Origin: an uncultured Pseudomonadota bacterium
Lineage (GTDB): Bacteria > Pseudomonadota > Gammaproteobacteria > Methylococcales > Methylomonadaceae
Assembly: GCA_903889445.1 (NCBI GenBank)
Contig: CAISXF010000004.1
Coordinates: 1-42,623 of the forward strand
Reading direction: 5' to 3'
Length of the DNA stretch: 42,623 nt
Shown: positions 1 to 42,623 of the stretch, one piece after another
Position numbering within the stretch: the stretch's first letter is position 1
Layout of the letters: each line of letters starts with the position of its first letter
The notes under the pieces: model-generated
What the model was told of the DNA's origin: nothing
The model's database searches: none
Seen by the model: only the letters and a program-made list of their open reading frames with translations
Program-made: the position numbers and the translations under genes

Positions 1-398
1 CAACAGGTTCATCAACACTCGTAAAATTGGGCATTGAATCCGCAACAAAAACGTTAGCCAATAATAAAACAGCAAAATACGCAATTAACTGCACTGGAAA
101 AACGGATAGTTTAAAAGTAAAAATCATCAACAAAACCGCCGCTGTAAAACCAATTTCCCCAGTAATTCCAACGGTTTCCGTGTCATCAGGGAATTTAACC
201 GCGCAAGTAATTAAAGGCGCAAACGCACAAAATACGATTGGCGATGTTTTGGATGTTCAAGAGGGAAATGGTGATTATTCTGTCATGGTCAATAGTCCAA
301 TCAACGCCGCGAAAACGTACAGTTTTCAGTACAGCTGTTTAAATACTAAAAATGTCGAAGCGAAAACGTCGCCTTTTCAAATTTTACAAAATCAATAA
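1..398 (+). CDS. Small secreted-type protein, 5' end missing
   Basis: The reading frame is open from the left edge (first full codon at base 3) to the TAA at 396-398, so the gene starts outside the window; an internal TTG at 27 is not a convincing start. The visible part is about 131 residues, rich in Asn, Thr, Val and Lys. It shares a layout with the next gene: one Cys near the start of the domain (INCTG), a beta-rich middle (LTAQVIKGAN..., then GNGDYSV), and a second Cys near the end (FQYSCLN). The two are therefore diverged tandem copies. A disulfide between the two Cys residues is likely if the protein is periplasmic. I do not recognise a named family and assign no function. Confidence 0.7.
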   Translation, partial: TGSSTLVKLGIESATKTLANNKTAKYAINCTGKTDSLKVKIINKTAAVKPISPVIPTVSVSSGNLTAQVIKGANAQNTIGDVLDVQEGNGDYSVMVNSPINAAKTYSFQYSCLNTKNVEAKTSPFQILQNQ

Positions 399-413
399 CA
401 CGAGGAAATACTG

Positions 414-833
414 ATGAAACGCTTTCTTTTTTTGATGTTAATGAGTTTGCCTGTTTGTGGTTTCGCACATGATTTGAGTGGTGATTTAGGTGAAGCCGCT
501 TCGGCGACCGATTACATGATGATTTACTGTTCGGCGGATGGTTCGATTACCGCCGACAAACTGTATTTTCAACTTTCAAACGATTCACCTAGCCCTGCGC
601 CACTGGTTAGCGCACAAATTACCAAAAATAACTTTGCGACGAATATCACCGATTTAATTAACGGTGATGCTAATTCGAGTCGAGTTGCTGAAATTGCTGG
701 CGGAGAGGGTGCATATCGCGTGACTATAAATAAAAACGGCGTGGGTAAAGCGAGTTATTCTTTTGTTTATCATTGTGAATCGAACGAGGGTGAGCATGCG
801 GAAACCACCGACAGTTCTTTGCAAAATAATTAA
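414..833 (+). CDS. Small periplasmic protein, tandem paralogue of the preceding gene
   Basis: This is a 139-residue protein with a clear signal peptide (residues 1-18, MKRFLF... ending CGFA before H). GAGGAAA sits at the right distance upstream of the ATG. The mature part has a Cys in YCSADGS, a middle beta-rich segment (VSAQITKNN), GEGAYRV, and a second Cys in FVYHCES, matching the order seen in the upstream copy. It lies 15 bases after that gene and 9 bases before a thioredoxin-like gene, so the three are probably cotranscribed. The function is unknown. The conserved Cys pair next to a thioredoxin suggests a secreted disulfide-bonded protein, which is inference. Confidence 0.75.
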   Translation: MKRFLFLMLMSLPVCGFAHDLSGDLGEAASATDYMMIYCSADGSITADKLYFQLSNDSPSPAPLVSAQITKNNFATNITDLINGDANSSRVAEIAGGEGAYRVTINKNGVGKASYSFVYHCESNEGEHAETTDSSLQNN

Positions 834-842
834 ATTCAGCTT

Positions 843-1328
843 ATGAAAAAATTTTTAGTTTTAGCCATAACACTTATTTTTTCAAATGCTCATGCGGCTG
901 TCATCAATGAAAATTCGCCCGATTGTGTCCTGACTTCGCTCAATAATACGCCTGTTCATTTTCATGAATACAAGGGCAAAGTCTTGTATGTGGATTTTTG
1001 GGCATCGTGGTGTGGCTCGTGTATGCAATCGTTTCCGTTTTTAAATCAACTCACACACGAATTCGGTGATCAAGGATTACACATTATTGGCGTGAATGTA
1101 GATGAAAAAGTTGACGATGCACTCGCATTTTTAGGACACCATCCGTCGCAATTTACGATTGCAAATCACGGCGGCGAACAATGTGCGAAAAGTTTTGATG
1201 TGCAAGCGATGCCAACGTCTTATTTAATCGACAAACACGGCGTAATTCGCCACATTCATCAGGGTTTTCGAGATGGTGAAACCGAAGAATTGAAGCTGCA
1301 AATCGCTCAGTTATTGGCTGAAAAGTAG
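843..1328 (+). CDS. Periplasmic TlpA/ResA-like thioredoxin-fold protein
   Basis: This 161-residue protein has an N-terminal signal peptide (residues 1-19, cleavage after HAA) and a thioredoxin fold. The active site WCGSC is at residues 56-60 after the beta-strand VLYVDFWAS, and the cis-proline loop (MPTSY) is at about residue 124. Two extra Cys (28 and 114) lie outside the motif. TlpA/ResA-type proteins reduce or exchange disulfides outside the cytoplasm. Its gene lies between two small Cys-containing secreted proteins and a lipoprotein ending in CGCY, so those may be its clients; that is inference. No strong ribosome binding site precedes the ATG, which fits translation coupled to the gene before it. 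Confidence 0.85.
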   Translation: MKKFLVLAITLIFSNAHAAVINENSPDCVLTSLNNTPVHFHEYKGKVLYVDFWASWCGSCMQSFPFLNQLTHEFGDQGLHIIGVNVDEKVDDALAFLGHHPSQFTIANHGGEQCAKSFDVQAMPTSYLIDKHGVIRHIHQGFRDGETEELKLQIAQLLAEK

Positions 1329-1332
1329 AATT

Positions 1333-1563
1333 ATGAAAGCAAATCCCCCAACGCCCTTCAAAAAGGGGGCTTTCTTTTTTTGCTTATTATTTTTATCGGG
1401 ATGCAGTTCGGTATCACCGTGGGAACGTGGCACATTAGCAAAATCTCAAATGAGTTTGGAACCCGCACCGTTACAAAATAGTTTACGCACGCATCAATAC
1501 GGCAGCCGTGAAGCAGCTTCTGGCGGTGGCGCAGCGGGAGGTGGCGGCTGTGGCTGTTATTAA
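1333..1563 (+). CDS. Short DUF4266-type lipoprotein ending in CGCY
   Basis: This 76-residue protein has a short lipoprotein signal (LSGC, lipidated Cys 24). The mature start has the VSPWERG-LAKSQM pattern I associate with DUF4266, followed by a Gly/Ala-rich tail and a C-terminal Cys-Gly-Cys-Tyr. It should be a tiny membrane-anchored periplasmic protein with a pair of tail Cys residues, perhaps a metal or disulfide site (inference). Such genes commonly sit directly before a DUF3570 gene, as here. The first codons (NPPTPFKKG) are encoded by a C-run/G-run inverted sequence that looks like a widespread intergenic palindrome, so the N-terminus may have been built from a repeat. Confidence 0.75.
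   Translation: MKANPPTPFKKGAFFFCLLFLSGCSSVSPWERGTLAKSQMSLEPAPLQNSLRTHQYGSREAASGGGAAGGGGCGCY
1342..1377. repeat. C-run/G-run inverted repeat inside the lipoprotein gene
   Basis: The sequence has a run of C followed shortly by GCCCTT-CAAA-AAGGGGGC, an imperfect palindrome. It resembles short intergenic repeats, common in several bacterial groups, that translate as Asn-Pro-Pro...Lys-Gly. Here it lies within the coding sequence for the signal peptide. Confidence 0.4.
1537..1552 (+). promoter_or_regulatory. Ribosome binding site fixing a GTG start
   Basis: GGGAGGTGG lies inside the last codons of the lipoprotein gene, 6-7 bases before a GTG at 1550. This start yields a textbook signal peptide (MAVIKKSK then a hydrophobic core). 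The earlier GTG at 1508 would add 14 residues before that signal and has no comparable site. Confidence 0.65.
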
Positions 1564-4090
1564 AAAATCAAAAACATTACGTCTTTTAACCGCCGCCGCG
1601 CTCGCGTTACCTTTAACTACGATTTACGCGAGTGACGAAGAAGCCTCTTTTCAATACGGGCATTATGAAGATGGCGCACGCAATTTATTCAACGCGCAAA
1701 GCGGTTTAAAACCGATTCAAGTCGATAGCATTCAAACCAACACCAAACTCAAACTTTCAGATCGCGTGCGGTTAGCGTTCAATTACACGCAAGATACTTG
1801 GAGTGGCGCGACACCGATTACCACAGCCCCGTTAGCGTTTGGCGGTAATCGTCAACGACAAATTGCAGCCAATGTTCTCAGTGGCGCGTCGCCGTATTTA
1901 CAAAATAAAAACGTGTTTGTTGATAGCCAATTTAACCCGCTACAACAAGATGCTAAAACTGGAAAATTCACGAAAAACACGCAACTCGTTCACACACTTT
2001 CTTCGGCTTCCCCCGAAACCCGTAAACAAGGGGATTTACGTTTTGGTTACGATTGGGACGAAGCGAGTTTGGATGTTGGCGCGGGAACGTCGGCAGAAAA
2101 TGATTACAATTCGAGTTTTGGCAATGTCGGCGGGCGATTGGATTTTAATCAAAAATTGACCAGCGTCAATTTTGGCGCAAGTTATACCGCCAGCGAAAAT
2201 GAATCGATGCTCGATCACGATGCCGCACCGTATATTGAAAAAAGCACCTTTGGCACAAAAGTCACTTCGTTGCCAAATGGCGTGAAATTGTTGACGGGTT
2301 CAAAACAAGATTGGGCGGGCAGTTTAGGATTGACGCAGGTTTTGAATAAATCTGCGCTCGTGGAAGGCAGCGTTAGTTACACCACGAGCAATGGTTACAT
2401 GGCGAATCCGTATAAAACGATGGCGGTTTTATTTGTAGATCCGACGCAAAAAGCGGGCAAAGACGGACAATTGAACGGAAGTATGTTGGCGTTTTTAGAG
2501 CAACGACCCGAAGAACGTCAGCAATGGACAGAAAATTTGCGTTACGTTCAGCACATCGACGCGCTGGATGCTGCGTTGCATTTGGATTATCGTTTTTATC
2601 ACGACGATTGGGGTATTCAGGCGCACACGATTTCGGGCGATTGGATTCAGCCGTTGGGCGATGGGTGGTCGATGACACCGCGCGTGCGTTATTATTCGCA
2701 AAATGCGGCGGATTTTTACGCGCCTTATTTGGTTTCAAAACAAGCCGCTAATAAAGTCACTTTTGATGCTGGCGGAAATCCCGTTAAAACTGATTACAAT
2801 CCGAAATTATTGCCACAAAATTATTCCAGTGATTATCGATTATCGGGTTATGGCGCGTTGAGTGGCGGTTTAACAGTGACTAAAAAATTCGCCAAAGGCT
2901 TGGAAATTCAAGCGGGTGCGGAGTATTACACGCACGCGGGAAGTTTGAAATTGGGCGGCGGGGGTGAAGGAAATTACACAGATTTTGATGGTTATTTGGT
3001 TAATGCGGCGTTGAAAGTGGATTTAGCCGCGTTATCGATTGCCAATTCAAATCATGGTGAACACTCGCAACATTCGCAACACGCGCATCATCACGGCGCA
3101 GGTGTTCCAGCAGGCGTTATGTTTGACCACGTTTTGCCGAATGCGGGCGATGTGATGGTCGGTTATCGTTATATGTACGCGAATCAGGCGGGAAATACGC
3201 AAAATGGTTTGAATACTGTTGCCGATTCAGCTTTGGTAAATCAAGCCTGTGCGCCGCAAAAATGTTACGTTACGCCCAGCGAAATGAGTATGAATATGCA
3301 CATGTTGGATTTGATGTTCGCGCCAACAGATTGGTTGACGTTGATGCTGATGCCGCAATTTATGGATATGCACATGACGATGCGCCCGCTAGACGGTGCG
3401 CCTGCCACACCAGCCATGACGACCGCTTTGGGTGCGGCAATTATTCACGCTGGACACGAACACACGACGGGCGGCGTGGGCGATACGGGAATGTACGCGC
3501 TGTTTAACGTGTTCAAAACAGACGCGCAACAAATCAACGTAAGTTTAGGCGGCACGGCACCGACGGGCGATGCTGAAATTCAGTTGCGCGACACGCATCG
3601 GCAAGATTTAGGTTTTATTCATTACGGAATGCAGCTCAGTAGCGGAACGTGGGATTTCAAACCAGCAGTGACTTACACGGGGAATATCGACGATTGGTCA
3701 TTTGGCACACAATTAAACGGCACTAAACGGTTGGAATCACACAATAAAGCGGGTTTTGCGTTGGGTGATATTTTTCAGGCGATAACGTGGGGCAGTTACA
3801 GTTGGACAAATTGGTTGGCGACTTCAGTGCGGGGCGTTTATACGTTGCAGGGTTCGCTGCAAGGCGCGTATCGTGGCGTTTATCACCAAATTGGGGTGAT
3901 GGATTATGGGCGTAATTATGGCGGACGATTTGTTGATGTGGGTTTTGGCATTAACGCTTCGATGCCGAACGGAAGTTTGCAAGGTAATCGGGTGAGTTTT
4001 GAATGGTTGCAGCCCGTTCACGATGACGTGAATGGCTGTCAATTGCCGCGTGAAGGTGCATTGTCAGCGACGTGGTCTTATGCGTTTTAA
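1550..4090 (+). CDS. DUF3570-type outer-membrane beta-barrel protein, long form
   Basis: Using the GTG at 1550 this protein has 846 residues; the open frame reaches back to a GTG at 1508. The signal peptide ends near TIYAS. The N-terminal half has alternating beta-strands typical of an outer-membrane barrel and matches my memory of DUF3570. A His-rich linker (EHSQHSQHAHHH) at about residue 505 separates it from a second strand-rich half. That half contains a Met/His-rich stretch (MSMNMHML, then MPQFMDMHMTM, about residues 580-615) and ends with the aromatic WSYAF expected for outer-membrane insertion. The His/Met clusters suggest contact with copper or another soft metal, which is inference. 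It overlaps the lipoprotein gene by 14 bases, pointing to coupled translation. Confidence 0.75.
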   Translation: MAVIKKSKTLRLLTAAALALPLTTIYASDEEASFQYGHYEDGARNLFNAQSGLKPIQVDSIQTNTKLKLSDRVRLAFNYTQDTWSGATPITTAPLAFGGNRQRQIAANVLSGASPYLQNKNVFVDSQFNPLQQDAKTGKFTKNTQLVHTLSSASPETRKQGDLRFGYDWDEASLDVGAGTSAENDYNSSFGNVGGRLDFNQKLTSVNFGASYTASENESMLDHDAAPYIEKSTFGTKVTSLPNGVKLLTGSKQDWAGSLGLTQVLNKSALVEGSVSYTTSNGYMANPYKTMAVLFVDPTQKAGKDGQLNGSMLAFLEQRPEERQQWTENLRYVQHIDALDAALHLDYRFYHDDWGIQAHTISGDWIQPLGDGWSMTPRVRYYSQNAADFYAPYLVSKQAANKVTFDAGGNPVKTDYNPKLLPQNYSSDYRLSGYGALSGGLTVTKKFAKGLEIQAGAEYYTHAGSLKLGGGGEGNYTDFDGYLVNAALKVDLAALSIANSNHGEHSQHSQHAHHHGAGVPAGVMFDHVLPNAGDVMVGYRYMYANQAGNTQNGLNTVADSALVNQACAPQKCYVTPSEMSMNMHMLDLMFAPTDWLTLMLMPQFMDMHMTMRPLDGAPATPAMTTALGAAIIHAGHEHTTGGVGDTGMYALFNVFKTDAQQINVSLGGTAPTGDAEIQLRDTHRQDLGFIHYGMQLSSGTWDFKPAVTYTGNIDDWSFGTQLNGTKRLESHNKAGFALGDIFQAITWGSYSWTNWLATSVRGVYTLQGSLQGAYRGVYHQIGVMDYGRNYGGRFVDVGFGINASMPNGSLQGNRVSFEWLQPVHDDVNGCQLPREGALSATWSYAF

Positions 4091-4572
4091 TCAATGAATA
4101 CATTTGTTCCGACTGGGATTCGATTAAATAAATCTAAAACGTCAGCATTTTTCATGCGAATGCAGCCGTGTGAGGCCGGTTGTCCAATGATTAATTCGTC
4201 TGGGCAGCCGTGAATGTAGATGTAACGTGCGCTGGTGTGTACGTTGCCATAACGATTTTTACCTGCTTCTAAACCGTCCAGCCACAAAATGCGTGTCAAA
4301 ATCCAATCTCGATTCGGGTGATTTGCTGCTAATTCAGCACTATAAATTTCCCCCGTCGGTCGTCGTCCAACAAAAACACCATGTAACGGTTGTTGATTGC
4401 CGATTTTGGCACGAATGGAATGCCACCCGCACGGAGTGCATTCACTGCCTTTATTTTCACCCGTGCCGTTTTTAGCGGTCGAAATGCGATAACTTTTTGT
4501 AATTTTTGAATTTATAACGATTTCGAGTTGTTGATTTTGAGTCGAAATATGCAGAAAAAAGTGTGGTTTCAT
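4087..4572 (-). CDS. L,D-transpeptidase (YkuD domain), no signal peptide seen
   Basis: This 161-residue protein carries the YkuD catalytic signature: His 121 (IHGCPD) followed by SHGCIRM with His 135, Cys 137 and Arg 139. The family forms 3-3 peptidoglycan crosslinks or attaches lipoproteins through the catalytic Cys. The N-terminus (MKPHFFLHIS) is not a convincing export signal, so either the start is different or the protein belongs to the short YkuD group that lacks a signal. Two extra Cys (45 and 48) sit where related proteins usually have a Ser/Thr-Pro turn. Its stop overlaps the stop of the convergent DUF3570 gene by three bases, leaving no room for a terminator between them. Confidence 0.85.
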   Translation of the reverse strand: MKPHFFLHISTQNQQLEIVINSKITKSYRISTAKNGTGENKGSECTPCGWHSIRAKIGNQQPLHGVFVGRRPTGEIYSAELAANHPNRDWILTRILWLDGLEAGKNRYGNVHTSARYIYIHGCPDELIIGQPASHGCIRMKNADVLDLFNRIPVGTNVFID

Positions 4573-4603
4573 GTTTAAAAGTGGCTAAAAGTGGTTTTAT
4601 ATG

Positions 4604-4609
4604 TATAAT
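4604..4609 (+). promoter_or_regulatory. Likely -10 box of the tRNA-Thr promoter
   Basis: A perfect TATAAT lies 15 bases before the mature tRNA 5' end. The -35 region at about 4581 (GTGGCT) is weak. The position fits a short tRNA leader. Confidence 0.45.
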
Positions 4610-4623
4610 TACCCGCATACATT

Positions 4624-4699
4624 GCTGGTGTAGCTCAGTTGGTAGAGCAGCTGATTTGTAATCAGCCGGTCAGGAGTTCGAATCCCCTCACTAGCTCCA
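4624..4699 (+). tRNA. tRNA-Thr (anticodon TGT), CCA encoded
   Basis: A full cloverleaf can be drawn: acceptor GCTGGTG with CACTAGC (one G-U pair), D-arm AGCTCAGTTGGTAGAGC, anticodon stem GCTGA/TCAGC with loop TTTGTAA, T-arm with GTTCGAATCCC, discriminator T and a genomic CCA. The anticodon TGT reads ACA and related Thr codons. Confidence 0.95.
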
Positions 4700-4706
4700 A
4701 TAAAAT

Positions 4707-4742
4707 TAAACCCTGCGACTATTTCGTCAGCGGGGTTTTTTT
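4707..4742 (+). terminator. Terminator after tRNA-Thr
   Basis: CCCTGC pairs with GCGGGG (one wobble), with an inner GAC/GTC, followed by a run of T from 4736. This is a standard intrinsic terminator right after the tRNA. Confidence 0.8.
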
Positions 4743-4761
4743 ATGCCTCCAGATTATTATT

Positions 4762-4792
4762 CGTACAAGCAATATTGAATATTTCTTGTACG
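4762..4792. repeat. Hairpin downstream of the OFA transporter gene
   Basis: CGTACAAG and CTTGTACG form a perfect 8-bp stem around an AT-rich centre that itself contains AATATT twice. It lies 20 bases past the transporter stop on the opposite strand, and could be its transcription end or an RNA-stability hairpin. Confidence 0.5.
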
Positions 4793-4812
4793 ATTTTCAA
4801 TTCTAAAAACAA

Positions 4813-6450
4813 TTACAGGCTAAACGCCATCGCCGCGACGACTGCCCGATAAATTCCCCACGTTAGTGGAATTCCCACCGCTAGCCACGCCACGCAAACT
4901 AAAATTATTGGCGTTGAATTCACCATGTCATCCGTTTCGCCCACTTCTTCATCATGAATTCGATCCTGCGCCAAACGTTTTTCTTCGGCAAGTTCATCTG
5001 GCAACATAAACCATTTTTCATCGACGGGACGAATCAATAAATTACAAATCAAGCCAACCATCAACAATCCCGCTAAAATCCACATCGTTTGGTTGTAAAC
5101 TTGCTCACGCGGAATGCCCAAACCAAGTTGATAATCACGCATATAATTTACAATTACTGGCCCTAAAACGCCTGCCGTTGCCCATGCGGTTAATAATCTT
5201 CCATGAATCGCGCCAACCATTTGTGTGCCGAATAAGTCTGCTAAATACGCAGGAACCGTCGCAAATGCGCCACCGTACATACTTAAAATCAAGCACAAAC
5301 CGCCTACAAATAACAATTTATTGCCAGCAATTGCACTGCCTGAAACGCTGAAATATAACGCGCTGCCAGCCACGAAAAAAATCATAAAGGTTAATTTTCG
5401 TCCTAATTTATCTGACAAACTTCCCCAGAAAAACCGTCCGCCGATGTTGAATAAACTCAATAATGCCGTGAAACCTGCGGCGACGATTGCAATTGCCGCT
5501 AATTCGGGTTTGTCCAATTCGCCATACGTTTTCGATAACCCAATCAATTTTCCACCGAAAACTTCTTGCAGCATGGGCGAAGACATTCCAATTACGCCAA
5601 TTCCCGCGCTCACGTTCATACACAACGCGCCCCACAGTAACCAAAATTGCTTAATTTTGAACACATTTTTAACGTGAACGTGATGCGGCGTAACCATTTT
5701 ATTTTGCGTGGAAGCGACAGGAATCCAGCCCTCTGGTTGCCAACCCGAAACAGGTAAGCGGTAAGTCAACGCGCCTGCCATCATAAAAACAAAATAAATA
5801 CTCGCCATCGCCACAAACGTTGGCATCACTCCGACATCTGTTTCGGTCGCAAAGTGTTTCATCAACAACGTCGCTAACGGCGAGCCAATCATCGCGCCAC
5901 CGCCAAAACCCATGATTGCCATGCCAGTCGCCATGCCGCGACGGTCAGGAAACCATTTAATCAGCATCGACACAGGCGAAATATAACCCAAACCCAAACC
6001 GATGCCACCGATTACGCCAGAACCAATCAGCATCAGCCAAAATTGGTGTGAGTAAATGCCTAGTGCCGACAATAACATCCCGCCACACCAACATAATGCG
6101 CTAATCACACCAGCTCGACGTGGACCAACGTGTTCTAACCAGCCGCCCCAAAGTGCCGCCGATGAACCTAAAAACACGAAAAATAACGTGTACATCCAGC
6201 CCAGCGTGGAGATTTTCCAATCACAGGTGGTGATGAATAATTCCGTGAAAAATCCAACGTCGGCAGAACACGCCATGCTTTCCACGCTTTGTTTAATGGC
6301 AATGGCTTTTGAAAGTGGCAACCAAAATACGGAAAAACCGTACGCCATGCCAATACATAAATGAATCGCTAACGCCGCTGGTGGCATCAGCCAACGATTA
6401 AAACCTGCGCCCGCAATCGTGTGTTTTTTGTCTAAAAAATCGAGTGTCAT
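4813..6450 (-). CDS. OFA-family (oxalate/formate antiporter-like) MFS transporter
   Basis: This 545-residue inner-membrane protein has about 12 or more hydrophobic segments. The first is near residues 23-48 (PPAALAIHLCIGMAYGFSVF). The MFS loop between helices 2 and 3 is seen as GPRRAG, and the helix 8-9 counterpart as SDKLGRK. The long form, with an extra loop after helix 1 and an added C-terminal helix (TPIILVCVAWLAVGIPLTWGI), matches the larger OFA transporters. These exchange or import small carboxylates, but the substrate here cannot be read from sequence. The stop of the quinone-reductase-like gene is 12 bases upstream of the ATG, so both are likely in one transcript. Confidence 0.8.
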   Translation of the reverse strand: MTLDFLDKKHTIAGAGFNRWLMPPAALAIHLCIGMAYGFSVFWLPLSKAIAIKQSVESMACSADVGFFTELFITTCDWKISTLGWMYTLFFVFLGSSAALWGGWLEHVGPRRAGVISALCWCGGMLLSALGIYSHQFWLMLIGSGVIGGIGLGLGYISPVSMLIKWFPDRRGMATGMAIMGFGGGAMIGSPLATLLMKHFATETDVGVMPTFVAMASIYFVFMMAGALTYRLPVSGWQPEGWIPVASTQNKMVTPHHVHVKNVFKIKQFWLLWGALCMNVSAGIGVIGMSSPMLQEVFGGKLIGLSKTYGELDKPELAAIAIVAAGFTALLSLFNIGGRFFWGSLSDKLGRKLTFMIFFVAGSALYFSVSGSAIAGNKLLFVGGLCLILSMYGGAFATVPAYLADLFGTQMVGAIHGRLLTAWATAGVLGPVIVNYMRDYQLGLGIPREQVYNQTMWILAGLLMVGLICNLLIRPVDEKWFMLPDELAEEKRLAQDRIHDEEVGETDDMVNSTPIILVCVAWLAVGIPLTWGIYRAVVAAMAFSL

Positions 6451-6462
6451 AATTTTGAAAAG

Positions 6463-7458
6463 TTAAATAGAAAGAACTAATTTGCCCATCGTGTGACTGG
6501 CTTCAATTAAAGTGTGCGCTTTTTGCGCGTGTGCTAACGGTAAAACTTGGCTGACGTGAACGGCTAATTGACCCGCATCGATGTACGCCGCACATTTTTT
6601 CAGTAATTCGATGTGTTTATCGCGTTCAGAATCTAAGTCGCGCAACATCGGCGTGAGCATCAATTCAAAACCGATTAACAAATTTCGCATGCGGGCTTCA
6701 TTTAAATCTAAATTTGACGCATCGAGCAACGTCACAATTCGTCCAAAATGCGCGGTACAGGCAATGCTCGATTTAAAAACGTCTGCGCCAACGGTGTCAA
6801 AAACCAAATCCGCGCCACGATTTTCAGTCAAACGATTTACTTCTGTCGTCACGTTCGTTTGATTGTAAAAAATGATTTCATCTGCGCCGAGTGATTTAAC
6901 GAAAGTCGCTTTTTCATTTGAACTCACGGTGGTGATAACTCGTGCGCCTGCGATTTTCGCCAATTGAATCGCGACGTGTCCCACGCCACCCGCGCCAGCG
7001 TGAATTAAAACGGTTTGACCGGCTTGCAAATTTCCCCGTTCAAACAATGCGCCCCACGCCGTAATTAACACTAATGGCGCAGCGGCTGCTGTTTCAAACG
7101 TTGCAGTTTGCGGCATTAAACTTGCCCAACGTTGGTCAATGACGGTGAATTCGGCGTAATTTCCTTGTTCGCGTCCTAAACCGCCGTGACAAAACCAAAC
7201 TTTGTCACCGACTTTAAAATCAGTGACATTTTCGCCAATTTCAACGACTTCGCCCGCGCCGTCGCAACCTAAAACGGCGGGTAATTCCGCGTTGGGATAA
7301 AACAAACCGCCTTTGCGAATTTTGGTATCGACTGGATTTATTCCCGCTGCGTGCAGGCGTACTTTTATTTCTGTGCGTTGCGTTAAATGTGGTTCGGCTA
7401 TATTTTGTTCAACCAAAACAGTGCTGTCGCCGATAGCGGTCATCAATATGGCTTGCAT
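6463..7458 (-). CDS. Zinc-free MDR-family NADPH:quinone reductase-like enzyme
   Basis: This 331-residue protein belongs to the medium-chain dehydrogenase/reductase superfamily. It has an N-terminal GroES-like domain (HAAGINPVDTKIRKGG, then GCDGAGEVVEIG) and a Rossmann domain with the nucleotide-binding AGAGGVGHVAIQLAK at about residues 154-168. The Cys residues that hold structural zinc in alcohol dehydrogenases are missing, which points to the quinone oxidoreductase/zeta-crystallin branch. It probably reduces quinones or enones using NADPH; the exact substrate is unknown. It is the first gene of a two-gene unit with the transporter. Confidence 0.8.
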   Translation of the reverse strand: MQAILMTAIGDSTVLVEQNIAEPHLTQRTEIKVRLHAAGINPVDTKIRKGGLFYPNAELPAVLGCDGAGEVVEIGENVTDFKVGDKVWFCHGGLGREQGNYAEFTVIDQRWASLMPQTATFETAAAAPLVLITAWGALFERGNLQAGQTVLIHAGAGGVGHVAIQLAKIAGARVITTVSSNEKATFVKSLGADEIIFYNQTNVTTEVNRLTENRGADLVFDTVGADVFKSSIACTAHFGRIVTLLDASNLDLNEARMRNLLIGFELMLTPMLRDLDSERDKHIELLKKCAAYIDAGQLAVHVSQVLPLAHAQKAHTLIEASHTMGKLVLSI

Positions 7459-7781
7459 GTGAATTTCCTTTCAATTTTATGGAGTGGAGAAGGGGGTTTT
7501 AGAAAACGAATTTTGGACGGTTAATTCGCTTTATTGACGGATATTACGCAATCGTTTCGTACGCCCGCAAGGTGTAAACGCTATCATCAGGCATCCTATT
7601 TATACGGGTTCACGCAGTGAACCCCTACGATTTTCTATTGTTATCATTTTGAAAAGAATAATGTTTCAATGCGAAAAGGTCAATGCGCGTGGACATAATT
7701 TGGCGCGAAATGAAAAAGCAAAATTCGGATTATGTCGTATGATTGCGCCATTCTGTTTCACTTTTGAAAAATAACGAATTT
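7459..7781. other. Intergenic region between divergent genes
   Basis: About 320 bases separate the quinone-reductase-like gene and the FAD protein. It should hold both promoters, but I cannot pick clear -35/-10 pairs. It contains one perfect inverted repeat (7606-7624). I see no gene in it. Confidence 0.5.
7606..7624. repeat. Short palindrome GGGTTCAC-GCA-GTGAACCC
   Basis: A perfect 8-bp stem with a three-base loop, flanked by TAC and CTACGA. It has the form of a dispersed intergenic palindrome rather than a terminator, because no T-run follows. Confidence 0.6.
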
Positions 7782-9029
7782 ATGAAAACAATCGCAATTA
7801 TCGGCGCGGGACCAGCGGGTTTAATGGCGGCTGAAATGCTCAGTCAATCGAATTTCCACGTCACGGTTTACGATGCAATGCCATCCGCTGGACGCAAATT
7901 TTTAATGGCGGGAAAAGGCGGAATGAACATTTCGCACGCGGAAGATTTTTCAACATTTGTCAGCCGTTACGGTTCGCGCCAAACGAATCTCGCACCGTAT
8001 TTAAACGCTTTCACGCCCACAGATTTACGCGAATGGTTAAGCGATTTGGGCATTGAAACGTTTGTCGGTTCATCGGGTCGAATTTTTCCCAAAGAAATGA
8101 AAGCCGCGCCACTATTACGCGCGTGGTTACAGCGTTTGCGGGCAAATGGCGTGCAATTTTCGATGCGTCATCGTTGGCTGGGTTGGCAAAATAATGACAC
8201 GAAAAAATGGGTTTTCGATACGCCAAACGGTGAAAAAATAGTGACGGCTGACGCGGTTATTTTAGCGTTAGGCGGGGGAAGTTGGGCGCGATTAGGTTCG
8301 ACGGGCGAATGGGTGTCTATTTTGCGTGAACAATCGGTGAAGGTGGAAACGCTGCAACCGTCAAATTGTGGATTTAACGTGGCGTGGCGCGACTATTTTA
8401 AACAGCGTTTTGCTGGTCAGCCGTTGAAAAATGTGCGTGTACATTTCAACGATTTTCAGCAAAAAGGCGAAATAATGATAACTGAACACGGCATCGAAGG
8501 CGGTTTGATTTACGCGGCATCGTCACGCATTCGTGACGAGATTGTTAAAAATGGCACCGCAACCATTCATCTCGATTTGTTTCCTGACAAAACAACGGAA
8601 GCGTTAATGGCGCGATTAAATCAACCGCGTGGTAAATCCTCGACGGCGCAATTTTGGCGTAAACAATTAGGTTTGGACGGTGTGAAAGCGGGTTTAGTGC
8701 GTGAAATTTTGGACGTGGACGCGCTGAATTCGGTGGAATTGGTTTGCCAGACGTTGAAAGCCTTGTCGTTGAGATTGCTTGCACCGCGTCCGATTGACGA
8801 AGCGATTAGTAGCGCGGGCGGGGTGAGTTTTACTGCGTTGAACGGGGATTTAAAATGTGAACAATTGACGAATGTGTTTTGTGCGGGTGAAATGTTGGAT
8901 TGGGAAGCGCCGACGGGTGGTTATTTATTGACGGCGTGTTTAGCGACCGGACGTGCTGCGGGGCTGGGAGTGTTGAATTGGCTGGAATCGGGTGAAATTT
9001 TGCGCCCCGAAGCGGAATCGAACCACTGA
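7782..9029 (+). CDS. FAD-dependent flavoprotein of the HI0933/PP_4765 type
   Basis: Starting at the ATG at 7782 the protein has 415 residues. A TTG at 7743 would extend it by 13 residues and is less likely, because the ATG places the dinucleotide-binding motif IIGAGPAGLMAAE right at the N-terminus as in relatives. After this come the family marks AGRKFLMAGKGGMNISH and a C-terminal SSAGGVSF...CAGEMLDWEAPTGGYLL, which completes the FAD site. These flavoproteins are poorly characterised; no substrate is assigned. The last 27 coding bases lie in the antisense strand of a tRNA-Arg gene, so the C-terminal residues (LRPEAESNH) are set by the tRNA sequence. Confidence 0.85.
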   Translation: MKTIAIIGAGPAGLMAAEMLSQSNFHVTVYDAMPSAGRKFLMAGKGGMNISHAEDFSTFVSRYGSRQTNLAPYLNAFTPTDLREWLSDLGIETFVGSSGRIFPKEMKAAPLLRAWLQRLRANGVQFSMRHRWLGWQNNDTKKWVFDTPNGEKIVTADAVILALGGGSWARLGSTGEWVSILREQSVKVETLQPSNCGFNVAWRDYFKQRFAGQPLKNVRVHFNDFQQKGEIMITEHGIEGGLIYAASSRIRDEIVKNGTATIHLDLFPDKTTEALMARLNQPRGKSSTAQFWRKQLGLDGVKAGLVREILDVDALNSVELVCQTLKALSLRLLAPRPIDEAISSAGGVSFTALNGDLKCEQLTNVFCAGEMLDWEAPTGGYLLTACLATGRAAGLGVLNWLESGEILRPEAESNH

Positions 9030-9076
9030 CCTATCCCTTAGGAGGGGATCGCTCTATCCTACTGAGCTACCGGGGC
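9003..9076 (-). tRNA. tRNA-Arg (anticodon CCT)
   Basis: On the minus strand the acceptor GCCCCGG pairs with TCGGGGC. The D-arm is AGCTCAGTAGGATAGAGC, the anticodon stem ATCCC/GGGAT carries loop CTCCTAA, and the T-arm contains GGTTCGATTCC. CCA is not encoded (the discriminator is followed by CA). The anticodon CCT reads AGG. The 3' half overlaps the end of the convergent flavoprotein gene. Confidence 0.92.
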
Positions 9077-9119
9077 ATTGCAGCGGGATTTTAGCACGAA
9101 ACAAACGAAGAATGGCGCG

Positions 9120-9614
9120 TTAAACTGAAACTAACGTGCTGTTTTGGAATTCACTAATCGTCGAACCATCGCGTCCATAACTGGTGACGACTTCCGATTT
9201 GCCTTTAAGAATATGCAGCGTACGCTTGTTGTTACGCGCTAAAATATCAATACTCGCGCCATTTTTCTCGTTCAAATGTTTGCATTCGGCACACAAACTC
9301 ATCATATTTTCCCAATTTATTTTCATCGTATCGGACGATAAATTGGCAATCATCGCCATTTGGAAATAAGAGTTAATGCCGTGTTGCGAATGTGGCAATT
9401 GTTCCGCTGCTAAAATTTGCTCTAATTGTTTATTGAACAAATCCAATTGCGTTACCAAATCCCGTTTGTTGTTCGCCACGGTATTGATAAAGCCCGATTG
9501 CGGTGTGCGGACTAAACTATCCGCCTCTTGGTTTAGTTGCTGAAAAAGCCGTTGCGTGAGTTGTAACGCATTGAAAATTAACTGCTCTGCAATTGGAAAT
9601 GTATGTTCAATCAT
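9120..9614 (-). CDS. flgN: FlgN-type flagellar export chaperone
   Basis: This is a 164-residue, mostly helical protein. The C-terminal half has the FlgN pattern CKHLNEKNGASI followed by LHILKG and a YGRDG turn. FlgN binds the hook-filament junction proteins FlgK and FlgL (both encoded in this window) and delivers them to the export gate. It lies 4 bases after flgM, in the usual flgM-flgN order, and is presumably transcribed from the sigma-28 promoter in front of flgM. Confidence 0.85.
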   Translation of the reverse strand: MIEHTFPIAEQLIFNALQLTQRLFQQLNQEADSLVRTPQSGFINTVANNKRDLVTQLDLFNKQLEQILAAEQLPHSQHGINSYFQMAMIANLSSDTMKINWENMMSLCAECKHLNEKNGASIDILARNNKRTLHILKGKSEVVTSYGRDGSTISEFQNSTLVSV

Positions 9615-9618
9615 AACG

Positions 9619-9948
9619 TTATGTGCTGTTGCCTTGACCTAAAGAATCAAATTGAAGCATTTTTCGCGCAATTCGATCGGGATCGATTTTATAAGTGCCG
9701 CTTTCAATTGCGTGTTTAATGCGTTCTATTTTCGCTAATCGTTCAGCATCTACACTGGATTCGGTAGACGCATTAAAATTTTTTCTAATTTCTATCATGG
9801 TGTTGGTGATGCTGATGCTGTCACCTCTCACCGTAATTTTAGTTTCCGCTGTTGAAATCGCCGTGTTTTCGCCAGTTTCACTATTTTTAGGGGTACTTTT
9901 AAAGGGTGGTGAAATCCCCCCCCCATTTTTAATCAATTCGATAGCCAT
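9619..9948 (-). CDS. flgM: Anti-sigma-28 factor FlgM
   Basis: This 109-residue protein has a disordered Ser/Thr-rich N-terminal half. The C-terminal half (SSVDAERLAKIERIKHAIE, then GTYKIDPDRIARKML) matches the FliA-binding helices of FlgM. FlgM holds the flagellar sigma factor inactive until it is exported through the finished hook-basal body. An unusual run of nine G encodes Gly 9-11 near the start; a one-base slip there would remove the sigma-binding half. A strong Shine-Dalgarno (AAAGGAGCT) precedes the ATG, and a sigma-28 promoter lies about 40 bases upstream, giving the usual feedback loop. Confidence 0.88.
   Translation of the reverse strand: MAIELIKNGGGISPPFKSTPKNSETGENTAISTAETKITVRGDSISITNTMIEIRKNFNASTESSVDAERLAKIERIKHAIESGTYKIDPDRIARKMLQFDSLGQGNST
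9916..9924 (-). repeat. Nine-base homopolymer (poly-G on the coding strand) in flgM
   Basis: Nine consecutive C on the plus strand are nine G in flgM codons 9-11. It is the longest G/C run I noticed in the window. Such runs are known slippage sites in phase-variable genes of other bacteria. Confidence 0.75.
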
Positions 9949-9985
9949 GCCGAGCTCCTTTAAGTGGTCTGTATAATAGACACTC

Positions 9986-10012
9986 GTATCGGCAAGGCAA
10001 AGATATTCTTTA
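9986..10012 (-). promoter_or_regulatory. Sigma-28 (FliA) promoter of flgM-flgN
   Basis: Read on the minus strand the site is TAAA, then exactly 15 bases, then GCCGATAC. This differs at one base from the enterobacterial-type consensus TAAA-N15-GCCGATAA. It lies about 40 bases before the flgM ATG. Confidence 0.85.
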
Positions 10013-10044
10013 ACCCAATTATAAAATTCTATTCTATCGTGTTG

Positions 10045-10734
10045 TTATTGCGACACTTGCACCACGCCTGCATCGATAATCGTGGCGTTAACAATCCTCG
10101 CCGAATTTTGATTTTTCACTCGAATTGTCTGTCCTTTACTGCCGTCCGATTCGGCAACGCCATTCATTTTAATGACGATTCCCGCCTGATTTGACGTAAT
10201 TAAAACACGATCACCACGTTTTACTAATTTAGGTTCGACTAAATCTTTTGCCGTTACAATTGTGCCAACGGGTAAATTTCGTATCACCTGTTTATTCACA
10301 ATCTGATTCAACTGCGTCAAATAATTATTGTGCAATTGCGACACATCTTTACGCACTAACGTCGCTTGATTAGTGACGGTATCACCGTGTTGCAGCGGTT
10401 GCGTCAAAATGACGACATTTTCAAATGGCGTAATGGTCGCTGACACAAAAATTGACCATTTTTTACCTCCGTTACACCGTACGCTAATCGACATGCGTCC
10501 GGCTTTCGGCAAATTCGGTGCAAAGGTTTGAATCGGCAGCGAGCATAACGGTAAATTCAAGCGATCCATTAACGGCAGTATGGTGATTTCATACTCTGTA
10601 GCAGTATTGATATTCTGAGCAACATAACTTTTAACTGCGTCATAAATAGATTCGTGCGTTTGCCATTGTGGCTCGGCATGAGGTGCATTCGTTGTTATAA
10701 ATGCGCTGGCAAACACTAGCATCAATCTAAACAT
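10045..10734 (-). CDS. flgA: Flagellar P-ring assembly chaperone FlgA
   Basis: This 229-residue protein has a signal peptide (about residues 1-20, ending NAPHA). The C-terminal SAF-like domain contains VTNQATLVRKDVSQL, the LPVGTIVTAKDLVEPKLV segment and the terminal KNQNSARIV-GVV pattern typical of FlgA. In the periplasm FlgA helps assemble FlgI into the P ring. It stands divergent from the flgB operon, with a sigma-54-type site 58 bases upstream of its ATG. Confidence 0.88.
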   Translation of the reverse strand: MFRLMLVFASAFITTNAPHAEPQWQTHESIYDAVKSYVAQNINTATEYEITILPLMDRLNLPLCSLPIQTFAPNLPKAGRMSISVRCNGGKKWSIFVSATITPFENVVILTQPLQHGDTVTNQATLVRKDVSQLHNNYLTQLNQIVNKQVIRNLPVGTIVTAKDLVEPKLVKRGDRVLITSNQAGIVIKMNGVAESDGSKGQTIRVKNQNSARIVNATIIDAGVVQVSQ

Positions 10735-10791
10735 AAAAGTTAAGAGCCGTTGTTGGGTTAAGGGTTAATGTAATCGCTTTGTGCTGTATAA

Positions 10792-10807
10792 AGCAGATTC
10801 GATGCCA
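10792..10807 (-). promoter_or_regulatory. Sigma-54 promoter of flgA
   Basis: On the minus strand the sequence is TGGCAT-CGAATC-TGCT. GG and GC are 10 bases apart, as required for the -24/-12 elements of sigma-54. Confidence 0.75.
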
Positions 10808-10840
10808 AAATATAAATTTTGTATTTTAGTTAGGGGGAGT

Positions 10841-10890
10841 GAATTTATTCGCGTTGTTGATATTTTCTAAATGCGCGAATAAATTCGCGC
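10841..10890. repeat. Palindromic repeat with core GCGAATAAATTCGC
   Basis: GAATTTATTCGCG at 10841-10853 is the perfect inverse of 10874-10886. The second arm is also a palindrome by itself (GCGCGAAT-AA-ATTCGCGC, 10873-10890). A closely related copy lies between flgE and flgF. Confidence 0.7.
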
Positions 10891-11062
10891 CCACACAGTT
10901 TTAGTTTTCGCGATATTGACAATTTTTTGACGCTAATCTGTTGATACTACGTTAAAAACGGAGTAAAAAAAAGGTTTAACTTTATCGGTTTTTTGACGAT
11001 AACTCTGTTGAGGAAGAGTACAGGAAACAGTAACAAACTGATTTCTATTGGTTAAATTTTAC

Positions 11063-11078
11063 TGGCATATCGCGTGCT
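11063..11078 (+). promoter_or_regulatory. Sigma-54 promoter of the flgB operon
   Basis: TGGCAT-ATCGCG-TGCT has the correct -24/-12 spacing and lies 40 bases before the flgB ATG. It shares its fixed positions with the sites before flgA and flgG. Confidence 0.8.
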
Positions 11079-11117
11079 TTTTAATTGAATACGAAAACCT
11101 TTTTAGGAGTCATTATC

Positions 11118-11513
11118 ATGGCAATTAGTTTTGGTGCCGCTCTTGGCAATAGTCCGAAAATTTTAGCCTTGCGGGAAAAACGCGGTGAAATTTTAGCGGC
11201 GAATCTTGCTAATGCGGACACGCCAAATTTCAAAGCACGCGATTTAGATTTTTCGCGTGTGTTGAAAAAATCAATATCCGAACCGACCGTTTTAGCACAC
11301 ACCCAAGCCGGACATTTTGCGCCGGAAATGCCGTTTTTGGGCGCACAACTAAAATACCGTAATCCGAATCAAGTTTCACTCGATGGCAACACCGTTGAAG
11401 AACACATTGAACAAGCCAAATTCGCTGAAAACTCGTTGCAATATCAAGCCAGTTTGCAGTGGTTGGGCGGCGAATTTAATGATTTACGAAGCGCATTCAC
11501 AGGACAAGCCTAA
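11118..11513 (+). CDS. flgB: Flagellar proximal rod protein FlgB
   Basis: This 131-residue protein begins at the ATG at 11118, which has AGGAGT upstream; a TTG at 11085 in the same frame lies inside the leader right after the promoter. The N-terminus has the rod-protein heptad region with LAANLANADTPNFKARD, the classic FlgB signature, and the C-terminus is the second axial helix. FlgB forms the base of the rod where it contacts the MS ring and export gate. The stop shares one base with the flgC start (TAATG). Confidence 0.93.
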   Translation: MAISFGAALGNSPKILALREKRGEILAANLANADTPNFKARDLDFSRVLKKSISEPTVLAHTQAGHFAPEMPFLGAQLKYRNPNQVSLDGNTVEEHIEQAKFAENSLQYQASLQWLGGEFNDLRSAFTGQA

Positions 11514-11929
11514 TGTCAGCGTTAAATATCTTTGACATTGCCGGAAGCGGCATGAATGCTCAACAACTGCGGTTGAATTTGGTGGCGAGTAACATTTCTA
11601 ACGCCAACAGCGTCAGCAGCAGTCAAGGCAGTGTGTACAAATCGCGCCAACCGGTTTTTGGCGCGGAATTAAAAAATGTTATTGACGCGGAAAATGCGGC
11701 GAGTAAAGTTGAAGTCCTCGGTGTGGTCGAAAGTAACGCCCCCGCCGTCATGGAATACGCGCCCAATCACCCGATGGCAGATAAAGACGGCTATATTTTT
11801 AAGCCAAACGTAAACACGATTGAGGAAATGGCGAACATGATGTCCGCCTCACGGTCGTATCAAAACAACATCGAAGTCTTGAACACCGCGAAACAAATGA
11901 TGTTACAAACATTAAGAATGGGGCAATAG
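11513..11929 (+). CDS. flgC: Flagellar proximal rod protein FlgC
   Basis: This 138-residue protein has the N-terminal IAGSGMNAQQLRLNLVASNISNAN motif of axial rod proteins. The FlgC-type C-terminus is VNTIEEMANMMSASRSYQNN...MM-TLRMGQ. It assembles above FlgB in the rod. The start overlaps the flgB stop by one base, which suggests coupled translation and matched amounts. Confidence 0.93.
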   Translation: MSALNIFDIAGSGMNAQQLRLNLVASNISNANSVSSSQGSVYKSRQPVFGAELKNVIDAENAASKVEVLGVVESNAPAVMEYAPNHPMADKDGYIFKPNVNTIEEMANMMSASRSYQNNIEVLNTAKQMMLQTLRMGQ

Positions 11930-11938
11930 GAGAATTTT

Positions 11939-12646
11939 ATGGCAGTAGCAAGCAGTACCGCGACAGATAATCAGTATACCAATCTAACCAAAACCACTAT
12001 CGATGCGAAAGCCGCTGTGTCCGCCGCCGCCGCAAAGAAAAAAACGTCGTTAGGGCAAGATGAGTTTTTGAAGTTAATGACCACGCAAATGACGCATCAA
12101 GATCCTAATAATCCGATGCAAAACGGCGAATTTTTGTCGCAGATGGCGCAATTCGGTACGGTTTCTGGGATTCAAGATTTGCAAAAATCATTTGCTACCT
12201 TTTCGAGTTCGATTTCGTCGGATCAAGCGTTACAAGCCGCGAGTTTGGTGGGGCGTGATGTCACAGTCACTAGCACGCAAGGCGTTTTAGCGTCCGGCGG
12301 CGAGATAAGTGGCACGGTGAATCTGACCAGCAGCACACCCGATTTAACTATTGCTGTGACCAATGCCGTCACCGGCGAATTGATTAAAACCATTGATTTG
12401 GGTAATCAAAGCGCGGGCAATGTGCCGTTTAATTGGGATGGAACGAATTCAGCTGGCACATTATCCAATCCAGGCACTTACAAAATTGCTGCTTCCGCAC
12501 CGGTGAATGGCGCGAATACTATGTTTACTACCGATATTAACTCCAAAGTAGGCAGCGTCGTGATGGCAACTGGCACAACCGGTATGAAAGTAAATCTCGC
12601 TGATGGTAGCAGCGTCGATTTTGGACAAGTTAAACAAATTCTTTAA
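11939..12646 (+). CDS. flgD: Hook cap / hook-length scaffold FlgD
   Basis: This 235-residue protein has the conserved LGQDEFLKLMTTQMTHQDPNNPM segment (about residues 37-60) that defines FlgD, then QNGEFLSQMAQF. The C-terminal part has the FLIG-like and Tudor-like beta domains (FNWDGTNSAGTLSNPGTYKI). FlgD caps the growing hook and is removed once FlgK is added. AGGAG lies just before the ATG and the gap from flgC is 9 bases. Confidence 0.93.
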   Translation: MAVASSTATDNQYTNLTKTTIDAKAAVSAAAAKKKTSLGQDEFLKLMTTQMTHQDPNNPMQNGEFLSQMAQFGTVSGIQDLQKSFATFSSSISSDQALQAASLVGRDVTVTSTQGVLASGGEISGTVNLTSSTPDLTIAVTNAVTGELIKTIDLGNQSAGNVPFNWDGTNSAGTLSNPGTYKIAASAPVNGANTMFTTDINSKVGSVVMATGTTGMKVNLADGSSVDFGQVKQIL

Positions 12647-12680
12647 TTTTTAATTTTTAAACTATTCGAGGTAATACATC

Positions 12681-14870
12681 ATGGGTTTTTCAACAGCATT
12701 AAGTGGCTTAAAAGCCGCCGCCACCGTGTTATCCGTCACGGGTAACAACATCGCCAACTCACAAACAACGGGTTTCAAAGAATCTCGCTCTCAGTTTGGT
12801 GACGTTTACGTCAGTAGTTTGGGTTCCGTCGGCAAAACCGCCATTGGGTCAGGCGTGCGCGTGTCTGCGGTGGCGCAACAATTCAAACAAGGTAACATCG
12901 AACCGACCGCCAACTCGTTGGATTTAGCTCTGAGCGGCGAAGGTTTTTTTGCAATGGGAAATAGCGTTGATCCGCTGGCTCCCGAAAAACCGTTAGAAGG
13001 GACTTCTTTTACGCGCAACGGGGCATTTCATTTAAATAACGCCGGTAACGTGGTCGATGATAGTGGACGTTATTTGTTGGCGTTCAAACCTACTGGCACC
13101 ACCGTGGCGGAAGGTTTTGATGTGGGCGTTAAATTGCCGTTGAAAGTGAATACCGATCAAGGTGCGCCCACCGCGACAACGGCGGTTGATATGAAGTTGA
13201 ATTTAAATGGCGCGGCGGAAACGGCGATTACCCCCTTTGCTTTCGCCTCTGGAACTTTACCTTATATTCCTGATCCAACAACGTACACGCACACGACATC
13301 GATTACCACTTATGATTCATTAGGTAACGCACATATTGCCTCAACCTATTTTTGCAAAACAGCGGTGCCGGATCAATGGGATATGTACACATTTATTGAC
13401 GGCAGAAGTGTTCAGCCCGGCGTGCAAGCGGATTCTTATGCCATTCCGCCCGTTGAAGCCACCGGTTCGATAGCTTTACCAGCGGGAACGATTACAACCA
13501 GTCCAACACGAGTCGTTTTTGATGCTAAAGGGAATTTATCAAAAATATCTGCGATAGCCACAACCGCCGATTTAGCCATCGCGGCAGCAGCACTGTCGAA
13601 AATTAACTCGGCTAAAGCTGATGCGGCCGTGGTGATAGGCGGTGTTGCGCTGAAAGCGGCGATTGCACGAGAAACGACGGCAACGACGCAGCTCGCTAAA
13701 GTAACTCGAGATGCCGCGCAAGCTGTTGTCGATAGTGCAGCCAGTGCGGTAAAAGCTGCCACTTCAGTGTTGACTGCCGCTCAGAAAAAAGTATCTGTAA
13801 CAGATCCTAATGACGGTACTATTATCATCAGCGGTACACAGTTTACTCTTGACCAAGCGAACGCGGCTCTTGCTGCAAAGCCTACGGATCCCAGTTTGAT
13901 TGGTCAGCAGTTGAATGCGGAAAACGCTAACAATGCCGCTCTGGCTAAAATCACGGTTGCAGAGCAAATACTAGCCGACAAGACTGGGATAAAGGACAGC
14001 ATCCAAGCGGCGGTTGATGCTAACCCACCAGCAATCCCAGACGGAACCGTGACAGATACGTTGCTGATTGCAAAGGCTCTTCAGGTTGATGCACAGACTT
14101 TATTTGATGCTATCGGTCTTGCGCTGCCAGCTGGTACGACAATACCGGAGACAGTTATTCTAACAAGTGCAAAAGAGGAGGCTAGATCAGCCATTGCCGC
14201 GAATACGGCGGCTGCGAACAATCAAATTGCAGCGGTGGCGGCGGCGGTTCAATCTACGGTGGATGCTGCCGCGACGGAGACAGAGGCAGCAAATGCGATT
14301 ACTGCGGATGCAGACGCTGTGAAGGCAGCGGCGGCTCTGGGATTGCCAGGCGTAACCAGAACCCTAAATACTAAGATTGACTTTGGCGGGATTGATCTTT
14401 CTTCAATCAATTCGGCTATTAACGCCTCGCCATTTACGTTTAGTATTGATTTGGCAACGTCCACACAGTTTTCTACACCGTTTACCGTGAATGATTTAAA
14501 ACAAAATGGTTTGTCAGTGGGCAATTTAACCGGTGTGGATGTGGATAAACTCGGTATTGTTTACGCGAAATACAGCAACGGTTTTGCAAAACCGCTGGGG
14601 CAAGTGGCGTTGGCGCGTTTCCCAAGCAACCAAGATTTAGCCAAAGTAGGCGCGACGACGTGGATGTCTACGGCGGATTCTGGAATGCCGATTTATGGCG
14701 CGGGCGGCGACAACAATTTTGGCACGATTCAATCGTCAGCGATTGAAAATTCAAACGTGGATTTGTCTGAACAATTAGTGAAATTGATTGTGGCGCAACA
14801 AGCGTATCAAGCGAGTTCACAAACGATTACGACAGAAAAAAGTTTGGTTGATACGATTTTGAGAATTTAG
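12681..14870 (+). CDS. flgE: Flagellar hook protein FlgE with a long alanine-rich insertion
   Basis: This 729-residue protein is far longer than common FlgE proteins of about 400. Both ends are normal: N-terminal axial helix SALSGLKAAA...NNIANSQTTGFK, the DLALSGEGFF segment, the later TQF-TPFTVNDLKQNGLSVGNLTGV hook region, and the C-terminal helix EQLVKLIVAQQAYQASSQTI. Between about residues 289 and 555 is an insertion with very high Ala content and long predicted helices (AAALSKINSAKADAA, AANNQIAAVAAAVQ), plus a short beta-like part. Inserts at this place normally project from the outer hook surface. Codon choice in the later part of the insert (13790-14340) looks less biased than the flanks, hinting at a separate origin. 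Confidence 0.9.
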   Translation: MGFSTALSGLKAAATVLSVTGNNIANSQTTGFKESRSQFGDVYVSSLGSVGKTAIGSGVRVSAVAQQFKQGNIEPTANSLDLALSGEGFFAMGNSVDPLAPEKPLEGTSFTRNGAFHLNNAGNVVDDSGRYLLAFKPTGTTVAEGFDVGVKLPLKVNTDQGAPTATTAVDMKLNLNGAAETAITPFAFASGTLPYIPDPTTYTHTTSITTYDSLGNAHIASTYFCKTAVPDQWDMYTFIDGRSVQPGVQADSYAIPPVEATGSIALPAGTITTSPTRVVFDAKGNLSKISAIATTADLAIAAAALSKINSAKADAAVVIGGVALKAAIARETTATTQLAKVTRDAAQAVVDSAASAVKAATSVLTAAQKKVSVTDPNDGTIIISGTQFTLDQANAALAAKPTDPSLIGQQLNAENANNAALAKITVAEQILADKTGIKDSIQAAVDANPPAIPDGTVTDTLLIAKALQVDAQTLFDAIGLALPAGTTIPETVILTSAKEEARSAIAANTAAANNQIAAVAAAVQSTVDAAATETEAANAITADADAVKAAAALGLPGVTRTLNTKIDFGGIDLSSINSAINASPFTFSIDLATSTQFSTPFTVNDLKQNGLSVGNLTGVDVDKLGIVYAKYSNGFAKPLGQVALARFPSNQDLAKVGATTWMSTADSGMPIYGAGGDNNFGTIQSSAIENSNVDLSEQLVKLIVAQQAYQASSQTITTEKSLVDTILRI

Positions 14871-14880
14871 TTTTTGGTTT

Positions 14881-14915
14881 TTCTGGTTCCGGCGCGTGGG
14901 GTCCCGGAACCAGAA
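14881..14915. repeat. Perfect 12-bp hairpin after flgE
   Basis: TTCTGGTTCCGG pairs perfectly with CCGGAACCAGAA around an 11-base loop, starting 10 bases past the flgE stop. No T-run follows, so a role in mRNA stability or a repeat element is more likely than plain termination. Confidence 0.65.
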
Positions 14916-14927
14916 ACGGTTGATTTA

Positions 14928-14953
14928 GTGGGCGCGAATTTATTCGCGTTCAC
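14928..14953. repeat. Palindromic repeat with core CGCGAAT-TT-ATTCGCG
   Basis: CGCGAAT-TT-ATTCGCG (14933-14948), extended by GTGGG/TTCAC pairs. It is the same element type as 10841-10890 and lies just before flgF. Confidence 0.65.
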
Positions 14954-14980
14954 CACTTTACATTCAAAACGGGGAATTTT

Positions 14981-15721
14981 ATGGATCGCAGTCTTTTTAT
15001 TGCTTCGAGTGGCGCGACACAAACGCTGCTGGCGCAAACGGCAAATGCCAACAATTTAGCTAACGCGCAAACCACGGGTTTCAAATCGGATTTAGAGCAA
15101 TTTCGCAGTATGCCGGTATTTGGCGACGGTTATCCGACGCGCGTTTTTGCGATGACCGAAAAACCGACCACCGATTTTTCGCAAGGGCCGCTGCAACCGA
15201 CCGGAAATGATTTAGACGTAGCGATTGACGGCGAAGGATTTTTTGCGGTTCAAGATAGCAAAGGTCAAGAAGCATACACTCGCGCCGGTGATTTAAAAAT
15301 AACTCCAAATGGCGAATTGCAAACCAGTTCAGGTTTACGATTGTTAAATTCAGCGGGTCAGCCGATTACTATTCCGGCTTCGGAAAAATTGTCGATTAGC
15401 GGCGACGGCACGATTAGCATTATTCCATTTGGGTCGCCTACCGGTGGATTGGTCGCAGTTGACCAATTAAAACTGATTAAACCGGATTTGAAAAACGTCG
15501 AAAAACGAACAGACGGTTTGGCATATATGAAAGACGGTAGACCGCAAGCCGACAATGCAACCGTGCAACTGAATCAAGGTTTTATCGAAGGCAGCAACGT
15601 CAGCGCGATTGGCGCAATGGTTGATATGATTGAACTAGGGCGTAATTTTGAAATGCAAACCAACGTCATGAAAAACGCCAAAGAAAATGCAGCAGCAAGT
15701 GCTAAATTATTACAAATGTAA
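14981..15721 (+). CDS. flgF: Flagellar proximal rod protein FlgF
   Basis: This 246-residue protein starts with the rod motif MDRSLFIASSGATQ and NNLANAQTTGFKSDL. It contains the DLDVAIDGEGFFAVQ segment shared with FlgE and FlgG, and ends with the helix VDMIELGRNFEMQTNVMKNA typical of FlgF. It forms part of the rod between FlgC and FlgG. The 110-base gap from flgE holds two palindromes, so its expression level may be set apart from that of flgE. Confidence 0.92.
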   Translation: MDRSLFIASSGATQTLLAQTANANNLANAQTTGFKSDLEQFRSMPVFGDGYPTRVFAMTEKPTTDFSQGPLQPTGNDLDVAIDGEGFFAVQDSKGQEAYTRAGDLKITPNGELQTSSGLRLLNSAGQPITIPASEKLSISGDGTISIIPFGSPTGGLVAVDQLKLIKPDLKNVEKRTDGLAYMKDGRPQADNATVQLNQGFIEGSNVSAIGAMVDMIELGRNFEMQTNVMKNAKENAAASAKLLQM

Positions 15722-15727
15722 TTTGCG

Positions 15728-15743
15728 TGGCATAGATAGTGCT
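15728..15743 (+). promoter_or_regulatory. Probable sigma-54 promoter of flgG
   Basis: TGGCAT-AGATAG-TGCT has the correct -24/-12 spacing and shares all fixed bases with the flgA and flgB sites. It starts 6 bases after the flgF stop and lies 111 bases before flgG. Confidence 0.65.
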
Positions 15744-15760
15744 GATATTTAAAAATCGTA

Positions 15761-15779
15761 GGGCAAATAACATTTGCCC
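15761..15779. repeat. Palindrome GGGCAAAT-AAC-ATTTGCCC
   Basis: A perfect 8-bp stem with a three-base loop between flgF and flgG. A similar imperfect palindrome, GGGTGAAT-ATTCGCCC type, follows at 15808-15823. Confidence 0.6.
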
Positions 15780-15807
15780 AAAATTAACACGCATAATTTA
15801 AGAAAAG

Positions 15808-15823
15808 GGTGAATAATTCGCCC
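15808..15823. repeat. Imperfect palindrome GGGTGAAT...TTCGCCC
   Basis: A short inverted repeat with one wobble pair. It resembles the other G-run/CGAAT palindromes in this window and lies 32 bases before flgG. Confidence 0.45.
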
Positions 15824-15854
15824 GTACATTTAAAATAATCTCCGGAGAATTATC

Positions 15855-16643
15855 ATGACAGAACGCGCATTATGGGTAGCGAAAACGGGGCTTGATGCTC
15901 AACAAACCCGCATGGCGGTTATTTCCAACAACTTAGCGAACGTGAACACCACTGGCTTTAAAAAAGATCGGGCGGTGTTTCAAGATTTGATGTATCAAAA
16001 TATGCGTCAAGTGGGCGCACAAACTTCCCAAACTAGCCAATTGCCGACCGGTTTACAACTCGGTACCGGTGTGAAAACGATGGCGACCGAAAAAATTCAT
16101 ATTCAAGGTAACGTTGAACAAACGGGCAATCAATTAGATATAGCGATTAACGGACGCGGGTTTTTACAAGTTACCATGCCCGATGGCAGCACAACTTACA
16201 CGCGCGACGGGCAATTGAAATTAGATTCTAACGGTCAGCTGGTGACGACCAATGGCTTGCCTTTAAATCCTGCGATTACCATTCCGAATACCGCGTTAAG
16301 TGTCACGATTGGTTCAGACGGTACGGTTTCTATTTTGGAATCGGGTAATCCGCAACCCGCAAACGTCGGGCAGTTACAAACAGCGAATTTTATCAATCTC
16401 GCGGGTTTAGAGCCGATCGGCGAAAATTTATACCGTGAATCAGGCGCGAGTGGTCCACCGGTTATTGGTACGCCAGGTTTGGGTGAATTTGGGAGTTTGG
16501 TGCAAAATTCATTGGAAACTTCCAACGTGAACGTCGTAGAAGAATTAGTCGGCATGATTGAAACGCAACGCGCTTACGAAATGAATTCCAAAGCCATTTC
16601 AACCACCGATCAAATGCTGTCTTACATCACGCAAAATCTGTAA
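15855..16643 (+). CDS. flgG: Flagellar distal rod protein FlgG
   Basis: This 262-residue protein has the FlgG start [20 protein letters not shown] and [25 protein letters not shown]. It continues with [13 protein letters not shown], and the C-terminal helix [21 protein letters not shown] is nearly invariant in the family. FlgG forms the distal rod that crosses the peptidoglycan and outer membrane through the P and L rings. TCCGGAGA lies upstream of the ATG. Confidence 0.95.
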
Positions 16644-16655
16644 CGAGTGATTAAA

Positions 16656-17330
16656 ATGATAATACGCACTTTTCGATTTTTTGTGCTGTTGCCCATTTTT
16701 TTGACGGCGTGCAATACGCCTTTGCCGAAGCGCGAGCCATCATTTGCGCCCGTCGCACCGGCGGATTTACGCCCACCTCAGCAAAGTTCCGGCGGTATTT
16801 ATCAGGCAGGTTATGATAATCGTTTGTTTGAAGATCATACCGCACGGCGTGTCGGGGATGTATTAACCGTTTCTTTAAACGAAAATACCCAATCAAAAAA
16901 AGCCGCTAACAGCCAAGATTCAAAAGATGATTCAATTTCCGTCAGCTTGCCAACTTTGTTTGGTTTGGGCGCGATATTGCTAGGCAGCGACATGAAAACG
17001 TCAATGGATTCTTCAAAGTCATTCAAAGGCAAAGGCAATGCCGGTCAAAGTAATAATTTGAATGGTCGAATTTCAGTGACGGTAGTGGAAGTGTTGCCGA
17101 ACGGCAATTTAAAAATTCGCGGTGAGAAACGTGTCGCTTTGAATGAAGGTGATGAATTTGTGCGTTTATCGGGCATTGTTCGACCCGTCGATATTTCACC
17201 CTCAAATATTATTGATTCGGGTAAAATTGCCGATGCCACCTTTATGTATACCGGCGAAGGTGCAATGGCAGATGCCAGCGCGAAAGGTTGGGTGTCGCGT
17301 GCTTTAAACAGTCCTTGGTTTCCTTTCTAA
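16656..17330 (+). CDS. flgH: Flagellar L-ring lipoprotein FlgH
   Basis: With the ATG at 16656 the protein has 224 residues; a GTG at 16647 would add three and cannot be excluded. The lipoprotein signal ends in LTAC. The mature part has the FlgH marks GGIYQAGYDNRLFEDHTARRVGD, LTVSLNENTQSKK and the C-terminal RPVDISPSNIIDSGKIADA...YTGEG. FlgH forms the outer-membrane L ring around the distal rod. It follows flgG by 12 bases. Confidence 0.92.
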   Translation: MIIRTFRFFVLLPIFLTACNTPLPKREPSFAPVAPADLRPPQQSSGGIYQAGYDNRLFEDHTARRVGDVLTVSLNENTQSKKAANSQDSKDDSISVSLPTLFGLGAILLGSDMKTSMDSSKSFKGKGNAGQSNNLNGRISVTVVEVLPNGNLKIRGEKRVALNEGDEFVRLSGIVRPVDISPSNIIDSGKIADATFMYTGEGAMADASAKGWVSRALNSPWFPF

Positions 17331-17345
17331 CACACGAGCAATAAC

Positions 17346-18467
17346 ATGAATCTGCGACAACACGCTTTATTTTTAATCTTGATACTGACAGGGTTTGTCT
17401 TTATGACGATAGCGCAAGCGGAACGCATTAAAGATATTGCGTCGATTGAGGGTGTTCGCGTCAATCAATTGGTCGGATATGGTTTGGTCGTGGGATTAGA
17501 TAAATCGGGCGACAGCAGCACGAGTTCACCGACTTCAAAACAAAGTTTGAGCAATATGTTAATGCGTTTTGGCATTACGTTATCGCCTGAGGATTTAAAA
17601 CAATTAAAAGCGAAAAACATTGCTACAGTTGCCGTTCAAGCTGAATTACCGGCGTTTGCCAAACCTGGAATGGCGATTGATGTGACGGTGTCGTCGATTG
17701 GTGATGCAAAAAGTTTGCGCGGCGGTTCATTGTTAATGACTCCGCTAAAAGGGGCGGACGGTACCGTTTACGCAATTGCTCAAGGTAATTTAGTGGTCGG
17801 CGGCATGAGCGCGTCAGGCAAAGATGGTTCGAGCATTACCGTGAATAATCCTAGTGCGGGCAGAATTGCGAATGGCGCGTTGGTGGAAAAAACCGTTGCC
17901 ACGTCTTTTTCAGATGGCGATTCGCTAGTGTTTAATTTGCACCGCGCCGATTTCACGACCGCCAATAACATGGCAGAATCGATTAACAAATTGCTCGGTG
18001 CGAATACAGCGAGAGCAATTGATGCCACGTCGGTGCGCGTGAATGCACCGAGCGATTTGGGGCAAAAAGTGATGTTTGCATCGGTCGTTGAAAATGTCAC
18101 ATTGGATATGGACGAAGCACCGGCACGAGTGATTGTGAATTCGCGCACCGGAACGGTGGTGATTAGTAGCAAAGTGCGCGTGTCGCCTGCGGCTGTCACG
18201 CATGGTAGTTTGGTCGTGACAATTGATGAAAATGTGAATGTCAGTCAACCGAATCCGCTTTCACAAGGTCAAACGACCACCACGCAGCAATCCAGCGTGA
18301 AAGTGAAAGAAGAAAAAAATCGAATGTTTGCGTTTAGACCAGGGGTGGCGTTGGATGATTTGGTCAATGCAGTGAATCAAGTGGGTGCCGCACCGAGCGA
18401 TTTGGTGGCGATTTTGGAAGCCTTAAAATCGGCAGGCGCATTACACGCTGAACTGATTATAATTTAA
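17346..18467 (+). CDS. flgI: Flagellar P-ring protein FlgI
   Basis: This 373-residue protein has an N-terminal signal peptide ending near IAQA. The FlgI start of the mature chain follows: [31 protein letters not shown]. The middle contains [28 protein letters not shown], and the C-terminus [21 protein letters not shown] is the usual FlgI ending. The P ring sits in the peptidoglycan layer and is assembled with FlgA, which is encoded in this window on the opposite strand. Confidence 0.95.
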
Positions 18468-18476
18468 GGAAATTCC

Positions 18477-19427
18477 ATGTTAAACGCCCCGACTTCCGCC
18501 AATGCTTCGGCTTACAGCGATTTCAGCCAATTTGCCAAATTAAAAGTCGAATCCAAAACCGATACGCCCGCCGCGTTGCAAAAAGTGGCGAAACAATTTG
18601 AAGGTTTGTTTTTAAACAATATATTGAAAGGCATGCGTTCAGCGAAATTGGCAGAAGGCGCGTTTGATAGCAGTCAATCCGACAGTTACAACGAAATGTA
18701 CGATCAACAACTTTCGGTACATTTAGCGGGTAAACCTGGCGTGGGTTTGGCTGATTTAATTGTGAAACAACTCAGCCCAAAAGCAGAAAATCAACAACCG
18801 CAAAGTTTGGAAGATTATTTGAATAATCCCGTGACGATGGTGCAAACGCCCGACGGTATGAAAGTGAGTGGTCGCGTGTCTGAACGCGATTCGGACGAAC
18901 CGCCATTCAAGAACAGTCGCTCGGTGCCGATACAGTCAGCGGTTGATTTTGTCAGACAGTTGCACCCATTAGCACAACAAGCCGCCAAAGGTTTAGGCAT
19001 TGATCCCAATGCGTTATTAGCGCAAGCCGCATTAGAAAGTGGCTGGGGAAATTCGGTGATTAAAAATAGTGACGGCACCAGCAGTCATAATTTATTTAAC
19101 ATCAAAGCCAATCGCGCGTGGCAAGGTAAACAAGTGCAAGTGTCGGCTCTCGAATTTGACCAAGGGATTGCACGAAGAATGAGTTCGGGTTTTAGAGCGT
19201 ATTCGTCGTATCAAGAAAGTTTTCACGATTATGTGAACTTTATTAAAAATAATCCACGCTACGAATCAGCATTAACCAAAGTCGGCAATACTGAACAATA
19301 TATGCGTGAATTACAGCAAGCTGGCTATGCGACCGATCCGAGCTATGCGGCAAAAGTCATGCACATTTACAAAAGTAATGCGTTAAATGTATTTGCCGAC
19401 AATGCAACAACGGTGGCGGTGAAATGA
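18477..19427 (+). CDS. flgJ: Rod cap and peptidoglycan hydrolase FlgJ
   Basis: This 316-residue protein has two parts. Residues about 25-100 are the rod-binding domain (VAKQFEGLFLNNILKGMR, then MYDQQLSVHLAG). Residues about 160-310 are a glucosaminidase-type hydrolase with the catalytic segment ALLAQAALESGWG (Glu before SGWG) and HNLFNIKA. The two-domain form is typical of beta- and gammaproteobacteria. The enzyme opens the peptidoglycan for the rod while the N-terminal half caps it. Confidence 0.93.
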   Translation: MLNAPTSANASAYSDFSQFAKLKVESKTDTPAALQKVAKQFEGLFLNNILKGMRSAKLAEGAFDSSQSDSYNEMYDQQLSVHLAGKPGVGLADLIVKQLSPKAENQQPQSLEDYLNNPVTMVQTPDGMKVSGRVSERDSDEPPFKNSRSVPIQSAVDFVRQLHPLAQQAAKGLGIDPNALLAQAALESGWGNSVIKNSDGTSSHNLFNIKANRAWQGKQVQVSALEFDQGIARRMSSGFRAYSSYQESFHDYVNFIKNNPRYESALTKVGNTEQYMRELQQAGYATDPSYAAKVMHIYKSNALNVFADNATTVAVK

Positions 19428-19471
19428 AATAAACATCGCTTATTTAACACTTTAAGAAACAGGTTATTCCT

Positions 19472-21106
19472 ATGCCCAGTGGAATTTTAGGTACCGCGTT
19501 GACTGGATTGATGGCGTTTCAACGCTCCATGCAAACCAGCAGTAATAATATTGCCAACGTGAATACCGACGGTTATAGCCGTCAAAGTACAAATTTAGAA
19601 ACCGCACCCACGACGTTCTCGAACGGTAATTACATCGGCAACGGTGTCAACGTCTCGAATGTCACCCGCAGTTATGATCAATTTATCAGCAACAATGTTC
19701 GCACTTCTGCATCCACATTAGGCGATGCCGATCGTTTTCAAACAATGACCGCACAAGTCAATAATTTGATGGCGAATCCCAAAACCGGCATGGCGAATGC
19801 GATGAAATCGTTTTTTACCTCGGTGAATGCCGTCGCCAGAGACCCGACCTCCCCTGCCGTGCGGCAGGCAATGATTACGGAATCCAGCACATTAACCACG
19901 CAATTTAATAGCGTCTCAACGCAATTAGAAACGTTGCGCGGTCAAAATAATGCGTACATGCAAACGAACGTGGATAGCATTAACAGTCTTACACAAAACA
20001 TTGCCGATTTAAATAACAAAATCTCTGCCGCAACGCGCGGTGGCGGGACGCAATTTCCACACGAATTATTAGATCAACGTGATCAATTATTAGCGAAATT
20101 ATCTGAAAATATCGACATTTCAACTTTGGCGCGTCCTGATGGTTCGGTCGATGTGTTTATCGGACAGGGTCAGGCATTAATTTCTGGCGATTCACGCTCT
20201 CAATTGTCATTAGGTAGTTCAACCACTGACCCGATGCAAAAAAATGTGTTGATGAATAGCTACGATGTGAGCGGTCAATTCGCCAGCGGTTCATTAGCCG
20301 GCACGGTGAAATTTCGCGATCAAGTTTTAGATCCTGCCCAACAACAATTAGGATTAGTTGCCGCCGGTTTGGGTATTTCATTCAACGAAGTACATAAACA
20401 AGGTGTTGATTTAAATGGCGTAGCTGGAAAGGAAATGTTTACCTTTCAACCAAGCGAAATTCCCGTTTACGCTAATAACAGTAATCCGGGGGGCGGGGTT
20501 AAAGTGACTTTTGATAGAGCAACATTAAATCAATTACGCGCCAGTGATTACCGTTTGGATTATAACGCGGGAGCTTATTCGTTAACGCGATTGACTGATA
20601 ATAGCAAAGTGATGTTTCCGACTGGTGGTTTGCCGACAACGGTTGATGGCATGACCATTACCGAGCTAGCAGAACCGAGTGGTGCTGCCAGTTTTATGAT
20701 TCGTCCAACGTATCAAGCGGCGAAAAATATTACCGCGACAATTACCGACCCGAAAGAAATTGCCGCATCAGCCTCTACAGCACCCGCTGAAGGCAATAAT
20801 GCCAATGCGTTAGTCTTAGCGAATTTGGAAACACAAAGTACGCTCATTGATGGCAAAACATTTAGTCAGTCATATCAACAAATGGTCGCACGGGTTGGCA
20901 CGTCAGCAAATGCCGCAAGTGTAAGTTTATCCGCACAGAAGGCGTTAAATAGTCAAGCTATGGAAGCACGAGCCAATTTTGCTGGCGTGAATCTGGATGA
21001 AGAAGCGGCAAATTTAATTAAATTTCAAAATGCTTATCAAGCCTCGTCTCAAGTGGTCGCTATTTCGCGCACATTATTTGATAGCTTGCTGGGCGCAATT
21101 CGATAG
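19472..21106 (+). CDS. flgK: Hook-filament junction protein FlgK
   Basis: This 544-residue protein has the axial start LGTALTGLMAFQRSMQTSSNNIANVNTDGYSRQ. The FlgK-type helix pair follows at about residues 95-185 (MANAMKSFFTSVNAVARDPTSPAVRQAMI). The C-terminal helix is GVNLDEEAANLIKFQNAYQASSQVV. FlgK is the first junction protein and is carried by FlgN, also encoded here. AGGTTATTCCT precedes the ATG and the gap from flgJ is 44 bases without a clear promoter. Confidence 0.95.
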   Translation: MPSGILGTALTGLMAFQRSMQTSSNNIANVNTDGYSRQSTNLETAPTTFSNGNYIGNGVNVSNVTRSYDQFISNNVRTSASTLGDADRFQTMTAQVNNLMANPKTGMANAMKSFFTSVNAVARDPTSPAVRQAMITESSTLTTQFNSVSTQLETLRGQNNAYMQTNVDSINSLTQNIADLNNKISAATRGGGTQFPHELLDQRDQLLAKLSENIDISTLARPDGSVDVFIGQGQALISGDSRSQLSLGSSTTDPMQKNVLMNSYDVSGQFASGSLAGTVKFRDQVLDPAQQQLGLVAAGLGISFNEVHKQGVDLNGVAGKEMFTFQPSEIPVYANNSNPGGGVKVTFDRATLNQLRASDYRLDYNAGAYSLTRLTDNSKVMFPTGGLPTTVDGMTITELAEPSGAASFMIRPTYQAAKNITATITDPKEIAASASTAPAEGNNANALVLANLETQSTLIDGKTFSQSYQQMVARVGTSANAASVSLSAQKALNSQAMEARANFAGVNLDEEAANLIKFQNAYQASSQVVAISRTLFDSLLGAIR

Positions 21107-21115
21107 GAGTTTACC

Positions 21116-22429
21116 ATGCGTATTTCAACGACTTATCCGCAACAATTCAACATCAATTCGATGTTTGATCAGCAAAGCAAATTAAATGAAACACAGTTGA
21201 AAATTTCTTCTGGTCTAAAGTATCTCACGCCGGCTGAAAATCCAATGGCAGCCGCCTCTGCACTGGGCTTTGAACAATCGATTGGTGAAGCCAATCAGCT
21301 TCAAGATAATATCGCGACGGCAAATCAGCGATTAAGTTTGGAAGAAACCACGCTGGCGAGTGTGATTGACACCATTCAACGCTTACAAGAATTGGGTCTG
21401 CAAGGCGTGAGTGACTCTGGCAATTCTGTCGTAGCGCGAAATGCCATTGCGACGGAGTTTGATCAGTTAAACCAACATCTTATTGGCTTGGCAAATACTC
21501 GTAATTCCAATGGCGAATATCTTTTTGCGGGTACAAAATCAACCGTCATGCCGTTTAGTCAGGACAATGCAAATCCTACCGTTGCTGTTACTGCGCCTGT
21601 TGCTGCGAATGGAACGGCAGCGATAACGATTAACGCGGCGAGTGGTGGAACAGGCGTTACCGAAAAAAATTATACGATTGGTTCAGCCGGAGGCGACTTT
21701 AAAGTTAGCTACAACATGGACACCGTGCCGGATAAAATGGACGTTTATGTCAATGACCAATTGATGGTAAGCACCAAAAATCCAGTTTCAGGATCAGGAA
21801 CATTGAGTATCCCAAGTGCTGATTTACCGTTAGGCGCAAAAGTAAAAGTCGTCGTCTCAGGTGGCGACAGCAGCGCATGGCGTTTCAATGTTAATTATTC
21901 TGGCGGCATCACCGAAGATGGTGCGGCAGCTGGAGCGGGAACAGTCGTCGAAGCGCAAGCCGCCACGACAACAACGGATGGAAGTATTCGGACCGCTTTT
22001 ATTTATTCAGGTTCAAATACGCAACGTTCCATTCAAGTGGGTTCAGCGCGTACCATTACCGATGGTGATACCGGCACAGCGGTTTTTGTTTCGACATCAA
22101 CGGGTCAATCTCTTTTCGATACCATTAAAAATTTTTCTAATGAATTGAAAGCTAATAAACCGACGTTAGAAACTTTGCAAGAATTAGATAATGCGTTTAC
22201 GCAAATTTCAACCGTTCGCTCTAGTATCGGCGCACGCATGAATGCGTTGGATAAACAAAAATTAACGAACGACGATTTTATTCTCAATACTAAAACAGCA
22301 TTGTCGCAAGTGGCGGATTTAGATTACACCACGGCGATTACTAATTTGAATGCACAGCAATTGTCATTGCAAGCCGCGCAACAATCGTATGCGAAAGTTC
22401 AAAGTATGTCGTTATTTAAGTATTTCTAA
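21116..22429 (+). CDS. flgL: Hook-filament junction protein FlgL with an extra beta-rich domain
   Basis: This 437-residue protein is longer than the roughly 300-320 residues of enteric FlgL. The N-terminal flagellin-like helix (MRISTTYPQQFNINSMFDQQSKLNETQLKISSGLK) and the C-terminal helix (YTTAITNLNAQQLSLQAAQQSYAKVQSMSLFKYF) are normal. Residues about 175-265 form an added beta-rich domain (VSYNMDTVPDKMDVYVNDQ, VSGSGTLS, WRFNVNYSGG), like small secreted beta-sandwich modules. It should be exposed on the junction surface. GGAG lies just before the ATG and the gap from flgK is 9 bases. Confidence 0.9.
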   Translation: MRISTTYPQQFNINSMFDQQSKLNETQLKISSGLKYLTPAENPMAAASALGFEQSIGEANQLQDNIATANQRLSLEETTLASVIDTIQRLQELGLQGVSDSGNSVVARNAIATEFDQLNQHLIGLANTRNSNGEYLFAGTKSTVMPFSQDNANPTVAVTAPVAANGTAAITINAASGGTGVTEKNYTIGSAGGDFKVSYNMDTVPDKMDVYVNDQLMVSTKNPVSGSGTLSIPSADLPLGAKVKVVVSGGDSSAWRFNVNYSGGITEDGAAAGAGTVVEAQAATTTTDGSIRTAFIYSGSNTQRSIQVGSARTITDGDTGTAVFVSTSTGQSLFDTIKNFSNELKANKPTLETLQELDNAFTQISTVRSSIGARMNALDKQKLTNDDFILNTKTALSQVADLDYTTAITNLNAQQLSLQAAQQSYAKVQSMSLFKYF

Positions 22430-22478
22430 CGTTCAAAAACAGTGGTTTCACACCATTGGTATGAAAATCAGACAAAAT

Positions 22479-22505
22479 AGTGCGTTGGATGAACCGCAAC
22501 GCACT
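22479..22505. repeat. Hairpin between flgL and cheY
   Basis: AGTGCGTTG pairs perfectly with CAACGCACT around a 9-base loop. There is no T-run, so it is a weak terminator at best. It may mark partial transcript separation between the flagellar and chemotaxis genes. Confidence 0.45.
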
Positions 22506-22601
22506 CGTCAAAAAACATGGTTATACTTCACAATTTAGGCGTAGATGCTGTAGTATTCGTCAAATATTTTGCTTTAAATTGATTACTAATGGAGAAAAAT
22601 A

Positions 22602-22964
22602 ATGACGAGTATTCTTGCAGTGGATGATTCAGCTTCAATGAGAAAAATGGTGGCGTTTACGTTGAAAACAGCAGGTTATGATGTTGAAGAAGCGGAAGAC
22701 GGTGTCGATGCGTTAGAAAAAGCAAAAGTGCGGACGTTTGATTGCATAGTCACAGATGTCAATATGCCCAATAAAGATGGGATTGAACTCATTCGAGATC
22801 TTCGACAATTGCCCCAATACAAAAATGTGCCAATGCTGATGTTGACCACCGAATCCGGCATGGATAAAAAAAAGCAAGGCAAAGAAGCGGGGGCAACGGG
22901 CTGGATGGTTAAACCGTTTAATCCGGATCAGCTTTTAAAAACGTTATTGAAAGTATTGGGTTAA
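22602..22964 (+). CDS. cheY: CheY-type response regulator
   Basis: This 120-residue single receiver domain has the acidic pair Asp 8-Asp 9, the phosphorylated Asp 52 in IVTDVNMPNKDG, the switch Thr in LMLTTES, and the Lys of MVKPFNP. It has no output domain, so it is a diffusible motor or signalling regulator phosphorylated by CheA. The ATG follows a strong TGGAGAAA. No cheZ is seen in the window, so dephosphorylation must rely on another protein, possibly the free HPt domain encoded next (inference). Confidence 0.93.
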   Translation: MTSILAVDDSASMRKMVAFTLKTAGYDVEEAEDGVDALEKAKVRTFDCIVTDVNMPNKDGIELIRDLRQLPQYKNVPMLMLTTESGMDKKKQGKEAGATGWMVKPFNPDQLLKTLLKVLG

Positions 22965-23011
22965 TTCAATGCGGCACCACTTATTTTATTCAGTTCGGTA
23001 CAGGAAAAACT

Positions 23012-23398
23012 ATGTCTATTGATATGACAGAATTTCACGATGTTTTATTTGAAGAATGTTTGGAAAATTTAGATGTTATGCAAACGGAGCTAAATAGCAT
23101 CGATTTGAATGCGTTTGATAAAGAGAAAATGAACACGATTTATCGTGGCGCACACACGATTAAAGGCGGTTGTGCCATGTTGGAATTCAACATTGTGGCA
23201 GATTATGCGAAAGAAATGGAGCTTCTTTTGGGCGAAATGCGCGATCAAACTAAGCAAATCAATCCGGACAATATCAGTGTAATGTTGGCATCGGTTGAAT
23301 TTATTCGCGCCATGATTAAAAAACTACAAAATAAAGAAGTGCTAGACGACACTGATGCTGCGACACATTGTGCAAAAATGCAAGCCGCTATTGTTTAA
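23012..23398 (+). CDS. Stand-alone CheA P1-like phosphotransfer (HPt) protein
   Basis: This 128-residue protein consists only of a helical HPt domain with the phospho-accepting His 48 in GAHTIKGG. It is clearly a sister of the CheA N-terminus encoded next: both start with MSIDM, have the EEC segment at the same place, and carry His at residue 48. It therefore arose by duplication of the P1 domain. It has no kinase, P2 or coupling domains. It could act as a phosphate sink or relay for CheY, or as a substrate of CheA; this is inference. It ends before a strong hairpin that may stop transcription. Confidence 0.88.
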   Translation: MSIDMTEFHDVLFEECLENLDVMQTELNSIDLNAFDKEKMNTIYRGAHTIKGGCAMLEFNIVADYAKEMELLLGEMRDQTKQINPDNISVMLASVEFIRAMIKKLQNKEVLDDTDAATHCAKMQAAIV

Positions 23399-23453
23399 GT
23401 CCACGCTCACTTGCGTCAAAAATAATCCGTGTAACATGTTAAAAACTTAAAAT

Positions 23454-23489
23454 ATGTCTATGGCGAATTTTGTCGCTTTAGACATTTTT
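23454..23489 (+). terminator. Terminator between the HPt gene and cheA
   Basis: ATGTCTA pairs with TAGACAT and, inside it, GCGA pairs with TCGC, followed by TTTT. It sits directly before a sigma-54 site, separating the cheY-HPt transcript from the cheA transcript. Confidence 0.7.
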
Positions 23490-23505
23490 AGGCACAGGAT
23501 TTGCA
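23490..23505 (+). promoter_or_regulatory. Sigma-54 promoter of the cheA operon
   Basis: The sequence AGGCAC-AGGATT-TGCA has GG and GC 10 bases apart. GGCAC and TTGCA match the sigma-54 -24/-12 consensus closely. It lies 76 bases before the cheA ATG. Confidence 0.8.
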
Positions 23506-23581
23506 CTGAATGAGTGTAGATTTTAGGAAAGGTTGAATTTCAATCTAAATTTAAATAAATACAGGTACACAGGTTAAAGTT

Positions 23582-25651
23582 ATGTCTATTGATATGTCAC
23601 AATTTCATCAAGTTTTCTTTGAAGAATGTTTCGAAGGCTTGGAAGCTATGGAATCTGGGTTGTTGTCGCTCAATATCGGCGACATTGATTCAGAAGTCAT
23701 TAACACCATTTTTAGAGCGGCTCATTCTATTAAAGGCGGCAGCGGCACGTTCGGTTTTACCGTCGTGGCGGAATACACGCACATTATGGAAACATTACTC
23801 GATGAAATGCGTGACGGGCGCAGACAAGTCACTAAAAAGGCGGTCGATGTATTGTTAGGTTCGGTTGATTGTTTACGCGAAATGTTAACGTCAATTCAAA
23901 ATGAAGAAGATGTAAATATGGTCAGCGCGGCGAAACATCAAGCCGCGTTAGAAATAGAATTGAATGGTTCGGCGGGAAGTGGAAGTGCGCCCAAAGCAAT
24001 CGAAGTTCATGAAATTGCGCCAGTCGCTGTGGCAAACGAATCAGAAGAGATTGATGAAGAGCAAGGCTGGAAAATCGCTTTTTGTCCGTACTTGAATTTA
24101 CTCAAAACGGGCAACGATCCCGTGCGTTTATTTCGAGAACTCAATGGATTAGGCGAATTTACAGCGAATGTTAATATCCAAGATGTGCCGCCTTTCGATG
24201 AATTAGATCCTGAGGAATGTAATATCTCTTGGGAATTAAAATTAGTCACCGATGCGAAAGAGGCTGCGATACGCGAAATTTTCAGTTGGGTGGAAGACGA
24301 TTGTGCCTTAGAAATCGCGCCACTATCAAAACCTAAGAAAGTCAAAAAACTAAAAGTGACACCGTCCGCGCCAGCTGTTGACGTTGTTGAAGTAATTTCT
24401 GTCGCCCCTGAAGTTGTTGAATCTACGGCTAAAAAAGCCGCTGCCGTCGTTGAATCGGATCCTTCTAAAAACACGCCGAAAGCCTCCAGTTCGATTCGTG
24501 TTGATACCGATAAAATTGATACGCTGATTAACATGGTAGGCGAAGTCGTGATTACGCAATCGATGCTTGGATTGATTGGCGAAAATTTCACCATGGATAA
24601 AGTCGGGCAACTAAAACGCGGCTTGGCACAGTTGGAACGTCACACCCGCGATTTGCAACAAAGCGTAATGAATATCCGAATGTTGCCAATTAGTTTCGTG
24701 TTTAGTCGTTTCCCGCGCTTGGTGCATGACATTAGCACGCAATTACACAAAAAAATTACGCTGAAATTAGTCGGTGAAAATACCGAAGTCGATAAAGCCG
24801 TCGTCGAATTGATTAACGATCCGTTGGTGCATTTAATTCGTAACAGTTTGGATCACGGAATTGAAATGCCTGCGGAACGTATTGCGGCAGGCAAACCAGA
24901 AATGGGAACGATTGAGCTGAAAGCTTATCACCGTGGCGGTCACATTGTGATTGAAATTGTCGATGATGGACGCGGCATGGATAAAGCGAAATTGTTGGCG
25001 AAAGCGATTGAAAAAGGTTTGGTCGATGAAGCAACGATTATGTCCGACAAACAAATTCTGGAATTGATTTTTATGCCAGGATTTTCAACCGCCGAAAAGT
25101 TGACCGATATTTCAGGGCGTGGCGTGGGAATGGACGTGGTGCGTCGAAACATTCAATCGTTGGGCGGCAATATCGATATTATTTCTGAACTCGGCAAAGG
25201 TTCGACGATTGCGATTCATTTGCCGTTGACGTTGGCAATTTTAGACGGTCAATCGGTCGCAGTGGGCGATGAAACGTATATTGTGCCGCTGGTGTCGATT
25301 ATTGAATCAATCAATATCACCGAAAAAATGCTCAACAAAGTAGCGGGCAAAGGCGAAACGTTCAAATTACGCAGCGAGTATTTACCCATTATCCGAATGC
25401 GCGAAATTTTCAACGTAAAATCCGGCGAAGCAACCAAATCGAATGAAGGTGTCATAGTCGTCGTGGAAGGGCAGGGTGCATTGTGTGGGTTTTTAGTCGA
25501 TGAATTACTCGGTCAACAACAAGTCGTTATCAAATCGCTGGAAGCCAATTATCGGCGCGTCGAAGGCGTATCCGGTGCCACTATTTTGGGCGACGGTTCG
25601 GTCGCATTGATTCTCGATGTCCCTGGTTTAGTTCGCTTGTCCGTGCGCTAA
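23582..25651 (+). CDS. cheA: Chemotaxis histidine kinase CheA
   Basis: This 689-residue protein has the CheA domains in order. P1 has phospho-His 48 in AAHSIKGG (residues 1-115). A second alpha/beta domain contains WKIAFCPYLNLLKTGNDP and ends WVEDDCALEI (about residues 160-245). An Ala/Val-rich linker follows, then the P3 dimer helices starting at IRVDTDKIDTLINMVGEVV. The P4 kinase has an N box (NDPLVHLIRNSLDHG), DDGRGMD, GRGVGMDVV and GKGSTI. The last is a P5 CheW-like domain. It phosphorylates CheY and CheB. It is the first gene behind its own sigma-54 promoter. Confidence 0.95.
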   Translation: MSIDMSQFHQVFFEECFEGLEAMESGLLSLNIGDIDSEVINTIFRAAHSIKGGSGTFGFTVVAEYTHIMETLLDEMRDGRRQVTKKAVDVLLGSVDCLREMLTSIQNEEDVNMVSAAKHQAALEIELNGSAGSGSAPKAIEVHEIAPVAVANESEEIDEEQGWKIAFCPYLNLLKTGNDPVRLFRELNGLGEFTANVNIQDVPPFDELDPEECNISWELKLVTDAKEAAIREIFSWVEDDCALEIAPLSKPKKVKKLKVTPSAPAVDVVEVISVAPEVVESTAKKAAAVVESDPSKNTPKASSSIRVDTDKIDTLINMVGEVVITQSMLGLIGENFTMDKVGQLKRGLAQLERHTRDLQQSVMNIRMLPISFVFSRFPRLVHDISTQLHKKITLKLVGENTEVDKAVVELINDPLVHLIRNSLDHGIEMPAERIAAGKPEMGTIELKAYHRGGHIVIEIVDDGRGMDKAKLLAKAIEKGLVDEATIMSDKQILELIFMPGFSTAEKLTDISGRGVGMDVVRRNIQSLGGNIDIISELGKGSTIAIHLPLTLAILDGQSVAVGDETYIVPLVSIIESINITEKMLNKVAGKGETFKLRSEYLPIIRMREIFNVKSGEATKSNEGVIVVVEGQGALCGFLVDELLGQQQVVIKSLEANYRRVEGVSGATILGDGSVALILDVPGLVRLSVR

Positions 25652-25680
25652 TTTTTCACTTACTCAAACAAAAAACCGTC

Positions 25681-26202
25681 ATGTCACAAGAAAATAAAAC
25701 CCCAGTCGTAAAAGAAACCTTTGTGAAAAATAATTCAGATGTCGCCGTCACCATTCAGTATTTGAGTTTTGTTTTAGGAAAAGAAGAATACGGAGTTGAT
25801 ATTTTACGGGTGCAAGAAATCCGAAGTTGGGAACCCGTTTCGCGTGTGCCAAATGTGCCGCCTTATGAAAAAGGTGTGGTGAATTTGCGTGGCGCGATTG
25901 TGCCAATTATCGATTTACGCGAACGTTTCAGCCTTAGTAAAGTCGAATATACGCCGCTGACGGTGGTCGTTGTTTTACAAACGGGCAACGGTAATCACAC
26001 GCGCATCATGGGCGTGGTGGTAGATTCCGTTTCCGACGTGATTAGCGTTGATAAATCCGAAATCCAAGGCGCACCGGATTTTGGTACAAAAGTCAGCAAT
26101 GAATTTATTAACGGTCTAGTTTCAGTCAATGAACGCATGGTGATGTTGCTGGATGTGGATAAACTATTGACGTTAGAAACAACGGAACAATCCGAAAATT
26201 GA
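25681..26202 (+). CDS. cheW: CheW coupling protein, first copy
   Basis: This 173-residue protein is a single CheW domain: EEYGVDILRVQEIRSWEPVSRVPNVP, then GVVNLRGAIVPIIDLRERF, and the final MVMLLDVDKLL. CheW links receptors to CheA. An N-terminal tail of about 20 residues precedes the domain. It lies 29 bases after cheA and shares its promoter. A second, distinct CheW follows the receptor gene, so the array may have two kinds of coupling subunit. Confidence 0.93.
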   Translation: MSQENKTPVVKETFVKNNSDVAVTIQYLSFVLGKEEYGVDILRVQEIRSWEPVSRVPNVPPYEKGVVNLRGAIVPIIDLRERFSLSKVEYTPLTVVVVLQTGNGNHTRIMGVVVDSVSDVISVDKSEIQGAPDFGTKVSNEFINGLVSVNERMVMLLDVDKLLTLETTEQSEN

Positions 26203-26236
26203 TTATTAGTCGCAAAATTTTGACGAGAACGCTGCA

Positions 26237-28558
26237 ATGAAAATGAATATGCCAGTCACGAATCACGAAGTTGTTATGAAATCCGGAGCGATTTTAGTCA
26301 CTCGCACCGATTTAAAAGGCGTGATTACGTTTGCCAACGATGCTTTTGTAGAAATCAGCGGGTATTCACGCGCCGAGTTGGTTGGCTCGTCACACAACAT
26401 TGTTCGTCATCCCGATATGCCATCCGCTGTTTATGAAGAAATGTGGAATACCATAAAAAAAGAGAAGCCGTGGCACGGGGTGGTGAAAAATCGTACGAAA
26501 GCGGGGGATTTTTATTGGGTGAACGCGAATGCGATGCCGTTATTGGAAAATGGGAGTGTGATTGGCTATATATCCGTACGCCACGCCCCTTCGCGTACTG
26601 ATATTAGTGAAGCAGAACAGTTTTATCGCAAAGTTGCCACTAATGAAGCGGCGTTGCATTCAACCGGTGCCGCCGCTTTTTTTAAGAAAATTAAAGAAAT
26701 TTCACTCGACAAAAAATTGGCATTTGCCTCCACGCTACTTGCCGCACCGAACGTTTTTTTAATGTCTGAATTTTTGAATACAGCGGATTATGGTTTGCTA
26801 TCCGTCACTGTAACGTTGACCGTTTTGGGCGGATTGATGGTGTTCAAAATTTCTCATAACACTAGCGAATTAGTCAATTTATCGATTAACGAATTACGCA
26901 AAGTAAGCCAAAATAAATTTGGGGTACCTCCTAATTTAAGACGTGACGATCAATTTGGTGATTTATTTCGTACCATTTATGGCACCGGCATTAAATTAGG
27001 CAGTGATGTAGGGCGTTTAAATCAAGACGCTGCTGATGCGCTGCGTATTATTAGCGGGTTAGAAAATGTGCAATCTAGCGTGTTAATTACGAATGTCAAT
27101 TTAGACATTATTTTTGTAAATCAGTCGGCGCGAACCTTATTTTCAAGAGTAGAGGCGGATTTTAAAAAACACTTGCCTAATTTTAGAGCGGATACATTGC
27201 TCGGCACAAATATCGATGTATTTCATACAAACCCTGAATACCAACGCCAATTACTCGGTAAGTTGTCTGATTCGACTATGTACGAACTCGAATTGGCGGG
27301 GCATGCGTTTCAAATTATTGCAAAACCAGTGATTTCAGCGGACGGTTCGCGAATTGGTTACATTGCTGAGTGGATGGACAGAACCCAAGAAAATAAAATT
27401 GAACGTGAAATTGAAAATTTAGTAAACTCGATTAAAGTTGGGGATTTGAGAGCGCGAATTCATTTAGAGGGTAAAGAAGGTTTTAATAAATCACTGTCCA
27501 TTAACATCAATGGTTTAACCGATGTGATTGAAAGCGTATTTATGGACATCAATGCCATTATGCAAAAAATGGCAGACGGTGATTTAACCGGCAACATTCA
27601 CACGGATTATCAAGGTGCTTACGCGCAATGCAAAGATAATATCAATAACACGATTACTAAAATTAATCAGTTTATTGAGCAGATTCGCGAAGCCGCTGAG
27701 TTCGTCAATAATGCGTCTCAAGAAATCGCCAGCGGTAATAATAATTTGTCACACCGTGTCGAACAGCAAGCCGCGAGCTTGGAAGAAACGGCGGCAAGTA
27801 TGGAAGAGTTGGCGAGTACCGTAAAATGTAACGCGACCGATATGCAACAAGCTCTCAACGTGGTGAAATCCACCGCGCAATTAGCAGAAAAAGGCGGCGA
27901 TGTGGTGAAATCCGCGATTGTCGCAATGCGAGAAATCAATGAAAGTAGCAATCGCATTGCTGAAATTATCGGCGTGATTGACGAAATTGCGTTTCAAACT
28001 AATTTGTTAGCATTAAATGCGTCGGTAGAAGCGGCGCGGGCGGGTGAACAAGGACGTGGTTTCTCAGTCGTAGCGACTGAAGTCAGGAAGTTAGCACAAC
28101 GCAGCGCGTCGGCAGCCGCTCAAAGTAGCGAAATGATTCAAAATAGTGTGCAAAAAGTACATGCTGGCACGGCATTTGTTAATGAAACAGGGACGGCGTT
28201 AATGGAAATTGTGGGCGGTATTATTAAAGTGGGCGACCTTGTCGGTCATATTGCTGAATCCAGTAACGAACAATCAGCGGGCATTGGTCAAGTTAATCAA
28301 GCTGTCGCGCAATTGGATGAAATTACTCAGCAAAATGCCGCGTTAGCAGAAGAAGCGGCTGCGAATAGTATGGCGATGAGTGAACAATCCGCCAAAATGA
28401 CTCAACTGATTAGTTTCTTTAAATTGAGCAATAAATCGTCATCGTTGGCGGTACGTCAACATGACAGCACATCGAAAAAAGCGGTGGTCGTTAAACCAAA
28501 ATCGGCGGCGGTCGTTCAATCATCCCCCAGTTACAATAGCGATTGGGAAGAGTTTTAA
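26237..28558 (+). CDS. Aer-like PAS chemoreceptor with a CheR/CheB docking tail
   Basis: This is a 773-residue receptor. Residues 1-125 form a PAS domain close to E. coli Aer, including NIVRHPDMP (Arg 57, His 58, Asp 60) and Trp 79, residues tied to FAD in Aer. A hydrophobic stretch at about residues 155-205 gives a membrane hairpin without a large periplasmic domain. A second PAS-like domain follows ([17 protein letters not shown]), then a HAMP-like part and the signalling hairpin ([27 protein letters not shown]). The protein ends in DWEEF, the form of a CheR-binding pentapeptide. The probable role is oxygen/redox sensing through FAD. Confidence 0.92.
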
Positions 28559-28609
28559 TTTGATTACCGATAAAAAACGTCCACTAATAACTCGCAGGAA
28601 ATGACAGCC

Positions 28610-29140
28610 ATGACAACCGATTATATCGCCGCAAACAGCAAACAAATTGAACAGTTTTTAACGTTTGAACTCGCCAACGAAGTGTACGGCGTGGAAATTT
28701 TAAAAGTGCAAGAAATCCGAGGTTGGGAAGCGGTTCGCGTGATACCTAATGCACCATCGTTTATTAAAGGCGTATTGAATTTGCGCGGGTCGGTCATTCC
28801 CATTGTGGATTTGCGCGAACGGTTTTCACTTGAACATTGCGATTACACCCAAAAAACGGTCGTGATTGTGTTGTGCGTCAAGCGTTCGCATGCCGAGACG
28901 TTTGTGATGGGGATTGTTGCCGATGCCGTATCGGATGTACTGGATATTAAATGCAGCGAAATTAAAAAAGCCCCGAATTTTGGCGCACAATTAGATACTC
29001 GTTATATGCGTGGCATGCACGTTTATAAACAAAATATGATTATGCTGTTGGACGTAGATAAACTGCTCAATCCGGATGAACTGGATGATATTGAAACGAT
29101 TTCTGATTCAGTTTCTGTTGACTACGATGAATTGCTGTAA
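28610..29140 (+). CDS. cheW: CheW coupling protein, second copy
   Basis: This protein has 176 residues from the ATG at 28610, or 179 from an ATG at 28601; AGGAA upstream fits the later one better. It has the CheW pattern (NEVYGVEILKVQEIRGWEAVRVIPNAP, GVLNLRGSVIPIVDLRERF, MIMLLDVDKLL) plus an acidic tail. It differs clearly from the first copy, so the two are old duplicates. Its stop overlaps the parA start (TAATG), which suggests their products are made together. Confidence 0.92.
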   Translation: MTTDYIAANSKQIEQFLTFELANEVYGVEILKVQEIRGWEAVRVIPNAPSFIKGVLNLRGSVIPIVDLRERFSLEHCDYTQKTVVIVLCVKRSHAETFVMGIVADAVSDVLDIKCSEIKKAPNFGAQLDTRYMRGMHVYKQNMIMLLDVDKLLNPDELDDIETISDSVSVDYDELL

Positions 29141-29913
29141 TGACCAGATTAGTTGCGATTATTAACCAAAAAGGCGGGGTCGGGAAAACGACCACGACGG
29201 TGAATTTGTGTCACGCGCTGGCAGAATCTGGCAAAAAAGTCACCGTGATTGATTTTGATCCACAAGGACATTTGGCGGTTTCATTTGGTGTCATTTCGCA
29301 CGAAATCAGCGGCATTGATTTGGCATTACTCAAAGAAAAAACCATTGATGAGCAAGTGGTGCCAATACGAAAAAATCTGCAATTGATTCCGGCGGGTTCA
29401 AAACTGAAAGACGTGGAACAAATGAGCAATACCGGTTCACCGCGCGGCGTGTTGTTGCGTGATGCGTTGCGCGGGCAATTACTGAATCAAGATTTTATTT
29501 TTATTGATTGTCCCCCCTCGTCCGGATTATTAGTGGCGAATGCGCTCATTGCTACCCAAGAAGTGTTGGTACCGATGGCGGGTGATTTTCTCGCGTTACA
29601 AGGTTTGTCGCATTTAATGGCAACGATTAAACGTTTTGAAGGCGCGTTAAAAAGACACTATAAATTGTCGGTCGTTATTTCCCGTTATATGTCTACCCGC
29701 CGCATTTCCGGTCAGGTTCTGAACGTTTTACTGTCGCATTTTCCGAATCAAGTGTTGGCGACGGTCATTCGTGAAACTGCGTTATTGGCGGAATGTCCCA
29801 GTTTCGGGCAAACCATTTTGGAATACAGTCCTAAAAGCCGTTCCGCCAGAGATTTCCGTAACCTTGCCAATGATTTTCTTGAAAATAGAGTAATGACAAA
29901 TGACAATAAATAA
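29140..29913 (+). CDS. ParA-family ATPase, likely chemotaxis array positioner
   Basis: This 257-residue protein has the deviant Walker A motif KGGVGKTTTT (Lys 11 and Lys 16), the switch DFDPQGH, and FIDCPPSSG as the second acidic motif, all typical of ParA/Soj/MinD proteins. Family members in chemotaxis operons (ParC in Vibrio, PpfA in Rhodobacter) place receptor arrays at poles or spread cytoplasmic clusters evenly. There is no parB next to it. The STAS protein encoded next, with a basic N-terminal patch, could serve as the ATPase partner (inference). Confidence 0.87.
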   Translation: MTRLVAIINQKGGVGKTTTTVNLCHALAESGKKVTVIDFDPQGHLAVSFGVISHEISGIDLALLKEKTIDEQVVPIRKNLQLIPAGSKLKDVEQMSNTGSPRGVLLRDALRGQLLNQDFIFIDCPPSSGLLVANALIATQEVLVPMAGDFLALQGLSHLMATIKRFEGALKRHYKLSVVISRYMSTRRISGQVLNVLLSHFPNQVLATVIRETALLAECPSFGQTILEYSPKSRSARDFRNLANDFLENRVMTNDNK

Positions 29914-30598
29914 TTTGATTGGTTATGATCCCCTCGCGTGGCTGGATGCTGAGGTGATTGAAGAAATTCCGCCCGTCGTAATTGCCAAAAAAGCGACCAA
30001 ATCCAGAGCAAAAGCGAAAGTTGCACCGGTCGCCATTATCGACAGCGAACCCGCCGCAAAGTTGCAAACAATACCAAAAGCACAGGATGAAATTGAGTCG
30101 GTTATTGATACGCCTGAAAGCGTTGAAATTGACGTGATGATTGATGGCGACGTTGATATTACGATTGATACTGATGAACACGTCGATATTGAGTTTGAAA
30201 TTTCTATTGAATCACCGCAAAATGACAAAGATGTGATGAATCAAATCGTTGACGAAGTGAACGAAATGCTTGTAGAAACCATTGCAGCAGAAGTCATCGA
30301 AAGCGTTCCTAAAGAAATTATCGAACCACTAATTGAGTTAGGTTCTGATGCAACGATGAAGCATCTTGCTACACTTTACGACACGGTAAAACACGTTTTA
30401 GCCGCACATGATAGGTTTGAAATTAACGCTTCAAATGTGACGACCATCGATACGGCGACGTTGCAATTATTAGTATCATTAAAAAAAGATGCACCGCGTT
30501 TAAATAAAACCGTAGACATTATTTATCCGTCACCTCGATTTATTGAATCGGCAAAATTATTGAATTTACTTGATGTGCTTGACGTAACCGACGTTTAA
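29900..30598 (+). CDS. STAS-domain protein with a basic patch and acidic linker
   Basis: This 232-residue protein overlaps parA by 14 bases. It begins with the short motif YDPLAWLD, then a Lys/Arg/Ala patch (AKKATKSRAKAKV, about residues 29-41), then a long Asp/Glu/Ile/Val-rich linker (IDVMIDGDVDITIDTDEHVDI). The C-terminal STAS domain (about residues 145-232) has the key site TTIDTATLQLLVSL. STAS domains bind partners and may be switched by phosphorylation of a Ser/Thr at that site. A basic tail near the N-terminus is a known way to stimulate ParA ATPases; that link is inference. Confidence 0.75.
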   Translation: MTINNLIGYDPLAWLDAEVIEEIPPVVIAKKATKSRAKAKVAPVAIIDSEPAAKLQTIPKAQDEIESVIDTPESVEIDVMIDGDVDITIDTDEHVDIEFEISIESPQNDKDVMNQIVDEVNEMLVETIAAEVIESVPKEIIEPLIELGSDATMKHLATLYDTVKHVLAAHDRFEINASNVTTIDTATLQLLVSLKKDAPRLNKTVDIIYPSPRFIESAKLLNLLDVLDVTDV

Positions 30599-30635
30599 TG
30601 TGGAGTAATCCGCTCAAAGGAGATACGTTATTGTT

Positions 30636-31472
30636 ATGGCAATCGTAGAAAAAGAACGTGAATTTAAATTTACAGCTGAAGATTTCAATATATTGAGAAA
30701 ATTGTCGAATGATTATTCTGGTATTCAAGTGCCGGATGAACGTTTTGACATGTTTTATTCTCGCTTATCCAAGCGTGTTAGAAAGTTAGGCTTATCCAAT
30801 TTTAAAGAATACTGCCACTATCTACGCAACAATTATGAGCAAGAATTTACCCCATTCATTAACGCCATTACGACGAATCTGACTTCTTTTTTTCGTGAAC
30901 AACATCATTTTGATTATTTGCGTGATGTGGTGATTCCTGAATTATTGGTGCGGAATGCAAGTACAAAACAAATTCGTATTTGGTCAGCCGGTTGTTCGAC
31001 AGGTGAAGAGCCGTATTCGGTGGCGATGACCTTGTTAGAAAATGTACCCAGCGATTGGAATGTGAAAATTTTAGCGACCGATTTAGATACGAATGTATTG
31101 CAAACAGCCGTGGATGGCGTTTATACCGAAGACCGTATTACGGATTTGCCGTTAAATGTTTTGAAACGTTGGTTTATGAAAAGTAAATCGTCGTCTGGTC
31201 ACGTTAAAGTTAAAGCGGAATTGCAGGAAATCATTCAATTTGAACAGTTGAATTTAATTCAAGAATGGGCAATGAAAACGCCGTTTGATGTTATTTTTTG
31301 CCGTAACGTACTCATTTATTTTGACCGTGAAACAAAAGCGGCATTGGCAAAACGATATGCTAAACTGCTAGCCAGTAAATCTTGGTTATTTATTGGGCAT
31401 TCAGAATCTCTGAATCAAATTTGTAATGAATTTGAGTTGGTTGCGACTACTAGTTACCGAAAAAATACATAA
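30636..31472 (+). CDS. cheR: Chemoreceptor methyltransferase CheR
   Basis: This 278-residue protein has an N-terminal helical domain (about residues 10-75), then the S-adenosylmethionine-binding domain with IRIWSAGCSTGEEPYSVAM, LATDLDTNVL and FDVIFCRNVLIYFD. CheR methylates glutamates on receptors. A CheR-binding pentapeptide ends the receptor encoded in the same operon. CAAAGGAGATACG lies upstream of the ATG at 30636. The stop is directly followed by the cheD start. Confidence 0.95.
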   Translation: MAIVEKEREFKFTAEDFNILRKLSNDYSGIQVPDERFDMFYSRLSKRVRKLGLSNFKEYCHYLRNNYEQEFTPFINAITTNLTSFFREQHHFDYLRDVVIPELLVRNASTKQIRIWSAGCSTGEEPYSVAMTLLENVPSDWNVKILATDLDTNVLQTAVDGVYTEDRITDLPLNVLKRWFMKSKSSSGHVKVKAELQEIIQFEQLNLIQEWAMKTPFDVIFCRNVLIYFDRETKAALAKRYAKLLASKSWLFIGHSESLNQICNEFELVATTSYRKNT

Positions 31473-32108
31473 ATGAATTCGAATCAAATTAACAAACCTT
31501 CTATTCAAGGCTTTGATCACGTCAATCGTTATCTCGACAGAAATCATGGCATTGTTGCTGCGAAGATATTACCTGGCGAGTATTACGTCACCGCTGAAAA
31601 TGAATTGATTACGACAGTTTTGGGATCGTGCATTTCAGCGTGTGTCAGGGATAAAGAAACGGGCATCGGTGGCATGAATCATTTTATGTTACCGGAAACA
31701 ACGGCTGCTAAAATGAAACAAGGTAGCGATGCCTTGATTGGTAATGCGACCCGCTACGGTAATTATGCGATGGAACATTTAATCAATACTATTTTGTCAA
31801 ACGGCGGTAAACGTAAAAATTTAGAAATCAAAGTGTTTGGCGGTGGAAAAATTATTCCGACATTAGGCGATGTGGGCAAAAGCAATATCAGTTTTATTTT
31901 GGATTACATTGACCAAGAAGGATTGGTGTTACTGTCTCAAGATTTAGGCGATATTTATCCACGCAAAGTGATTTATTTTCCAAAAACGGGTAAGGTTGGG
32001 ATGAAGAAAATTCAAGATTTACACAATGACACGATTGCACAGCGTGATCGTCAATACTCAAGAAAAATTAAAGATGCGCCTGTTGAAGGCGATGTCGAGT
32101 TATTTTAA
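31473..32108 (+). CDS. cheD: Receptor glutamine deamidase CheD
   Basis: This 211-residue protein has the CheD signature: TTVLGSCISACVRD with the catalytic Cys, GGMNHFMLP with the catalytic His, and KVFGGGKII. CheD deamidates receptor glutamines and in some bacteria works with a CheY phosphatase. It follows cheR with no gap and precedes cheB, the standard order in the Che2-type clusters. Confidence 0.93.
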   Translation: MNSNQINKPSIQGFDHVNRYLDRNHGIVAAKILPGEYYVTAENELITTVLGSCISACVRDKETGIGGMNHFMLPETTAAKMKQGSDALIGNATRYGNYAMEHLINTILSNGGKRKNLEIKVFGGGKIIPTLGDVGKSNISFILDYIDQEGLVLLSQDLGDIYPRKVIYFPKTGKVGMKKIQDLHNDTIAQRDRQYSRKIKDAPVEGDVELF

Positions 32109-32159
32109 TTGAACGATTGAAAACTACATGGACAACCTATCTAAATTTTAGAGTCGTAT

Positions 32160-33233
32160 ATGAAAAAAATTCGAGTTTTGATTATTGACGATTCTTTGTT
32201 AATCCGAAAAGTATTAACAGGCGTACTAAATACTGCACCTGATATTGAAGTGATTGGAGCTGCGGAAGATCCGTTAGTAGCTCGCGAAATGATTAAACAG
32301 CTCAATCCCGATGTATTAACATTGGACATTGAGATGCCGCACATGAACGGTCTAACGTTTTTGCGTAATTTAATGCGTTTACGTCCCACGCCCGTTGTGA
32401 TGATTTCAGCATTAACAGAACAGGGCGCGGATGCGACATTAAATGCGATGGCGTTAGGGGCTGTGGATTTTGTGGCGAAACCTAAAGTCAATGTCGAACA
32501 TACGTTAGTGGATTATGCGGAAGAAATTATTGAGAAAGTACGTCTAGCAGCAAACACGAATGTTCAAGTAATGAAAATTCGTGAGGAGCCGCCGCATATT
32601 GAGAAAGAGCTTAATCCGATGCAGCGAATTTTAGCGGCTCGAAAAACGACAGGTTTTAATAAAATTATTGCGTTAGGTTCATCGACGGGCGGCACCGAAG
32701 CCATTAAAGTAATCATGAAAAGTATGCCCGCAGACAGTCCGCCGATTTTAATTACTCAACATTTGCCCGCCGCGTTTAGCGAGTCGTTTGTGAATCACAT
32801 TGATTCGATAACAGAAATGACGGCAAGTATTCCCGTACATGGTCAAGTTGTAGAATGGGGAAATATTTACCTCGCACCTGGCAATAAACACATGGAAGTT
32901 ATTCGTAGTAATAATCAATATGTTATTCAACTACAAAATAGTGAACCTGTGAATCGACATAAACCGTCGGTTGATGTGCTGTTTTATGCTGCGGCGAAAT
33001 GTGCAGGTGAAAATGCGGTATGCGTTTTGCTTACAGGAATGGGAGCAGATGGCGCCGTCGGAATGAAAGCAATGAAAGCCGCCGGTGCAAAAACCATTGT
33101 GCAAGATGAGGCATCGAGTGTGGTGTGGGGAATGCCTGGTGCGGCATTTAAATTAGGCTGTGCCGATTACGTTGTTCCGTTAGATGACATTGCCGCTAAA
33201 ATTTTGACGCTGGTCAAATCTGGATTGCGCTAA
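32160..33233 (+). CDS. cheB: Receptor methylesterase CheB
   Basis: This 357-residue protein has a receiver domain (Asp 10-Asp 11, phospho-Asp 56 in LTLDIEMPHMNG, Lys in VAKPK), a linker, and the esterase domain with the catalytic Ser in LGSSTGG, His in ITQHLP and Asp in LLTGMGADG. Phosphorylation by CheA activates demethylation of receptors. It lies 51 bases after cheD. No separate promoter is evident. Confidence 0.95.
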   Translation: MKKIRVLIIDDSLLIRKVLTGVLNTAPDIEVIGAAEDPLVAREMIKQLNPDVLTLDIEMPHMNGLTFLRNLMRLRPTPVVMISALTEQGADATLNAMALGAVDFVAKPKVNVEHTLVDYAEEIIEKVRLAANTNVQVMKIREEPPHIEKELNPMQRILAARKTTGFNKIIALGSSTGGTEAIKVIMKSMPADSPPILITQHLPAAFSESFVNHIDSITEMTASIPVHGQVVEWGNIYLAPGNKHMEVIRSNNQYVIQLQNSEPVNRHKPSVDVLFYAAAKCAGENAVCVLLTGMGADGAVGMKAMKAAGAKTIVQDEASSVVWGMPGAAFKLGCADYVVPLDDIAAKILTLVKSGLR

Positions 33234-33267
33234 TCAACAGACATTATTTTCAGGCGAAAGAAACATT

Positions 33268-33876
33268 ATGAACAGTCAGACAAAATCACAATTTATTGCG
33301 GTTGCTTCGATTACATCGGAGTTGAGTGCGGTAATGGTTGTAGCGAAAGAGATTTCGTTAGCTGCGGCAAATGCGAAAGCGATTGCGTTTCGAGCGGGTG
33401 ATAAAGCAAAAGGTTTTCAACCGATTACCGATTTTATTAACGAGCTGGCGAAAGAAACGATTGAATTAGTCACCAATATCAACGTGTATGCGTTGTTGTT
33501 ATATCGGTTAACGGTGAATGAATATAGACGCACAGCCGCTTATAACCGTTTTGAGCAAGTCGCGAAATTAGCAGTTGGGGCGCGTTATGCCGATTCGATG
33601 CAAGAACCGATTTCGACTGCAAGAACCATTATGCAAGATTGCCAACGTCAATTTAAACGTGACGTGACGCAATTATTAGGACAGCTCGAAGCGGTGATGC
33701 ACCACGCGCGAGCGGCGCGAGTTATTGCGGCAAACTCTCGAATTGAAGCCTCGCAAGCTGGCGAGTATTTGCAAAGTTTACAAGCGGTTGCCGAAAGCGT
33801 CGATAAAGCCGCGCACACTATTCATGATAATGTGCAACGGTGTCGCATCGCATTATCCATTTATCGCAATAGTTAA
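33268..33876 (+). CDS. Soluble all-helical protein with two receptor-tip-like motifs
   Basis: This 202-residue protein has no signal peptide, membrane segment or known enzyme motif. Two segments resemble the signalling tip of chemoreceptors: one near residues 35-65 (AKAIAFRAGDKAKGFQPITDFINELAKET) and one near residues 150-180 (IAANSRIEASQAGEYLQSL). The receptor encoded upstream has [17 protein letters not shown] at the same place. It looks like a degenerate, membrane-free receptor fragment or adaptor. It lies between cheB and the ODP gene, so I infer that it couples the diiron sensor to CheA or CheW. The motif match is by eye only. Confidence 0.65.
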   Translation: MNSQTKSQFIAVASITSELSAVMVVAKEISLAAANAKAIAFRAGDKAKGFQPITDFINELAKETIELVTNINVYALLLYRLTVNEYRRTAAYNRFEQVAKLAVGARYADSMQEPISTARTIMQDCQRQFKRDVTQLLGQLEAVMHHARAARVIAANSRIEASQAGEYLQSLQAVAESVDKAAHTIHDNVQRCRIALSIYRNS

Positions 33877-33894
33877 AAGAGGAACATTGTTTTT

Positions 33895-34623
33895 ATGAAA
33901 ATGACCAAGATTTACGAAGGAGCGCACCAATGGATTATGTTTGGACGCGACGAAAATAAACCCGACAACATTATTGATAGTAATCAATATATTGTTCGTA
34001 CGGCGAATAAATGTTTATTGCTGGAACCAGGTGGCACAGAATTATTTGCACCCATGATGGCGGCGGTTTTGCATCATGCGCCCGTTGAACAAATTACCGA
34101 TTTATTCGCTTCACACCAAGATCCAGACGTAATTTCGTCGTTGGGTTTGTGGGATCAAGCGTTGTCGAATGCCAAATTGCACGCACCCGCACTTTGGGAA
34201 GGTTATATTCGTCATTTTGGCTGTGAATCCATTCAATATGTACCGATTCCTGATAATGGCGAAACGATTAAAATAGAATCTGTCGAATTACAAATTATTC
34301 CAGCACATTATTTGCATTCACCATGTGGGTTTCATGTTTATGATCCACAAGCGAAAATTTTAATGTGTGGCAGTGTCGGATCCGCGTTTGAAGCTCCTGG
34401 TGCGCCAGTATTTGTAGAACGTTTCGATGTTCACGTTGAAAAAATGCGTTATTACCATCAACGAATGATGCCGTCGAATCAAGCCAAACGCGCGTGGGTT
34501 GATCGAGTTAGAAATTTAGATATTGATATTTTAGCCCCACAACATGGACGCATGTTTAAAGGCGACGACGTGAAACGTTTCTTAGATTGGTTTGATTCGT
34601 TACAAGTTGGAACGGGTATTTAG
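33895..34623 (+). CDS. ODP-like oxygen-sensing metallo-beta-lactamase-fold protein
   Basis: This 242-residue cytosolic protein has the metallo-beta-lactamase fold of flavodiiron proteins without the flavodoxin part. Candidate metal ligands are His 74, Asp 76 and Asp 78 (SHQDPDV), His 138 (IPAHYLHSP) and His 217 (PQHGRMF). The position usually filled by the bridging Asp (SGDIG-type turn) reads CGSVGS, with Ser 160 instead. The C-terminal half (YYHQRMMPSNQAKRAWVDRVRNLDID) matches relatives. The Treponema denticola ODP is a diiron protein that senses oxygen in chemotaxis; this homologue ends the che operon. A terminator follows at 34725. Confidence 0.85.
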   Translation: MKMTKIYEGAHQWIMFGRDENKPDNIIDSNQYIVRTANKCLLLEPGGTELFAPMMAAVLHHAPVEQITDLFASHQDPDVISSLGLWDQALSNAKLHAPALWEGYIRHFGCESIQYVPIPDNGETIKIESVELQIIPAHYLHSPCGFHVYDPQAKILMCGSVGSAFEAPGAPVFVERFDVHVEKMRYYHQRMMPSNQAKRAWVDRVRNLDIDILAPQHGRMFKGDDVKRFLDWFDSLQVGTGI

Positions 34624-34724
34624 TAAGAAAATATAAATTTGTTGAGTGTTGTTATGTTTGTGTTGTGTTAGAAAGAGAGAAGTAGTTTGTTGTGTTTTTG
34701 TTTTTCGTTGAGAAAGTGGGGAAG

Positions 34725-34757
34725 AACCGTCTGATGAGCAATCATCAGGCGGTTTTT
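34725..34757 (+). terminator. Strong terminator of the chemotaxis operon
   Basis: AACCGTCTGATGA pairs with TCATCAGGCGGTT (one wobble) around a 4-base loop, followed by TTT and a T-rich stretch. It also faces the end of yggX on the opposite strand and could serve both. Confidence 0.88.
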
Positions 34758-34770
34758 CTTTTGCAGCGAT

Positions 34771-35043
34771 TTAGTTTGCTGGCGCGACGTAACCTTCAGG
34801 CTTTTCGTTGTTACCTTCAAATAAAAATTTGCGGCGTTCGGCGGCTAAAAATACGCGGGCTTTCGGGTCAAAACTGGCTAATCGATTTTCGTTAATTAAC
34901 ATTGTTTGTTGGCTTAACCACGATTGCCACGCGCCTTTTGAAATATGTTCAAAAATTTCTAAACCTTGTTCACCTGGAAATGGTGGCGCGTCTAAACCTT
35001 CGGCTTCGGTACCCAGTTTTACACAATGAATGGTGCGTGTCAT
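34771..35043 (-). CDS. yggX: YggX-type Fe(II)-trafficking / oxidative protection protein
   Basis: This 90-residue protein starts at [11 protein letters not shown]; the longer in-frame start at 35112 lies inside mutY. It has the YggX pattern [40 protein letters not shown] and FLFEG. YggX proteins protect iron-sulfur enzymes from oxidative damage. It overlaps the mutY stop as ATGA, so translation is coupled. MutY carries an iron-sulfur cluster, and the mutY-yggX pair is common in gammaproteobacteria. Confidence 0.93.
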
Positions 35044-36089
35044 AAAAAATCCTCTGTTGTAAGTTGCGTTAAAAGTGTGTTGATCGGCGCGGGTAATGCC
35101 CGATTTTGCCATTCTTGGCGCGTGTGAAAATTTAAATTATCGATGGCATTCACGTCCATCAACAGCGGTGTGAAATCCAAATGATAATGTGAAAAAGTGT
35201 GCCGTTGTGTTGGCGAAAAGTGGTGATTTTGAATCGTTAAATTTCGCTCGTGACACCACAATTGCGCGTCTTCCAACGTTGCAACTTCGGGCAAACTCCA
35301 CAAACCTCCCCAAATACCTTTCGTCGGGCGTTGTTCCAGCCAAAGTTGCTGCTGTTCATTATGAATCACCAAAAAAAGCGTTTGTTTAATCGGCGACTTT
35401 TTAGCAGGTTTCGACGACGGATACTGCGCCACAGTTTGCGTCAAAAATGCCGCGCAATTCGTTGACATCGGGCAATCGCCACATCGCGGTTTGCTGCGTG
35501 TGCAAAGCGTCGCGCCCAAATCCATAATCGCTTGCGTGTAATCGTCGCACCGTTCAGACGGCGTAATTTTTTCGCTCAATGCCCACAATTTCGTTTCAAC
35601 TTCGCGCAATCCTGTCCAACCTGAAACCGCAAAAAAGCGTGTTAAAACCCGTTTCACATTGCCATCCAGAATCGGCTGCGATGTTTGAAACGCAATACTC
35701 AAAATAGCTCCCGCCGTCGATTTTCCAATCCCAGATAACGCCAACAATTCGGGCAACGTATTCGGAAAATAACCAAGTTGAATAATCGTTTGCGCGGCAT
35801 GATGCAAATTTCGAGCGCGAGCGTAATAACCCAATCCCGCCCAACGCAATAAAACGTCGTCAAGTGGCGCAGTGGCTAAGGTTTCAACCGTCGGAAATTT
35901 TTCAATGAACGCTTGAAAATACGGAATCACCGTAGCGACTTGCGTTTGTTGCAACATAATTTCGGACAACCACACACGATACGGTGATTTATTCTGTTGC
36001 CACGGCAAATCTTTGCGTCCGTGCGAGTCGAACCACGTCAATAAAGCGTCGGCAAAATCAAAGTCTGTGGGAGGTTTTTCTAGCGTCAT
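35040..36089 (-). CDS. mutY: Adenine DNA glycosylase MutY
   Basis: This 349-residue protein has the glycosylase domain with [14 protein letters not shown] (catalytic Glu), the helix-hairpin-helix [13 protein letters not shown] and the catalytic Asp in [10 protein letters not shown]. The iron-sulfur loop is Cys-x6-Cys-x2-Cys-x5-Cys ([17 protein letters not shown]). The C-terminal NUDIX-like domain ([18 protein letters not shown], then HTFSHYHL) recognises 8-oxoguanine. It removes A mispaired with 8-oxoG. It is divergent from the small membrane protein gene. Confidence 0.95.
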
Positions 36090-36131
36090 GCTATGATTTC
36101 AAGCTCATAAAAAGAATAAAAAGGAGAGAAA

Positions 36132-36404
36132 ATGTTATTAGCAAAAATGGCAGCGGTGGGCGTTTTAATTTGGTTTTACCTGACTGCCAAAGACCATGGC
36201 GAATCACCAGTTAAATGGGCGATTATTGGTTTAATCGGTTTTGCCATAACGTGGGAAATGGCACATTTAGTTGCCGATATGTTGTTGCCTAAAAGTCCAT
36301 CATCAGCCTTTATTTCGTCCAACGCACCTGCTCTTGTTGGTGTTGCAGCGGCTTGGTTGATTCGTAAAAAATTGTTACTTGATGCCAAACGCGATAATTC
36401 TTAA
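36132..36404 (+). CDS. Small membrane protein of unknown function
   Basis: This 90-residue protein has three hydrophobic segments: residues 2-18 (LLAKMAAVGVLIWFYLT), 28-52 (WAIIGLIGFAITWEMAHLVADMLL) and 63-76 (NAPALVGVAAAWLI), followed by a basic tail. AAGGAGAG precedes the ATG at good spacing, so it is a real gene. It is divergent from mutY and convergent with the peroxiredoxin gene. I do not recognise the family. Confidence 0.75.
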   Translation: MLLAKMAAVGVLIWFYLTAKDHGESPVKWAIIGLIGFAITWEMAHLVADMLLPKSPSSAFISSNAPALVGVAAAWLIRKKLLLDAKRDNS

Positions 36405-36410
36405 AGCACA

Positions 36411-36442
36411 AAAGGCGCAAGATTTTAAAACCTTGCGCCTTT
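36411..36442. terminator. Shared terminator between convergent genes
   Basis: AAAGGCGCAAG and CTTGCGCCTTT form a perfect 11-bp stem around a 10-base AT-rich loop, ending in a short T-run on each strand. It lies between the stop of the small membrane protein and that of peroxiredoxin. Confidence 0.85.
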
Positions 36443-36458
36443 CGTTTGACCAATCGAA

Positions 36459-37064
36459 TTATAATTTCGCTTCGTTGGTAGCAAGATATTCTGCAACACC
36501 CGCTGGACTTGCGTTCATACCTGCATCGCCTTTTTTCCAGCCTGCTGGGCAAACTTCACCGTGTTCTTCGTGGAATTGTAACGCATCAACCATACGCAAT
36601 AATTCATCCATGTCACGACCTAATGGCAAATCGTTGACAACTTGATGACGCACTTTGCCTGTCGTATCAATCAAAAACGCGCCACGGTACGCAATGCCAA
36701 CGCCTTCAACGGCTACATCGTAAGCGTTCACAATTGAATGGCTTAAATCAGCTGCCATTGTGTATTTCACAGCACCAATGCCGCCTTGATTGATAGGCGT
36801 GTTGCGCCATGCGTTATGCGTAAAATGTGAATCGATAGACACGGCAATTACTTCCACATTACGTTTGGTGAATTCTTCCATGCGGTGATCCAATGCAATC
36901 AATTCGCTTGGGCAAACGAACGTGAAATCTAACGGATAGAAAAAGATAATCGCGTATTTGCCTTTTGTAGCTTCAGCAAAATTAAAGGAATCGACGATTT
37001 CGCCATTACCTAAAACCGCTGGAACTGTGAAATCTGGGGCTTGTTTGCCAACTAAAACACTCAT
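36459..37064 (-). CDS. Typical 2-Cys peroxiredoxin (AhpC/Prx family)
   Basis: This 201-residue protein starts at MSVLVGKQAPDFTVPAV with TGGAG upstream; a start 12 codons earlier is less likely. The peroxidatic Cys 51 is in FTFVCPSE and the resolving Cys is in EVCPAGWKKG. The family reduces hydrogen peroxide and organic peroxides using thiols. No alkyl hydroperoxide reductase flavoprotein (AhpF) gene lies beside it, so its reductant is probably thioredoxin. The cytochrome c peroxidase gene follows upstream on the same strand. Confidence 0.93.
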   Translation of the reverse strand: MSVLVGKQAPDFTVPAVLGNGEIVDSFNFAEATKGKYAIIFFYPLDFTFVCPSELIALDHRMEEFTKRNVEVIAVSIDSHFTHNAWRNTPINQGGIGAVKYTMAADLSHSIVNAYDVAVEGVGIAYRGAFLIDTTGKVRHQVVNDLPLGRDMDELLRMVDALQFHEEHGEVCPAGWKKGDAGMNASPAGVAEYLATNEAKL

Positions 37065-37155
37065 GAATAACTCCAATAATGAAAATAAAAAATGACACAA
37101 AATGCCGATTAAGACGACGGCGTAATTCTACACTAAATTAGTCGGTAATCATCTA

Positions 37156-37182
37156 GGTGAGCGCGAATTTGTCACGCTCACC
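37156..37182. terminator. Possible terminator after the cytochrome c peroxidase gene
   Basis: GGTGAGCG pairs with CGCTCACC around an 11-base loop between the cytochrome c peroxidase stop and the peroxiredoxin start. No long T-run follows on the minus strand, so it is a weak candidate. Confidence 0.4.
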
Positions 37183-37190
37183 GTTGAGAT

Positions 37191-38195
37191 TTAATTTACC
37201 GTTTTGCCCGATGTAGCGGGTAATGTTGGCATGGTTTGTTTTGGGAATTCACCCGTCAAACCATTCAAAAACGCCACGATGTCAGCGGTTTCGTCTTTCG
37301 ATAATTCTTTGTTCAACTGCACTTTTGCCATAATGTTGACGGCTTCGTCTAACGTGGCGACTGAGCCATTGTGGAAATACGGCGCGGTCAACGCGATGTT
37401 TCGCAACGTTGGCACTTTCCAGAAATGTTCGTCTTCCGCTTTTTTAGATACGTCCGCCACACCTTTGTCTTTGCTGAAATGGTATTTTGCTTCCAAATAA
37501 CCGTCGTTAATCATCGGGAATTTTTGGAACGTTCCCGCGCCATTAAACGCCGCGCCACTGTGGCAACTGGTGCAACCGAGTTCCGCTACTTTTTCCATGC
37601 CGCGAATTTGTTGCGCTGATAACGCGGATTTGTCGCCGCCGACAAATTTATCGTACGGGCTATTTGGCGTAATCAAGGTGCGTTCATACGCTGCAATCGC
37701 TTTCGTGGCGGTATCTTTAGAAATGGCATCTTTGCCAAATGCTTTTTCAAATGCCGTTTGATAACCGTCGATAGATTTCAAACGCGCCACCACGTCATCC
37801 CAATTTTTCATGCCCATTTCAACGGGACTTGTGACGGGACCAGCAGCTTGTTCTTCCAACGTTGCCGCGCGTCCATCCCAAAATTGCACTTTATTAAATG
37901 CCGAATTCCAAACGGTTGGCGCACTGCGTCCACCAAGTTGAGCTTGTACGCCCATCGAATGTGAGCGATTATCTTCGCCGCCCAACATGGTGTTATGGCA
38001 AGACGCACAAGAAACTGTGCCAGTCGAAGATAAACGTGGATCGTGATAAAGCATTTTGCCTAATTCTACTTTTTCGACACTGCTTTTATTATCCGCAGGT
38101 TCGGGGGCTTGCGTCGGTAAAACTTCCCACGCGCTGGCAACTGAAACCGAACCGATTAACGCTAAAGTGGCTACTAATGAACGAAGTTTAAACAT
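37191..38195 (-). CDS. Di-heme cytochrome c peroxidase
   Basis: The protein has 334 residues from the ATG at 38195, which has AGGAG upstream; an upstream start at 38219 adds eight residues without support. A signal peptide (FKLRSLVATLALIGSVSVASA) leads it to the periplasm. Two heme sites are present: SCASCH near residue 70 and GCTSCH near residue 210. The KVPTLRNIALTAPYFHNGSVATLDEAV segment is typical of bacterial CcpA/MacA-type peroxidases. It reduces hydrogen peroxide with electrons from cytochrome c. Confidence 0.93.
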   Translation of the reverse strand: MFKLRSLVATLALIGSVSVASAWEVLPTQAPEPADNKSSVEKVELGKMLYHDPRLSSTGTVSCASCHNTMLGGEDNRSHSMGVQAQLGGRSAPTVWNSAFNKVQFWDGRAATLEEQAAGPVTSPVEMGMKNWDDVVARLKSIDGYQTAFEKAFGKDAISKDTATKAIAAYERTLITPNSPYDKFVGGDKSALSAQQIRGMEKVAELGCTSCHSGAAFNGAGTFQKFPMINDGYLEAKYHFSKDKGVADVSKKAEDEHFWKVPTLRNIALTAPYFHNGSVATLDEAVNIMAKVQLNKELSKDETADIVAFLNGLTGEFPKQTMPTLPATSGKTVN

Positions 38196-38256
38196 GTCTA
38201 ACTCTCCTAAAGTGTACAAAAATAATTTTTATTTTTAGATTTACAATCAACGTGAC

Positions 38257-38285
38257 GTTTGCCACGCCTTTTGTTCGCGGCAAAC
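38257..38285. repeat. Inverted repeat upstream of the cytochrome c peroxidase gene
   Basis: GTTTGCC and GGCAAAC flank a 15-base spacer. It lies between pgm and the cytochrome c peroxidase gene and could be a transcription end of pgm or an operator. No T-run is evident. Confidence 0.35.
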
Positions 38286-38345
38286 TTTAACACACCGACG
38301 TAAACACGCAAAAATCGCCGCGCTTACTTAATCGATTTTTATTTT

Positions 38346-40001
<1,656 letters not shown>

Positions 40002-40052
40002 TCAAATTGTGCTTAAAAGTACACCAAAATACTCGTTCAGTGTAGGAGAAAT

Positions 40053-40610
40053 ATGTTACGCGCTTATTTATTATTATGTGTTAGTTTGTTTTCAGTTCCA
40101 ATTATGGCGGCGACGGAAATGCGTCCCGATAAAGTGTGGTTATTGATTGACACAAAAGCCAAAAAAATCGAAATCAAAAAAGGTGAGCAAACGGTTGAAA
40201 CGCTTGAACACGTTGCGATTGGTCGCGGTGGCGCGGGTTTGAAAGCGCATCGTGGCGACAATATCACGCCGCATGGGGAATATCATATTGGCTGGATTGG
40301 CGATAAAAGTATGTTTCGGCGGTTTTTTGGATTGACGTATCCATCGGTTGAAGATGCTGAAAAAGCCTTTGATAAAGGCATCATTAACGAAGGTCAGTAT
40401 AAGCGAATTGTTCGCGCTCAGGAATTGGGTGTAATTCCACCACAAGACACACCATTGGGTGGTCAAATTGGCATTCACGGCTTAGGCAACGCGGATGCGC
40501 GAGTACATGAAGTCTTTGATTGGACGCACGGTTGCATTGCATTAACGAACTCGCAAATCGATCATTTAAGTCAATTAGTCGATACCGGTACTGTTGTTAA
40601 AATAAAATAA
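40053..40610 (+). CDS. Periplasmic L,D-transpeptidase (YkuD domain)
   Basis: This 185-residue protein has a signal peptide (residues 1-19, SVPIMAA). The catalytic site is IHGLGNAD (His 142) followed by WTHGCIALTN with His 159 and Cys 161. The usual Arg after the Cys is Ala, as in a known subgroup of the family. L,D-transpeptidases make 3-3 crosslinks or attach outer-membrane lipoproteins to peptidoglycan. An Lpp/OprI-like lipoprotein with a terminal Lys is the next gene, so that protein is a plausible substrate (inference). A TAGGAGAAA motif precedes the ATG. Confidence 0.9.
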   Translation: MLRAYLLLCVSLFSVPIMAATEMRPDKVWLLIDTKAKKIEIKKGEQTVETLEHVAIGRGGAGLKAHRGDNITPHGEYHIGWIGDKSMFRRFFGLTYPSVEDAEKAFDKGIINEGQYKRIVRAQELGVIPPQDTPLGGQIGIHGLGNADARVHEVFDWTHGCIALTNSQIDHLSQLVDTGTVVKIK

Positions 40611-40711
40611 AGCTGGAAAATATGGCAATGGGTGGTTAGAATTATCGACAGCTGTAGTGTTTTTTTAGTAAAAATTCTCGTTAAGTTCTCATTTTATAAA
40701 AGGTAAATCTC

Positions 40712-40990
40712 ATGAAAAAATTCGTTAAATTAGCAGTAATCGCATTGTTTGCCACTGTCATTGTTGGCTGTGCAAGCACTGATGATATTAAACATTTACA
40801 ATCACAAGTTGATGGCTTGAAAACATCGGTTGCACAAGCATCTGCTGATGCAAACAGCGCACAAAGTGCTGCTGCTGATGCTGCTTCACGTGCTGCTGCT
40901 GCTGAATCAGCTGCAAACCGTGCGGCTCAATACGCACAAGATACCAACAGCAAATTGGACAGTATGTTCAAAAAATCAATGATGAAATAA
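40712..40990 (+). CDS. Lpp/OprI-like alanine-zipper outer-membrane lipoprotein
   Basis: This 92-residue protein has a lipoprotein signal with the lipidated Cys 20 in VIVGCAST. The mature part is one long coiled coil: SQVDGLKTSVAQASADANSAQSAA, with Ala in the core positions, and it ends with KKSMMK. OprI and Lpp have this form and anchor the outer membrane to peptidoglycan through the last Lys. Codon use is strongly biased to GCT and GCA for Ala, in keeping with high expression. It lies 101 bases after the L,D-transpeptidase gene and is closed by a strong terminator. Confidence 0.88.
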   Translation: MKKFVKLAVIALFATVIVGCASTDDIKHLQSQVDGLKTSVAQASADANSAQSAAADAASRAAAAESAANRAAQYAQDTNSKLDSMFKKSMMK

Positions 40991-41013
40991 TTTCATTTAT
41001 CGAATGCTGATAA

Positions 41014-41047
41014 AAACCCTGTGAGCTTGCTCTCGGGGTTTTTTTTT
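41014..41047 (+). terminator. Terminator of the lipoprotein gene
   Basis: ACCCTGTGAGC pairs with GCTCTCGGGGT (one wobble, one mismatch) and is followed by a run of T. It is a clear intrinsic terminator. Confidence 0.88.
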
Positions 41048-41077
41048 GACTGTTATTTCTGATTTGAGTTTTTTATA

Positions 41078-42007
41078 ATGCGTCTAATTAGAGGTTTTTC
41101 TCATGCACCGCCTTTTCCAAATGGCTGTGTTTTAACAATTGGTAATTTCGACGGCGTACATTTAGGGCATAGTGCCGTTATTGAAGCCTTAGCCACTCGT
41201 GGGCATGAACGTAATTTGCCGACCGTCATTATGTTGTTTGAGCCGCAACCGTTAGAGTATTTTTTAGCCGATAATGCGCCATCCCGTTTGATGCGTTTGC
41301 GCGAAAAAATGTTGGCGTTAAATTCATTGCCGATTGATAACGTTGTCATTGTGCGTTTCAATCGAACGCTCGCGGATTACGAACCTGAGCAATTTATTCA
41401 ACAAATTTTAGTATCAAAACTGAATGTGAAACATGCGGTGATTGGTGACGATTTCCACTTTGGCAAAGCGCGTCGCGGTAATTTCAAACTGTTGAAAGAA
41501 CACGGCGAATTGCTGGGTTTTTCAGTCGAAAAATCAACCTCATATCGATTAGCCGATTTGCGTGTCAGTAGTACGCTGATTCGCGATGCGCTGGATGCCG
41601 ATGATTTGACGCAAGCGAAACGTTTGTTGGGGCAAGATTATTCGATTTGTGGGCGTGTTGCACAAGGCGATAAACTCGGGCGAACGCTAGGATTTCCTAC
41701 GGCAAACATCAAAATGTTGCGCCGAAATACGCCGATTCGCGGCGTGTTTGCCGTCACCATGACCGGCATTGATAATCGTGAATTTCAAGGCGTGGCGAAT
41801 GTCGGTATTCGTCCGACGATTGACGGCAACCACAAAGTAATTTTAGAAACGCATTTGTTTGATTTTAATCAAGATATTTATGGGCGTTACGTTAGTGTGC
41901 AGTTTAAATACAAATTGCGGCACGAAATGCGTTTTGCCTCGCTGGAACAATTACAATCTCAAATTCGTCATGATGTGGCGGCGGCAAAAGAATTTTTTAA
42001 TGTTTAA
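41078..42007 (+). CDS. ribF: Bifunctional riboflavin kinase / FAD synthetase
   Basis: This 309-residue protein has the nucleotidyltransferase domain at the start (TIGNFDGVHLGH, about residues 21-32) and VIGDDFHFGKARRGN, which make FAD from FMN. The C-terminal kinase domain follows (GRVAQGDKLGRTLGFPTANI, GVFAVTM, ANVGIRPTI), which makes FMN from riboflavin. The length matches RibF. The ATG has a weak Shine-Dalgarno. Its product supplies flavin cofactors that would serve the FAD-PAS receptor and the flavoprotein encoded in this window, though that is not specific to them. Confidence 0.95.
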   Translation: MRLIRGFSHAPPFPNGCVLTIGNFDGVHLGHSAVIEALATRGHERNLPTVIMLFEPQPLEYFLADNAPSRLMRLREKMLALNSLPIDNVVIVRFNRTLADYEPEQFIQQILVSKLNVKHAVIGDDFHFGKARRGNFKLLKEHGELLGFSVEKSTSYRLADLRVSSTLIRDALDADDLTQAKRLLGQDYSICGRVAQGDKLGRTLGFPTANIKMLRRNTPIRGVFAVTMTGIDNREFQGVANVGIRPTIDGNHKVILETHLFDFNQDIYGRYVSVQFKYKLRHEMRFASLEQLQSQIRHDVAAAKEFFNV

Positions 42008-42050
42008 CGTGCTAAAATTACACCTTCTCAATCTTCTAAAAGGCAAATAA

Positions 42051-42623
42051 ATGAAAGCGCAAATTGGTTTAATTGGTTTAGCGGTAATGGGTCAAAATTT
42101 AGTGCTTAACATGAACGATCACGGCTTCAAAGTATCCGTTTTTAATCGCACTACTCGCGTTGTCGATGAGTTTTTGAATACCGCTGCAAAAGGCACCAAT
42201 GTTATCGGCGTGCATTCGTTAGAAGCCTTGGTCGAAAGTTTACAAACGCCACGCATTATCATGTTGATGGTGAAAGCCGGTGACGTGGTGGATCAATATA
42301 TCGACAAATTAACGCCGTTATTATCGGTGGGCGATATTATTGTTGATGGCGGAAATTCGCTTTTCACCGACACCAATCGTCGCACCGCCGATTTAAGCGA
42401 AAAAGGGTTGAATTTTATTGGCACCGGCGTTTCGGGTGGTGAAGAAGGCGCGAGAAATGGTCCATCGATTATGCCAGGTGGAAATCCTGCTGCATGGGAA
42501 ACCGTTAAACCGATTTTTCAAGCGATTAGCGCACACGTTGACGGCGAACCTTGTTGCAATTGGGTCGGCGATAAAGGCGCGGGGCATTATGTGAAAATGG
42601 TTCACAACGGCATTGAATATGGC
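42051..42623 (+). CDS. gnd: 6-phosphogluconate dehydrogenase, cut by the window edge
   Basis: The first 191 residues are visible and the frame is open at the right edge. The N-terminal Rossmann domain has [36 protein letters not shown] and [18 protein letters not shown]; the catalytic-domain start [16 protein letters not shown] follows. Length and motifs fit the long (about 480-residue) decarboxylating type. It makes ribulose 5-phosphate, CO2 and NADPH in the pentose phosphate pathway. AAAAGGCAAATAA precedes the ATG at 42051. Confidence 0.95.

What the first reader, a model, noticed from the sequence alone, without database searches (positions are those of the whole stretch)
22602..34623. An oxygen-taxis-like che island with ODP, a free HPt, ParA/STAS and a soluble receptor-like protein in one cluster
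The core order cheY-cheA-cheW-receptor-cheR-cheD-cheB and the receptor tail DWEEF match the Pseudomonas Che2/Aer2-type pathway. This island adds six parts: a lone P1-like HPt, a second CheW, a ParA ATPase, a STAS protein, a soluble helical protein with receptor-tip-like motifs, and an ODP-like diiron protein. Two oxygen/redox inputs (FAD-PAS in the receptor and ODP in the cytosol) would feed one CheA. I know of no described system with exactly this gene set.
Basis: partly seen in the sequence, partly recalled or inferred. Interest (0 to 1): 0.85.

Follow-up and report, generated by a model that had tools for sequence, protein, structure and literature searches.

The report
ODP paired with double-tip mini-receptor
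In methane-eating bacteria, a chemotaxis gene cluster ends with a two-gene module, a probable metal-based sensor protein and a small soluble protein built from two copies of a chemoreceptor tip, which may feed an internal oxygen or iron signal into swimming control.

Summary
Much of the 'extra' set is not extra: gene order, two CheWs and a STAS protein resemble the published F7 stage-1 cluster (passages of PMC7184735), and ParA is usual in relatives. What stands out is the last pair, 'slp202' plus ODP. Both halves of slp202 match the chemoreceptor tip (profile scores 67 and 41; shuffled maxima 24.5 and 27.5). The pair is almost inseparable: all 18 class-wide slp202 matches over 70 bits outside G000 and G008 are followed by ODP, and tree distances agree (r 0.965). 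It often leaves the che cluster (26 of 80 loci), yet 114 of 115 slp202 genomes encode CheA, and the exception has a broken slp202. Both genes are among the most constrained of the cluster. In the window's genus ODP has serine where solved ODPs have the GD aspartate, so 'diiron' is doubtful here. Best reading: a sensor module coupled by a receptor-tip mimic to the genome's only detected CheA; a new variant of known ODP-receptor coupling, with signalling untested.

The parts
22602..22964 (+). cheY
   Evidence: Response_reg E=1.2e-28
23012..23398 (+). free HPt, like the CheA P1 domain (AHTIKGG kept)
   Evidence: Hpt E=9.8e-15; matches the first 100 or so positions of CheA models; 3 of 20 relatives' clusters
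23582..25651 (+). cheA, the only CheA detected in this 95%-complete genome
25681..26202 (+). cheW1
26237..28558 (+). Aer-type PAS receptor with HAMP and MCP domain, C-terminal DWEEF
   Evidence: aer2_vibrio 454 bits, far below its equivalog cut-off of 1200; 8dik
28601..29140 (+). cheW2
29140..29913 (+). ParA-type ATPase
   Evidence: AAA_31 E=1.3e-42
29900..30598 (+). STAS-domain protein, fast evolving
   Evidence: STAS_2; highest dN/dS in most comparisons
30636..31472 (+). cheR (named from reading)
   Evidence: place kept in relatives
31473..32108 (+). cheD (named from reading)
   Evidence: place kept in relatives
32160..33233 (+). cheB
33268..33876 (+). slp202: soluble all-helical protein with two tandem chemoreceptor-tip segments
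33343..33426 (+). N-terminal tip motif of slp202 (about residues 26-53)
33712..33795 (+). C-terminal tip motif of slp202 (about residues 149-176)
33895..34623 (+). ODP-family protein; HQDPD (74-78), H138, H217 kept, S160 in place of Asp

Best explanation
slp202 and ODP form a two-gene input module for a CheA/CheW array. ODP (metallo-beta-lactamase fold) is the sensor of iron/oxygen state or a related small signal. slp202 is a much-reduced soluble receptor: two receptor-tip segments in one chain, so that one molecule could imitate the tip of a receptor dimer, touch CheA/CheW and pass on the state of ODP, without a membrane anchor, a sensor domain or an adaptation region. In the window the module sits at the end of an F7-type cluster that holds the only CheA detected in the genome, beside flagellar genes, so its output would be swimming control together with the genome's 11 receptors. 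Shown: gene content, similarity of both halves of slp202 to receptor tips, near-absolute pairing with ODP, co-divergence, purifying selection, presence with CheA. Inferred: contact between ODP and slp202, contact of slp202 with CheA/CheW, the ligand, and the behavioural output.
For: Tip homology: N half prob. 97.4, score 67.3; C half prob. 91.3, score 40.6; shuffle maxima 24.5 and 27.5 in 60 shuffles each; N to C 60 columns without gaps, prob. 77 (no shuffle control for this one); whole profile 94.6%, E 7e-8 over 62 columns. One of seven relatives passes Pfam MCPsignal. slp202-led pairing: 18 of 18 class-wide matches over 70 bits outside G000 and G008, plus L213 at 57 bits; 29 of 30 order-level loci, the miss at a contig end. 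Tree-distance correlation 0.965 against a permuted maximum of 0.211, 500 permutations, 119 pairs. Pairs in differing che settings: window type, upstream of cheY-cheA in Cycloclasticus L110, and distant pairs beside other cheB genes, several with cheR, cheD or cheW (L144-L150; L208). CheA in 114 of 115 slp202 genomes against 89 of the other 186 (lists typed); the exception has a broken slp202. Low dN/dS for both genes. AlphaFold2: all-helical, pLDDT 87-88; the L108 homologue gives helices of 44, 52, 54, 33 residues with breaks at both tips, nearest to single-chain four-helix bundles (best TM 0.57-0.59). Precedent: T. denticola ODP is coupled to a receptor homologue without membrane or sensing module that can modulate CheA (passage in PMC7666581).
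Against: 26 of 80 loci and 15 of 19 class-wide pairs are not near che or receptor genes; in Methylomonas L078 the pair sits between queC and a radical-SAM/TRAM gene, and the distant pair L151 has no che gene in view. Most ODPs elsewhere lack slp202: 25 of the 30 best ODP loci of the phylum scan. Below 57 bits, short receptor-like frames without ODP exist: L214 (221 codons) and L245 (214 codons). The model of the window protein itself shows one unbroken helix 3-101 through the N tip, so a hairpin there is not established; no Foldseek match reaches E 0.001. Co-occurrence with CheA is confounded by descent. S160 may alter or abolish the canonical metal site in this genus. No interaction or behaviour was tested.
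Confidence: 0.55

Rival explanations
1. slp202 is a decoy or cap: it binds CheA/CheW at receptor-tip sites and lowers kinase activity or array growth, and ODP controls its availability; it is not a receptor in the array.
For: Tip residues are kept but split between the halves: of 119 members the C tip has E at position 160 in 116 while the N tip has mostly I at the matching place, and the N tip has R at 42 in 110 while the C tip has Q in 86 and R in 13 (read with its one-residue shift; the role of these positions in receptor trimers is recalled). No sensor part; decay in the one CheA-less genome.
Against: Low dN/dS of the whole protein and strict pairing with ODP ask for more than a simple decoy; no data on binding.
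Confidence: 0.2
2. The pair works outside chemotaxis; its place at the end of the che operon is only a convenient site of expression.
For: 15 of 19 class-wide pairs are not near che or receptor genes; 26 of 80 loci likewise; housekeeping neighbours in L078.
Against: CheA in 114 of 115 slp202 genomes; several che-linked settings; origin of slp202 from receptor tips; a flagellin gene two genes upstream in L108.
Confidence: 0.15
3. In the window's genus the ODP is no longer a diiron oxygen sensor but a derived sensor, or a structural partner of slp202. (This can hold together with the main reading.)
For: S160 in all 16 non-redundant pairs of the genus and in L041, D in the other 103 pairs; K in the frameshifted L056. 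dN/dS of ODP stays at 0.010-0.042.
Against: The other aligned metal-site residues (HQDPD, H138, H217) are kept; another residue or water could complete the site.
Confidence: 0.35
4. Ordinary F7 stage-1 cluster with two neighbouring genes of no special meaning.
For: Order close to the published stage-1 F7 cluster (PMC7184735).
Against: Pairing, constraint and tip homology as above.
Confidence: 0.08

Closest known systems
ODP with cytoplasmic receptor TDE2496, Treponema denticola (passages of PMC7666581; the 2019 PNAS paper is not held)
   Same: ODP-family protein encoded with a soluble receptor homologue that has no membrane or sensing part.
   Different: slp202 is only 202 aa, has two tip segments in one chain and scores below the Pfam receptor cut-off; the host is a methanotroph with an F7-type cluster. 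TDE2496 itself was not compared.
F7 stage-1 chemosensory cluster (Vibrio cholerae, Methylomicrobium alcaliphilum MEALZ_2869-2879; passages of PMC7184735)
   Same: cheY, cheA, two cheW, Aer2-like receptor with a C-terminal pentapeptide, cheR, cheD, cheB, a STAS protein.
   Different: The window lacks the 5' STAS and the downstream McpA-like receptor, STAS and phosphatase (a 400-aa receptor follows cheB in 5 of 20 relatives and a 560-584-aa protein with a receiver match in 4 of them); it adds parA, HPt and slp202-ODP; and no second CheA or CheZ was found in the genome.
Aer aerotaxis receptor (PDB 8dik)
   Same: PAS domain aligned over residues 16-123, E=5.5e-38.
   Different: Joined to an Aer2-like HAMP-MCP half with a DWEEF tail.
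ParC/ParP positioning of arrays in Vibrio (passage of PMC7534058)
   Same: ParA-type ATPase encoded with chemotaxis genes.
   Different: No ParP-like gene noticed among the window's cluster genes (not searched genome-wide); the gene next to parA is a STAS protein; function not tested.

Membership tests
ODP family (PF19583) | match over the curated cut-off | tested here: met
   215 bits against 27.2; solved ODPs 6qrq E=5.7e-58 and 6qnm E=2.4e-50
ODP family (PF19583) | metal-site residues HQDPD, H of AHYLHS, H of PQHG | tested here: met
   alignment; of 119 pairs 117 have HQDPD, 118 the first H of AHYLH, 118 PQHG. That these are ligands is recalled from flavodiiron proteins
ODP family (PF19583) | aspartate of the GD motif (bridging ligand, recalled) | tested here: not met
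   S160 in the window; S in 16 of 119 pairs, all of the window's genus
ODP family (PF19583) | binds two irons and oxygen reversibly | not testable with these tools
   needs purified protein
ODP-coupled cytoplasmic receptor (TDE2496 type) | soluble receptor homologue without sensor, encoded next to ODP | tested here: met
ODP-coupled cytoplasmic receptor (TDE2496 type) | complete MCP signalling domain | tested here: not met
   21.8 bits against cut-off 34.6, residues 12-73 only
ODP-coupled cytoplasmic receptor (TDE2496 type) | modulates CheA | not testable with these tools
   needs reconstitution
F7 stage-1 cluster | cheY, cheA, two cheW, Aer2-like receptor with pentapeptide, cheR, cheD, cheB in order | tested here: met
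   the second cheW lies after the receptor
F7 stage-1 cluster | STAS gene before cheY, and McpA-like receptor, STAS and phosphatase after cheB | tested here: not met
   flgL precedes cheY and slp202-ODP follows cheB
F7 stage-1 cluster | F6 system elsewhere in the genome | tested here: not met
   one CheA, no CheZ; genome 95.4% complete, so absence is likely, not certain
F7 stage-1 cluster | CheA/CheB/CheR phylogenetic class | not tested
   no labelled reference set in hand

The most novel reading that the evidence does not exclude
slp202 is a single-chain pseudo-dimer of a chemoreceptor tip, a new kind of minimal array component made by tandem duplication, that plugs a diffusible ODP sensor into CheA/CheW arrays without membrane anchor, sensor domain or methylation; in the window's genus it works with an ODP whose GD aspartate was replaced by serine, hence with altered chemistry.
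Probability: 0.4. Interest if true: 0.78.

Novelty: new variant of a known kind. Interest (0 to 1): 0.6.

Why it matters
If right, it would be a very small natural receptor-tip unit and a modular way to add an internal metal/oxygen sensor to chemosensory arrays. It would make testable whether one chain carrying two tips can stand in for a receptor dimer, and how methanotrophs, which must find both oxygen and methane, sense their internal state. The single-CheA methanotroph also bears on the published statement that organisms with a stage-1 F7 system also had an F6 system.

Tried and rejected
Rejected: chance resemblance of slp202 to receptors. Rejected: reading all six parts as special additions. 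Thought unlikely: recent gene transfer as the cause of the high identity of slp202 and ODP; their dS (about 0.8-1.3 within the genus, 0.3-0.35 for the nearest genome) is at the low end of the neighbours' range and the lowest in some comparisons, but far from zero. Led nowhere: PHROGs found nothing for slp202, ODP and STAS; of seven slp202 relatives three gave no receptor match in Pfam at E up to 1; promoter and terminator scans were not above shuffles; no Foldseek match at E 0.001.

Unpaired ODPs (33): 26 score 182-221 bits with the window's ODP profile and form another subfamily (the lowest paired one scores 272). The 7 high scorers: L084 and L102 are cut by the contig start with the end of slp202 visible; L041 has 347 upstream bases without slp202 and is unexplained; L056 has slp202 in two pieces; L105 and L164 are one symbiont contig with a broken slp202; L161 has slp202 in a 406-codon frame that my length filter removed. 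Filters: slp202 match over more than 150 profile positions in a frame under 330 codons, ODP over 60 bits. Of weaker class-wide matches (a capped list, mostly long receptors) I fetched eight in frames of 214-301 codons: L213 has ODP next; L214 and L245 are short receptor-like frames without ODP; L246, L247, L249 and L250 run into contig ends and L248 is a partial match, none with ODP in view. One search printed its columns one residue late; with that shift N35 is in 119 of 119, R42 in 110, G44 in 115, E160 in 116, G165 in 100. The simple gene caller misses genes in GC-rich DNA, so adjacency was taken from six-frame searches.
Full report
What is there. The window (42,623 bases) is a contig of a 2.49-Mb, 121-contig, 95%-complete genome of a Methylococcales methanotroph, judged from the titles of related records (Methylobacter, Methylomonas, Methylovulum, Methylococcaceae MAGs). 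Thirteen genes run on the + strand from cheY (22602) to ODP (34623), after two genes that read as flgK and flgL (names from reading). Family support: for CheY, HPt, CheA, receptor, CheW2, ParA, STAS, CheB, ODP; for CheW1; CheR and CheD from reading and from their kept places. The 202-aa protein has only a sub-threshold MCPsignal match (21.8 bits, cut-off 34.6). Gaps are short (cheB to slp202 34 bases, slp202 to ODP 18 bases), which suggests one transcript; promoter and terminator scans were not above shuffles.

Conservation of the cluster. One search kept the best 80 of 87 ODP relatives. Of these 80 loci, 54 have a cheA, cheW, cheR, cheD or cheB hit in the fetched stretch; of the 54, all have slp202 and ODP, 48 parA and 45 STAS (same filter; the stretches are cut at 10 kb or at contig ends). 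Of the other 26, 24 have slp202; the two without are L041 and L102, both near a contig start. Twenty longer regions were then fetched from unnamed relatives, chosen because slp202 and CheA lie close together, so their agreement is partly by selection: STAS in 20, parA in 19, an HPt or P1-like gene in 3 (L227, L228, L229; L230 is cut before cheY), a 400-aa receptor after cheB in 5 and, in 4 of these, a 560-584-aa protein with a receiver match; the one read in full (L223) looks like a receiver plus phosphatase by eye. Ten of 20 carry an extra gene of 138-140 aa that matches CheB; in the two checked (L215, L217) it is the receiver domain, positions 1-136. So this is an F7 stage-1-like order (PMC7184735, passages) plus parA plus slp202-ODP.

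The pair. slp202-led sets: in a class-wide scan of 274 genomes with a 27-row profile, all 18 matches over 70 bits outside G000 and G008 have ODP downstream, as has L213 at 57 bits; spacing is 14-121 bases between profile ends. Among weaker matches in short frames, L214 and L245 have no ODP. Of 30 order-level loci 29 have ODP next and the miss is at a contig end. ODP-led set: 139 pairs, 119 after removing identical ones, and 33 unpaired ODPs, of which 26 belong to a lower-scoring subfamily (182-221 bits against at least 272 for paired ones) and 7 are discussed under Tried and rejected. Of the 30 best ODP loci of a phylum scan (398 genomes) only 5 have an slp202-like gene upstream, so the pairing is a property of one ODP branch. 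Pairwise tree distances of slp202 and ODP correlate at 0.965 (largest of 500 permutations 0.211). Distant pairs (15-19% identity over the slp202 alignment) lie beside other cheB genes, several with cheR, cheD or cheW (L144-L150; L208), but L151 does not. In Cycloclasticus L110 the pair stands upstream of cheY-cheA. Away from che genes: 26 of 80 loci and 15 of 19 class-wide pairs (weak receiver- or PAS-type hits in L204 and L209 not counted as che). In Methylomonas L078 the neighbours are queC and a radical-SAM/TRAM gene; in L108 a flagellin gene is two genes upstream.

Link with CheA. In 301 genomes of the order, slp202 (E at most 1e-20) is in 115 and CheA (PF02895) in 203; 114 of the 115 have CheA, against 89 of the other 186 (Fisher p=4e-25, not corrected for descent). 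The exception, G069, holds a contig of the same length as a Bathymodiolus gill-symbiont record (L164 and L105) in which the first part of slp202 is replaced and ODP is frameshifted. This fits a function that needs CheA.

What slp202 is. In a 27-row alignment the only invariant residue is N35, with L31, A33, A36, G44, G49, F50, E160, A161, A175 and I185 at 90% or more; they fall mainly in two segments that look like the receptor tip. The N half against the tip of the window's own receptor gives probability 97.4 and score 67; the C half 91.3 and 41; heptad-preserving shuffles reach at most 24.5 and 27.5 in score (17 and 40 in probability; 60 each); the halves align with each other over 60 columns without a gap at probability 77, a comparison without its own shuffle control. 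One of seven relatives passes the Pfam receptor cut-off (43.5 bits; another reaches 31.5; three show no receptor match). The protein therefore looks like a tandem pair of receptor tips. Adaptation helices seem absent, a point that rests on recalled receptor geometry. AlphaFold2 models are all-helical with good confidence but differ: the window protein has helices 3-101, 109-161, 165-201, the L108 homologue 10-53, 56-107, 114-167, 171-203, broken at both tips, with single-chain four-helix bundles as nearest solved shapes (TM up to 0.59, no E under 0.001). A single-chain mimic of a receptor-dimer tip is thus likely but not established.

The ODP. It aligns to both solved ODPs found, 6qrq and 6qnm, over nearly its whole length. 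HQDPD, H138 and H217 are kept; the aspartate of their GD motif is serine in the window, in all 16 non-redundant pairs of its genus (the window included) and in L041, and aspartate in the other 103 pairs; one frameshifted locus, L056, has lysine. That this residue bridges the metals is recalled from flavodiiron proteins. In comparisons with ten genus loci (nine genomes; L042 and L228 are one) slp202 has dN/dS 0.014-0.026 and ODP 0.010-0.042, the lowest of the cluster except that cheA is below ODP in L044 (0.027 against 0.031); dS is near or above 1 in most comparisons, so the ratios are rough. The changed protein is thus still under strong selection. I call it an ODP-family protein and leave open whether it is a diiron oxygen sensor.

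System level. One CheA, no CheZ match and 11 MCPs were found in the genome. Of the ten other MCPs, nine align to the cluster receptor without a gap over residues 472-729; L236, a 270-codon frame, does so from 537 to 728; L236 and L239 also end in DWEEF. One array type serving the flagellum is the simplest reading. It departs from the published statement that all stage-1 F7 organisms studied also had an F6 system, with the caveats of about 5% missing genome and no class assignment by tree.

Literature. Full-text searches in the open library listed nothing that I recognised as a double-tip protein paired with ODP; I saw listings and, for six papers, passages only (PMC7184735, PMC7666581, PMC9665402, PMC10653840, PMC7534058, PMC9855816). 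Most subscription papers are not held, and the primary ODP paper was not available. A passage of PMC7666581 states that T. denticola ODP is genetically coupled to TDE2496, a receptor homologue without membrane or sensing modules that is capable of modulating CheA.

Verdict. A real, conserved, strongly selected sensory module; a new variant of ODP-receptor coupling with an unusual double-tip partner; mechanism inferred.

Noticed in passing
window genome G000: One CheA, no CheZ match, 11 MCPs of matching length: an F7-type system seems to be the only chemotaxis system, beside flagellar genes, unlike the published stage-1 pattern.
   Followed up: partly
L215:14923-15342 and genes of like length in 10 of 20 relatives (L215-L222, L229, L232): A lone copy of the CheB receiver domain encoded just before the full-length cheB (two checked).
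   Followed up: partly
window:23012-23398: A free HPt like the CheA P1 domain, seen in the window's genus and one other relative (L229); possible phosphate sink or donor.
   Followed up: no
window:29900-30598: The STAS gene has the highest dN/dS of the cluster in most comparisons.
   Followed up: no
L105 / L164: In a Bathymodiolus symbiont genome without detected CheA, slp202 has lost its first part, replaced by transposase-like sequence (label from reading), and ODP is frameshifted.
   Followed up: partly
L118, L121: Members of another ODP subfamily lie between two short genes that look like roadblock-type proteins (label from reading).
   Followed up: no
L041:1-347: ODP of the window's type with no slp202 in the 347 bases upstream; contig start, possibly misassembled.
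   Followed up: partly
L245:4535-5176 and L214:5705-6367: Short receptor-like frames (214 and 221 codons) that match the slp202 profile at 52-53 bits but have no ODP in the fetched stretch.
   Followed up: no
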